Below, one piece after another: positions 1 to 64,000 of a stretch of DNA of 64,000 bases (position 1 is the first letter of the stretch; each line of letters begins with the position of its first letter). Position numbers and translations under genes: made by a program. Source of the stretch: Tetraselmis striata. Lineage: Eukaryota; Chlorophyta; Chlorodendrophyceae; Chlorodendrales; Chlorodendraceae. The notes beneath the pieces were generated by a model. It was not told the DNA's origin and did not search any database. It saw nothing but the letters and a program-made list of their open reading frames with translations. The stretch lies in NCBI GenBank assembly GCA_006384855.1, contig VCJN01001113.1:18675-82674 (forward strand), read 5' to 3'.

Positions 1-515
1 ATGGCGTGGCCCCTGGTGGGGCGACATGGCACAGGACCGCATATCGCAGGATAATAGCAACGCATGGCACGGCATGGGGCGGCACGGAAATGCCGGCACA
101 CGCAACTCCACACGCATCAAACCACAGGCCAATGGCACTCACATTGACATTGATCACAGCGACGGCGAGTACGACGGCACTTTAACAACCCGTTATGCAT
201 TATATTTTAAGCAAATCGAAATCTAAATCGAGAAGAGGCATGTTGGGTGGGGGGGGGTGGGGGGGGGGGGGGCGGGGGGCTACCGTGGCGGTGAAGTTGT
301 TTGGAACGTCGCAGCTGATGGGAAGGCAGTGCTCAAACTCGTTCCTGCACAGAGGCAGCGTGGCCAGGGAAGGGCGACAGGGGACGGCGAGGACTCAGCA
401 CACGTTAGACTTTCCTACAGCAACGGAACAGCTGCTCTCCTCTGCATGGGCGGCATTTGCGAGAGGGTCAAAGGTCGGCACGGGGGCAGGCATGGGACTG
501 GGACTGGGCAGGGGC
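1..515. other. 3' flank of the GT8 gene, no gene seen
   Basis: I see no convincing coding exon here. The stretch holds a poly(G) run near 247-275, and it lies just downstream of the stop codon of the minus-strand glycosyltransferase gene, so part of it should be 3' UTR. The short open frames on both strands are GC-rich noise without recognisable domains. Confidence 0.5.
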
Positions 516-3500
516 TCACTTGTCAAACAAGCCCATGGGGTCGTGAGGCTCCAGGAGCCGCATGGAAGCGCGCGTGGTTGGGAGCGAGAAGCCGATGAGG
601 CTGTAGTAGTAGTGCCACCTGCCGGAGCGCCGCCCGCGGCCGTCAGAGGCGGCAACGGTTAGACAGCGCGTCGGCACATGTACCGGCACGCAATGTGGCT
701 CATGTACGGTGAGCACCGGCGTGGGGAGTTTGAATGGGTTACTTCTCCGGCCGCAGGAGCGGGCAAGTGGCGGACGCACCACTCCTCGCTGACGGCCTCC
801 CACAGGTGCTGGTCCCTCCGCAGCGGGCACGGGTAGGAGCAGGGGATGCGCCAGCCGGGCAGCCAGGGCGGCACGCCATCGCCATTTTGGATGCCGAGCG
901 CCTTGGGGGGAGAGGAGGCGAAGAGGGGGAAGGGGGCAAACGTGCATGTTGTTGAATGATGACACTTCGCCAGGGACAACACCATTCGCAGGGCGACATT
1001 GTTGAATATACCAGTATACTAGCGTGTAGGTGGCTAATATTTCAAGTGACGGGGCATGGCCTTTTTTAATTTGCCACACTTCTGGCATCATTCTCTTTAA
1101 ATTTATATATCCTGCCATAATTGTATTTTTGTATTCTTATTATTGCCGAACTCATTCGATCGCAGTACAATTTTTCGACGCGGTACTATAAGGATTGTAT
1201 GATAACTAGTGTCTACACTGCTTGATTTCATGCACGGCGTACATTGTTATCCTTATTATACGCGTGTGTAAAATACTTACCAGTATACACGGGTAATTCT
1301 AACCGGTACCGAAAAGGATTATGTACGACGATGATACGAGAATAAGCATAATATTACCCATACGACGTATAATAACGGAATCTTAACGGAATCTTATTGC
1401 TATGCATCGGTACGCATTCGTGTATCGCTGCATGATTTCAAACAATGTACTTAGTGCCTTCCGAGATCCATTCGCAATACGACAGAGATGATATATCTGT
1501 CAGCCTTCTTTCATAAAAATCCAAATTATCAACGCATTTTGTATTCCGTTTTATCCTCTTCTATTTCTTCTTCCGAACTTCCAACCTCATAGATTACTGG
1601 TTAGTTATTAAAACTTTCGCAACGAAACGCTATATACTGTGCCACAAAACCTCGTCGTTTGGAGTTTTCATTTTTCGGGATGTCAAGAAATGCCTCGGAT
1701 TTGGTTGATGTAACAATAGCCAAGAGACGATAAACACCTCTCGCCAGCTCAAACGCCCTCGTCGCACCAAAAGAAGTGGAGTCAAGAGTAGCGCACTGAG
1801 GGCGTAGGGATGGACGAGGTCCGCGCGCCCGCTCGTACCTGGATCATGCCGTACTCGAGCGTGGTGTACGCGGAGTACGGGGGCATGCTTTTGATGACCA
1901 TGTGCAGCCGCGACTCGACCGCCTCGTGGTGCAGCAGCTCGACCAGCTTGCTCTCGTGCTCCAGCAGAGCGGCGGAGATGGTGGACCACTGCGAGCCCGG
2001 GCGAGGCGGAAGGGGATTTTCAGTGTGCGGACGAGGAATAACGAGAAAGTCAACAAACTTGTACGGAATGTAAGCAGTAACAGTGCGAGCAGGAGCCGCA
2101 CGTGCACGAAGTAGCCGGTGAAGAAGAGCTTTGCCATGTAGATCACGGAGCCGTCGTCGCGCTCCTCGGCCGAATCAATCGTCGCCGCCTACAGCAGGAT
2201 CCGCCCGTCAGGTCCGAGTCCGGGTAGTCGCGGGTGGCGGCTGAATATTACGAGGGGCGAACGGGCGAGTCGATGCCCGCACCTGCCGCAGCATGTCGAA
2301 GAACGTCTCGCGGGACGGCTCAAACAGAAAGGCGCCGTCGTTGAACACCTCGTGCACGACGCGCGGGTGCCTTGGCGCCTCTATGGCCGCCGGTGCTTGC
2401 GCTTCCCACACCGCCTCCATGTTCTGCGCGCGCAGCAGCATTCGCGAATCAGACCTTCAACTCTCCCCCGCCGCCAGAAATGACTCTCACAAATCCGAGC
2501 CGCCATATTGTTTGATCTTTATTCGGCTACTATTCGATTCTTGATACATTATACAATGGACAGACATTGCGACGGCGAGGATAGATACAAAATCCCTGCG
2601 AAGTCCGTTGCTACTAATTCAATAAGGTTGACTATCGAAAGTTCCAATGGAAATCTCATGAAATGATCTTAAGCTAAAAACAAACAAGAATGCTTGCCAA
2701 TAGCATATTCACCCCACATCTGTCTAGCTGTACAGGATATATATATATATATCCTTCCTAGCTATGTTCCTACATATATATAATACGTATGTATGTAATA
2801 TATACTAAACAGGATTCATAGTTTTATTGCATGTAATACTGGCCGCCCAGTTAAATTGCAGCCAGGCGCCTACCTTGCGGAACCACACCGACGGGTCAAA
2901 GTAGGCAATCCGGCTGTACTCCTCTGCCAGCCACATGGACATCTTGTTGAAGCCGACGTGTGTACTGGGGTCGTACGGCTCCGCCACGCGCATGACCTGG
3001 ACGCAGGCGCCCTGCAGCGCCTCGACGGGCGCAGCTGTGACCTGTGGCAAGGCGACGCCGGCGCCAAGCGGACGCCTTGCGTGAGAACGAAGCGCGGCGG
3101 CAGGGGAGGGCAGGGAAGTGGAAGGGGGAGCGGGGCGGGGCACGCTAAGCTGGACGGGCTGCTAACATCTCTAGAGGCGCGGTGCAGTTAACTACCCAGG
3201 GCAGTATGCTAATGAGGCAGGCTCGAAGAAATAAACCCCATGGGTCGTTATCAGAGCTCTATCCGCACAGGGCTGCTCACCTGCGGCTGTAAAACCAGGT
3301 AACGGCTCAATGTTCTCGTCACTGTAAAAGCGCAGAATCACTTGCATCCGCCCCACCCTCGCAGAAGCTTTCCCTGGGTCAGACACCATAACCTGGGATA
3401 ATACCTGAATGCCAGAGTTCGACACGTTGTTGAAACAACGCGGGTATAGCCGAGCGGGCGGTGGTGTCGTGGTGAATCTGTTAGGAGTAAATTAGGGCCA

Positions 3501-6500
3501 GACCGCGGCTATACGCCGATGCGAATGTTTGTGGGTAGTGGCTAGAATGTGGGATTTGTTATTCGGTGGGAGCGGGTGGCGGGGCGCACATTGGCGGACA
3601 CAAAGACCAGCATGTCGCGGTCTTGTGTGCTGTACTTGCGCAGCGTGTAGATGAGGACAAGTGCCCCAGGGAGGTCGCTGTCCTGGTTCATCATGGTCGC
3701 CCACGCCTCGTGGCAGCCGGTGGGCCCGCCTATACCTGTGAGGGGGCAAGGCAGGCCAGCGAAGATGCAAGTGCAAATGCTTCAGTGCCATCCAGCGCTG
3801 GCAAAGGACCCACAGAGTCGCCCTCATGTGGGGTGGTTTCGGGGCATAACAGATTTTCGCCGCTGTCGGCGCTCTAGACCCCATTCATTGGGCGGCAGGT
3901 CCTCCAACCATGGTATATCTGCAGAAATCTCGGCACTCAAGATTGGCATTTGCGGGTTGTGGTTTTCGAGCATAAATATCAGCGCAAATGGCGGCAATCC
4001 AATGACAAAGCCAATCGAATGTTGTGGTTTCGGAGCATCGTTGATGATAGACACGCGCATGTCCGCAGTCATGGGGGGATATGGTTTTAAAGCAAGGCAC
4101 ACATGCATCGCCGTATATATGGTTTCGGAGCATCAGATATCCGCGCCTTGGTTGGCATTTAGCAGAATGCAGTCACTGCCGCAACATGTCTAGCACATTC
4201 CGTGCGCGTGGTGTTGGTTTCAAAGCAGTTGCAAAGCGAGATATGATCTGCTCAAAGTCGTCAGATGGGTACCGGCATCAGTGAAATCAAGGGACTTTTG
4301 ATACAAACTCTATAGAGTAGTGGACTGCCTCCCTGGGCTACGGGATGGAGGCGCACCTGGGCTGGCCCTCTGGCGGTCGTCCGGCTGGATGTTGACGACG
4401 GCAGGTTTGTAGAGACCGCGCTCGCAGGGCACCGTCGTCATGCCCACGCAGACCTTCTTGTCTGCCATCACCTTCACCGGCCACTGTAGTGGCCACTCCT
4501 ACCAGCGGCAAGGTTTGGTTTCCGGAGTCAGATAAGTGCCGCATCGGAAGCGCAGCAGGACAGCGGAGGGCGGGACAGCGCAGGGTACGGGGGGCAAGGG
4601 GAGCCGAGCCGGTGCAAGCCGGGGCATGAACGCACCGCGAGGGACTGCCCCGGCCCAGCAATATTGACGATGGCGGCGGACCGTGGGACGGCCACGGCTG
4701 CTGCATCTCCAGCCACATGGCATGCGCCGCACGAGCGGCGACATTGGCCCTCCTTGCCCATCCCGCCCAACTGCGATATGGAACGAAAACATCCACATGT
4801 GTCAGCATTGGCACGGTGCAAATCCCCGCAGCCGCGATGTCTGCGACAGCTGCGGCCATCCAGCTCTGCCGCATCTACATTGACTTCCAACCGTCAAACG
4901 CCGGGGAGGAGGGCCGCGCCCTCATTGGTTTGCCACTGGGCAACAGGTGAAGAGCTAAAAGTGACACAGGTATCGGCATGCATCCTCCACCCCACCCCCC
5001 TACCCGGCCCCTCTTCCAAGCTCCTCTCCTCCCCTCATCATTCTGATGGCTGTTCTTGCGGATCAACAACGTACCCCCTGTTGTGTCCACCACAGTCCGA
5101 TCACCAGACTATATCTCATTTCCGTACTGTAATCAGACTCCGAATGCACCGATGCTACCATTCCCCCCGGATGTGGGTTGTTGATTCCAGATGCACAATG
5201 GCAGGGCGCCACTGCCACGGCCGCTGAAGCATGGAGATGGTAGCCTGCATCTCCAATGCCACGACTGTCACGTCTTCTGCCTGAAGGCTATGGTTTGCCC
5301 CGCATGGCTTACTGGCAGCTGGGCGCGCTCCTAGCTGTGCGCCTCCCCCCCCCCACCCCCCCTGCAGGTTAAATAACCCGGGGAAAGCCAAGGATGCCTA
5401 TGCAGACCGCCAATGGCATGCGGGGCTGCTCGCCAGGAATTGCAACACCAGCACCGGCAGAAATATGGGCCAGAAGCAAAGGGACAGGCTGCAGCGCGCC
5501 GCACCATGTAGCTGCGGTTCTCCTCGCACATGCCGTCCTCCGCCCAGGTGGGGCAACTGGCGCTCTTGTCCTCGCAGCCAGGGTCCGCCTGCGCCGCGTA
5601 CGAGGCGCCGCCCAGCCACGACGCGCCGCTGCCGTCGCCACCGGGCGCGGCCTGCCCGCCATCACCAGCATCCGCCGCGCCGCCCTCCTGCCCAGGCAGG
5701 CTGAAGTCCGCAATGAAGGGGTCCACCTCGGGTGTGCAGCTGCCGCACGTCAGGCGGCACTGGCCCTCGAAATCCTCGGTGCCCTGCATCCAGCTACAAG
5801 GGTGCGGCAGAGAGGCACGGAAGCGAAGCTCAGCTGCGGGATTGCTGGTGCCTCTGAGGCCGCACAGCCCAGCATGCTCGACAGAGGCATTAGAGAATAC
5901 ATGGAGTGGGGAGGAGGAGGGCGTACTCGGGGTTGTTTGTGCACTCGCCGGCGTCGCGAAGGGTGGCGCACTCGGCGTGGATGTCCCGACACTCAGCTGA
6001 GGCGGCGGCCTCCACTGCGTCGCCGCACACGCCGCAGGCCGCGGGGCAGGCGCCCACCCCCGCCTCCTCGTTGCCCACCATGTAAGCCGCGTTGTTCAGG
6101 CACTCCCCCGCAGCCGCCCAGCCGCGGCAGTCCGCCTCACGGTCCACGCAGTCCTCGGGCGCGATGTCGGGCAGGCTGTCTGCCGGCTGTGCATGCGCCG
6201 CATGCGCCGCCTTCACAAAGCCCGCTGCCGCCAGGCTGTTTTGGACCTGATGCCCACAACACGGGTAGTTCATCAGCAGCTGCACAGCCACCAGCTGATA
6301 CTCGGCGATGCTTGCCGCAGGAACGTCGAAAGTGGGAAGCATTTAATATTCAACAATAAACAAACAAACACGCTGTGGAAAACGCGATAGAGACAGCAGC
6401 TGCACAGTCACTAAATTGCTCCCCCATCGTGCACCGCACCTCCTCCTTCGCGATGGCGGACAGCTCGTTGTTCATGACGTCACGCTCCGCGGACGCCCAG

Positions 6501-6631
6501 CTCCCGCTGGCCGCGAGGTACGCCAGGAGCGCGCCCATCGCCAGGCCAGCAACGCCGACGGCGAGCTTGTTGCGAGCCAGGAAGCCAGGCGGCCCAGGCC
6601 GCTGATGCCCGAGGTCGTCCTCCGCCGGCAT
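516..6631 (-). CDS. ShKT-domain GT8 glycosyltransferase, type II membrane protein
   Basis: I assembled 12 exons with GT-AG introns: 6631-6440, 6246-5927, 5793-5505, 4770-4717, 4483-4357, 3735-3590, 3041-2874, 2423-2283, 2188-2108, 1988-1839, 901-780 and 618-516. Phases agree at every junction and give 630 residues. Residues 1-21 are cytosolic, followed by a membrane anchor (about 22-42). Three six-Cys ShKT domains lie at about 97-138, 150-190 and 244-284; each is completed only by splicing, which supports the model. The GT8 (glycogenin-like) domain starts near 335 (WATMMNQDSDLPGALVLIYT) and continues with FNKMSMWLAEEYSRIAYFD and EVFNDGAFLFEPSRETFFDM. The likely role is a Golgi glycosyltransferase using a nucleotide sugar. 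Odd: the metal-binding DxD motif expected after YSRIAYF reads D-P-S, so activity may be altered or lost. ShKT domains commonly accompany secretory-pathway enzymes in algae. The start is the first ATG before the anchor. The C-terminal exons (901-516) are less certain. Confidence 0.8.
902..1838 (-). other. AT-rich intron 10 of the GT8 gene
   Basis: This 937-bp intron separates the exon ending in EYGMIQ from the penultimate exon. Its middle part (about 1000-1720) is clearly richer in A and T than the surrounding GC-rich exons and introns. I see no coding potential. A small AT-rich insertion would explain the composition, but I found no terminal repeats. Confidence 0.55.
3736..4356 (-). other. 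Intron 5 of the GT8 gene with a repeated short motif
   Basis: The intron contains several copies of a short motif, TGGTTTCGGAGCAT or a variant, at about 3960, 4024, 4080, 4119 and 4212. The same 12-mer core recurs elsewhere in the window. No coding sequence is recognisable. The 3192-3425 open frame in intron 6 is likewise not conserved-looking and breaks the GT8 reading, so I left it out of the gene. Confidence 0.5.
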
Positions 6632-7286
6632 GTCGGCGCCCTCACTGCGCACCTAACGCACTAGCAGCACACATCATCTCTCCGCGTCAGTCACTGGACA
6701 GCCTCATCAGTAACCCCCAAGCAACCCGCTCCGGCTACCGCTGGACGCGGCCGCCCGCCGGGGCGTCGTGCGAGTTCCCGAGTTCCGTCGCCACCGCCAC
6801 AAGCCCCCGACCAACTTGCCCTCGACAAGGCCGGGAAAGAGCGTTGCAAAGGCAACCCGGGGACGAGCATCCAGAGATTCGGGCCTTTATTGCAGGCGAG
6901 CCGCGCGCGGCCGAGGGCAGCAGCATGGCGGAGCGTAGCGCCCCCCTCCCCCCCGCCCCCCCGCCCTTCCCCCGCGCCCCCAAGAATCTCATGTGGAGCT
7001 TACGTTCTGCCTCTACTGGGCCTTTAGGTCGGACCAGCCAGGGCTCTCCTCTGTCGCGGGAACAATTCGCTTTGTGTTTAAGTGCTCATGCTCGTCGAAC
7101 AAATGCGCGTGCAAGTCTACCCCGTCAATCACGCCAGCGTCGGCGCAGTAGAGCGAGAGTTATGGCCGCGACGGCGATAGGGCGGATGTCCCAGCAGGCC
7201 TCTACTTGGCGCGGGCCGCGGGCTCATCGGCCAAAATGTCCCCCCGCCCTGCATCCAGGTATTAATATGAAGCAACTTGACAGTTG
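6632..7286. other. 5' flank of the GT8 gene
   Basis: No gene is supported. The region upstream of the minus-strand start codon at 6631 would contain the promoter and 5' UTR, but I recognise no TATA box. It is GC-rich with C-runs near 6950-6970 and ends at the target-site duplication of the retrotransposon insertion. Confidence 0.45.
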
Positions 7287-7299
7287 AATCATCAGCGAT

Positions 7300-8636
7300 C
7301 TATCGGTGGTACGAGTACTGCCAATACCGTTACTACATGCGCTTTTGTAGCTCTGAAGATGTCGCCGGGCGAATTAGTGGCACACCCTCCGTCAGCAGCC
7401 ACTGTTTCCCTCCCAGAATCGCTGCCACGTTCTACTGCTCCGCCCTCGGGTACGGGTTCGGGTGCGACCTCCGATGATCAACCCACGACCATGGTTGTCC
7501 AACGCCACCTCAGCCGTGCGATTTGCTTGCGTGACTTCGTGGCCCTCGATCTCAGCTTCCAAGAACGTAATGGTGCAGCGGCCTCGCGACTTGATACCCT
7601 GCGCATGTACTGCGCGTGCGGGCCGGGCTCCCTATCGCTTTTCCAGTCGGATCACGAGTCCGCCCGCAAGATTCCCCATGCTGCTTATTCGGCCGCCGCT
7701 GCGCGGGTACTGGGCCTTTGCCCGCGCGGAGGTTCCGCGCTTGTCACTTGCCCTGGCCCAACGTGTGGTATTGATCCCTTATGGCTTCGCTCTACGGATG
7801 GCTCGAACCGGAGCGCTACGGATTTCATCGTGGATCATCTACCCATATGCCCCGTAGCGAACTACAAGCACCGCATGCATACCGCTTTGAAGAATCTGTG
7901 GGCATCTGTGGCAATTGATGCGGGGGCGGTGCTTGACCGGGACCGCTCGGGAGCCGGCGACTTGACCCTTGAGACGAGTGGGCTGCGCCCAGCGGACGGA
8001 CCGCTCGCGGCCGTCGGACATGACGCTGGCGGGGTGGGGAGGGGCGGCGTGCGATTACATGATCGACTTCGCGTGCGTGTCCTCCACGACCCCCACTTGG
8101 AGCAACGACCCCCGCTGGTGCATCCCGGGAATCGCGGCGACCGAGGCGGAGCATGCTAAGTTGGCAGCGGACCGGGCGTCTTCCGCCCCAGTGCAGGGTG
8201 TTCACCGGTACTACCCTTTTGTGGTTGAGGACCGCGGCCGACTCGGGAAGTCCGCTTTGACGGTGGTCTACATCTTCGCGGTGCTGTTGGCTATGCGCAA
8301 CTTCCCTGGCGGTCCTTCCGCCCCGACCTCTTGCTATCTTCGTGGTCAATCCGTTCAGGCACTTCGAAACTTTGTCGCCGGCCAACCTGCTGAGTTCCGC
8401 CGTCACCTGTCGCGCACACGGCGGGGGCTGTTGCAGCGGGTCTCGGCTTGCGTGCATGGTACCCTGGGCGGCATTCTCTCTGCCGGTGTGCAGATGGCCA
8501 AGTCTGATGCGTGTGCTCGTGCCCACTCTGTGTCTTCTCATGTTACTGCTTCCACCCCGCAGTCGATGTAGAGGACCTTTCTGATTGCCTTTTATTTTGG
8601 TGATTTCCGATATCGCCTTCTGCTGCTAGCTCATGT
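7300..8636 (+). mobile_element. 5'-truncated non-LTR retrotransposon, copy 1
   Basis: The insertion is flanked by a 13-bp direct repeat, AATCATCAGCGAT, at 7287-7299 and 8637-8649, as expected for a target-site duplication. From about 7445 to the end it is closely similar to 58450-59578 plus 62162-62247, so this is a dispersed family with a common 3' end near GCTAGCTCATGTAA. Only the 3' part of a LINE ORF is present; 5' truncation is usual for such elements. No poly(A) tail is visible. Confidence 0.82.
7462..8571 (+). pseudogene. C-terminal part of LINE ORF2 (zinc knuckle plus endonuclease-like domain)
   Basis: The 3' frame encodes a C/H-rich segment (DHLPICPVANYKHRMHTALK), then RPSD, CDYMIDFACV, an AATEAEHAKLAADR helix and YYPFVVEDRGRLGKSAL. 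This order, a zinc knuckle followed by a PD-(D/E)XK-like module, resembles the C-terminal end of LINEs with restriction-like endonucleases. The assignment is from pattern, not a search. A 4-bp duplication near 7992-8000 (GGAC repeated, absent from copy 2) shifts the frame between the zinc knuckle and the endonuclease-like part, so this copy is dead. Confidence 0.6.
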
Positions 8637-8649
8637 AATCATCAGCGAT

Positions 8650-9139
8650 GCGTCGATTTTTCAGAAAATTTAGAAGAACGGGTTCTATGTCACTGGCCCA
8701 CAGTTCCATGAAGTGCATTGCCAGCGCTTTGAAGTACCAGCAGCGAGCGTTTGCATTGCCGGCGCTTAGAAGTACCAGTTTTTTTTTTCCCTTACCAGCA
8801 GCGAGTAGCGAGTACCAGTACCAGTACCAGCAGGCGCGGTGCGGGCGCCGCTTTTAGGCGGCTTGCTGTGTTGATTTTCTAATTCTGGGGAACTGCCTTT
8901 TTTGTAATTCACACCAGTACCAGCAGCGAGTAGCGAGTACCAGTACCAGCAGCGAGCGTTCGCATTGCCAGCGCTTTGAAGTACCAGAGTTGTCTTTTCC
9001 ATTACCAGCAGCGAGTATCGAGTACCAGTACTCATAGCCTCCCAACCGTGAGATCGTAATCGGACGGCTGTGTAATTAAGGACCGTGGGTGGGTGGGCGG
9101 GTGGGTGGATTATAGTACTTAGTAGTATATTCAAGTAAT
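8650..9139. repeat. Tandemly duplicated GTACCAG-rich repeat
   Basis: The block AGCGAGCGTTTGCATTGCC followed by GAAGTACCAG and a TACCAGCAGCGAGTA-rich tail occurs near 8740-8830 and again near 8950-9030, a duplication of about 210 bp. The short motif GTACCAG recurs many times. No gene is visible. The copia element begins just to the right. Confidence 0.55.
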
Positions 9140-9144
9140 AAGTG

Positions 9145-9627
9145 TGTCGGAGGGGATTGTCAAAGTGATGGCTGAGTGGCACTGTCACTGATGGGGGGAG
9201 AGTCGGCGAGAGTCGGCGTGCACGCGTCGAATCACGTCGAGTGCCAGCAAGCAAGGTGCGAGCTGGAAAGGCAAAGGGCTGCTATGAGCCGTGGGCGATG
9301 GACGATAGGTAGTCGCTGTCGCCGTGGTGATGGCTGAGTGGCACTGTCACGTGAGAGAAAGGGTGAGTCGGAATATTTCTGGAAAAGCAGTTGACTGAAT
9401 TACAAGGAGCCGAGGCTGGCAATTTATACCAGCCGACTAGGTGTCACTTAGAACGGACACCTCTCCGTCTAAGAAGGCCAACTGGCAAAGATGCCTAGGT
9501 GCCATGCTTTGGTGCCGTACTGCTGCCATAAGGTCCAAATTAGGCACAGGTACGGCAGCCAGAAAAATGCGGAATTTCACAGAGAGAAAAAGCGGATTCA
9601 GGGTACCGGGGTACCCTGGGTCCAACA
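9145..9627 (-). repeat. 3' LTR of the copia element
   Basis: This 483-bp copy is nearly identical to 15998-16484. It starts TGTCGG and ends CCAACA in plus-strand reading, and AAGTG lies immediately outside it. Confidence 0.93.
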
Positions 9628-9634
9628 CCCCTCC

Positions 9635-12600
9635 TCATCCTGTGGAATCCCGCGGGCGCAAGACTGATGGCGGCAGAGGCGCAACACGGGGCTCCTCGGA
9701 TGACCCCATTAGGAAAGCGCGGAAACGAAGAAAGGTAGTCAGCGGCAGCGCCTTAGTGAAGAAATCGGCGAGCTGGTCTGCGGTAGGCGTGTAGTGCATG
9801 TCGATGACGCCATCTTGGCAGAGTTGGGCTGCATACTGAAACTTGAGGTCAATGTGGCGTTGCGCGCTTGTAATCATACCATGCTTCACCTGAACGATGC
9901 ACGCTTGATTGTCCTCGCATACCCGCACTGGGTCAGTGGTGGGGTGGTGGAGCTGGCGCAGAAGAACGCGAATAAACGCCAGACATTTGCATGCCATGCA
10001 GAGCGCCACGAACTCCGCCTCGGCAGTAGACATGGCCACGCTCTTCTGAACTTGCGCGCGGTAGGCGACTGGGGTGCCATACACCAGGGCAAGATAGCCG
10101 GTAGTGGAGCGGCGTTTGGGCGCGAAGGTTGCCCAGTCAGCGTCCACAAAAAAGAGGAAGTCAGGTGCCTCGTTGTCCAGTTGCTTCCGGAAAATGAGGC
10201 CATGGTTGGGGGTGCCCTTGAGGTAGCGCAGCACTGATACGGCGATCTGCCAGTGACGCTCGGTGGGGGACGCCATGTAGGCGCACAGGCGGCCGACCAC
10301 AAACGCAATGTCCGGTTGTGATGCCACAGCCAGCCAGATAAGGCTACCAACAAGATTGGGATAGGAAAAGAGTTTGGTGTCGAGGGGCGTGCCTGTAGGG
10401 TCATGAAAATCGGTATCCGGTGTGCAGGGTAGGCGGCGAGGCGCGCACGCCGCCATGTTGAAGGTAGTCAAGATGTCGTTGATGTACTTCTCCTGATGGA
10501 GGTGGAGCACGCCTCCCGGCTTGCGATCAATGGCCATGCCAAGAAGCCATGTGCATAGGCCGTCAGTAGTTGCATCAAACGTAGAGAAGAGAGAAGTCTG
10601 AAAACGCTCCCGGATGTCGGACGACGGGGAGGTAGCCAGCATGATGTCATCGACGTAGACGCATAGGATGGCCAGCAGCGATTTATCGACTGCGAGCAGC
10701 GTCCATACGCCTGGATCGCACTCGGAGCTGACGAAGCCGAAGTCACGGAGAAAAGAAGAAAAGCGCACAAACCACGCCATGGGTGCCTGCGGCAGGCCAT
10801 AGAGTGCCTTAACGAGTTTCCAAGCCTGATCCTTGCGGCCGTAGCCGGGGGGGGGGGGGGGGGGGGGTAGACGTAGACATCTTCATCGAGGTTAGCGTTG
10901 AGGAAAGCACAGGTGACGTCGAACTGGTACAGCTCCCAGTCAAGTTGAATTGCGAGAGCAATAGTGGTGCGCAAGGCGATGAAGCTGACGACTGGGGCAT
11001 AGGTCTTAGTGTCATCATAGTTCTCGCCGGCAGTAAGTTGATCGCCGCGGACAACCACTCTGGCCTTGCGCTTGATGAGGTTGCCATCCTTGTCTTGTTT
11101 CTCCGCAAAGGCCCACGCCGTCTGTATGATGATTGCTGATGGGTTGTCACGGCGAAGGTCAGGAATGCTGATCCAAACAAAGGTCTCCATCTTGGTGATA
11201 GAGGCGATCTCTCGGTCCATGGAATGTTTCCAGTCATCGGGGTGATTGCTGGAGATGGCCTCCTTGTAGTTGCGCGGCGCCTTGGACACGCGGACAGTGG
11301 GTGCTGGCAGGGCGAGGGCGGCCATCTGCGCCGGGTAGGGGCGCACAACCTCCGCGATGGCGGATGCTACCAGCTTGGGGTGGTAGTCGCTAAGGTCGAC
11401 ATAAGGAGAAGATATGTGCGCTGATCCACTGGAGTGAGGAGTTGGCAGTGCTGTGGCGTCCCCCTCCTGATGACGCGGAAGATACGTCCCTTCTGGCTGC
11501 GGAGGTGGGGGCCCCTCCTGCGCGGAGGCAAGCGCCGCTGACGGCGGCATGGGTGGCGGCATGGGAGGTGGCGCGTGGGGCCCCTCCTGCTGGTCCAAGG
11601 GTTGCGGCTCATCCATCAGGTGGTCATCGTCGGGGAGCTGGAAGACTGGCATAGAGAGTGCCGGTGTGCTGGAGAAGGGTCGTGTCACCTCATCAAAGAT
11701 GACATCGCGTGTAACCGTTTCGCGCCTAGTAGCCGGGTTGTATATGCGGTAGCCGGCGGAGTCCTCATGGTGGCCAACGTAGATGCCCGGCCAGGATTTA
11801 GGTGTCATTTTTCCTTTGGCTGCCCGCATAGTCACAGGTATGTTGACCCAGGCCACACAGCCGAAAACATGCAGGTTGGCGAGGTCGGGTTTGCGACCGG
11901 TCATCAGCGTGTAAGGTATGGCGTTGACGGACGAGCTCCACTGGCGGTTGCAGAGATAGACGGCGTGAAGATACGCCCAGTCCCAGAAGGTGCGGTCGAG
12001 GCCGGCGTGGAGAAGCATGGCTTGGGCACACTCACCGATAGTGCGGAAAGAGCGCTCCGCCAGGCATGCCTGATGATGAGAGTGGGATGCGGTAAAGTCC
12101 AGCGCGATGTTGAGGTCTGCACATGCTTGACGAAACGGAGAGCCGGTATAAACCGCGCTGCGATCGGCACGTATGCGTTGAACGGTGTGACCCATGCCGA
12201 GAACCGCCGCATGAAGTTGATGGACGGCGCGGACGGCCTCGTCCTTGGTGCGCATGGTGATCGCTACCTTTACTCCAGTGTAGGAATCCACCGCGCCGAA
12301 AACATGCTGCGCGCCAGTGACCGACGGACAAGGTCCCTTCCAGTCGTCGATGACCACGAGCATGTATGGTGCCTCCGCGCGTGGGGAGGGCTGACGGTTG
12401 ACTGACTGCTGGTGGGATTTGGCCTGAATGCACGCTGGGCATATGGCCTCCGGGGCAGATCCGAGTTTCGGGATGCCGATGGCATGTTGTTGGGTGAGCT
12501 CCATGTGGCGCGCGCAGCGATGACCAAGTCGAAGATGCCACAGGGAGTAGGAGGCCGTTGGAGATGGCAGTGCCATGACCCCATGAGACGGATCGCGGAT

Positions 12601-15600
12601 GGGAAGGAGCTTGATGCCGTACAGGCCTGTGGTGCCGGGGTAGGGCTGAAGGTGGATGACTGCGCCATCTGGGGTGATCATGCTGTTGAGGAGGCGGCTG
12701 AAGTAGAAAGAGTAGCCCTGCATGCTGAGTTGATGGGTGCTGAGGAGGCGGCTGATGTTGGTGAGACCGACACCGGAGGTGATGTCAGGATTATGGTAAC
12801 AGTCTCGTGCCACAATGGTATGTGGCATGCCTGTGATGTCTAGTGTTGGCGCCAGCGTGGTGCCGATGCCGACTGCCGGTTGCCCGAAACCGCCCACCAG
12901 AAATTGCTCCGCCGCAGGAATGTCCATGTAGTATATGTAGTCGGTGCGGTGGGCATTGACGTGAGAGGATGCTCCCGAGTCGATGAGCACCCATGCTTCG
13001 CCATCGCTGATGATGAGGGTGCCGTATGACGTGTGGCAGACAGTGATGACGGCTGGGGAAGGGGCGGCGCCCGAGACAGCCTTGATGTAGTTGCGCATGA
13101 CGTTGAGATCGATGACCCCGCCGAGAAGTTTGCGCAGTGTCGCCTCAGAAAGGTGAGATGTGGGCAGATCATCCAAGGTGAAGCCCATGGCGCGAGCGCG
13201 TAGAGCTGCAGGGGGCTCGCACCATCTGCCGTTGTCTGCCCAGGACCAGGGGCCATCATGTTCGTAGACCATGCCAGTGCCCGGCTGACCGTTGGTTTGC
13301 ATGCGAAAAGCGTATGAGCCGGGGCGGGCGACGAACTTCGGAAAGTAGTCAGTTGTCACCACTGGAGTAAAGTGGGGGAATTCGGATATACAGAGGTCCC
13401 ACGCGCAGGGGCCGGGGTCGGTGAGCTCGATGGCGTTGATGTTGTTGATGTAGTCCTGAACGTCGGTTTGCGAAGCGATATTGGTCCACAGGAGGGTGTC
13501 GCGGTGAGCCGCCGAGCCGCAGGCGGTCGCACGCAGGATGTTGCCGGTGCCAAGTGAGGAGAGTATCTCCGGGAAGTCCAGCGCGCCTGGAACATTCTCC
13601 ACAATGTACCGCACCGGTGTGGGCTGTGTAGTCAGGTAGAAACGGATGAAACTGATGACGGAAGCAAAGGCCCGAGAGCGATGGTCCTGCCAGCCAAGGC
13701 GTGAGCCAGCGCGCGACCATGGTTGACACGGTGGGCCTGACACGATGAGGGTGACCGGACGCAGGGTCTCCAGCTCCGCGATAGTGATGTTGTTGACGTC
13801 CATGGGGGTCCTGGCATGACAGTCCTGAAATGCTGAAGGGGGCAGACGGTCCGGGTACTTGTCGCTGATGACATGTAGGCGATGCGTCCACATAGTACGA
13901 GCCTCGGGCGACGGGTCGGCGCCGGTGATCTTGTGGATGGTGAAGCCGTATTCTACCAGAGCCTCTACTTCAGATGCCGATGGGCCATGGCAGGGCGAAA
14001 AGAGATGGTCGATGACCAGAGAGGTTGGCAGCGGGAGGATCGGCGCAGCGGTGAGGAGCGGTAGTGTTGGTGGCGGGTCGCCACGCAGGGCGCCTTGCTC
14101 CGCATGAAGAATGTGGGATGCCAACGCCGCCGAGGCGGGAAATGTGGGTGAAGTGAGGCATAGGGGTTGGGCTGGGGTGGGGACGGGGTGGGGACGTTGC
14201 CAATTGATGTCGAATAGGTGGATGGGGGGATCGAGGGAGTAGGGATGGGAGTAAACGTTCCAGCGGGGGGGGATGTCGGGGGTATCGAAGATCGGGAAGG
14301 CGTCGGGGTGAGGGCGGGAGCGGTGAACATGCCATGAGTGTGAGAACGGGGACTCGAAGTCGGCATAAGAGTCGGAGTAGGGGACGTGCCAGGGGTCATG
14401 TAAGTCATCCTCCGCGCTGTCCTCGCCCTCCCCCTCCTGTGCTCCGGTGTCCGCCCCTCCTGGGGCGGTAGTGTTGCAGGTGAGCATGATAGGCAGGCTG
14501 CTGTGGTGTTGTGCTGATGGGGACACTCCCACGAACGGGTAGGCCTCCTGGTGTCCCGTCGGCCGCTGGGTGAAGGTGTCGCTGGCCTGCTGATGACCCG
14601 GGTGCTGATGTCCAGCCGGGGAGACGAAGCCGACCGGCTGTTGATGACGTTGCATGCCGTCGTTGCCGCCCTGGTTTGTCCAACGCTGCTGCCGCTGGGG
14701 CCTGTCCTGATTGTTGCGGTTGTCGTTGTAGAAAGGCTGGCCTGGCGGCGCCCGATGGCGGTAGTTGTCGCGCGGGTGGTGGCCATAGTTGGTGTTGACG
14801 CGACGCTCCGCAGGCGCGCGCTGATGGCGGTCATAGCGAGGGTTGGTCATGGTGCTGGTCGGCGTGGTGTCATCCAGGATACGCAGGCCATTGGCATGGC
14901 GCCTGGCCACACACTGCTGCTGGGTATGGCCCGGACGGTCACACCGTCTGCAGACAACGCTGGGCCCGGTGGTGTGCTGCGGGTCCCTGGGGCTGTAGGA
15001 ATTAATGAGGTTTGGCGGGCACGCGCGGAGGCGCTGCTGACGCTGACGCTTGCGCGCCTCCATGTTCTGTCCGGCGCTGATGATGGTCGCCAGCTTCTCG
15101 TTGACAGTGGCCGCCGAGGTGGTGGTGTCGACGATATGATCGTAGTCTGGGTGAAGGCCTGGGATGAGGTAGTTGGCAGCCACGTACTCGAAGGTCCACT
15201 GGCCATGTGCCTTGTTCAGCAGATTCCAGAGGTTCTGGTAGCGACGAACATACACCTGAACCGGCTCATTCGGGAGCTGGCCCGCTGTGATCTCTTCCTC
15301 CAAGCGCTTACGCTCCTCCATGGCTGAGCCCTGGAGCTCAGTAAGAAGAGCCTTCCATGCGGTATATCCACACTTCCTGGAATCCATGCTGATGCTGTTG
15401 ACGATGGCTAGTGCCATGGGATAATGGGCCGTTGCGTGGCGTAGGGCGGCCAGAAGGATCATTTGCTCCTGACGGGTGCCTTTGCCCTTGGTGGTGTCCA
15501 AGTAGCCAGCGCTGCCGAGAGCGATCTTGATGGCTTGAGCGTTGTCTCGTGTAGAGATGGCGTTGTCCCAGATGGGGACGTTCTTGAGGTCGAGTGTCGG

Positions 15601-15804
15601 CTTCACCGCAGCTGGCTTGATATGCTGGACGACCTCGGAGTCATCGTCTGACGCCCCGTCCATGCTGAAGGCGTCGTCAGAACTGGTATCATCACGGAAG
15701 TCAGGAGGTGGTGGGGCGTGGCCAGGGTCGGTCTTGATCGCACTCTGCCGAGCCAGATTGGCCAGGGGGGTGTTCATCATGCCGGTGTTGATGCTGGTAG
15801 ACAT
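9635..15804 (-). CDS. Copia Gag-DNMT-Pol polyprotein, frameshifted at a poly(G) run
   Basis: The first frame runs from the ATG at 15804 to 10468 (1778 codons) and the second covers about 10868-9635. In order: acidic N-terminus; Gag; zinc knuckle CRRCDRPGHTQQQC (about residue 283); proline-rich linker; DNMT (about 598-910); protease WVLIDSGASSHV (DSG 942-944); integrase HHCC (LGH...CPAC) and core with VIDDW (Asp1153), IRADRSAVYTG and HHQACLAERSF; reverse transcriptase (TKTYAPVVSF, QFDVTCAFLNANLDEDVYVY, then YVDDIMLA in the second frame); RNase H (FFVDADWA, AMSTAEAEF, HIDLKFQYA). The break lies in the codons before the expected YPPPGYGRKDQAW, where 20 or so C residues (G on the plus strand, about 10848-10868) replace a few proline codons. 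Homopolymer slippage or a sequencing error both explain it. The start was chosen as the first ATG inside the element; the frame extends upstream into the LTR without a further need. Confidence 0.9.
13075..14013 (-). other. Cytosine-C5 DNA methyltransferase domain inside the copia polyprotein
   Basis: Roughly 310 residues carry C5-methyltransferase motifs in order: a motif-I-like LFSPCHG (about 601-607, weaker than the usual FxGxG), motif IV SGPPCQPWSRAG with the catalytic Cys at residue 693, motif VI IVENVPGA (Glu736), a motif-VIII-like AHRDTLLWTN, and a terminal ALRARAMGF ... LRKLLGGVIDLNVM resembling motifs IX-X (GG where GN is usual). It is in frame with Gag before it and protease after it, so it would be made as part of the polyprotein. 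Expected chemistry is transfer of a methyl group from S-adenosylmethionine to cytosine in DNA. Sequence preference cannot be read from the sequence. Confidence 0.88.
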
Positions 15805-15997
15805 TGCTAAGGGATGGCGCACTTGTGCTTGAGGATGTATAACTGTAGGGGTGGGCGGGTGGGAAGAAAAAAAACTCGTCGCACGGCGCCGTCGACAGTC
15901 GAAAGTTGTCGAGGGTCGAGATACACGCAGGTTGAAGCCTCTGGCAGGCGTCGAGCACGGGGCAAGACGTCGAACCAAAGGAGAGGGCCCAAAAACC

Positions 15998-16484
15998 TGT
16001 CGGAGGGGATTGTCGAAGTGATGGCTGAGTGACACTGTCACTGATGGGGGGAGAGTCGGCGCGCGAGAGTCGGCGTGCACGCGTCGAATCACGTCGAGTG
16101 CCAGCAAGCAAGGTGCGAGCTGGAAAGGCAAAGGGCTGCTATGAGCCGTGGGCGATGGACGATAGGTAGTCGCTGTCGCCGTGGTGATGGCTGAGTGGCA
16201 CTGTCACGAGAGAGAAAGGGTGAGTCGGAATATTTCTGGAAAAGCAGTTGACTGAATTACAAGGAGCCGAGGCTGGCAATTTATACCAGCCGACTAGGTG
16301 TCACTTAGAACGGACACCTCTCCGTCTAAGAAGGCCAACTGGCAAAGATGCCTAGGTGCCATGCTTTGGTGCCGTACTGCTGCCATAAGGTCCAAATTAG
16401 GCACAGGTACGGCAGCCAGAAAAATGCGGAATTTCACAGAGAGAAAAAGCGGATTCAGGGTACCGGGGTACCCTGGGTCCAACA
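15998..16484 (-). repeat. 5' LTR of the copia element
   Basis: This 487-bp LTR should hold the promoter for the minus-strand element. It differs from the other LTR by a CGCG-type 4-bp indel near 16065 and about three base changes. Confidence 0.93.
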
Positions 16485-16489
16485 AAGTG

Positions 16490-17071
16490 CTTCATTCATG
16501 CACCTATTGGCCACCTAGTGGCGCTGCACTATACGGGTACCCGTACGGCAATAAAGCTCACCGCCGAAAAATCGACGCTTCGCTGGATAAGGATTTGTTT
16601 CCCGCCCCCGGGCCGGGACAGGACTGGCACCAGTGAAACCCTTGCAGCGTCCACGACGGCGGCGCTGTTTAGGTAGGGATCCAGTTACAGAAAGCCCTGG
16701 GTAGGCCGTAGGCGACGCTCCGTCATAGTCAACAAGCAAATTGCCGATACATTCTGCCATACTAATTGAAGGCCATTGATAGAATTTCAAACACTGCTGG
16801 ATCGCCGTCTAAAACAGTGCCATTAAAATACCCGGCACTGACCACGGAAGGTCCGCCCTACCGGTTTGGGCGTCGGCCCATTCGAGTAATAATGCGACTT
16901 GGGGCAAGCCCCAACCCACGGAGCAAAGCATTTCGGGATTGCGATACATGTGCAGGCAAAAAGGCGATGCGAGGGAGGGCCCGACGCCATAGCTGGATTT
17001 CACATTCCCAGTAAAATCCAGGGCGCCGTGAAAGGGGGGAAGGGGGGGGCGGGGGGGGGGGAGGGGGGGGG
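16490..17071. repeat. Non-coding repeat-derived stretch
   Basis: A segment near 16600-16705 (GACAGGACTGGCACCAGTGA ... GAAAGCCCTGGGTAG) is found inverted near 24345-24570, and its left part recurs near 28776-28806. It looks like a dispersed short element. The rest shows no gene. Poly(G) tracts lie near 17035-17072. Confidence 0.5.
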
Positions 17072-17488
17072 GCATTTCAAGGGAGGTAGGCAGGCAAGAT
17101 TCGCCAAAAAGTTCGCAAGCTTAGTTACACGGAAATGGCGGGGTACTTGTGGCAAAGAGCCACTAAGAGGAAGGGAGGGCGGGTTGTGCAGGCGCAGGAG
17201 GCCAGCACAAAACTAAGAGAGTGGTCCAGTCTAGCGGACGATGATGGTTTGATAAGATTTGATGGGTACATGGGTGACACCCGTTTTCGCCATGGGCGGC
17301 ACGCAAAGTGCCTTACATCGGCTTTTCAATGCTAAAGCACTAGTGCCAACGCACCAGCGCTAAAGCAAAGTACTGGTCTCGACCCCCGCATACCCTAGGT
17401 GCATGCATGGAGGGGCAAAGTGAACCGCAAGAACACAGCTCTAAACATTTCAAGGGAGATGGGCGGGGAAGAGTTGCCACCTTGGTCT

Positions 17489-18621
17489 TTAGGACTGCGG
17501 AGGGGGGCGGGGCGGCATCCGACGGAGCGGGGGCGACGCCGAGAATAAGGCTGCGAAGGACCACATGGGGGGAGCGAGCGAGCCAAACAGAAGCGCCGCG
17601 GCACGGGTGGGATGCGTCGTCGGGTCGATGTACTCGTTGATTACTGCATAATTGCGGGCCCAACCGTCCCAGTGGCGGATTTTGTCCAGAGGCACACCTG
17701 CTGCATTTGCGCCACATGCCGCGCCCTTTCGTAAGGAGTGCGAGGTCCACACGAATCCTTTGGGGGGGAGGGGGGGGGCTCGATTGATGCGGGCGACGGC
17801 CCGCGTTAGCCAGTCGCCGAGGGCGGAGGCTTTCCATGTGAGGGGCGGTGTAGCCATGTCGCCAGGGAGCGCCCAGAATCGGTCCGGTTGCTTGGCGGAG
17901 GGGGTTGCCCGCCGGAACGCTGCGTCGCGGTAAGCGATAAAGCGGCAAAGAAGGGCTGTCCACGCGGGCACGGCGGTGGCAGGGATTTGGAGTAGGGGCT
18001 TGAACCCGTCTCGACGCCTGCGATGTCCCCCCTTCTCGCGGTTGACGAGGAGGGTGATGTTATGGGTGTCCACGGCCATGTCGCGGAGTCGACAGGAGAC
18101 GCCGGACTCGCCACGGGAGTAATACACGAAGGTTGAGCATACCGCGGCGCCCTCGCGGAGGATGGTGCCGTAGCCGGGAGTGGTCATGGGAAGGTTAGCA
18201 AGGACGTCAAGGATGTTGGTAGTGATGAGGGGGGCAAGGGGGGCGCTCCGCAGCTCCTCGCTAGTCTTGAGCTGGCGGATTTGAAGCGCCCACTTCATGT
18301 CGCCGGTGGCTGTATACCGGTGGCCGGGGCGTCGTCCCAACCGGTGTGACGCAGGAAGGTGTTGGTGGCTGAGAGGTAGGGTTGTGGAGAGCCGGCACCG
18401 ATGGTGCCGCGCTCCGCGATCCATGCGAGGTAGCGGACACAGGTAGCCTCGGTGCAGTCCGGGGGATAGATGCCTTACTCGTCGATGCAAAACTCGGCGA
18501 AGAGACGAATCTTGCCTTCGTAGTTGGAATAGGTGCCGGCCGTGGGCGAGGTAGTTAGCAAATTGAGCACCTTCGCGCCCCAATCCTCTGTGCCGTAGAG
18601 AGTCTCGATGCTACCTCCCAT
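17489..18621 (-). pseudogene. Tyrosine recombinase of YR element copy 1 (broken)
   Basis: The ATG at 18621 opens a frame with a core-binding domain (YEGKIRLFAEFCID, VRYLAWIAERGTIGAGS, LSATNTFLRHTG). It is cut by a TAA at 18477-18475 and a frameshift near 18310-18330. The catalytic part follows: FVYYSRGESGVSCRLRD and WTSHSLRKGAACGANAAGV with the conserved Arg, then IRHWDGW and the nucleophile Tyr in NEYIDP. The fold is that of phage-integrase-type recombinases used by DIRS-like retroelements and Cryptons. With a stop and a frameshift it cannot make full protein. Confidence 0.75.
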
Positions 18622-19511
18622 GAGCTAGGTCCACAGAGCCTTTGCTGCGGCGTCGGCGATGAAATAGATAGGCGTCTTCGTACGTGGTGCGGCGGACACT
18701 GCGCCGGAACGCGCCGTGCGCCGCGGCCGGGTCTGAGGGTGGCGCTCGCCGGTTGGTGTTGGCCGAATCAGGGGCGGCACGAAATTGATGCCATGACGGC
18801 ATGGTACTGTAGCAGCTGACCTCGTAGGGAGCGTCGCGTGAGTACTACCGGACTCGTCTAGCTGCCTATGAGAGGCCGCCGCGCTGAGGGCGGTTGAAGC
18901 GGGTTTGCGATGCAGCGGGTCGGGGAGGCCGCGCAAGAAAGAGGGAGTCGGTGTGGACTCGTGATGTACATGTTGAAGGACAAAGTAGCGCCAGAGGGGT
19001 TGGCCCTGGCGGTTGGCCCTCGCGAGGGTAATGGGAGGATGACGGCTCGCATAGGAGGGTCAGTGGTGAGAGAGTCCCGCTCATGCTAACGACTCCATCC
19101 AGTGCAACGTTACTCGGAAGGCGCGCCCGGAGGCGTGCCCTCGAAACGCAGCTGCCGGAGGTCGGCACGGCGGAGCACCCCCGTCATTCGGCCTTATCGA
19201 CCGAAGGGGGCTCAACTTTTTCCTTGCTCCTGCAAGAGTCCTTGATGCCGTCCTTTTGAAATAAAGGTGGCTCGTGGCGCCACCGCCTAGCACAATACAC
19301 CGGGAGCGTAGTTTTGAAGTTTTCGCGGCTGCCGCCGCCACCGTCCCGGTCGCGGTTATTGCGCCGGAGGGCGCCGCCGAAGCGCTGATGGCGCGCGGTG
19401 ATTTTTGCGGCGCTTGCGATGTTGGCGTCGTAGACGCGGTCCTTTTAGAGCTCCAGTTGCTCTGAGAACTCGGCGACCCAGGCTCTCGGTACCCGCCGGG
19501 CGGAAGTAACG

Positions 19512-20306
19512 CTACTCCCGTACGACGTCAAGCGCGAAAGTGTCGCCGTGGTGCATCTGTGTGTCCATGTGCTTGCGGAGGTACGCCAGACGAAACCGAT
19601 GGCCGTCGTCGATGGCCTCCATGTTGTGGACGATGGCCTCAAGTCGCTGCACGAAGGCCGGAGTAATTCCCTCGCGGTGGCGCATGCCGTCGCTAGCAGT
19701 TACGCAACTCGATGGTCGAGCCAGCAATGCAACCCCGTAGCACGCGGCGTGGTAGTATTCATATGCTGCCGGGTGGAGGCGAGGGTTACCACGCAGGTAC
19801 TCGAGCACACGGTCGAGGGCGATAAGGAAGAGCCTGGGGCGTCGCAGACTGTCGGAAGGCATCCCGTTCTCGAAATTTGGCAGAGTCGTAGCGAGGGCGC
19901 TTTTCCAATTGAGGTAGTGTGGTTCGCTCGAAGGGGTGGCGAAGGGCGCACGGACGTTTTGATCCTTACCACCGGCGCGGGACTCGTTCCCGCCCGGAAT
20001 GGCGTCCTCTTCACCGGCGGCGGCTGCCGGCGGTATAGGAGTCTTTTGAGTGGTGAAGAACCTGGAGAGCCGCTCTTGGATGAATTGCTTCAATCTTATA
20101 TCTTCCGCCTTACGACGCCCCGCCTCGATGGGGTCGTGATCAGTAACTGTCGTTCCGATGCCCTCGAGCGATAGCCGCCGCCTTGCCAACGTCGACCATC
20201 TTGGGGGCGGTAGGTGAGACGCGGCATATGTCATCGCAAAGGGGTCGTCGGGGAGAGAGCCGCGTGGAGAAGAGAGAAAGGAAGAGCCTCGGCTTGAGCT
20301 GGTCAT
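19512..20306 (-). CDS. ORF1 (Gag-like, unknown) of YR element copy 1
   Basis: A 264-residue open frame from the ATG at 20306. I recognise no named domain. Its C-terminal part (HNMEAIDDGHRFRLAYLRKH ... HHGDTFALDVVRE) matches the end of the ORF1 at 21718-22149 (RNHAEAIDKAFRFSRLAFL ... VHGDQGVLDVLRA), so it is a family-specific protein found upstream of the recombinase in both copies. A structural or DNA-binding Gag-like role is inferred from position only. The frame overlaps the 5' end of the element close to the right direct repeat. Confidence 0.6.
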   Translation of the reverse strand: MTSSSRGSSFLSSPRGSLPDDPFAMTYAASHLPPPRWSTLARRRLSLEGIGTTVTDHDPIEAGRRKAEDIRLKQFIQERLSRFFTTQKTPIPPAAAAGEEDAIPGGNESRAGGKDQNVRAPFATPSSEPHYLNWKSALATTLPNFENGMPSDSLRRPRLFLIALDRVLEYLRGNPRLHPAAYEYYHAACYGVALLARPSSCVTASDGMRHREGITPAFVQRLEAIVHNMEAIDDGHRFRLAYLRKHMDTQMHHGDTFALDVVRE

Positions 20307-20669
20307 GTGGTAGCAGCGCGAGCGAAGGGTGGAAGGTTTACTACCGTTTCCGAAGGCCTGGCCACTCTGCACGGTACGAAACCGCGAGTTACTGTTGTGC
20401 AGGCAAGAGGCCAGCACACAACTAAGAGAATGGTCCTGTCTAGCGGACGATGATGGTTTTATAAGATTTGATGGGTACGGGGCGGGTGACCGCCATTTTC
20501 GCCGTAGAGGGCGGCACGCAAAGTGCCGTACATCGGCTTTTCCGTGTTGCTAAAGCACTAGCTAGTGCCAAAGCACCGGCGCTAAAGCACAATACCGATG
20601 TCGACCCCCGCATACCCTAGCTAGGTGCAGGGAGGGAACAAGAAAACCCCAAGAACACAGCTCTTAACA

Positions 20670-21450
20670 GATAAAGGTTGTAACTGAATCCTTACATGAA
20701 CGACGAGCTGCCAGCTAATGTCGTCGCGTACGTCCATGTATGTGCAGCACGCCAGCACATAACCCCGATGTCAGCCTATCCCGTATCGTATACCCCGTCC
20801 TAGACTCCCAGTCTTATATGATTGTCTTACAATATTATTAGTCATCATTGTGCACAAAAGTATGGCGGCTTCGCCGCTATGAGAAGAGGAGGCGGGGCCC
20901 TTATCTTTGTATACCGTTCATCGATTCGCATATATTCTTGTGCACTAGTACCCGTAGTTCGTATATAGATGTCGTAAGGATTACATAGGTTTCGTAATGT
21001 ATCGTTGTATAACCCTAGAAAAGGGCGGACCACGGATAGCAATGGCTCGGGTCGGGCACGGAGGGGCAGAACTGCACGAAAAGCTCGATTAATTGCTGAG
21101 TCGAGATGGTAAATGCGAAGAAAGACGTAGAAGAAGACGTCTTTGTACTGTTCAAAACTTGTTTACGGGGTGTCCTCCCTTTCCCTAACCGCTTTTCGGC
21201 TACCGTGCTACTCAGTGGCACGAGATACTAGGTACCTGTTGTTGCGCCCTTTTTGGGTGCAACACGAGTAGACATAAAAGCAGCCATAACAGCTGAGCCT
21301 GCCATCTTCCAGTTTCGCTGCGTTACACGCAACGATTGACTATCTCGTAATATGTTGCGGGCAGGGTCACCCCTGGTTGTTCAAGACCACACCCGGCTCA
21401 TCATCCGTGTGTGAAATTCTTATCCGTACGTCGGTGCGTTCCCGTGTCAA
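20670..21450. other. Spacer between two divergent YR elements
   Basis: No gene is seen. The segment at about 21280-21330 (AAGCAGCCATAACA ... CCATCTTCCAGTTTCGCTGC) recurs inverted near 62895-62945, so it belongs to a dispersed repeat, possibly the 5' end of YR copy 2. Confidence 0.5.
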
Positions 21451-22434
21451 ATGGAGAAGAGCCCGTCGTTGAACCTACCGACGCTCGAATCGCTACAAGC
21501 ACACGTGAAGGCCCAGTCTAAATTGTTGCGCGAGCTTGTAACAACGTTGGATCAGTTGACGGCTCGTGACCATGTTGTTCGTGGAGACGGAGCACATGCC
21601 TCCGGTTCCGGGCAGCGCATCGCGGGACAGCCAACTGGCAGCGGGGGAGCCGCAGTGCGCCCTGGCTCCGACTTAGAGCTAGCCCATAGCGGCCGTGTCG
21701 GAGCAAATCCGTGAGTAGTGACGAGGACGACTACCTCGCGGTGCCAGAGCTACTGCAACGAGCAGAGTCTGGTTATTTACGAGGCCGTTCGACCAGTCAG
21801 CCGATTGCCTAGACTCTTCCCCCTGAGCAGCGACCAAACGAACGAGTACCTCAAGCAGGATGACCGGCGTCTGCCGGCCCAGGAGGAGTATCTTTGGATG
21901 TCGTGTTTCGGCGCCCACATGGTCGCACTTTTCGTAGCTCTCAACGAGCTGCCACCCTACGTTCCTGCTGCAAATCAAGACTTTGCCCCCTACCTCGCGC
22001 GTGCTCGGAATCACGCCGAAGCCATCGACAAGGCGTTTCGCTTTAGTCGTTTGGCCTTCCTACGGAGGCTCAACGAGGTCGAGCTTGTGCACGGTGATCA
22101 AGGCGTTCTGGACGTGCTGCGAGCCCAGCACTTTCAGCATGCTTCTTAGCACCTAGATTCTGCGATTTTTGGGGACCTCATGAAGGACGACTGCGAGCGT
22201 CGCGTCTTCGAGGCGACGGTTGCCAGCAGCGCAGAAGCTACCGCTACTGCTCGAGTGGCGGCTGCGGCTGCAGAACGCGGGCGCGGACGTGGGCGTGGTG
22301 GGGGCGCGGGCGTGGCCTCAAGGGTGAGCACGAGTGACGGGGTGGGGGCCTTTCGTCGGAATTGCTGGCGCTTTGCGAGGCCATTTTTCGGTGACCGCCG
22401 CAAGGTTAATCCTAGCAGCTCAACGACAGGATGA
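21451..22434 (+). pseudogene. ORF1 of YR element copy 2 (broken)
   Basis: It starts with an ATG at 21451 (MEKSPSLNLPTLESLQAHVK), stops at 21714, and continues in other frames: SSDEDDYLAVPELLQRAESG, then a 21718-22149 frame ending with the family C-terminal motif, then a Gly/Arg-rich tail (ERGRGRGRGGGAG, 22180-22434). At least two frame breaks make this a decayed copy. It shows that ORF1 proteins of this family may end in an RG-rich nucleic-acid-binding tail. Confidence 0.55.
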
Positions 22435-22458
22435 ACGCCATGTGTCCAGACCAGACCC

Positions 22459-22490
<32 letters not shown>

Positions 22491-22850
22491 TCATTTAGCC
22501 TTTCCTCCGTACGGCGCTTCTTACACCTACAGCCGAGTGCGGCTCAACCATCCGCACACCTGCGCATGGCGGCTCAACTGACCACCTCCCGTACCATCTC
22601 ATCGCTGCGTCAGTCGGTTGTCACACTGCGTGTTACAACTAGTTCGCAGCGACCAAGCTTTGCGCGTGTACGTTCCGCGCGTCAGGCGCGTGATAGGCGC
22701 TACGAGTGCGAAGGGCGCGCGGGGCGGCCCTCCTACCTGAACCTAGCCCCGCAAACCCATACTGGTGCTGTTGCAAACCCGTCCAGCAACTACCGGCCAA
22801 CCGCCGAAAACCTAACCGATGCCACCGAGTACTTGCTAACATGAACCGTC

Positions 22851-23965
22851 CCTCTGGTACTATGTCGGCCAAGCGCCGCACTTACGTAATTGACGAGCCC
22901 GAAGCTGTTGCCCCTTGGGACGCTTCACTTCGGTTTCGGCTGCAGGACGCGTTCGGGTCAGACGAGCTGGGGCAGCGGACCCTCGACCTACTCTCCAGCT
23001 CCCTCACCGCTCATTCAAACACTCGTCAAGAGCTACGCCGGCAGGTTGTCTCAGTTCGCGGAGTGTTGCCACGACTCCGAGAACATCAGCCCGCCGGATG
23101 CGACCACTGCTATTGTCGTCCGGTACGTCGTTTGGATTGGTGATGAGCGGGCGGGGGCACATTGGGGGTAAGTCGTTTCAGCCCTACTACATGTCCGCAA
23201 TCAACACGCGTTTTTAAACTACACAATAGCCTCGACCCGATCGTCAAGGACAGCATGCACCTTACTGCGGCTCGTCGTTGCCTGATGCTACGGCAACGCC
23301 GCACTGAGGAGGCTGCCCCTTTGCGAGTTCCTCTGCCTGCTGATGTCGCTTACAACTTCGTCGAGCAAGCGGAGTTGATTGTGTATGCTCCCATCCCATA
23401 GTACCGGTACAACTTCCGAGCCCTTATTATGGCCTCGGTTTTCAACTTCATGTTCTTTGCCAAGGGACCTACTGGCGTGTCCTGCCGAGTGCGGGACGTG
23501 CATGTCGAGGATTACTACACTACCATGCAGGTGTACCGCGAGAAAGGCTGCGCTGGTCGACGGGGTCCCGGGGACATGCGCCTACTGCTCCTTCCAGTGT
23601 CGGAGCACCCCCGCCCGCATTGCACGTCTCCTGCACCACTTCATCGACCACGTACAAAGCAGTCTGCCCCCTGGTTCCTGCTGCCTTGGCCGAAACAAAC
23701 TTCTGGGCGGTCACTCCGAGCGAGCAGTCCCAAGTCTTGGACCGCCGCTACAATGTTGGTCTGTCTACGGCAGCTCGTCTTGTCGGTGCTGCCCTTCCCG
23801 CCGGCACTTCTTGGAGCTCACACAACCAACAATGCTCAACAAGTGAGCAGCATCTTCCGCTAACGCCATCGGAACTCCACTGTCCCACATTCGCTACCAA
23901 GGCGGCTGGGGCACTAACTCCGACGTCTTTCTGGACTACATCGACCCCAACGGCCTTCCTTCGCA
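22851..23965 (+). pseudogene. Tyrosine recombinase of YR element copy 2 (broken)
   Basis: Pieces in different frames line up with copy 1: LSQFAECCHDSENISPPDAT, VRYVVWIGDERAGAHWG and FQPYYMSAINTRF (core-binding domain), NFMFFAKGPTGVSCRVRDVH (corresponding to FVYYSRGESGVSCRLRDMA), and near 23868-23950 ANAIGTPLSHIRYQGGWG followed by VFLDYIDPNG with the Tyr nucleophile. Several frameshifts and stops separate them. As in copy 1, only about 400 bp lie between ORF1 and the recombinase, too little for a reverse transcriptase. Confidence 0.62.
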
Positions 23966-25084
23966 TGGCGCTAAATAATTTATATCTACAGGTACAGCGC
24001 TGAGTACGGGTACTGGTACGGGAGTCGCTATATCGCTAATATTATTAAATACTAATATGTACTGCTGCAGATGCTGATGCGAGCTGCGCGCGCGATACTC
24101 ACTACCTGTAGCTATGCTGATGTAGTGTAGATAGTCGCTGCTAATCCTTACCTGTACTTCAGATAATCCTTATGGCGGCCACGCGTCAATGCGTCATCAG
24201 CCCGGCAGCTTCCCTCGCCACCAACGACGGCGGCATCGCGTCATAAACAAATACAGTAAGCAGGACTGCTAGCGGTACCGGGCACGTGCCGCGGCACGGC
24301 GCAGTGGCGCACCGACGAATACTGGCGGCACAGGGTACTATATGAGGATTACCCAGGGCTTTCCGTAACTAGATCGCTTCCTAAACGGCCGTCGTACGAG
24401 TAGAGACGCTGCCTTGGTTTCAGGCTGGTGTCGGTTTTGCGGGCAACCTTTCATAGTTGCTGTTAGTTCTGATTGTAGTGCGCTTTTCTGAAAGCCCTTT
24501 ATATGTAATAAACAGGAGACTCTGCAAGGGTTTCACTGGTGCCGACAGTCCTGCCGGCACGGGGGCGAAAAAAACAAATGAGGACTACCAGTAGTACCGG
24601 TAGCACCTGGTAATCCTTACCGTAACGTAGGAGTCGTTGGTCGACTGGTGCCGCCAAGAACCGGGAGGAGACACTTAAAACTCTCGTTCGGGATACAGCC
24701 TACAAGCAGCACACTCGTCCTTGCATCCCCCGCCCACCTTTCACCTTTCGACAGATTCTCTCCCCGCTCTCCCAGCCGGCGCCAAAGTGCACGAAGAAAA
24801 CTGCTGATCACGTCTACGCCGTCTGCTGCGCGTCTGCGCCCGCTCACACCGGAACTGCTCCGCCGCGCCTCGCGCCAAATTTCAATACTGCCCAAAGTAC
24901 TTATTACCTCCCAGTGGGCCATTTGTAGCCTCGGTACAGGCAGCGGCGTAGGGCTGCCGGTCGCGTGTGTCGGCGGTCGCGTAACCGCCGCTGCGCCCCT
25001 CGGCCAGCCCGTGGCCACCACCGCCGCCGTCGCCGCCGCCTGGATCCTGCGCGGAACTGCGAGCCTCTCACGCTGGCGGGCAGC
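23966..25084. repeat. Gene-free stretch with an inverted dispersed repeat
   Basis: The segments at about 24345-24400 and 24515-24570 are the reverse complement of 16705-16600, with about 110 extra bases between them. The right part is the 5' flank of the peptidase gene starting at 25085; I recognise no core promoter element. Open frames at 24617-25369 on the minus strand are shadows. Confidence 0.5.
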
Positions 25085-26477
25085 ATGGGGGGCGGCACAG
25101 GGGAGCGCGTGCCGGTGATAGTGAACGTATACGACCTGGCGCCGGGCAACAAGTACACATACGGCTGCGGCCTCGGCATCTTCCACAGCGGCGTGGAGGT
25201 CTACGGCGTGGAATATGCCTTCGGCGGTGAGACCTCCGCTGCTCAGACCCCCGCCCCTTGTACATCCCCTCTCTGTCCGGCTGACCAAAGCGTGGCGGAG
25301 CTGCTGGCGGGCGGCTGGCCGCGCGGCCGGGCTGGCTGGCTGGCTGGCTGGCTGAAGAAAAAACCACACGTATCATTCCTAGACCGAGGGGTATCCACGG
25401 TCCCGGCCCGGGCCCCTCGCCCCAGCCCTTGTGTGCTGCTGGACCCCAGCCACTCAGCGCTGCCCTCATCCCTGCTATCCAGCTCCGCGCGTCTAACATA
25501 CATCCCATCTAAGGGCATGGGGTGGCTGGGCTTGGACAGTGTAATACTCGCAACAAAACTGATAGTGAGTCGCCGTGAAGCTACCATGTCGATAGTTTCT
25601 TGACCCCCCCCCCCCCCCCCCGCTCTGATACGTGCTCAGGCCACGAGTACAACACCAGCGGAATCTTCGCCACGAACCCGCGCGACGCGCCGGGCCCGGT
25701 GCAGTTTCGCGAGAGCATAGTGATCGGCGAGACGACGCTGTCGCAGCAGGAGGTGCAGCTGCTGGTGCACCGGCTGGGGGAGACGTTCAAGGGGAACCGG
25801 TACCACCTGCTGGAGCGCAACTGCAACCACTTCACGGACGAGCTCAGCATGCAGCTGACCAACAAACACGCGCCCGGCTGGGTACCCCTCCCCCCCTGGC
25901 CCCATGTGGAACAAGAGTAATGCGCAGCGGCATGACTGGGTGCAGTGCCTCCACAGCCGACAACTGAAGGGACGGCAAAGTGATGGGGCGCTACCTTTGG
26001 AACCATGCCGAAGGCCCTGTCCCGCTAAGCGCGGCCTGACATGCTCCTTCCCCCGCCCCTTCCCCTCTCCTGTCCTGTCCTGCAGGTCAATCGCTTAGCG
26101 GCGCTGGCCGTGTTGGTGCACTGCATCCTGCCCACCTCGCTGGTGCCCCCGCTCATCCCCAAGGAGCCGATGAGTGCGCCCCCCCCCCCCCCCCCCCCCC
26201 CCCACCCCCCACCCCCTGCGCAGCCTGACTCAGAGGTCCGACTCAGGCTTATCCTGGATTATCCTAGGTTCAGGATCATCCTGGGATCGCCTTGGGCCCA
26301 TCCCCAGGGCGTAAAGTGGGTGCCGGGCTGACCGCGTCGACCCGGTGTCGGCTCGCAGGCGCGGACGCCCCGACGCTAGGCAAGCGGCGCAACCGCAGCG
26401 GCGGCGAGTCGCTGTTGCAGGCGCCGGTGGTCCCGGAGAACTTTGGGCGGCCGGAGGAGATGACCGTGAGGGTGTAG
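25085..26477 (+). CDS. PPPDE-family thiol peptidase, DeSI-2-like
   Basis: Four exons, 25085-25226, 25640-25881, 26086-26173 and 26359-26477, joined by GT-AG introns in agreeing phases, give 196 residues. The N-terminus VPVIVNVYDLAPGNKY and GLGIFHSGVEVYGVEYAFGG carries the catalytic His (GIFHSG). The second exon has the catalytic Cys in LLERNCNHFTDEL. Both residues of the papain-like dyad are present. Family members remove SUMO or ubiquitin, or act as acyl-protein hydrolases, in the cytosol or nucleus; the exact substrate cannot be told. A C-terminal hydrophobic stretch (AALAVLVHCILPTSLVPPLI) follows the peptidase domain. Poly(C) runs sit in introns 1 and 3, the first only 19 bases from the acceptor. 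The ATG begins the conserved domain directly, so the start is well supported. Confidence 0.88.
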
Positions 26478-29400
26478 GCAGCGGCCGGCGGCAGCCCGCG
26501 CCGGCATGGCGGCAGCTGCCATGCGGGCGCGCGGAGGGGTGTGGTCGGCCCCGGCGGGGGGCATTCCCCGGCTTCGGCGAGAAGTTCCCGTCTACGGGCA
26601 GGAAGGGTCTGCGCCGGGCATCGATCCACTGCCAATGTCGGGTTCGTTGGCGGGATGGGGAACGCACCCATGGATAGGTCTTTACTTTTTCGGTAGTTGT
26701 GCACGCGCGCATTGTAGTTCGGCGGGCGACGAGTCGCCCCCTTTGCCCCCCCTTATGCCGGCGGAATGAGAAGCGGACGTCCGCCCGCGGCATGCGTGGG
26801 CCGGGCATCTGCAGCCTCGCAGGGATATGTAAGATTAGGCGGGTCTTCGGCCGCCGGCGCCATTGCCGCTGATTGAGCTGGGGTGTTTGGGAGTCGGGGT
26901 GCGGCCGTGACAGTTCCACGGCGGCCCTGCGCTTCCATCCAAATACGTCGCAACACGCAGCGAATGCCCGAACACTCCTGTACCGTCCGTACACGTACAC
27001 GTACACGTGCCACCATATTCCCATTAGTAAGTCAGTGTTAAGCACGTCCAAGCGAGACAATTCGGAATTTCTTACAGCTTTATTCCCGGCGGTGGAACCT
27101 GCACGGGCGGGCTGTCGCAGGCCCCGACTACATCGACCCGAATGCGGCCCGTTGCGCCCGTAGGCATGACGTCCTTGGAAGGCCAGTCAATCGGGACAAC
27201 GCACGCGGACAATGGGCCGTGTCCTGTCACCCATGCACGCACTCTCAGGGGCTGCCTGCTCCCGCGACCCTCGGTGATGTCAACTATGGGACTTCGTCTT
27301 CGGTTAATACTATGAAGACGCCACTAAGCCGAGTCCGGGCGGTCCACGCCGTAAAGAAACTTGTACATCAAACGCGGACAGACCCAGGGGGCATCCACTG
27401 GGGCCCACTACCTTGTATGCTATCCTCCCAGCACGTGTAGTCCACAACTCTTGCCTTCTGACCCGCGGGTGTCTCCATGCTGAAATGGTAGCCGTCCAAA
27501 TTCTTAGAATCATGGGCAGCCTCCATGCGCAAGGCGAGCTTTCCGTTGACATTGAGACTGATTGCAACATGCTGGTCTGCTGCTGCGCTCCGCTGCCCAG
27601 ACTGACATGTTCTGAGGGCCTGCTATCTCTCACCACTATGGGAAACAAATTGTGTAATGACATCTCAAGCTACGGCCGGCCTCTTGCGTTTCCAAACCAC
27701 AGCAGTGGATAACAACTGCGCTAGGCAAGACCAGCGCGGCAGGTGATAGCCGATGGACGGTCAACCAGTAAGAAGAGGCGCGCACTAGTGCGGGAAGGGG
27801 GCTGGGGCGAAAGCACGGCCTTCCACCTCAGTCGACTCCTCCCCTTTTTGGGGTCGAAACGTAAAAAGCTAGTACGCATAAGTTCTTCTCAAATGCGCAG
27901 CTTTCCGTTGCGTGCGGACTCGGTCGTGGCCTGAGGGGCATCCCCATCGCCCATCGTTTCCACAGCTGCCACACTGTCTCAACCGCATGCAAACCTCAGC
28001 GACACGCCCCGGCTCACAGTCTCCGCCAACCCACCCCGCTGGGATGGAGACAATCCCAAACATGATGGGAGGCGGATGGACAGTGAGCAGGTGTCGGTCG
28101 GCAATCGGCATTTAGCAACACACAAAGTAAGACAAGGAGTGCAGCCATACACTGGGCCTCAAGAGCAACTGGGCTTGAGCGGGGGAGAGCGGCAGCTCAA
28201 TACTTCAGGTTTCGATGTCAACTTTGCTGCCATGTACAGATGCTGGTGGGTTGTAAGGCTGGAAGTGGTGCTAAGCATGCGGGTCGTGACAGTGGGTGCC
28301 ATGGTAACCAGAGTCATCAGCCTATTAAAATGCAATTAGTCTATGTCGGTATTTTCCATTTCTATTGAGCAATTGGCAAAAAGTCTGTGATTTGCCTTTC
28401 GTGAACGACGAAATCTGACAGGTGTATTTTAATCGTATTGCGAATTGATGTCGGGTACCACTAAGGACATTGTTTGATGGTGTATTGCCCATTTTTCAGG
28501 AAAGGTTTACGTGCATTGTTTGAAAAATAGCTAGCTATAGTCTCTACTCGTACAGGAATGCGGACAGATGCACGATAGGGTACCCCGTAACATATCGTCC
28601 TGGTAGCACCGGGACTCGAGTGATCAGGCGGTCTATTGCAGAATAATGTTTCGCTAAAATGATGGCAAATTTCCATCACACGGCCAGGTACCGCCGTGAG
28701 ATTAATTGCCACCTACGTGCTGGTCAATATTTTCTACAACATTCCAATGAATGTAATAATTGCGGAAGGTTGGCCATTTTTTTCGCCCCCGGGACAGGAC
28801 TCACTGCCCACAGTGATGGGCCACGGTAACCAAGCACCCGGCCACTACCAACGCAGGCAACGAAGTGGATTGTGGTATCTCGCCATGAGGGGACGAGAGG
28901 TCGCTCCCGTCCATGACTGCACGATTCGCTTGAGCATGAAACATCACCGACGGTCTCAGGGCATTGCTATTCTTGGCTGCACACGACGGTGAGCCACCAT
29001 TGGCAGCCAGCGGTGGGCCCGCACAGTAGAGAAACACGCCGCGGTGAGTCAAGTCACATGGCAGCAAGTCAAACACACCACAAACGGGGTTTTCGTGTCT
29101 GCCACGCAGTGGTGGCTTTAAGTTTGCTGGAGTTTGTCCCGGTGGGTGTAAAGGGAGTTCCGGGTGTAAGAAGGAGTAAGGTGGGGGGGCTTGCAGCCCG
29201 CTTCTGGACATGTGGAATGGTGCCAATCCCCTTGGCTTCCGTCAGGTTTCCCATAGCCATCCTCCATAACTGCCTACCCCATCAATGTGTTGTCTGACTG
29301 CATGTCGCGCTCTCCCTGGCCTCTGCCACTAGGCCATCCAGGCAGGCCTGCCTCCGTCATTTTCCCGTGTTTGCACGTGCACAGCTTCACACCGCACACT

Positions 29401-30460
29401 CTGCCTGGCAAAGGCGGCGCACCATGGAGAGAGCGAGCCCTCCCCCCCCTTTCCTCCGGCCCACATTCCGTCCGGGCATCCACCGCTTACTGCTTATTTC
29501 GTAAAAGACATAGTCCATGTTGCTCGCCTGTGCTGTTGAGATAAAAGGGCCTAATGTACCTTCACGCCAGGAGCGTTCAGAACTGACGGAGCGGCTCCGG
29601 ACCACGAATGGCGCCTATACAGCTGCATATATACATATAGCATATGTCGTGGCTGTGGCTGTGGCTGTGTGCTTCACCAGCTTCAAGCGGATGTGTCCCC
29701 TGTCACGTAATATAGAAACGTCTTCGTGTTATACTATTTGCGTCAACTCGCGCGGAGATATTCAGCGACAACCGCGTACTGATACTGCATTCCTGTCTGT
29801 ACTGATGTCGCACATACCGGTACTGCATCAGTGTTAATGCTGCTATCACTCGATTACTGCACTCGTGCCGGGGATTTGCTACGGGTAACAGGTAGCGGTA
29901 CGCTTATTACGATAACTATTGATGTCAGTACATATAAACGGAGATTGCTGTATACCGATTTAAATGTATCTGGCGCCAAATAAAATGCAGACCCTCCCTC
30001 GTAGAGTGTTTGCAACCTTCACCACATCCAGCAGGTGACACCATCCGCTGCGCATTCTTCACATAGAGATCCACAAGGTTTGATTGGGTGTTGGGTACCA
30101 AAGCATAAACACACGGGTGCTCTGCGAGTTGCTTGCATACAAGCAGCGCGCAAATCATTCGCTCAGAGTATCCGGCACATGAGCGCCGGAAAGCGCTCTT
30201 TCCGCCAGTCTGAGGGGGGCGCTGCTCGAAGTGCCACTGCCGAGCAAAAGGCTGCACTTGGGGAGGGCGAGAGCAGGAGAGCAGGGTCCGATGGCCGCAC
30301 ACACATGGGGTGGCTGACATGACGCTGGAGCTGCTTGGCCCGGAGGCGTATTGAATAAAAAACGAAATGGGTCGCTGATGGCCGATGGGGATGGCCCTTG
30401 CCCGCGAGTATACAGCAGCTGGTGCATGGATCGCGGCGAGGCGCTGCTGGTCCTCCGGCC
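26478..30460. other. 4-kb intergenic region, no gene recognised
   Basis: I examined all frames and found no recognisable protein. A TGTAA motif near 26826 could serve as poly(A) signal for the peptidase gene if green-algal rules apply. Near 27125-27145 a short frame reads DYIDPNA, reminiscent of the YR nucleophile motif, but nothing around it confirms a recombinase. A fragment of the dispersed repeat lies at about 28776-28806. Simple repeats are few. Confidence 0.5.
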
Positions 30461-31960
30461 CTACGCCTCCTTGCACGCCAGTCCGCTGGCGGGGCGGGTG
30501 CCAAAGACGTAGTCGTACAGCGGGGAGGAGATGCCGAAGGCGACGTCGTGGTTGCGGTAGTGGTGGTCCATGTGGACCCGCTTCTGGGCCTCCAGGAAGC
30601 GCGGCAGCCGCTTGCTGTGGTGGCACCAGTAGTGCGTGCAGTCGTACATGACGTAGCCAGCCACGACGCCCGCCATCACCGCCAGGCTGGTTGACATCTG
30701 AACGTGGGGGCGTCCGCGGAGGGGGCTCAGCAGGGCCAGGCAGGCATAAAGGGTTAAGGGAAGGGGGGGGGGGGGGGTTGAAAGAGGCGGACAAGGGTCC
30801 GGGGCGGGCGGGGGGGGGCATCGTGCCACCTCGCCTAGTAGCATGGAGACGCCGAAGAAGATGATGCGGGCGATGATGAACGCGGGCGCGGGCGGGAAGA
30901 CCAGCCGCATTTTGTCGAGCGGGTACTTGTGGTGCGCGCCGTGCAGGGCGAAGTGGAACACGATGAAGGCGGGGTGGCGCGGAGCCATGTGGAACACAAA
31001 GCGGTGCAGCGAGTACTCGATGAGCTGCCAGCCGAAGACGCCGCTGGCGAAGCACGTCGCCCAGCGGCTCGCGTCGCCGGCGAGCAGCCACAGGCTGTAG
31101 CCGGCCAGCGCTGTGCAAATGGGGACCCACAGCAGCGGCACCACCCACCTGTATCACCGCCCGGGCGGGCGGACATCAGCCACCCAGCCCAGCGCGCAGT
31201 CTCCGCTCTCTCCGTGTGTCTTACTCAAGGAAGGGGGCAGCCTCACCAGGGGTTCTTTGTCAGCAGCTCCATCAAGTCGCTCTTGAAGTAGCGCGGGGCG
31301 CCGGCCAGCGGCTTGTGCGTCCAGATGTCATAGTGCTCCCGCAGCTGCCCCACCTGTCAACGGCGCCGCAGCCGCCAGGCAGCCTCAGCACCGTACGGAT
31401 GTACAGCCACCTCCCTAATCTAACTACTGTACAGATTTCCAGACAAATTCCACATGTGGCCGAGATGTGTGGGTGTGTGTCGAGGAGGGGAATTCCCAGC
31501 GTGGCCCTGAGGTAGATAATGCCTGCAGTCTGCAGAGGCTCAAAGCTTTGCCAGATGCCAACATGGAGGGTCACCACCCCTGGCGCTTGTCCACCACCTC
31601 CATGATGTGTATATTAGAGGCACTCCTTACTGGTGGTATAATAATACTCTGTTATTAGACTCTTAGTAGTATATATCCGTCTATCGGCGTGGCCGCTATC
31701 TGGGTAGGATTGCAAACGGCTAGAACAGCACATATCGACTCTCATGTGTCTGACGACGACACCACGCCTATAGATAACACAAATTTCAAACTCGAAGAAA
31801 ACCGACGCGAGAAATTCTGGGAAACGCTGACCAGAAATACTGCGTCCCGGCCGCGGCCGGGGCGGACCTGCGCAAGCATCGGCTTGCTGTGGTCCAGCGT
31901 GATGCCGCTGACCACCTCCACGCCCTGTCCACCGCGCACACCTCGCCCGCCAGACGCCAT
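30461..31960 (-). CDS. FAH1: Fatty acid 2-hydroxylase, plant type
   Basis: Four exons, 31960-31868, 31353-31247, 31148-30830 and 30697-30461, with GT-AG introns, give 251 residues. The enzyme adds a 2-hydroxyl group to the fatty acyl chain of sphingolipids in the ER membrane, using a di-iron centre. The four His clusters are visible: HRFVFH, LHGAHHKYP, HYWCHH and HMDHHYRNHD. Hydrophobic helices flank them (PLLWVPICTALAGYSLWLL, AVMAGVVAGYVMYD). There is no N-terminal cytochrome b5 domain, as in plants and unlike animals and fungi. The N-terminus ITLDHSKPMLAQVGQLREHY and PRYFKSDLMELLTKNPWW match the plant family in layout. The start is the first ATG of exon 1. A poly(G) run (poly(C) on the coding strand) lies in intron 3 near 30764. 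The symbol follows the plant gene; FA2H is equivalent. Confidence 0.9.
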
Positions 31961-32937
31961 TCTCCGCGTGTCGCAGCGGCAGGCGCCACTAGATAGAGGC
32001 GGCACTCCCAGGTGGGCCTACGGTTGTTACGGCGAGCTGGCGAGAATTCGCCACTGACAGCGGACGAGTCCTTGGCAGCTGTGCAGCGCGGATCTGCACG
32101 TGTCGGGGAGGGCCTAGCTTGCTGCCAAACTCTCGATACTGATCTGGCAGTCAGGCCGTCGCACCGTCGGAACTGGCGGCCAAACGAGCGAAGCGCGGGT
32201 GACTAGCCTCCCGTTTTGGGTCACAGAAAAGTGTGTTTTCGTGGCGGCGTGAGCATACGCCGGGGCGCCGGTGACTTGGCTGCGAGTCCCGGCGCGACCG
32301 CGCGCGCCATCATCACCGCTCTGCCAGCCTGGTGCGCCCGCGCCGTCCACGCGCCGCTGTACCCAAAAGGCCAGGGTTTTTTTAACTTTTATTTGGCTTT
32401 GACATGTTTGCGTATCTCCAATAGTACTCCTGTTGAAGTTGAAAATATCGGTACATCATCGTATTACCGTCTAAGATTAAAACCACAGTGCGGGTAAATA
32501 TATTGCTGCCAGTGCGGCGGCAGTGCATGTTTTTATCCATGTATAAAGCCTCACCCGCCCCGGCCGCGCGCGCCCACGAAAACAGCCGCAGGGTGCAGCG
32601 CATTGCGAGCACGCGACACGTAAACAGCAGCGAGCGGAAAGATGAAAAATGCGTAATGTACTAAGCGTCGCTGCATTCTCGGAGCCGTGGCGTCTTTCGC
32701 TGCTGCCCGCCAGCGCTGAGCGAGCGGCGGTGATGACGGCGCGCTGCGCGGTCGATCTCGTGCTACCCCCCCCCCCCCCCGCGCCACCACCGCCGCTTCC
32801 CCGGCTCAGCTATTCCGTCACATCCACCAGCGCCACTCTTCCTCTCAAAGGCAAGGCTGCCGAGAGGTGCCGCAGGTCCTCACTCGCACTCCCCAAACAG
32901 GTCACCACAACCCCCCGGGATCACCGCCGCGAGCGCG
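31961..32937. promoter_or_regulatory. Shared upstream region of divergent FAH1 and PHB2 genes
   Basis: The start codons of the hydroxylase (minus) and prohibitin (plus) genes are 977 bp apart and face away from each other, so this stretch must hold both promoters. I recognise no TATA box or named operator. It includes an AT-richer middle (about 32375-32540) and a poly(C) run near 32766-32780 in the presumed prohibitin 5' UTR. Confidence 0.5.
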
Positions 32938-34475
32938 ATGGAGAACATGTCCGGCAAGATGCCCAACATGCCCAAGGGTGCGGGCGGCGCGGCGGCCCGG
33001 CTGGCGCAAGTGGCGATCGGCGGCGGCCTGCTGCTGTACGGCGCCGCCAATAGCCTGTTCAACGTGGAGGGCGGCCACCGCGCCATCGTCTTCAACCGCC
33101 TCGTGGGCATCAAGGAGACGGTGCCTCCCCTTCGCCCCGCCCCCACCCGCGCTCTCAGATCGCGCCACCTTCCTTATCACGCACCAGCAAAAAACGCCAC
33201 CCACCCCTTAGCAGGACCCTCGCAGCGCCCCCGTCCCCACCTAGCGCCTATTTACCGATGCTGGGGGGGGCGCTGATTGGTTAAGACATGTGCCGCAGTG
33301 ACACGGATAGGTGCTCTGTATGTGATGCTGGGCCACATCAGATGCTGCCTGTCTAACTGTTCACACACACATAGACAAGATGGTGGAAGGGGGGGGGGGG
33401 GGGGGGGGGCGGTGTGGCATGGAATGGGGGAGCGGGGGGCTAGCCATTCTGGGGAGCCACAGAGCGGAGGCAGGGGTCGCGGGCACCCGCAGGGGCTCCT
33501 CAGCCCCTCCGCGGGGGCAATCGCCAGACCCGCTGGGATCGCCGGCCTGGCTGCTCCCAGCGCTTGCCGTGGCCGCTGACCAGCCCTGCGCCGGGGCGAC
33601 GTTGGGAGCTTTGCGGCTCAACTGAAACACAATTCAGCTTAATTCCGGATGAAGGTCTTTTCAGGTTTCGAATTTGGGCCTCAATTCAGCAGAAACCCGG
33701 TCCTGAACAGATTGCATTGTGCGGTATGTCTGGCGGGTGAGGATCAGGGCAGTGGTAGCCAGACATCGTTCAAGTAGCCAGAACTGGAAATGCCAGCTGA
33801 AGTTGGCCGAATTCGGGAAATCAGGCTGAACCGGCGGAAACGGGGCGAACATCCGCACGACCCTGGCCCAACCTGACCGAGCGTCCCCTACCAACCCCCC
33901 CCCCCCCCCCCTTTGGCGCGGCGGCAGGTGTACGCGGAGGGGACGCACCTGATGGTGCCCTGGCTGGAGCGGCCCATCATCTACGACGTCCGCGCGCGGC
34001 CCAACACCATCACCAGCAACAGCGGCAGCCGCGACCTGCAGATGGTCAACGTCAGCCTGCGCGTCCTCACGCGCCCGCAGTCCCTCAACCTGCCCACCAT
34101 CTACCGCACCCTGGGCACCGACTACGCGGAGCGCGTGCTGCCCTCCATCATCCAGGTGCGCCCCGCCCGGACCACCCGGTGCGCCGGCCCGGGGGGATGC
34201 GACTGCAAACCGCCAAACACCCCGGCGGACTTTCGCCATGCCAAGCGCCGCTTTCGATCCTCACAAAGCCCCAAAGTACTGCCGGGCTCTGGGAACCCAG
34301 AGTAGCAATCCTGGAACCAATGTACGGAGTACCGGAACCCGGACATGCATGCATTCACGCGATGGTCCACTCACGCGCACCCAAGACCACTCCCCCCTTC
34401 CCCCCCCCAGGGCGGAAGCGCCAATTGTACACCTTCTCCTTGTGCACATGAATGAAGCCCTTGTGAGGCTGACCT

Positions 34476-34509
<34 letters not shown>

Positions 34510-37384
34510 CGCTCGGCCCACAGGAAACCCTGAAAAGCGTCATCGCGCGTTACAACGCCAGCGAGCTGCTCACGCAGCGCGAGGTTGCCCCCCCCCCCCC
34601 CCCCCCCCCCCCCGCGCCTTCCCCCGGGGCCTCGCCGTCCCCTCCCTATCCCGGCAGCCTTGCTGGATGTGCATGCGTATGCACGGCTGTAAAGTGCACC
34701 GGATGCGTTACTAGCGCACACTCACACACACCACAGATGAATCGAGATAAAGAGAGTGGGGCGCAGGAGAGAGAGAGAGAGAGAGAGACAAAGAGGGAGT
34801 TAGTGAGAGAGAGAGAGAGTGAGTGAGGGAGTGAATGAGTGAGTGAGAGGGGGCTATTGGAGCGGTGGGTGCGCGGGCGTGTGCCGCCCCGCTGCCGGGC
34901 CCCCTCCCCGCGCGCCGCTGACCGCTGGCTGCCCCGTGGCCCGCAGGTGGTGAGCAAGGACATCCGCCGCATCCTGGCGGAGCGCGCGATGCACTTCAAC
35001 ATCCTGCTGGAGGACGTGTCCATCACCCAGGTGGGCGGCGGGCGGAAGGGGCGGAGGAAGCGCCGCAGCGGCTGTTGTTTCGGCCGGGTGCCTCCTTTAT
35101 TTCAGTTTGTATTTATTAAAGGCTGTTGTGGCGTCGATATTGGGTTGGTGGATGAAAGGACCACTGGGTTCATCGGCCGCCAAATACTTCCCCGTGAGCC
35201 CAATGCAGCTGCATAGTGCCTTGACATGCCCGTACGCGGCGCACGCTGTGTCGGGTCCCGCGTTACGCCACTGCATGCATGCATATGTCTACGTAAGCTG
35301 CGCCTCCATTTTCATAATTGGGTTTTAGGGTTTTACGGGTTAAGGGTTTTAGTCATATGTATATGTACACTCGGCGCCCCCACCCTTGCAAGAGTGCCTC
35401 GCCACCACCGCTCACGCCGAGCGCGACTGCCCACCTGCAGCTGAGCTTCGGGCGGGAGTACACCAGCGCTGTGGAGGCCAAGCAGGTCGCGCAGCAGGAC
35501 GCGGAGCGCGCCAAGTTCATTGTGAGCGCCCCCTCCAAGTAGCACCCCCGAGTGGGGTTGTCGGGGTTTCGACGATTGATCTTTTCGGGTCTTATCTCCT
35601 AAATCATAAACCCTAATCTGGGACCTGAAACCCCAAACCCTAAAAAGCGTAAACCGCACATGGCCGCGGTCTGGCCCTGACCGCCGGCCCCCTGTTGCCG
35701 CTGCCACCCGTCAGGTGGAGAAGGCGGAGCAGGAGAAGGCGAGCACCATCATCAAGGCCAGGGGAGAGGTGCGGGCCTGGCTTGGCCCTCTGCGCAGAGA
35801 GGGGAAAGAGGAAGGGGATGGGGAGTGGCCGCCCGTTGCCTTCGCTCCTCTTCCGTACCAAAGAAGTCTTCATCCGTAGCGACACTGAGGAATTCAGGCG
35901 CTCTTCTTTGGGCCCCCTCGTCAGCCCCCGCTCCAGAACCAGAGGGTCCAGAACCAGACACTGGCGCAGCTCACGCGCTGCTCCATAACCACCCTGACCA
36001 CCGCGCAGCAACACTCTTCATGCATGATACCTTATCGCTTTTCTCATTTTCTCTTGTCGATCGCTTCACACTGCACAAAGGCGCGCAACCAGTATACATA
36101 CACAGGTTTTAATTGTCATCTGACCATCATGTTATGATCCCTCTTTTTGTGCGCCCGGTGAATTTCATACAACACCGGTGTGCCGCAGAGTGGTAGCCCT
36201 GATGGCGGTCGCGTTGCGGGACCTTATCTATTACAGCAGGCACTCAAGACTGCGCTGAACACCCCCCCCCCCTCCCCCCCCCCCCCAACCCCCTCCCAGG
36301 CGGAGGCGGCGTTGCTCATCGGAAAGGCCATCGCCTCCAACCCGGCGTACATCACGCTGAGGAAGATTGACGTGCGCCCCCCCCCTCCCTCCCCTCCCCC
36401 ACCTTCTCCCCCCTGCTGCCTCCCTTCAACACACACAGCTACTGAACCAGTATCCCTGCCATTTGACCGGGGCCCCGGGCCACCGTAGGCATAGACTCGG
36501 TCACTGCGTATTGTCGCGTCAAACGCTCCGCCAAACTCCAGCAACCCTGGAGCCTGGCAACCCTAGGATGAGAAACCCTGAAAGAATTTCCCCCCTCTTT
36601 TGGCGGGGGAACCGATGACAACGATTACGCGCGAGTCCCCGTCGAGCTTACCGGTACTCGGTGACGCGTTGGTGTGGTGTTGGACCCTGGCGGCCGTGGT
36701 GCGCCCCGGGGCTGCTGTTTCGTGCGGCAGCGGCCGCTGAGCCGCCCCATCCCGCACCGGCATCGCGCAGGCCGCCAAGGAGATCTCCTCGACCATCGCC
36801 TCGGCGTCCAACAAGGTCTTCCTCAACACGGACAGCCTGCTGCTCAACCTGGTATACCCCCCCCCCCCCCCCCCCCCCTCTTTGTTGCCCATGTCGCTCC
36901 CCACCGCGTTTGCCTGCGGCAGGCTGTGCCCACCCGCCCCCCCAGCAACCCGCACACAGCGCACCCGCGCCCACCCAAGGACAGCGCCAGAGCATTGCCC
37001 TGATGTCCCCAACCCCGGGGAGGCCTGAGTTTCTCTGTCCCCCAGTACCGTACCTTCCACGTAGCGATACTGAGTCATGCTCGAGCGACACCGGGCTGCT
37101 GCCGTCTCCGGATGAAGGGCGGGGCGGGGCCGAAGTGTGGTGTGCGAGTGTATGGTGCCGCACTGTATTGGACCTTCCCTGGCGGCAGCGGCATCGGCAC
37201 GTCGCTTAGATCCCCCCCCCTCGGCCCCTGGGTGGCGGGGAGGTGGGGGAGGGATGCCCCCCCCCCCCCCCCCCCCCCGCTGTCGCAGCCGCCACACGCT
37301 TCTTTGATCGCTCCTTGATGTGCTGCCGTCTGCCGCTACCCCGCGCAGGCTGCCCTGGAGACCGGCCCCTCTCTCAAGAAGTGA
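32938..37384 (+). CDS. PHB2: Prohibitin-2
   Basis: Nine exons: 32938-33120, 33928-34155, 34524-34583, 34947-35030, 35441-35521, 35715-35768, 36300-36371, 36771-36851 and 37349-37384. All eight introns are GT-AG and phase 0, and the product is 292 residues, the usual prohibitin-2 length. It forms the ring-shaped prohibitin complex with prohibitin-1 in the mitochondrial inner membrane, acting as scaffold and m-AAA protease regulator. Seen: an N-terminal hydrophobic anchor ([15 protein letters not shown]), the SPFH core ([54 protein letters not shown]), and the C-terminal coiled coil ([48 protein letters not shown]). Poly(C) runs lie close upstream of several acceptors. A TGTAA about 147 bases after the stop may be the poly(A) signal. 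Confidence 0.95.
35319..35650. repeat. Telomere-like motifs flanking prohibitin exon 5
   Basis: Imperfect TTTAGGG/TTTTAGGG units lie at about 35319-35352 (GGGTTTTAGGGTTTT) and, inverted, CCCTAAA-type units at about 35596-35645. They sit in introns 4 and 5 around exon 5. They resemble the plant and Chlamydomonas telomere repeat but are too short and imperfect to be a telomere. Confidence 0.5.
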
Positions 37385-39064
37385 GCGCAGCGAAGAGACA
37401 CTGCCATCGAGACAGGGGGATACATGGGACGAGACGCGGGATACTCAGCAGGGCCAGCAGCGCACTGCAGCGCTCAGCGCCTGCAGGTGTGGGTCCTCTC
37501 ATGCCGGCGGGCTCCGGCCTTCCAGCCAGTGTAAAACTCTCGCACTGCCACAAACCCCACTATGAAGTGGGTGCGGCTGCTGGGTGTGGGTAGCCATCAA
37601 TGAGCCATCACGGTGCGAGCGCACTGACATGAGTGAGAAGTTGTGTGAAGAAGTGGGAATCACGGCTGAGCGATTTTTGGGGTTGGGGTTGAGGGTATGT
37701 GATGTATTTTTGGGGTTGGGGAGATGGCCGTCAATGCGGAGCAGGAATCACATGCCCGCCGGTCGATTTCTCCCCAGTATGTAGAACGGACCTCTAGCTG
37801 GGGAGGACTGATCTGTATTATACCATCAGCCGCTGCGTTCCTACACTGAGGATATCATGCAACTTAAGCTGCCAGACCAAAACATGCGCTTGAATGTTGT
37901 AGCTCCTCTGGTATACAGCCCTTACCCGGCCTAGATCGCCCTGTTCAACAAGTGCGGGTCCGCACAGCCGAAGCGCCGGGTGGTAGATTGGATTGGGTCA
38001 TATTAGCGCCCCCCCCCTTAACACCTACCACCGCTGACAACGAAACAGTGATAACATCGCATAATTTGACGAGTACTCAGGCAAATTGGTAGAAACATCA
38101 CAGCACTATAAATCCGTCCGGATAATAAGCAACCCCATCAAACAAGGTCTACTAACATCGTCAAGCGTATAGCTGAAATCTACGGTGCAGGAGGGCGGTT
38201 CCGTACAACCGAGGACAGATCATACTGGGGAGAACAGATCTCCAGCTACGTGTGTACATTTGGTGCATGCGCCTTTTCGCCGGGATTGAAAAGCGCGCAG
38301 GATGGCCCATGGGCGGGGCATGAATAGCAACAACAACGTATGCACTTATGGCCGAAATGATGAAAAGTGTTGATTCTATGATGTATGGACTGCTAGCTAG
38401 GACCAGATGCGGCGTCATCAAAGTGTGCGTGGGCATCGGCAATTTCCGGCTTTATGGGCAACTTTTATAATCATCCCTGTCACAGCATCTGAAGGGATCA
38501 TGAGGCAACGTGGAAAAAGCGATGCTGAAAATACTGACTGTTGTGAGGAACGGTTTCGGCTGCCCCCCTAGTATTTAACACACGCACCGCGTTTCTAGGC
38601 AGCCCCGGGGGCAGCCCCAGGTCTGCTGGCAGTTGGGTCCCCTCACGGATCCAGCTACATATTACTAATCATTGTAACTAAACATTGTAACGACATCTTT
38701 TTCTAATAATTCTTGGTCTTGAGCTTCTGTTGCCTCATCCTTCATCTCTACAGAAAACCGGTAATGCCCTGGCCCCCAGGCCACCACCGAACATGCCGCT
38801 GACTCGGTTATTACCGTGACATACCACAGAGCACTGCTGGCTATAGTGTACAGTACAATCTTTCCGGTTTATAAACTTTCCGGTTACAATCTTTCCGGTT
38901 CCGGTTCCGGTTACAATCTTTCCAGTACAATCTTTCCGGTTAATATATTAGAATAGCTATCTAACTGTAACAAACTAGTCGTACCATTCCCGTAGTACGG
39001 GTAGGCCTAAATAATATAAGCATGCGCATCAGGCTGCCATATTATTTTGGGCGCAGGATGTTAA
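37385..39064. other. Intergenic region, no gene seen
   Basis: No coding sequence is supported. Around 38870-38945 a short motif, ATCTTTCCGGTT, is repeated four or five times (a small minisatellite). The rest is of mixed composition with no recognisable element. Confidence 0.5.
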
Positions 39065-39072
39065 TATGATAC

Positions 39073-39298
39073 CCGGTCGTCTCGTGTGCGAGAGGTACCG
39101 GGTTCGATTCCTGGCCGATGTATTTCGGCAATATCGGCCCGGCGTGTCCCGGGTTTACTCGGTTGATGCATTAGCCCTTCGGGGTTCGAATGAGGCAATG
39201 GTCTATGGGCTATGGCAGACCTACGACTGCAGTTGGCGCACGAGGTCAAGTGCTGGGGCGGCTTCGGCCGATGTCCCGGGGCGAACTTTACTTTACTT
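39073..39298 (+). mobile_element. tRNA-derived SINE, copy 1 (5'-shortened)
   Basis: It shares about 220 bp with 40707-40926. It contains a perfect pol III B box, GGTTCGATTCC, at 39101-39111 and ends in TTTAC repeats. An 8-bp duplication, TATGATAC, lies at 39065-39072 and 39299-39306. It is shorter at the 5' end than copy 2 and has an extra GGTTTAC-type insertion near 39151. Confidence 0.78.
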
Positions 39299-39677
39299 TA
39301 TGATACAAGACCTGTTTTTGTACGATCACGAGCACAGCACTGCCCGATGAATAAGAGCAAACGGTAGGGACAGTTTTAAACGTGGTTGCATAGGAGTATA
39401 GCTACCGCCGGTGAAAGAACACTTTTAAAAATGTATTAATGGTTATTCATTATGAATTCTGAAGCTTCAATTTTATAATACCCGGGTGTCAGAGGTAACT
39501 GCTGAGTATTATAATGCTGGATTGTGCAGAATGCATCACTGAGCTTCTATATTGCAGTTGTCAAAGAGTCTGTTGGGGTGATTCCCTAAGCAATTCTAGC
39601 ACCCTTGCATCACTCTATCTACATCAATGACACCATCAGCTGGGGTGCTGCTGATGGGGGTGCTGCACCCTACTGAG

Positions 39678-40153
39678 CGAGCATGTCACTAACCTCGATG
39701 GCATCTACAAGAGCATCCTCTTCCACGTTCATAATCACATCCTTATCATAATCCTCAAGCAAGCGGAGGTTGACAACACAGCTTGTCATGCTTTTGAGAG
39801 GCACGACCTTTATTTTGTGGCCCCTCGACTATGAACAGGGTTCATGCCGAGCTCTTCATGACAAGCAACGGGGGAGCAAGGAAGCACACGTACGGCGAGA
39901 AACATCCTTCAAATGAGTGGGGCACTTAATGTAGTAGTTGGAATGCTCACAGAAGAGGGCATTCTTCCGCCTGATGGCACTTCATGATCGCCTTGTCAGT
40001 GTTAGAGGGCTGACGGCAAGGGTCCTTCTCCAGCCATGCAGGTTCTAGGTGTGCATGCCTGTTGTTGGCATGGTCAGCCGCCTCCTGCCGAGCAGGCGCA
40101 GGGATGCCAAGTTCAGCCACGTAGGTGCTGAACTCCGTGATTGTCGCATCCAT
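39678..40153 (-). pseudogene. Decayed protein-coding fragment of unknown family
   Basis: Three stretches on the minus strand look coding but lie in different frames: MDATITEFSTYVAELGIPAP (from 40153), then FCEHSNYYIKCPTHLKDVS (near 39930), then VVPLKSMTSCVVNLRLLEDY followed by an acidic tail and a stop near 39680. I do not recognise the family; the C/H pairs suggest a zinc-binding segment. Frameshifts make it a likely relic of a transposon gene. Confidence 0.35.
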
Positions 40154-40672
40154 CTTTTACTCTCCCAAGTTGCCCGCCGCACCTCGCGGTGGCTCCTGGC
40201 GCGCCGCACGACTGGAACCATTACTTCACAGCAATCCTATTTTCAATTCGAGCAATATTTAAGGTACCGGGGTAATGTACCTGGGATTTGGTCCTTACGC
40301 TGCGGGTACCGAACAGCGGCGGGTGGAATAACGAATACTCGCCGAAACACTAATGCTGACAATCCCCGTAGTGCAAGCGAGGGCTCTCTGGAGATGCCGA
40401 CTCCCAAGTGGCACTTTCTCAGGAGGGCGGCACCCTCAGATTGACGGGCCGAGGGCGCGACATTGCCGGATTTTTATTTCAGTTCTGGCGTTGGTTGACT
40501 ACGCGAATAGTTCGGTATACCAGCATTCGTTGCGTATTCCTTTTTAGTCGAAAACCTGCGAGACCTTACGTATGCTCGAAATTTAAAATGTATTGCTATG
40601 CTTTAAAATACCTGTAAATTTCTTACCCGTACTGGCATTAATGGCAGTTAATACAGTAAACTACAACTGATT

Positions 40673-40926
40673 TAGCAATACAAGGTACATCCCTTGTCCG
40701 CTCGTTATAGCGGTTGTCTCGTACGCGAGAGACCCGGGTTCGATTCCTGGCTGATGTATTTCGGCAATATCGGCCCGGCATGTCCCCGGTTGATGCATTA
40801 GCCCTTCGGGGTTCGAATGAGGCAATGGTCGACTGGCTATGCCAGACCTACGACTGCAGTTGGCGTACGAGGTCAAGTGCTGGGGCGGCTTCGGCCGATG
40901 TCCCGGGGCGAACTTTACTTTACTTT
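40673..40926 (+). mobile_element. tRNA-derived SINE, copy 2
   Basis: The element is flanked by an 11-bp target-site duplication, TACAACTGATT, at 40662-40672 and 40927-40937. The 5' end has an A-box-like TAGCAATACAAGG, and the B box GGTTCGATTCC is at 40737-40747. The tRNA-unrelated body (TATTTCGGCAATATCGGCCC ... GGGGCGAACTTTAC) is shared with copy 1 and ends in a short TTTAC repeat tail. Confidence 0.85.
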
Positions 40927-40968
40927 TACAACTGATTGCTAGCCCCAAAACAAAAAATACCGGTAACA

Positions 40969-42090
40969 ATGCGGCACATTATAAATAGTGCAACCCTCAC
41001 CGCGATGAATGTCCCAGCACCAGCAGCTGACGAGACTGTTTTGCCGACAACCAACGCCGAGCCGAGCAGGGAGGCGACGACGGACACGGGCAGCGGTGTG
41101 ACTTTGGTTCATCTTTCTGTGGCGTTGGCGCGCACGATGCCCTTCCCGTGGACAGGCTGCCAGGGGCCAGGAGGTCGCAAACGCTCTCTGTCTGCCGGCG
41201 GGGCGGGCCTCCTGCTGCTGCTCACTATCGCTGGCGACGCTGCCGGCGAGTCTACGCCAGATAGACAGCGATGGAGGGGGAGGGACCTGCTGGGGGCCGA
41301 GTGCGTTGGCGCAGTGTGTGGCGGCAGGACAGGCACGGCTCCGGGGGTGGGGGGTGCTGCAGCTGCATCGAGCTCAGCGCCAGGCCCTGTCGAAGCGCCC
41401 GTTGACCAGGTCGACCGGGTCTTATTCACGTCGTTTCCGTGGCGCCTGTCCGACAATGTCGGGGTTGACCAAGAGGCATTTCTGAAGGATTACATCGCGG
41501 CGGTGAAGAGCAGCGTGCGCCTGGTGGGCATTACTTCCAACCCAACCGTGTCCATCATGGACGTAGAGTGGAGATTTTTATGGGGCGGACAGTGGAGATT
41601 GGCGGTGGACACCTTGGTGACTTTTGTGAACGACTCGCCCAGCGCCGAGCTGCTATCTCAAGTGCTGAATTTAACTCCTAGCCTGATATACCCTGTTTTC
41701 AGCTCGCTTGGAGGCATCACCATCACTGATTATCGGTATCTTGGCGACGGTCAAAGCGCCGCGCCCGGCTGCTACGATGGCGCCCCCTCTGGCCTGGACA
41801 ACTGCGGTTGCGACGGCACAGAGGTGGGCCGGGCAGCGGTGACAGCGGCCTGCTCCGCTGTGCTGGGTAGTTGTCAGGCGCAGACAATCTCCATCGTGCG
41901 TGCCTGCGACCAGGACGCGAGTGATGCTTGCAAGACTGCCACGCTTCACAGCCTGGGGCAAATGGACATGGCGGACTGCTTGCAGGCGCTGACTTTGGGC
42001 AGCAGCAGCTGCCCGTTGCAAGAGGCCCGCGCCTACAACAGCATGATTCAAGAGGCATGCGAGCCTGTGTGTCCGTCCTGCTTGCGTTGA
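40969..42090 (+). CDS. Cys-rich secreted protein of unknown function, copy A
   Basis: The frame is open from an ATG at 40969 to TGA at 42088-42090 (373 residues) without introns. A hydrophobic signal-like segment (GGAGLLLLLTIAGDAAGE) is internal unless translation starts later: the paralogue at 53725 begins MSTGGAVLLLLLSVAGAF, and the matching position here is CTG instead of ATG. The ATG at 41137 would give a shorter, better-placed leader. The mature part has a threonine/serine/alanine linker, a middle domain (VDRVLFTSFPWRL ... FVNDSPSAELLSQVLNLTPS), and a Cys-rich C-terminus with about ten Cys (CGCDGTEVGRAAV, LGSCQAQTISIVRACDQD, CEPVCPSCLR). I do not recognise the family. A secreted or cell-surface role is inferred. 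Confidence 0.62.
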   Translation: MRHIINSATLTAMNVPAPAADETVLPTTNAEPSREATTDTGSGVTLVHLSVALARTMPFPWTGCQGPGGRKRSLSAGGAGLLLLLTIAGDAAGESTPDRQRWRGRDLLGAECVGAVCGGRTGTAPGVGGAAAASSSAPGPVEAPVDQVDRVLFTSFPWRLSDNVGVDQEAFLKDYIAAVKSSVRLVGITSNPTVSIMDVEWRFLWGGQWRLAVDTLVTFVNDSPSAELLSQVLNLTPSLIYPVFSSLGGITITDYRYLGDGQSAAPGCYDGAPSGLDNCGCDGTEVGRAAVTAACSAVLGSCQAQTISIVRACDQDASDACKTATLHSLGQMDMADCLQALTLGSSSCPLQEARAYNSMIQEACEPVCPSCLR

Positions 42091-42530
42091 TACGGGTAGA
42101 AAAGCAGGTAGTGAGCTGAGAGGGCGCGATCCATAATATCGAAAGATATTACGTGCCGATGTCATAAATCCAGTCCATGTAGTTGTCACTGCTTATCCGC
42201 CACTTATCTATCTACACCTTATGCTTCCTTCATGATGGCACCCATGTCTGAGTCGCATCACTTAAATGAATGCGAAGGACCACAAGGAAGTGCAGCGCAA
42301 GGATGGGATGGCGCGCTGCGTGTAGAGACGCTTAAGAGCGTGCACCACTTCACCGGCACCCATGAGACATGCCAGCACGGCTAATACGGATTTACACCCC
42401 CCACCCACCCCCCCGCCTTGGGCGACCATTTGGAAGTGCTGTACCAATCTTCCGGCATTGATCAATCCGGCACCGATCGCCACGTAGTCCAACGGTGATG
42501 TGGGGGTCATGCTCGCATGATTGCCTCTTC
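42091..42530. other. 3' flank of the Cys-rich gene
   Basis: No gene is visible; a short C-rich run lies near 42397-42415. The stretch ends where a tandem duplication begins. Confidence 0.4.
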
Positions 42531-43460
42531 ATACTGCGTGTCTTTGTTGCAATCGGGTCGGACCCCGTGAGAATTTAAAATCCACGACCCATTGAGCCTT
42601 GCAGTCACTGTCTACCGCCGCCGCTCATCCATGCAAGTATGAAACACTCCCTTAGTCGTAGGTGTGGTGTACGATTAGTCGTAGGTGAACGCACGCACGC
42701 GCGCATCCACAGACACATGGTAGTCGTAGTTCACCTTTCGTTACATCTCGTCAACAGCTTTGGATTCTCATCCTACCCCATCTCGGCATAAGGACAAGAC
42801 TGAGTTATAACTACCATCTACCGCGGGGGCTATAATACAGGAGTGCTGTACAAATATGCTGCTGCCCATAATGTAGGTATGGATGGCATAGTGGGCGGAT
42901 TCGTGCATATCTACACTGCTGAGCACTGTTGCCTGCTCATTGGCATGGTCATAGAAATGCGGCATGTCGTCAAGCACAATAATACAATCACATATGCGCG
43001 TCAGCAGTTGCTGCCATACTGCATGTCTTTGTCGCAATAGGGTCGGACCCCGCGAGAATTTAAAATCCACAACCCATTGAGCCTTGCAGTCACTGTCTAC
43101 CGCCGCCGCTCATACGTACAAGCGTATGAAATGCTCCCTTCGTCGTAGGTGTGGTGTACGATTAGTCGTAGGTGAATGTACGGACGCGCGCATCCACAGA
43201 CACATGTTAGTCGTAGTTCACCTTGCGTTAAATCTCATCAGCAGCTTTGGATTCTCATCCTACCCCACCTCGGCACAAAGACAAGAGTTATTTTAATCAT
43301 CTAACCCAAGAGTGCCGTACAAATATGCTGCGGCCAAGAATGCAGGTATGGATGGTGTAGTGGGATTAGTGTGTATAAACTGCTGAGCACCTGTGCCTGC
43401 TCATTGGCGTGGATATAGAAATGCGGCATGTCGTCAAGCACAATAATATAAGAACATTGG
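42531..43460. repeat. 485-bp tandem duplication
   Basis: The unit starting at 42531 (ATACTGCGTGTCTTTG...) is repeated from 43016 (ATACTGCATGTCTTTG...) with about 90% identity through GAAATGCGGCATGTCGTCAA, giving a period of 485 bp. Both units share GGGTCGGACCCCGYGAGAAT and AGTCGTAGGTGTGGTGTACG. No gene is seen. Confidence 0.8.
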
Positions 43461-43984
43461 GCGAGCCAGCACTTGCTGAGGGAGAGAATAACCTTGTATA
43501 AGGCTGTAAGTGGCTCGCCAGCACTCTTTACATATATTCAATCTGTATATATACTATATATGAATAAATGATGTCATCAGTACTTTGCGCATGCGGCGTG
43601 GCCATCATGTGGGTGCCTCGATCGCCTGTAACCCGCCCAGCATGGCCTCATACTGCAGTCCCGATTTGGCCACCCCTCCACCGGCCACCTTTCGCTAAGA
43701 CTCCTTATGACCGCACCACACGCAGGGGGCAAAATATGAGGAATGTGCAGCTCCTACCCAGAGCGCTTATTTCTGTGATACATATGCTCCGAAACCATAT
43801 TCAGGAATCGTCAGAATGGCCGTCGCAGCGCAGCGCACGGCTACTGCGTTGCAAGGGCACGACACAACGCAATTGAACGTGCGCTAACGGGCTAACGGAC
43901 CTCATGGCAGGCGGGCTCACAGGGCGGATAGCTTGATGGCATATGGGCGGTGACCGCAATGAATTCATGCCACTGCAGTATTAT
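43461..43984. other. Intergenic region up to the inverted-repeat element
   Basis: No gene is recognised. A copy of the 12-mer TGCTCCGAAACC lies near 43786. The stretch ends with TTAT at 43981-43984, adjacent to the left terminal repeat of the next element. Confidence 0.4.
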
Positions 43985-44593
43985 CACTGTGAGATTCAGA
44001 TGTGACGTAAATGTGCCCTACTGGTGACGAACGACGACATACGGGGACGATACGGGACGGACGAGGGACGTGGATTTCATACCCAGTAGCGACGACTATC
44101 GCGCGCGACCTGTAAAGTACTATATGAATTTCTCGTTTCCATAATTTCATCAAATTGATATGCGCACGCGGGCTCGCGTGTCGCCCGCCGACGCGGAGCA
44201 CCCGGGCTAAGTACAGGCGGATGTACGCACTCATTGCACATCGCCGCACATCGCTGACAGCACATCGCTGACCGCTGACCCCGCGGTGTGCCGCGATGTG
44301 CGGCACGACGGGCGGAGGTGTGGGCGGATGTAGGTGGTACGGTAGGTGGTAGGCGGTAGGTGGTGTTCGTAGGTGCGCGTTTTAATGCAGCCGCCCTAAC
44401 TGCTGATGATTGTGCAACGCCCCAGCACGCGCATGAAGTACGGGGTCGCCTCACGGTCACCGCCGCTCACCGTTGAATCAAGCGCGGACAGCCGCGCACT
44501 CGCATCTGTGTTGCCTGCCGGTGGTGGGCTACATCCACCCCAACTCTCAACCCCCCCCCCCCCCCCCCCGCTCCCCGCGCGCGGCAGCAGGCA

Positions 44594-46070
44594 TGCCGGC
44601 AAAGGGATGGATAGCGAGTGTGTCGAAGGATGGCGTGTACACATGCAAGCACTGCCACGGCATCGTGACGGGTAGTAGTGAAAGGACGGCGCGAGAGCGG
44701 CACTTCCTAAAATTCCCTAACTGTAGCCACTCGTTGAAGCGTGCGGCTAAGTTGCGCCGCAAGGCCGCCTTATCACAAGCAGCAGCAGCAGGGGCGGCAG
44801 CAGCAGCAGCAGCAACATCAGCAACAAGCGCGGCAGCAGGAGTAGCTGCAGCCGTCGGAAACGGCCCGCCGGCGCCGGTCTCGGACGACGGCGGCTCGAA
44901 GGTGGACGATGTGATGGGCGTGGGGGAGGACCCCGTTGGCGAAGACGGTATGGACATCGACGCGCGTGCGTGGCCGCCGGCGGGCGTCGAACCCGCGATG
45001 AGGGCGTGATATGGAAAGGCGATCCCGGCGACTTCTACATGAAGGTCATCGCCAAGAAGTTCCGGGGAGTATGGCACTACGGCGTGATAACCGGCGTCGT
45101 TACCGAGTGGGTGTTGGAGGACTACGGCGGGGCGACCCAGTGGCGCGCTGTTTTCGAGACGGTGACATTGTGGACCTTCTGCGTTCAGAGGTGAGTGGGC
45201 CCGGCCTGCGTGCTGGTGGCACCACTCAACTTCGGTTGTATGGAATCACACGCACCCGCCCGGTCGGCGTGGCAGGTTGTGGAGGCTATGGCGGCTGCCC
45301 AGGAGCACCCCCCTGTGGATGCGGACGGGGAGGCTCGCTTGGTAACCGTCCATGAAGGCGATGACTTGTCCAGTGAATCACGCACCTTGCCCGGCGTGCG
45401 TTCAACACAACTCGGCTGGCGGAGGCCAAGCACAACACTGGCTGCCATGGCGTGTGCCATGTGCATGTGGTCTTGGGCTATGTCAGCATGATCAACCTCT
45501 TCCCCCTCGCGCCGTTCCACCTGTTTTTTTTTGGCTTGGGAAGGGACTTCTGGAGGAAATTTGTCACCGTGCAGGGCCACATTGGATTCCGAGCTATGAA
45601 GCAGGAAGACCGGCGCCAGGCTTTAGTCCCGATACCCAGCAACTTTGAACGCGGGTTGCGCCCTTCGTTTGCAGTGTCCAAGAATCGAAAGGTAACCCCC
45701 CCCCACCCCCCCCCCCCGGGCGTGGGCGTGGGCGTGGGCGTGGGCGTGGGCGTGACGGCATTCCCCTCCATGACTGCAGGGTCAGGCAAGGTGACGGTGC
45801 AGTCCGGCTGGGTCATGGAGGACTGCTTGCACCACATGGAAACGTTTTCCATTCTTAACGCCGGTCCGCTGCTCGAGGAGGCCCGGGTGAAGGCGATCAT
45901 GACCGAGAAGGAGCTTCGCGTCCCTAGGCGGTGCTTGGGCACATGTACAAGCGCATGCAAGGAGCTGCGTGGTTCGTCACGCGGTGGGGGTTGCAGAATG
46001 TGGTGACGGAGGAGGACGGCCCCGAGCGCAAGGCGCAGGTGGACGCGCTCACTAGGGAGGGGAGGACTCG
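44594..46070 (+). pseudogene. Decayed transposon gene with BED-like finger and Tudor/chromo-like motif
   Basis: The ATG at 44594 opens MPAKGWIASVSKDGVYTCKH with a C-x2-C ... H ... C pattern suggestive of a BED-type finger, then an Ala-rich linker coded by CAG/GCA repeats. A different frame (44970-45194) gives FRGVWHYGVITGVVTEWVLE and TQWRAVFE; a further shift gives DGDIVDLLRSEV. Together they read as a small barrel module of the F.G..H.GVVT ... W.VVFEDGD.EDL type found in transposon proteins. Later frames (45452-46006, 45931-46070) give LVPIPSNFERGLRPSFAVSK, WVMEDCLHHMETFSILNAGP and MYKRMQGAAWFVTRWGLQNV, which I cannot assign. At least three frameshifts mark it as broken. Confidence 0.45.
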
Positions 46071-46080
46071 ATACCCAGCG

Positions 46081-46330
46081 CGGCGCCAAGGCGCGGTGGC
46101 CGGGGCAGCGCGGCGCCAAGGCGCGGCGGCCGGGGCAGCGCGGCGCCAAGGCGCGGCGGCCGGGGCAGCGCGGCGCCAAGGCGCGGCGGCCGGGGCAGCG
46201 CGGCGCCAAGGCGCGGCGGCCGGGGCAGCGCGGCGCCAAGGCGCGGCGGTCGGGGCAGCGCGGCGCCAAGGCGCGGCGGCCGGGGCAGCGCGGCGCCAAG
46301 GCGCGGCGGCCGGGGCAGCGCGGCGCCAAG
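46081..46330. repeat. 30-bp minisatellite, eight copies
   Basis: The unit CGGCGCCAAGGCGCGGCGGC plus CGGGGCAGCG repeats eight times from 46081 to 46320 with a partial ninth. Copies are nearly identical (changes in copies one and six only), so the array is young. It has no stop codon in several frames, which creates long artificial open frames on both strands. Confidence 0.95.
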
Positions 46331-47264
46331 ACAGCGCATACAGCGGAATCGGCGGAAAGGGATGCATTACAAGCTGTGGACGGCAGCCGCTGAAAACTAT
46401 GCGGTCATGCCGCAACAACCCCATCACTGGCTTCTGGATACCTCTGATCTGGCTGACGGCGGCGGGCTGCGGGATGCAGGGCCGCATGACTGAGGTGGCG
46501 GTGCTGGTGAGCCCGCAGAGTCTGCATGCGACGGCGCGGCGCAGCCGCATAGGCACTAGACAATGCTCTGAAGCGAGCCCCAATTGTCTGCCCAGCGCCT
46601 GCCCCAATGTAACGCACCAGCTTGGCAGCAATTGGCAGCTCTTTTGCCCCCCCTCCACCCCACAGACACACTACCAATACCAGTTTCTCATCCCGGCGGG
46701 CAGTTGATGCGTATACCCAGGCTTGTGCGTACGCGGTGCGGGGGGGGGGGGGGGGGGGATCACTATAGCTAAGCTAGTGATGTGAGATATGAGTGCAGCA
46801 ACAGATATTGTGCAAGATATAATACGATGGCATGCAAGCGGGTCCCCGCTCTTCCACAATCATTGGCCATGCTCCCTCTTGCCCCGCCCCCGGTGCCCTT
46901 TAGCTGCTCTCAGCATCCCGAGTGGGATGGGCGGGGCAGCGGTTGCTACCGAGTGAGGCGTAGCATCGTTTGCAGTAGCAACGCAGCCTTTCCGGTGTGA
47001 CGCCGCCTGGATGTAACCCAGCAGTACGCGCAAAGTGCAAGTGCAAGCTGCTGATGGCGGGGATCCCGCGCGGGGGGGGGGGGGCAGCGGCTGTGGGATA
47101 GGCGCGGCAGCGGTTGCTACAGAGTGAGGCGTCGCATCGTTTGCAGTAGCAACGCAGCCTTTCCGGTTGCATAGTGTGACGCAGCCTGGATGTAACCCAG
47201 CAGTACGCGCAAAGTGCAAGTGTTACACGTCCGTGTGCCCCACCCAATGACATTGCGCCCGACC

Positions 47265-47894
47265 TCACTGACGGCATGTCTCGCTCTCCTTCAGCTCCTG
47301 GGCCGTCCGCCGCCTCACCCTGCGCACCCTACCAGCCGCGCGTGCCTTCTCGGAAGCCTCACACACGGCGGCGCGAGTCGCGTCGTGGAACGCGTCCCTG
47401 ACATGGCGGAACTCCGCCCTCTTCGTGGCCGTGGTCGGGCAGGGGATTGCCCGCTGATGGGTCGCCATGCATGGGTACTTGGGGCCGCACAAAGCCGGGG
47501 TGCCGTCGCAGCAACACTCCCAGTCCGTCCGTTGGCCGCAGTCCACGCATGACGGGCGTCCGGCCAGGACACGCACATGATAGTGCATATGGCCGCCTCC
47601 CGCCACTGCTCGTAGTGCTCCGGTCAACATGGCGACGAGCAAGTCGGCATGTCCCGCAGGTGGCTGCGGGGCGGGTGGCGCGAGCGCAGCCTCGCTCGCC
47701 TCGACAACCCCATCAGCCCGATCAGTCGCCTCGACCACGGCCTCCTCCGCCTCCTGACGCGGCGCACCAGGCGCATCATCGTCGCCTGGCAGGGCGTCCC
47801 CCCCCGCAACGGCGCCGTCGGCGGTGGCCGACGCCGTCGTGGCGGGGTGTTGTGAGGAGGTGGCCCTAGACATAGGTGGGGCCGGCACCGCCAT
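47265..47894 (-). CDS. Cys/His-rich protein resembling a transposase C-terminal zinc finger
   Basis: From the first ATG at 47894 the frame runs 209 residues. The first hundred are acidic and Ala/Pro-rich. Then comes HYHVRVLAGRPSCVDCGQRT followed by WECCCDGTPALCGP and CMATHQ, a dense C-x2-C ... C-C-C ... C ... C-x3-H cluster, and a basic tail (RVRRVRRRTAQELKESE). Clusters of this kind close piggyBac-type transposases, which agrees with the TTAA site of the surrounding element. The catalytic domain itself is missing on this strand, so this may be a separate accessory gene or a remnant. The function is not established. Confidence 0.4.
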   Translation of the reverse strand: MAVPAPPMSRATSSQHPATTASATADGAVAGGDALPGDDDAPGAPRQEAEEAVVEATDRADGVVEASEAALAPPAPQPPAGHADLLVAMLTGALRAVAGGGHMHYHVRVLAGRPSCVDCGQRTDWECCCDGTPALCGPKYPCMATHQRAIPCPTTATKRAEFRHVRDAFHDATRAAVCEASEKARAAGRVRRVRRRTAQELKESETCRQ

Positions 47895-48879
47895 GTGTTG
47901 CTCCACATGCGGTGCGGTTCCCGACGCGACAGCTCCGTCGCACCAGTACCGGCGCCGGCACCCCACGCACGCCTGCTGGGCTTACCACCAACCGGCATGT
48001 TTCCTTTGGGAGGCGGTTCATCCGCGTCGGAGGTGAGCGGCGGTGCCTGTGTGGGTGTGGATACTGCCCGGCCATTAGGGCTCCCGCCGCCTGCCGCTCC
48101 GCCGACCCAAGCCGCGGCGTGTGCTGCGCCCCGCATAGTCGCCTCGAATATAATATACATGACGCGGGGACGGGGGGGGATTCGTGCGTTTCGTATGTCG
48201 GCGGAAAGGCGTGCGAAGCTGCGGCTGGCGAAGGTGGTGGAAGTAAGCGTGGCGGCGTCGGCGGCGTATTACCGTGCGTGCATGCGTGCGCAACCCCGCG
48301 GCAGCAAGCGCCGGACTCGGCGTGTGCCAGCGGCAGAGCTGCGAAGCCATGGACACGGTACGGGATGCCAAGTCTGGCTAAGCAACTGCCGAGGCTGGCG
48401 GCTTAACCCCCATGTCCGGCGGTTGAGGGACGGAAAGTGCGTAGAAGTTGATCGGGAAAGCGGGCATATAAGCCTGGCTGTGCTAGGTTCCTATTAAGTA
48501 ATGGCGGTTTGTGCTAAGTAATTCGTAGGGGTAGACCATGCAGCGCAGGTAGGGGGCGGTATAAATGAGGCCGGGCACATATACTGCTCCACGAAACGAC
48601 ACTGTCGCACGTGTAGTTGAATAGACGCCCCCCCCCCCCCCCCCCCCCCGCCGGGTCGGCCCGCCGGGTCGGCCCGCCGACCCGCCACGGCATGTAATAT
48701 TTGTCATGCATCGCCGGGGTATGTGTGAGTGGATGCCCCGCCGCCACATCCCCCCCCCACCCCCCCCCCCCCCCCCCCATTTACACTTGTGCACTCATTA
48801 AGTTTGGGCTGGTTTCGGAGCAGTACATGTACGTATGTATATACATACAATGGAACGTAGGACCTGCGCGGAAAGAGGC
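47895..48879. other. GC-rich stretch within the 7.8-kb element
   Basis: A 201-codon plus-strand frame (47895-48497) is open but has no recognisable domain and partly mirrors the minus-strand ORF region, so I do not call it. Poly(C) runs occur near 48630-48650 and 48751-48778. Confidence 0.4.
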
Positions 48880-50012
48880 GGGGCTGGCGGAGTGCGTTGG
48901 GGGTGCGTAGAGTAGCGTGTTGGTGAGATTCGGGGTGCATCGGACGCCGGATGCCCATCCACCCAGCGTAAAAGACGCCTACGTAATATTCACACTATAT
49001 ATATTCACACGCAAATGTGTGAAAACCGGACATTCCGTGCCGGATGGGTGGGAATACGGCGTCCGATGCAGCCAAAACCCCAGCAACACGCTATTCTGTG
49101 CACCGCCAATGCACTCCGCCAGCACCGCCTCATTCTCTGTCGATTTCGAAAACGCCTTCACATTACCCACCGCTAATTGCAATTGCCACCGTGTAATGTT
49201 GTCACGATGTGCGCACACAACAACACTTACTACCGGTTCCCACGCGGATGGAGGCGAGGCTTGCGGAGTGCGTTGGGGGTGCGTAGAGTAGCGTGCTGCA
49301 AATAATTGGGGTGCATCGGACGCCGGATGCCCACCCACCCGGCGTAAAAGACGCGTAATATTCCTGCTTTATTAACACACAAATGTGTGAAAACCGGACA
49401 TTCCGTTCCGGATGGGTGGGAATACGGCGTCCGATGCAGCCAAAACCCCAGCAACACGCTACTCTATGCACCGCCAATGCACTCCGCCAGCACCGCCACA
49501 TTCTCTGTCGATTTCGAAAACGCCTTCACATTATCCACCGCTAATTGCAATTGCCACCGTGTAATGTTGTCACGATGTGCGCACACAACAACACTTACTA
49601 CCGGTTCCGACGCGGATGGAGGCGAGGCATGCGGAGTGCGTTGGGGGTGCGTAGAGTAGCGTGCTGCAAATAATTGGGGTGCATCGGACGCCGGATGCCC
49701 ATCCACCCGGCGTAAAAGACGCGTAATATTCACACTGCTTTATTAACACACAAATGTGTGAAAACCGGACATTCCGTTCCGGATGGGTGGGAATACGGCG
49801 TCCGATGCAGCCAAAACCCCAGCAACACGCTATTCTATGCACCGCCAATGCACTCCGCCAGCACCGCCTCATTCTCTGTCGATTTCGAAAACGCCTTCAC
49901 ATTATCCACCGCTAATAATTGCAATTGCCACCGTGTAATGTTGTCACGATGTGCGCACACAACAACACTTACTACCGGTTCCGACGCGGATGGAGGCGAG
50001 GCTTGCGGAGTG
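48880..50012. repeat. Tandem array of about 370-bp units, three copies
   Basis: Marker GCGTAGAGTAGCG occurs at 48905, 49281 and 49649 (spacing 376 and 368). Each unit carries AAATGTGTGAAAACCGGACA, GGTGGGAATACGGCGTCCGA and GTGTAATGTTGTCACGATGT. Copies two and three are almost identical; copy one is more diverged. Open frames on both strands repeat with the units and are not convincing genes. Confidence 0.88.
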
Positions 50013-50452
50013 CACTTGCGGTGCACAGACTAGCGGGAGACTAGACCCATTGTCGCTTATTTACAAGCACGGGCGGTGCTGCCAGACCTGATCGTCTACG
50101 GCCGATATAATATTCACACTATATTAACATCGGTGCACACCGCCGCACACCGTCGCACACCGCCGCACACCGCCGCACAACGCTGCGCGCGCACATTCGT
50201 CGCACACATTATCCCGGATTCACTCGCCGTATCCATTACGCCGTGCTACTTCAACAATAAACATTGCGAAATTACACCGACAGAATGCCGCACCGACTAG
50301 CTCTTGACAATTCGTGCATATAAATAGTAGTGGCGCGCTGCTCCTCGCCTCCGATGTGTCGTTGACTGCTGCGGAAGGCGGTCGTCGACTGGGTGTTAGT
50401 TTCTCCACCTCGGCCGCTCCCCCCCCCCCCCCCCTTCACCGCTCACAGCGCC

Positions 50453-50741
50453 ATGGCCGACCTCGCCCCCCCGGGCAAAAGTGGGCGGCGAGCCTTGTTG
50501 TCTCGCGTGTCCGCGCCGCCGGCATCGAGGAGGACGAGAAAGACATGAGGAAACGCGTGACAAGGTGGGCGCGCAACAAAACACTCCATCCTCCGCATTA
50601 GCACGCACCCACTCGTGGCTAACTTGTGCCGCGCGCAGGTTCGTCCGGGAGCGCCGTAAGGCCCACCTCAACGCCAAGGCTTCCACAGTGCCAGCGGCGC
50701 AACTCGTGGTGGCCGAGGAGGCCGCATCCTCAGCCGCTTAA
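50453..50741 (+). CDS. Small basic protein, one intron, homopolymer frameshift
   Basis: ATG at 50453 gives MADLAPPG, where a run of seven C (about 50466-50472) leads to early termination. With one more C the frame continues as QKWAASLVVSRVRAAGIEED and KDMRKRVTR, then a GT-AG intron (about 50572-50638) and FVRERRKAHLNAKASTVPAA to a TAA at 50739-50741, about 71 residues. The basic helix suggests nucleic-acid binding. The family is unknown. I cannot tell whether the missing base is real or an assembly error. Confidence 0.35.
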
Positions 50742-50813
50742 AGGCGAAACGATTGTGGCTTGTTGTGGGTGTCTGGGCACAGGGGGCGTCCCGACGCGAA
50801 GGTAAGGAAGCTC

Positions 50814-51035
50814 ATGGCGGCGTCGTCGACGGCACAGCCTCCCGGGGTGGTGAAGACACTGACGGATGACAAGAAGCGGAAGAGGCCAGTGAAGAAACGC
50901 CGAGGTAAAAAACTGACGGTCGCGGAGTCGGAGGCGGAGTCGGAGTCGGAGGCGCAGGCGGAGGCGGAGGCGGAGGCAGCGAGATCGTCGAAGCGGAGGG
51001 TCCCCCGGGCACGCAAGGACAAGAACAAGCAGTAG
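50814..51035 (+). CDS. Low-complexity Lys/Arg- and Glu/Ala-rich ORF
   Basis: A 73-residue frame from the ATG at 50814: a basic patch (DDKKRKRPVKKRRGKK, similar to a bipartite nuclear localisation signal), a Glu/Ser/Ala repeat encoded by GAGGCGGA-type repeats, and a basic end. It may be a real small nuclear protein or simple-repeat noise. Confidence 0.28.
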   Translation: MAASSTAQPPGVVKTLTDDKKRKRPVKKRRGKKLTVAESEAESESEAQAEAEAEAARSSKRRVPRARKDKNKQ

Positions 51036-51772
51036 CCCCCGCCCCCTTACCCCCCCCCCCCCCCCCCCCCCAGGCGGAAGCGGCTGGCGGCGAGGGGGGG
51101 CGGGGGGGGGCGGGGCGGGCGTGGTCCCCCCGCCCCCGCACCCCCCCCCCCCCACCCCCCCCCCCCCCCGGGGCCACATTCCCCGATGGCAGCTGTCGCG
51201 AATATTGTAATTCAATCATTCTTCGGCAAACCGCTGCCTGCCCCCGCCCTCCCCCTCGCGAATATTTATGTAACGTGAGCACTCTTTGGCAAAACATGGC
51301 AGCCAAACCGCCCATCTGATGACCTTTGATCGGACGGCTGGCAGGCCCGTTCAGCAGTACTAGCTATAATGTACACAAAATTCCCCAGTGTTCCCGAATA
51401 GTACGGCTGAGATTTGCGCTCCCATGTACTAATAGTCGTAGTTATCCACAGGACCTCTCGTCATCGTGCCCGGGTACCGGGTACCGGGTACTAGATACCC
51501 GGTACCGGCGTAATAAATATATCGCGTACTACCCGGTACTACACGGACAACCTTGTACCTTGTACGTCAGTGCCATGTACGCTTCACCGGGCTGGTACGA
51601 CTACCAGAATGATGACAAAAAGGATTTATCGCCCGCCGGCAATAACGCCGGATGTACTCGCACGTAACTGGATGGACGTGCCGCCACCAGCAGCAGCCTT
51701 CACGGATAAATAATAGTCGCTAGTAGTAGTGCTTCGTCACCTGTATGTCACATCTGAATCTCACAGTGTTAA

Positions 51773-52555
51773 GAGCCGCCATCAGAATACTAGGTGGCTG
51801 CGGAGCCTGCCGTGGGATGACGCCAATTCGGTGTCATTGCGGGCTACTGGCCAGCATGCTTACGCAGCATGCTCTAGGCAGGTGGCCAGTGAGAGAGCGG
51901 ATGTAGCACGCCGGCAGCTCGCAGAACGATGGTAACAAGTGGTGCTCGTAGTTGTGTTGTTATTGCTCCGAAACCAGTATATACTAATAGCCGCCCACGG
52001 AACACACCCCGCACCCAATATTAATTGCTGTCTCGGCCGGTCAGTACCCATGGCTATTTCTCTGGACTTGTTTCGCCCACCCCCTCTGCATTTAAGTGGC
52101 CTTCCATAGGCAGTTGGGAGACGCGGGGGAGACGCATGGGAGACGCGCATGCATGCGCATGATGCATCATACTGGTTGAAAGTGCGTGCGACATTGTGTC
52201 ATCACCGAGTACAATCAATCACATCGTGGGTCATAGTAACTGTCATAGTACACTGACGGATACAAAGTAACATACTGTAGAAAGCCTTACGACGAACGAG
52301 GCGCGCGCGCACGGGGGGGGGGGGGGGGGGGGCGCTCGTCTAAACGGGTGAGCAGGGAGGGACGAGCTGACCAAAACGACTGAGCAGGTGATCGGAATGG
52401 CATTTCATGTACATGCAGTTATCAACTTACCATGCCGTACTTACCAATAACCAACTTCACATGCCGTATACACTGAATAAACACCCAGGTAGCCACTGAC
52501 TTGCGGCGCGCCGGCGCGAGGATACGGGTACGAGTAATCCTTAATCCTTAATCCT
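51773..52555. other. Intergenic region
   Basis: No gene is seen. It contains a 12-mer copy, GCTCCGAAACCA, near 51967 and a poly(G) run near 52313-52332. Confidence 0.4.
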
Positions 52556-53350
52556 TGTCGAAGGATAGAAGACGCTTAGGGTCGAAGGATAGAAGACGCT
52601 TGCGTAACGCGTAACGCTAAATACTCGCACCAGAACGTGCCACGTCGATCGAGGCGTCACCGGAGCGTCACTTCCCGGCGTGACGAGTATTCCGGAATAC
52701 TCGTCACAAACCGTAACGGATACTTTTTTGGGCAAAATTCGAAATGGAAAAAGTCCCAAAAAAAACGTTACGCGTAACGCCTGTATGACCCCGCGGCGCG
52801 GCTTTGCGTCGCACAATGCGCAAGATCCACAGCCACCACCGCCATGATCGGGCAGTATGACCCCACCCGTAGTACCCTCGCCGCGCGCCCCCGGTTTTGC
52901 CGGGTCGTATGCTGCGTCTAGGCGGCGGTGAACTGAGAGGACAGGGGGCGAGGATCAGCGTCTAAGGAACCGGAGGCGCGGGCACCCTTCTCGGCCGACA
53001 GCCGTTGGTGCCGCTACGCGCGTGCGGAACTACCATCCCCTGTGCCACAAGAGGACATAGTGACTACCCTGTATCAGCGGGTAACGGGTAGCGGCGGCGG
53101 GGGTGAGTCAGGTGGCAGTGGGCAGTGGCCAATCGGGGGTGGATTCGGCTCGCAATGCCGCTGTTGACCGGGTCGCGGTAGCACGGAACCCCCGGCCCGC
53201 GTGACGCGTGACAGGGAGTCGCACGAGCGTCTTCTATCCTCTCAGGTATATTGGGTGATCGATTTAGCTGAGAGCGTAAACTTCGGAGCCAATCATATCG
53301 CAGTATTTGCTGCGTTACGCGTTACGCTAGCGTCTTCTATCCTTCGACCC
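52556..53350. repeat. Inverted-repeat-bounded element with internal palindrome
   Basis: The sequence GGGTCGAAGGATAGAAGACG followed by CTTGCGTAACGCGTAACGC at 52579-52619 returns as its reverse complement at 53308-53349, with another direct partial copy at 52556-52578. A 28-bp perfect palindrome centred on TTCCGGAA lies at 52680-52707. No ORF is present, so this looks like a non-autonomous MITE of about 770 bp. I could not identify a target-site duplication. Confidence 0.6.
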
Positions 53351-53724
53351 TTACCCTCACCCGACTCTTCCCCGTGTATTTAAAACCAAACCCCTGCACC
53401 CATACGAGGTAGGCGCGGCCACCCAGGGGCGCTGTCCATCCGGTGCGATCAGACGCGACGACCAGTCGCTGCGACGAGCAGTATCTGCCTCTGAACTAGG
53501 TTCCTACCGGTAGTATCAAGTGGCGACTGCTAAGCTCTGAGGGACACTCCCTACCACCTCGCCACCCCGCTTCCGTCTGGTCCTGTACCGCCCTCCAGCG
53601 CCGGGCTTCAGCGAGGTGATGGAAGCGGGCAGCACCCCTCCTGCCTGTTTTCCTCGTTCGCTTTTCAGGCACAGCGCGTCCATCGGCGGCGACAGGCCGG
53701 CAGGCGCCAGGACACCGCAGCGCT
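53351..53724. other. 5' flank of the Cys-rich paralogue
   Basis: No gene is visible. It precedes the ATG at 53725 and would be its promoter and 5' UTR; I recognise no specific element beyond TATTTAAAA at 53387-53394, which could act as a TATA-like box but lies about 330 bp upstream. Confidence 0.35.
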
Positions 53725-54648
53725 ATGTCGACCGGCGGGGCGGTCCTCCTGCTGCTGCTCAGCGTCGCCGGCGCCTTTGCCGATGTTTCCACACCAGGAA
53801 GACAGCGATGGAGGGCGCAGGAGGCTCTGGAGGGCGAGTGTGCTGGCGCGGGCTGCGGGGGCAGGACAGGCGCAGCGCCGAGCGTCGAGGAGGCCGTAAC
53901 TCCAGCGAGCCCGGCAACCAGTACGGTCGAAGCGCCGGGCGACCTGGTCGACAGAGTAACCTTCTCGTCGACTCTGCCTCGTCTGACTGGTCTTGCTGGT
54001 GAAGACCGGGAGGCATTTCTGACGGACTACGCCACGGCGGTGGCGAACGGTGTCCGCCAGATGGGCATCACCTCCACCGCTGAGGTGTCCTATGTGGATG
54101 CCACCCGCAGCTCGGGGGAGCTGGACACGGTGGTGACTCTGGCGAACGATCCGGCTGGCGCTGAGTTGCTGCAGCGAGTGCTGGCAATAGATCCCAGACT
54201 GATGTACCCCGCGTTCAAGTCCGTGGGGCCCATCAGCATCACTGCCCATCAGGTTGCTTCCCGGGGGCCTGGCGAGGAGGGCGGCGCTCAGGTCCCCGGG
54301 GTGCTATGGTGACCGCCCAGTTGGCCTGGGAAACCGCAGCTGCGACGGCGAAGGGAAGGGCCAGTTGGCGATGGCAGTGGCCTGCTCCGCTACCCTGGCC
54401 CCCAGCAACGGGCGCTCCCCATCGGGCGTGCGTGCGACCAGGACGCGAGCGACGCCTGAGCGGCCGCCATCCCGCTCAGGCGTCGCTCGCATCCTGGTCG
54501 CTCCCTCCTAGATCTGCAGCGGGGAGGCATGACATAGTGCTTCCAGGCGCTGGCATCAGGCAGCAGCAGATGCTCAGTGCAAGAGGCCCGCGCTGTGCGC
54601 AACAGCATGGCGGGAGGGGCATGCGTCCCTGTGTGTCCCTCTTGCTGA
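53725..54648 (+). pseudogene. Cys-rich secreted protein, copy B (broken)
   Basis: It is a paralogue of 40969-42090. The intact part starts MSTGGAVLLLLLSVAGAF, a clear signal peptide, and follows copy A through VDRVTFSSTLPRLTGL, EDREAFLTDYATAVANGV and LANDPAGAELLQRVL to about 54250. A frameshift then moves the Cys-rich end into another frame (GCYGDRPVGLGNRSCDGEG, VACSATLAP), and a local inverted duplication at 54435-54500 destroys the region matching ACDQDASDACK. The last stretch (FQALA ... CVPVCPSC) is again recognisable before TGA at 54646-54648. The 196-residue frame could still be made as a truncated protein lacking the Cys-rich domain. Confidence 0.68.
54435..54500. repeat. 29-bp inverted duplication, hairpin-forming
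   Basis: Left arm 54435-54463 (CGACCAGGACGCGAGCGACG...) and right arm 54472-54500 are reverse complements with one mismatch, separated by eight bases. The left arm is the ancestral coding segment for D-Q-D-A-S-D-A; the right arm is its inverted copy. Confidence 0.93.
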
Positions 54649-55597
54649 GGTTGTTACTGAACTCAACAACAAACTGAATCCCAGATAATACATTGATAAT
54701 CCCGATTTGAAATGACAACATGGTATAACATTCAGCAAGCGCTTGCTCACACTGGTCTGCATACTCCTGCTTCCGTGGTTTTGTTGCCCATGTCGCTCAC
54801 CGCCCTGTGGCACCCTGGGAAAGCACTAATGCTAAACAGTTCGAACGTTCAGGGGGGAAATTTGCGTTTGTAACGCCGCCCTCCCCGTCCAAACTGCCCT
54901 GCACTGCTACTCGCAGCCCTCCCTGGCGCCTTTGCACCGAACGTCATGCCGACGCGCAGCTCCTCTGCCAATGTCGCCCACCTCGAAGCGGCCGGCTAGC
55001 GACTGCTTCCACTGCGCTCGTCAGCACGCGCGCAGCGACGGCGCGCACATATTACATACACCAGGCCAAAAACGAATAATGCCCCCCTTTTCCGGCCCGC
55101 ACCCACCTGTCTGTAAAGAGGTGCATTTATAACAGCGTTATAACCGATATGGCAAATAAACGTAACAGACGTTTTAATCTTACCCACAGCATTAGTTTCT
55201 GCCCAGGTGGCGCCTCACATGCCACTGACTCACATGCCAAAAGCACACCCCCAGGAGAGTGCTATACATGAGTGATGGCTCTTGCGAATGCTCCCCACAT
55301 CAGGGCATTCAGCGCCGGCTTAGGGTGGCCGGCATTGTGCAGAAATGCTGACAGGGATCCCGGGTATGCCGCTCCGGTCAATGCAGGCGGACGTTCCCTC
55401 CTCCCTGCAAGCAACCTCAAGCGAGCCGCGCCATCCTGCCAGCATGCAGCGATCCTGCAGCACTGCGGTCGCTACGCACGCATGGGAGAAACACTGCTTA
55501 TGCGGCTGTGTCAATCCTCATCCGGGTGGAAGCGCTGGCAAGAGGCATTGAGGGAAGCAGAACATCTCCCAGACGTGTGGGCAAGGGGTGGGGGGGT

Positions 55598-55629
<32 letters not shown>

Positions 55630-56028
55630 GTGTCATGTGATATATACAAATACAGATATATTCGCATATATATATACATACACATATATGTATGTATATT
55701 ATGTATGCATACATATGTATATATAGAGACACACATGTATATATATACATATATACATACATATATATTGTCCAGCCCAACAAGCATATTGGCCAGAGGG
55801 CAGGGTGGAGGTTGAGGGCTGAGATGCTGCTTACAGCTGAGAATGATGAGTATCCCAGCACCCACCCACCCACCCACCGCCTGGGCGGGCCCGACGACCG
55901 TCCTCGGCCCTCGGAATCCCGGGCCCTTCCTCCGCCTCCACCCCCGGCTGGGGATGGGGGCGGGGATCGTGCACGGGTGGCGCCTTGGTAGCCTTGGCCC
56001 CGCCCGTGCGGCCACTGCCACGGAGGAG
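54649..56028. other. Intergenic region with microsatellites
   Basis: No gene is supported. A poly(G) tract of about 45 nearly unbroken bases lies at about 55588-55628, followed by an AT-rich, ATAC/TATA-type microsatellite to about 55775. Open frames crossing these repeats are artefacts. Confidence 0.55.
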
Positions 56029-56780
56029 CAGTGTGAGCTGGACACCGGCGTCTCATGTCGTTGCTGGTCCGGTCAAGTCCCCGTTCGCTGTTCGTTGAGC
56101 ACCCTCTCCCTTCCTGTCATGTCGGCGCCTCCACATCACATTCGGCCGAGTGCCGCTATTGGAGTGGCCCGGGATGTTGTGCTGGGAAGGGAGTTCTACG
56201 TTCGGCGGAAGGGGACGCGGCCGAGCCGGCGGCGGATTTGGCGCTGGGCGGAACAGAGCGCACTGGACACCGGCGTCTTACGTCGTTGCTGGTCCGGTCG
56301 ACTCTCCATTCCCTACTCGTTGAGCACTCTCTCCCTTCCTGTCCTGTTGGCGCCTCCACATCACATTCGGCTCAGCGCCACTATTGGAGTGACCCGGGAT
56401 GTTGTGCTGTGGAAGGCGTTCTACGTTTGGCGGAAGGGGGCGCGACCGAGCTGGCGGCGGATTTGGCGCTGGGTCTGTTGCACGCCCGTGGCGCCCCGTT
56501 TTGGGTTCGGCCCCCCACTTTCCGCTCCTTGCTGCGAGACCTCTACTTCGAAGCCCCTTTCCTGTCGGCGCCTTCACATTACATTCGGCCTAGTGCCGCT
56601 ATTGGAGTGGCCCGGGATTGTGTGCTGGGGAGAGCATCCCTACTGCGTGGAGCGGCGGCTGGCTGGTGGCGATGCCTGATCGGTGGCTGTCATGCCGGTT
56701 CCCGCCTCTTGTGGCCCGTAGCTGGATTTTCTTCTGAATTTCTGCATGGGTTTCTTGAATTTTGCAGCTAGCACATGTAA
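56029..56780 (+). repeat. Three tandem repeats of about 225 bp with a LINE-like 3' end
   Basis: The block from GAGCTGGACACCGGCGTCT to GCGGCGGATTTGGCGCTGG occurs at about 56034-56250 and 56259-56474; a partial third copy (CATTCGGCC ... GCCCGGGATTGTGTGCTGGG) lies at about 56570-56630. Two frames stay open across the block, but neither has a recognisable domain. The end reads GCAGCTAGCACATGTAATCA, close to the GCTAGCTCATGTAAT end of the non-LTR elements, so this may be the 3' end of a related LINE. Confidence 0.55.
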
Positions 56781-56970
56781 TCACATTTAGTATCCCAGCC
56801 ACAACAAGTATCACATGACTCGACATGCGCTTCCTTTTTTGAAGCCCTGGAACGGGTAGTCCGCGTGCGCTGTCCGAGCGATTCACACCGTTGCAGACAT
56901 CTATTCTCATTGCCCCAGTGAAAGAGGCGGCACACCATGCCACCATCGCCCTCACGAGCGCTTATCACTG

Positions 56971-57838
56971 CTAGAAGCCTTGATTGAGCTGATAATTGAT
57001 CCAGTTGTTCGTGTAAGGCACGCCGGTGTAGACGCCAGGTTTGTCCTCCCGGGCGCATCCATCGCCCCATGACACAATGCCAATCACAATGTACCGTCCG
57101 TTGACATGTTCGACCAGCGGGCCACCGCTGTCAGCCTGGCAAGTATTAACGACTTTGGGCACTTTGCCCGAAGTGGTGAAGCCTTGGGCACATATCATGC
57201 TGTCCGTGAGCCTTCCGTTATACATTCCTGGCCCATTGCACTCGGCCGGAGACACCAGCTGCACCGTGCCAGATAGCAGCGTGTCGGAAACTCTCCCGTC
57301 TTCCCAGGTTTGGCCAAACCCCATCACAAATAGGTACTTTTCTTCGTCGGAAGTATCCAGAGGCCACCTCGAGAGTGCAGCAATTCCCCCCATCATGATT
57401 TTGGCTGGTCTGTCAAGCTTGAAGAGCATGATTGAGCATATCATTGACGGGCGGAGTGATTGGTCTCACGGTCCTATCTTCATCCTTGAACCCGGGTTGG
57501 GTGACGCTCTTCACAACAGTGAAGCTCTCATAGTCTCGGTCCGACACGGAGGTGGTCTGCCGGCCAATCTGCACCATTAGGCCCGTCGTGTGGTTGCAGT
57601 GGCCGGCGGTGAGGACAACATCAGGGCTAATGAGGGCGCCACCGCAGTATACCGAGTTATCGCCATGCTGTGAGTCCTCGGAGAACATTCATGGGATGAT
57701 CCGGGCGTAGAACGGGAGGTCCTCAACGGACGCGATCTCGCAGTTCACGCACGCCCCGCCGCCTGCATCCTCCGTTGGCGACGGTGTGGTGCGCGTGCAT
57801 ACCGCAGGAAGAACGAACAGCAGTGCCAGCACCGCCAT
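56971..57838 (-). pseudogene. Trypsin-like serine protease, broken
   Basis: From the ATG at 57838 the minus strand reads a signal peptide (MAVLALLFVLPAVCT), a propeptide-like stretch and PFYARIIP, then a TGA at 57691-57689. The S1 domain follows: CGGALISPDVVLTAGHC (His), PPVND (Asp), then a one-base frameshift near 57430, MLFKLDRP, CQADSGGPLV (Ser) and GIVSWGDGCAREDKPGVY. The triad residues are all still present; ADSGGP replaces the usual GDSGGP. With one stop and one frameshift it is a recent pseudogene, or contains two sequence errors. It would have been a secreted endopeptidase. Confidence 0.82.
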
Positions 57839-58441
57839 CGAGTGGCACACCGGCGGCGGCGGCTGCCGCGCCCCGTCGGCTCAGGTACATGGCCGACATC
57901 TCCACGCGCGCGGCCTTTGCCTACAATATCAGCAGATGGCAAACGACTCAGCCTGCACAATTATCGGGAGAAAGGTGCCAACTTGATGCCGTCCTGTGTA
58001 TGGGTGTCACTACGTGGCGAAAGATGAGGGCTAACATACCACCGGTACTCAGCACTTGTCTCAAGCACCATCGGAATAAGCTAGTGCAGCAGCCCGAGCA
58101 TACGCCACAAACATTTGGTAAAGAGTATCTGCTGAGAGGTGTTGAGACGCTATCCGGTATCAACTCGCGCGAATAACTCGCCGACACGGAATGTCGCAGC
58201 TGTCAACGGACAGAACCGGGGCGGTGCTGAGACGCGGTCTGCTGAACGGAGTTGTGAGGCACGATCATAACAACGTCTGCTTCATCGGTTTACACCGCTC
58301 GCCGCCCGTCGTGTCACGCCAGCTCGGCAGTTGCTTCACCTGTCATACACCGCTCACAGACTGCTTGCTCACATGACAGGGCGAGCGAATATCGTACCTA
58401 AACAACGGTAGTGGCGTTCTTCATCGTACAGGTTCAGTACG
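57839..58441. other. Intergenic region
   Basis: No gene is recognised on either strand between the protease relic and the retrotransposon. Confidence 0.45.
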
Positions 58442-58449
58442 TACAACAA

Positions 58450-61400
58450 TAGGGTTCGGGTACGGGTTCGGGTGAGACCTCCGATGATCAACCCACAACC
58501 ATGGTTGTCCAACGCCACCTCAGCCGTGCGATTCGCTTGCGTGACTTCGTGGCCCTCGATCTCAGCTTCCAGCATACTGGTGCCCTCACGACTTGATACC
58601 CTGCGCATGTATATAGCGCGTGCGGGCCAGGCTCCCTATCGCTTTTCCGGTCGGATCACGAGTCAGCCCGCAAGATTCCCCATGCTGCTTATTCGGCCGC
58701 CGCTGCGCGGGTACTGGGCCTTTGCCCGCGCGGAGGTTCCGCGCTTGTCACTTGATTGCCCTGGCCCCACGTGTGGTAGTGATCCCTTATGGCTTCGCTT
58801 TACGGATGGCTCGAACCGGAGCGCTACGCACGGATTTCATCGTGGATCATCTACCCATATGCCTCGTAGCGAACTACAAGCACCGCATGCATACCGCTTT
58901 GAAGAATGTGTGGGCATCTGTGGCAATTGATGCGGGGGCGGTGCTTGACCGGGATGACCGCTCGGGAGCCGGCGACTTGACCCTAGAGACGAGTGGGTTG
59001 CGCCCAGCGGACCGCTCGCGGCCGTCGGACTTGGCGCTGGCAGGGGTGGTGGGGGGGGGGGGGGGGGGGGCGGCGTGCGATTGCATGATCGACTTCTCGT
59101 GCGTGTCCTCCACGACCCCGCCCACTTGGAGCAACGACCCCCGCTAGTGCACCCCGGGAATCGCGGCGACCGAGGCGGAGCAAGTTAAGTTGGCAGCGGG
59201 CGTCTTCCGCCCCAGTGCAGGGTGTTCACCGGTACTACCCTTTTGTGGTTGAGGACCGCGGCCGTCTCGGGAAGTTCGCTTTGACGGTGGTCTACATCTT
59301 CGAGGTGTTGTTGGCTGTGCGCAACTTCCCTCGCGGTCCTTCCGCCTCGACCTCATGCTTCCTTCGTGGTCAATCCGTTCAGGCACTTCGGAACTTTGTC
59401 GCTAGCCAACCTGCCGAGTTCCGCCGTCACCTGTCGCGCACACGGCGGGGGCTGTTGCAGCGGGTCTCGGCTTGCGTGCATGGTACCGCCTGAGCGGCAT
59501 TCTCTCTGCCGGTGTGCAAATGGCCAAGTCTGATGCGTGGACTCGTGCCCATTCTGCGTCTTCTCATGTTACTGCTTTTGTTATGTACTCTACACTGCTG
59601 TACTTTGTACTGCGGGAGCCGACGAAGGAGCGAAGAACTGGCGACTGAGGCGGACGAGAACGAGTACAAGCCAAGCGAAGTACGAGTATGAGCATTGCGA
59701 GTGCGAGTACAAGTGAAGGCGAAGTACCGGTACGAGGACGACGAGGCGCCAGTACGAGCGACTACCAGGCGACTAGTAGTGCATGACAGTATTACGAGTA
59801 CCCACATGGGGTGCGAGTAACCTGTACTTACGCATGCGTACCAGCAGGAGCGCGATTGTCGTACGCTATGGTGTCACCTGCTAGAGGATGATGATACCAA
59901 GCGTAAGACAATCGCGCTCCTGCTGGTACGCAGGCGTAAGTACATGTTACTCGCACCCCATGTGGGTACTCCGAAACCAAGTGTTACAGCCCCCTTAGGA
60001 CTTATGCCGAATAGCCGTCTGGCCATAGATAGTCCTAAAGCAGGAGCTGTGTCGAGGGCCCATTGGATCGTTATTCCACATGGCTAGGAATAATGAGCGG
60101 AGATTTGGGAAAAGGGATTCTTACAGTACCGGAAGCTGGTAACCTGGGTGACTGGCCCGGCGGTGGTTTTGCCGGCCTATTTATAGTCGCTGGTTTCCGT
60201 CATTCCGTGCGCTGTGTACTGATCCAATTTCCGCCACTTGTGCTGCGTGTAACTACTAGACTCTCATACTAAAATCGACATGTCCGGTCCTAATCCGCGG
60301 CCCGTCGCTATTTTAGTCACATACTACTAAGTACAGACACGGTTCCTAGCACCTTCGCCTGTCCGCAGCACAGCGGTTATTATATTTTTTATACTATTGC
60401 TATAGCAAATGCTATAGCGTTCTAGATGGTTCTACACCCCTCCACATAAGTCCGGGTTTTGCATTTTCGATCGCAAAGCGCATGCATGGGCGAGGATAAC
60501 GCCGGCTGCATGTGCATACATGCCAACTACAGTGGGAATAGTTCGGGCAAACGCCTATTGTGCGCTTTATACCCACCCGCGCGACAACACGACCATTTGT
60601 GGGCGCCCTTGAAAAAACGCGAAATCATTGCATGATGCGTTGGCGCTAGAAAATTGTGGGTTGCGCCAACCGTCCAAACCTATGGAAATAGCGGCACTCG
60701 TCGCACCAAACTCGGTGAATACGGCCCTTGGCATAAGTTGCACACACCGTGCGTGTAGGCCACTGAAAGCATGTCGCTATAGGCAGACGTGACACCCCAA
60801 CGACAAGTTGGCCACTGTGGCGAGCAGTTTTGGGATGAAAATGCTGCTGTTTCTGTGGCGAACGCACGTGGGAGAGGCGTTCGATGGCCTCCTTGGCGTA
60901 GGGCAATGCTCTACTATGGGGGCGCGTGGTGGAATTCCAGTTGCACCGTTTCGTGGGCGGGGTGGCGCGGTAGGGGCGTGGACTATAATTAATATGAAAT
61001 ACCTTGAAAAATGCTGTGGAAAATGGCATTTTGGCTGGTAGGTGTGTGTATCGCTAGGAGGCGGCACATGCCAAGTGTTGGTGGTCCGTGGTCATCCACA
61101 CACAAAACGCTCTCGCGCAACCGAGTATGGGGCTTAGACACGCACTTGGCGCAAAGCCACGCGCCCGACATGGGTGGGCACATGAGGCAGTGAGGGGCAA
61201 CTTGGATGATCATCTTTGGGGATTTTTCCCGGGGCCCCAAAAATCGGTTTTTTGATATTGGAAGACTGATTTCGACGCAAATTTGAACGAGAAATTGCGT
61301 GGTATTTTTAAAAAGTTTTTCTGAGCAAACCCTGAGAAGTTATAGCGTTTTAAAGCCGAGGGGGTGTTGCTGAGCGTGGCCAACACTGATGCCATGTCAG

Positions 61401-62247
61401 TATCGCAACGCGACATGTACTAGCAGCCACCCACACGGCTGCACCCCAACCAAATGCACCCGAGCCCCTCACCAATGTGTTTCCTCACGCGTTCATGGCC
61501 ATCCCGCCGTGTGGTTGTCTATTCACGCGCGTCGGCGTGTGCGCGATACCGACCCTGGTTTTGGTGCAGTTGCAGGCGACGCCCATCCACGCACCAAGTG
61601 CAGCGTGACACCCTAGTCAAAGGTCTTTAAGCTTCGGTTTGAGCCACTCGTTATGCAGGTCTTATAAAACCCTCTGAGGTTTCAGGGTTTCATCTCATAT
61701 AACCTACGTTCAGGTACCCTGGACTTCTGAAGTCTTGAGATTGCCGAAAAGGGACCCCAAACTTATGTGGAGGGGTGTAGTAGGCTCTAGTACCTATTAC
61801 TAACACTCCACTAAGGCAGCGCTCCATCTCACGCTTGGTATCATCATCCTCTAGCAGGTGACACCATAGCGTACGACAATCGCGCTCCTGCTGGTACGCA
61901 TGCGTAAGTACAGGTTACTCGCACCCCATGTGGGTACTCGTAATACTGTCATGCACTACTAGTCGCCTGGTAGTCGCTCGTACTGGCGCCTCGTCGTCCT
62001 CGTACCAGTACTTCGCCTTCACTTGTACTCGCACTCGCAATGCTCATACTCGTACTTCGCTTGGCTTGTACTCGTTCTCGTCCGCCTCAGTCGCCAGTTC
62101 TTCGCTCCTTCGTCGGCTCCCGCAGTACAAAGTACAGCAGTGTAGAGTACATAACAGCTTTCACCTCGCAGTCGCTGTAGAGGACCTTTCTGATGGTCCT
62201 TTTTTGGTGATTTCCTGATATCGCCTTCTGTTGCTAGCTCATGTAAT
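58450..62247 (+). mobile_element. Non-LTR retrotransposon copy 2, split by a DNA transposon
   Basis: 58450-59578 and 62162-62247 together match copy 1 (7445-8636) at about 95%. The 8-bp TACAACAA at 58442-58449 and 62248-62255 is a probable target-site duplication. Coding traces include DHLPICLVANYKHRMHTALK, RPSD, CDCMIDFSCV and YYPFVVEDRGRLGKFAL. Here the frame between zinc knuckle and endonuclease-like part is kept, but a TAG replaces the Trp codon of copy 1 near 59144 and a poly(G) run has grown at about 59049-59070. The element was already in place when the foldback transposon entered it. Confidence 0.8.
59579..62156. mobile_element. 2578-bp foldback-like DNA transposon
   Basis: The ends are TGTTATGTACTC... 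and its reverse complement, extending as inverted repeats of about 326 bp (59579-59904 and 61831-62156). GCTTT is duplicated at 59574-59578 and 62157-62161, giving a 5-bp target site; the uninterrupted site is seen in copy 1 at 8548-8552 with one base changed. The left repeat is followed by a partial inverted copy of itself (59907-59968), so that end can fold back alone. Between the repeats a minus-strand frame (60646-61029) ends VCATYAKGRIHRVWCDECRY, a possible zinc-finger remnant. No transposase is recognised, so it is probably non-autonomous. Confidence 0.88.
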
Positions 62248-62255
62248 TACAACAA

Positions 62256-63424
62256 CCGCCAGCGCGTGCGTGCGTGTGAGGGTATACCGGGACGGGTACC
62301 GAAGGCGGAGCAGGCAGACGGGCAGCGAGCGAACTCCGATAGTAGGGAGCGGGCGAATACGAGAACAGCGAAGGGGCACGTCGTGCGGGTATTTGTGAAC
62401 TTAGCCAGGCACACCGACCTGCACCTGCAGGTACAACGCAGCTTAATAGCAGTTTGGTGGTGCTCGGGGGAGTACTGGATGTCGTACATCGGGACTGGGA
62501 CGATGACAAACGGTTGCAGACGACGCGTCACTCGTCGTCTGGGCACAATAATCCTTGGGTACCCGGTGGGATCTCCTTGCAGGTCATCTCGAACCAGTGT
62601 TGGCCGCATCGATCACGACACAAAACAGCTTCAAAAATCCAATTCGTGAATGGTTTGTTTTGCTGTTCGGACGCATAACACGTCTTGGATTGCATTGATA
62701 CACAAAGCATCCACCTATCTAGTAGCACATTATCTGCATGAAGATGAGTCATCGACCTACTCAGCATGGTACCGTCCAGTATGAAGGATTACCATTGCCA
62801 TATATACTATAAAATAAAAGGATTTTATTCCGCCGCCGTATTATATATGTTCCGCCGCGGCTGACGATACGACCCCATACTACTGCGCTACGACCAGTAT
62901 CATGCAGCGAAACTGGAAGATGGCAGGTTGTTATGGCTGCTTACGGCGTCCGGCGTACGGCTGAAATCCAATTCGTGACTGGTTTGTTTTGCTGTTCGGA
63001 CGCATAACACGTCTTGGATTGCATTGATACACAAAGCATCCACCTATCTAGTAGCACATTATCTGCATGAAGATGAGTCATCGACCTACTCAGCATGGTA
63101 CCAGTATGAAGGATTACCATTGCGGGAATGGGACAAGATCATAGCGTAAACGGTAGAGGCCACTATACTTCACTTATGACTCACTGAAAATGGGACATTA
63201 TACTAGCTTTAAACCCTGTGCAGGTTTTTAGGGTTCGCGTGTACTGGCACAAAGTACATGATCACTTCGTGGCGGCGGAACGACCCAAAGGCGGCGGGTC
63301 GAGGCAGGTTCTCCGAAGGTAGGTAGGTTGGTAGGTTGCCGCGAAGTCGGGGCAGTTCTCCGTTTCCCACACCTGCCTAACAGTTCTCGCTGATACAAGT
63401 AGGAAGTAGGGCTGCGGGGTCAGT
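62256..63424. repeat. Repeat-rich flank with two 155-bp direct repeats
   Basis: 62637-62799 and 62967-63125 are nearly identical (TCCAATTCGTGAMTGGTTTG ... TATGAAGGATTACCATTGC), separated by about 170 bp. The spacer contains the reverse complement (62895-62945) of the segment at 21283-21330. This looks like a short element with terminal direct repeats. A telomere-like TTTTTAGGGTT lies at about 63226. No gene is seen. Confidence 0.6.
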
Positions 63425-64000
63425 ATGGGTTCCCCCTTGCGGGCTATACACGAACTTCGCGCCGCACTCGGGGAGGTGCGGGAACTCCTTACAGAAAATG
63501 AGGGATTGATGAGTAGGGAAGTTCTTCTCGAGATGGCAACAAGTTGTATCGGGTCTGCCGTTGGCCGGCCCGTCTCCTCGCGTGGGGCAGCATTGCGTGA
63601 TGTTGCGACCTTCGAAGAGTCGTTAAGGGGGGGTGCCCAGCGCCCCACTGCGTCTTTGGCCGAAGTAGTGGCGTCTAAAGAGGGTGCCGCAGGCAGCCCC
63701 GGCATGCAAGGCAGCGCTAGGCGTTCCGACGCGGCAGTTGCAGGCGCCCCACGGCCCACCCCGGCTGAGGATGAGGTACAACCACACCATATCGGTAGTC
63801 ACTGGCTTCCTGCCGAAGACGGCCACACTGAATATGCCGACTACAAAGCGGTCAAGTCGGTGATCTCAGGCCTCCCTACTAAATGGCGATTTTTGTATGC
63901 CTCGGCGGCTACAAAGGTATGCTGCCCCTCGTCAAATAATTTCCGCGTGCAGGTAGCAGTCACCTGCGGTCGAACCAACGGAACTCTGTTTGTTTACAGG
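63425..64000 (+). CDS. Partial ORF, possible ORF1 of a YR-type element
   Basis: The frame is open from the ATG at 63425 to the end of the window (192 codons, no stop). It begins MGSPLRAIHELRAALGEVRE, a probable coiled coil, has a low-complexity middle and the segment DYKAVKSVISGLPTKWRFLY. The layout, a short N-terminal helix then an acidic linker, resembles the ORF1 at 21451 but the similarity is weak. Codon 165 onwards begins GTATGC, so an intron donor could end the coding part at about 63915. Confidence 0.4.
   Translation, partial: MGSPLRAIHELRAALGEVRELLTENEGLMSREVLLEMATSCIGSAVGRPVSSRGAALRDVATFEESLRGGAQRPTASLAEVVASKEGAAGSPGMQGSARRSDAAVAGAPRPTPAEDEVQPHHIGSHWLPAEDGHTEYADYKAVKSVISGLPTKWRFLYASAATKVCCPSSNNFRVQVAVTCGRTNGTLFVYR

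Follow-up and report, generated by a model that had tools for sequence, protein, structure and literature searches.

DNA methylation targets retrotransposons, and elements that carry a methyltransferase of their own therefore invert the usual story. Retrotransposon-borne DNMT3 is already known in LINE, DIRS and Gypsy elements. KnitGypsy-Dnmt3 of Klebsormidium nitens has an intronless DNMT3 within the Gypsy Pol, with Ka/Ks < 0.2 (de Mendoza et al. 2018, PMC5890265). The same paper reports de novo CG methylation in yeast by SymbioDIRS-Dnmt3 (Symbiodinium), describes the enzyme results for KnitGypsy and SymbioLINE as inconclusive and proposes methylation of cDNA. One sentence of a further paper places some DNMT3 members in LTR Copia and DIRS elements (PMC12344493); as far as its main text was available to us, the Copia mention comes without sequence, species or structure, and the reference given for it is the 2018 paper, where the case described is Gypsy.

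The element described here lies in a 64,000-nucleotide stretch of the Tetraselmis striata genome, hereafter the window. It resembles KnitGypsy-Dnmt3 in having a DNMT3-type domain in an LTR retrotransposon polyprotein, in a green-lineage alga and under purifying selection; compared by description only, it differs in being a copia element, whereas KnitGypsy-Dnmt3 is Pol-borne, of Gypsy type and from a streptophyte. With SymbioDIRS-Dnmt3 and SymbioLINE-Dnmt it shares a retrotransposon-borne C5 methyltransferase, but those elements replicate as DIRS and LINE and have a dinoflagellate host, and the published account assigns the LINE enzymes to an orphan lineage. No Tetraselmis or chlorophyte copia DNMT was found among the main texts of published papers that we searched. 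As far as that search reaches, four features are new: the Gag-proximal copia architecture, its occurrence in three copia families of one chlorophyte, the indications that copies moved recently, and the existence of derivatives whose active site is dead. The purpose of a retrotransposon DNMT, left open by the 2018 work, becomes testable in a unicellular green alga through two element classes.

The element is a Ty1/copia LTR retrotransposon of 7340 bp on the minus strand (9145..16484). Its 5' LTR (487 bp, 15998..16484) and 3' LTR (483 bp, 9145..9627) are 98.6% identical, with 3 mismatches and 4 gaps in an alignment of 487 columns, and the 5-bp target site duplication AAGTG is present in perfect form on both sides (9140..9144 and 16485..16489), as the initial annotation had noticed; such LTRs with a 5-bp duplication are a Ty1/copia trait. 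A minus-strand open frame of 1911 codons (10468..16203, likely start Met at 15804) runs from Gag through DNMT, protease and integrase into the first part of the reverse transcriptase (RT). The Gag part (14062..15804, borders set by inspection), which also served as the Gag segment in codon tests, includes a CCHC zinc knuckle, CRRCDRPGHTQQQC, recognized by eye (14911..14952). Beyond the DNMT domain (13078..14031) lie an aspartic protease motif, VLIDSGASSH, identified by eye and without a Pfam match (12961..12990), and an integrase (11674..12606) made up of a GAG-pre-integrase zinc part, an rve core and a retroviral SH3-like domain with a strong Pfam match; the first and last score above their Pfam cut-offs and the rve core slightly below its own (29.5 bits against 32.6).

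RVT_2-type RT follows downstream of the integrase domains in two parts (6.9e-18 and 1.3e-20 in the Pfam scan), the first at 10858..11130 and the second, with RNase H, in another frame at 9635..10882 (YVDD at 10646-10663; RNase H motif at 10130-10150, by eye). Because RT resumes in the other frame (ORF 10882..9635), the window copy is frameshifted in a proline-rich RT stretch; three other copies (C444, C1014 and C427) have unbroken frames of 2085-2162 codons. The order protease, integrase, RT and RNase H with RVT_2-type RT, in which protease and RNase H are placed by motif alone, is that of copia and not the Gypsy or DIRS replication module of KnitGypsy-Dnmt3 or SymbioDIRS-Dnmt3. The frame order and RVT_2 thus bear out the earlier placement of a DNMT-family domain between the Gag and protease of a copia polyprotein.

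PF00145 matched the DNMT domain with E 3.5e-9 when the whole frame was scanned and 3.6e-10 when the domain was scanned on its own (40.2 bits against a curated cut-off of 22), over just profile positions 45-116 of 324. On this profile evidence the domain is a homologue in the C5-cytosine methyltransferase family; absence of a significant PF00145 match, the other outcome by which the initial annotation would have been refuted, does not apply. The alignment of copies places motif IV, GPPCQPWS, with the catalytic Cys, at 13714..13737, motif VI, YIVENVP, with the catalytic Glu, at 13588..13608, and a motif VIII-like SAAHRDT at 13495..13515; a motif X-like stretch, LRKLLGGVIDLN, which contains LRKLLGG, was aligned at 13102..13137. 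GPPCQPWS, ENV, AHRDT and LRKLLGG do stand in the minus-strand 1911-codon frame with Gag and protease, as first read. Both catalytic residues are present in the window copy and in all 29 further best-scoring copies (L028-L056), that is, in 30/30, including old ones at 83-91% identity.

Motif I of canonical C5 methyltransferases is the FxGxG loop that binds AdoMet, LFGGxxxG. In the window domain HLFSPCHGPSA replaces it (motif I region, 13975..14019), and this sequence or a near variant makes the motif degenerate in 50/50 copies compared. Relative to the Gypsy DNMTs the region has four extra residues in the alignment, and in the structure model, which covers 318 residues of the domain, its strand and helix are predicted with good confidence.

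Searched as a single sequence against PDB chains, the domain found HaeIII methylase first (1.3e-4), then tRNA C38 methyltransferase/DNMT2 (0.0026-0.0056), then DNMT3B (0.029). Profile searches that included relatives gave DNMT3 as the closest solved structures, clearly above DNMT2, and the fold match of the predicted model ranked the two in the same way; a nearest class of DNMT2 or bacterial methylases, which the single sequence had suggested, was therefore rejected. By profile and predicted fold the domain is DNMT3-like, with DNMT3 as its nearest solved relatives. This ranking is also what makes it improbable that the domain methylates RNA in a DNMT2-like manner, for instance packaged genomic RNA or a tRNA primer, a reading for which one could cite the lead of DNMT2 over DNMT3B in the single-sequence search and the location of the domain beyond the CCHC knuckle, towards the protease.

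The T. striata assembly (224 Mb, 2903 contigs) holds at least 122 matches to the DNMT domain. The closest proteins, P0001 and P0002, are 99% and 95% identical over the domain and are Tetstr1/TSEL gene models, which supplied 11/13 and 30/30 matches in two protein searches of relatives sharing short words. We take the name Tetstr1 to stand for Tetraselmis striata, in keeping with the green-algal genome suspected at the outset. In these protein searches we found no copia polyprotein with a DNMT from other organisms.

We fetched 20 further elements with flanks (rows 2-22 of the match list minus C397), all selected for having the DNMT. Two LTR matches were present in 18/20; among these 18, perfect 5-bp duplications flanked 15, all mutually different, and four had identical LTRs. 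Because their target sites are distinct and their LTRs near-identical or identical, the DNMT-bearing copies look recently mobile. Three of them (L061, L063 and L066) lack the same stretch of about 320 bp in RT/RNase H and have LTRs that are 100%, 99.8% and 99.6% identical; they look recent, so they were likely mobilized in trans.

Among the matches listed, 57 of 71 integrase-bearing copies (integrase identity at least 60%) had a DNMT match no more than 3 kb upstream, a count compiled by hand with one row per element from listings that are lower bounds. Restriction of the domain to the window copy, which the initial annotation had named as grounds for abandoning its claim, is ruled out by this count. 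We read two of the 14 integrase copies without DNMT: both run from Gag residue 739 to within ~33 bases of integrase residue 1275, so that DNMT, protease and the integrase zinc part were lost together. Losses within the domain occur as well. The HR motif is gone from two old copies, L052 and L053, and gaps in two gene models outside the deletion subfamily described below remove motif IV (P0004) and motif VI (P0007).

Codon comparisons indicated selection on the domain. Omega, from a codon model fitting transitions, was 0.42 for the DNMT in 21 copies, 0.49 in 30 copies and 0.41 in the 22 of those 30 that lack stops, in-frame stops being present in 8/30. Elsewhere it was 0.54 in Gag, 0.44 in the protease, 0.29 in the integrase, and 0.63 and 0.37 in the two RT parts, the second of which was run on a fast tree. 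Omega = 1 was rejected for the DNMT (p 1.6e-7 with 21 copies, 1.3e-14 with 30), Gag (p 2.6e-7) and integrase (p 1.2e-7), the three element parts that this test covered; the protease and RT values are estimates. Copies in which a stretch was absent or rearranged were left out of that segment: L076 for the protease, L075 for integrase and RT, L062 for Gag, and L061, L063, L066 and L075 for the second RT part. All these omegas average over old and new branches and include neutral decay after insertion.

The DNMT domain is under purifying selection across the family copies, and the expectation of more genomic copies with dN/dS below 1 is borne out (at least 122 matches; omega 0.41-0.49). One frame with retrotransposon proteins, many copies and purifying selection, the marks of a retrotransposon-borne DNMT, were thus all found. 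The idea that the domain was inserted once, without selection, or that it is an artefact of assembly is refuted for practical purposes: the matches, the 20 further copies read, their distinct target sites and the purifying selection all speak against it, and we found nothing in its favour.

Other families in the genome carry related domains. A second copia family, with 38-39% integrase identity to the window family, has a DNMT upstream of the integrase, in same-length frames on at least nine contigs (C1901, C193, C104, C1860, C1383, C920, C2371, C1409 and C1588); in the one copy read (L099) the DNMT is 38% identical to that of the window and keeps Cys and Glu. A third copia family, at eight places or more (C1430, C997, C1266, C1711, C1956, C1086, C2465 and C1379), has frames of 2144-2147 codons with RVT_2 and a DNMT (25-26% identity to L100), the DNMT-to-RT distance being about the same as in the window element. 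The matching place of the domain in the second and third families was judged from the integrase/RT side. A large copia family with 1561-codon frames had no DNMT match in those frames among the matches listed.

The family of L100 (C1431:73929-74729, C470, C569, C598, C1425, C1687, C1713 and others) has a DNMT in frames of up to ~1771 codons, with at least 40 matches that are 94-100% identical and span 266 or 267 of the 267 query residues; PCP replaces PCQ in L100, the one copy read. Its RT type was not revealed by a PF00078 search covering the best 150 of 3001 candidates. Further DNMT-like domains were seen in very long frames at L101 (C2687:20069-21037), C653 and C2172 and at L102 (C2232:265236-266069) and C488, and in frames of 2295-2299 codons on C663, C1197, C2750, C205 and C1051; a Pfam scan gave no match for L102. 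T. striata may thus hold five or more DNMT-bearing element families. Separately, single-frame C5 methylases of 323-341 codons occur on C1993, C776:80949, C1647, C2337, C355, C1455, C2272 and C1230 (three places) and, unlike the retroelement domains, align with PF00145 along most or all of its length (E 3e-42 to 5e-30); copies of the 1561-codon copia family are also present on C776 and C1230.

A Gypsy-type relative used as query retrieved at least 114 proteins (7992 candidates sharing most words were scored). Sources that are named include Chlamydomonas eustigma, Haematococcus lacustris and Closterium; the others are mostly metagenomic. Pfam labels give RT and integrase of Gypsy type, in many cases together with a PHD finger. 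Our scans of P0012, P0013 and P0155 confirmed the Gypsy-type labels, RT being absent from the piece that represents P0012; PF00145 was below cut-off in P0012 and without a match in P0013. These Gypsy DNMT elements of chlorophytes and metagenomes (P0012, P0013, P0044-P0156) have the same DNMT3-like domain family as the window copia element but differ from it in their Gypsy RT, in the position of the domain between RNase H and integrase (P0155 and P0013) and in the frequent PHD finger. Across 102 aligned Gypsy-type pieces the catalytic Cys is present in 102/102 and the Glu in 101/102; in 81/102 the residue just ahead of the catalytic Cys is Glu and not Pro. Of the relatives found outside copia, P0155 is the nearest, at 36% identity.

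We built a tree from 43 sequences over 313 columns (five from the window family, four other pieces from the genome, 23 of the 102 Gypsy-type pieces and, as root, 11 viral methylases). The two copia DNMTs tested grouped at 100/100, with the Gypsy-borne P0155 as sister at 97.8/99 and L101 branching next at 64.4/80. A first tree, which contained all 102 Gypsy-type pieces but not L099-L102, gave P0155 the same position (0.96). A viral source was considered and rejected: the 25 + 1 loci in viral contigs encode distant methylases at 23-43% identity, of which 12 were translated and 11 used, as outgroup only.

Since the DNMT sits at a matching place in diverged families, either its capture seems to be older than the divergence of these copia families, the first two at least, or they exchanged the module. 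The element had initially been taken for a further, fresh capture; that part of the claim gives way to the finding of the DNMT in two diverged copia families and of its nearest non-copia relative in a Gypsy element. Judged from these sequences, the capture looks old, and one retroelement may have acquired the domain from another. A transfer from Gypsy to copia is something we infer, since both trees hold retroelement-type and viral sequences only, without host DNMT3.

A deletion subfamily bears on what the enzyme does. In 40 rows among the at least 122 matches listed, the match stops at query residue 219-221, and the annotated proteins P0008 and P0010 run from that point directly into the end of the integrase region, without the DNMT end, the protease and the integrase core. 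We fetched the DNMT piece for 20 of these 40 rows (L077-L096). The motif VI Glu is changed to Gln in 20/20, as it is in all eight annotated deletion-subfamily proteins aligned, and the catalytic Cys to Leu in 14/20. The frame is open all the same, with no stop in 19/20 pieces, and omega is 0.69 (20 pieces), below 1 at p 0.015; over the same residues the point estimates are 0.69 for the deletion pieces (n=20) versus 0.48 for the best-scoring copies (n=30). The active-site residues are thus missing from elements that look non-autonomous, a pattern consistent with an enzyme required or provided by the autonomous ones, and the abundance of dead-domain derivatives indicates that catalysis in cis is not needed to spread. 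The subfamily, with no catalytic Glu and with the Cys gone in most copies sampled, is a natural control for the role of the enzyme.

We searched the sequences for a methylation footprint. CpG observed/expected was 0.91 within the element, against 0.96-0.98 for the remainder of the window; per site, singleton C>T changes came to 0.054 at CG, 0.065 at CHG and 0.039 at CHH. CpG is thus not depleted and C>T singletons are not raised at CG, so the sequences bear no visible footprint of CG methylation.

An extension of Gag that is structural or binds nucleic acid, holding RNA or cDNA in the particle without being a working methyltransferase, would account for the absence of CpG decay, for a motif I that is degenerate in every copy compared, and for deletion derivatives in which a dead domain stays open and under constraint. 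We nevertheless regard it as unlikely: pure binding has no need of the Cys and Glu that all 30 best-scoring copies keep, nor of their retention in the 38%-identical second copia family and in nearly all Gypsy relatives. Somewhat less probable still is a trans role, in which the enzyme would act on the genome of the host or on rival elements and silence competitors or its own family, tuning copy number or sparing the host. Several other long-frame families have DNMT-like domains, as if the activity had paid repeatedly, and a role of benefit to the host is discussed by de Mendoza et al. (PMC5890265), but selection on a trans effect common to all copies is theoretically weak, and the family shows no CpG decay.

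We give roughly an even chance (about 0.5) to the reading that the domain methylates the element's own newly made cDNA, chosen mainly because the catalytic residues are kept in complete copies. The DNMT would be made and packaged with Gag, as its position beside Gag suggests for particle packaging, and the element's protease would free or present it. Using AdoMet, it would then methylate cDNA cytosines, either within the particle or once the cDNA is in the integration complex, and the marks on the incoming copy could shield it from sensing or determine its chromatin state. Autonomous partners would mobilize the deletion derivatives and supply them with protease, integrase and methylation in trans. 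Against cDNA methylation we count the degenerate motif I, the missing CG footprint, the abundant dead derivatives and the 1561-codon copia family that is DNMT-free among the matches listed, along with omegas that average old and new branches, the stops in 8/30 copies, the HR loss in L052 and L053 and the gaps in P0004 and P0007.

More tentatively, and with somewhat less than even odds, we suggest that the DNMT3-like module is owned by retrotransposons in green algae: it would have passed between Gypsy and copia rather than being freshly captured from a host, would have become fixed by Gag before the Tetraselmis copia families diverged, and would be a working enzyme only in autonomous elements, with dead derivatives using it in trans. 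Were this so, cytosine methylation of their own cDNA would be a normal part of the life cycle of these elements.

Elsewhere in the window, a 373-codon minus-strand frame at 17492-18610 has a tyrosine-recombinase-like end, HSLRKGAACGANAAGVPLDKIRHW, with a weak PF00589 match (E 0.047, below cut-off), and possibly belongs to a DIRS or Crypton-type element. Near this frame are the repeat pairs 17194-17269 / 20403-20478 and 17340-17455 / 20562-20677.
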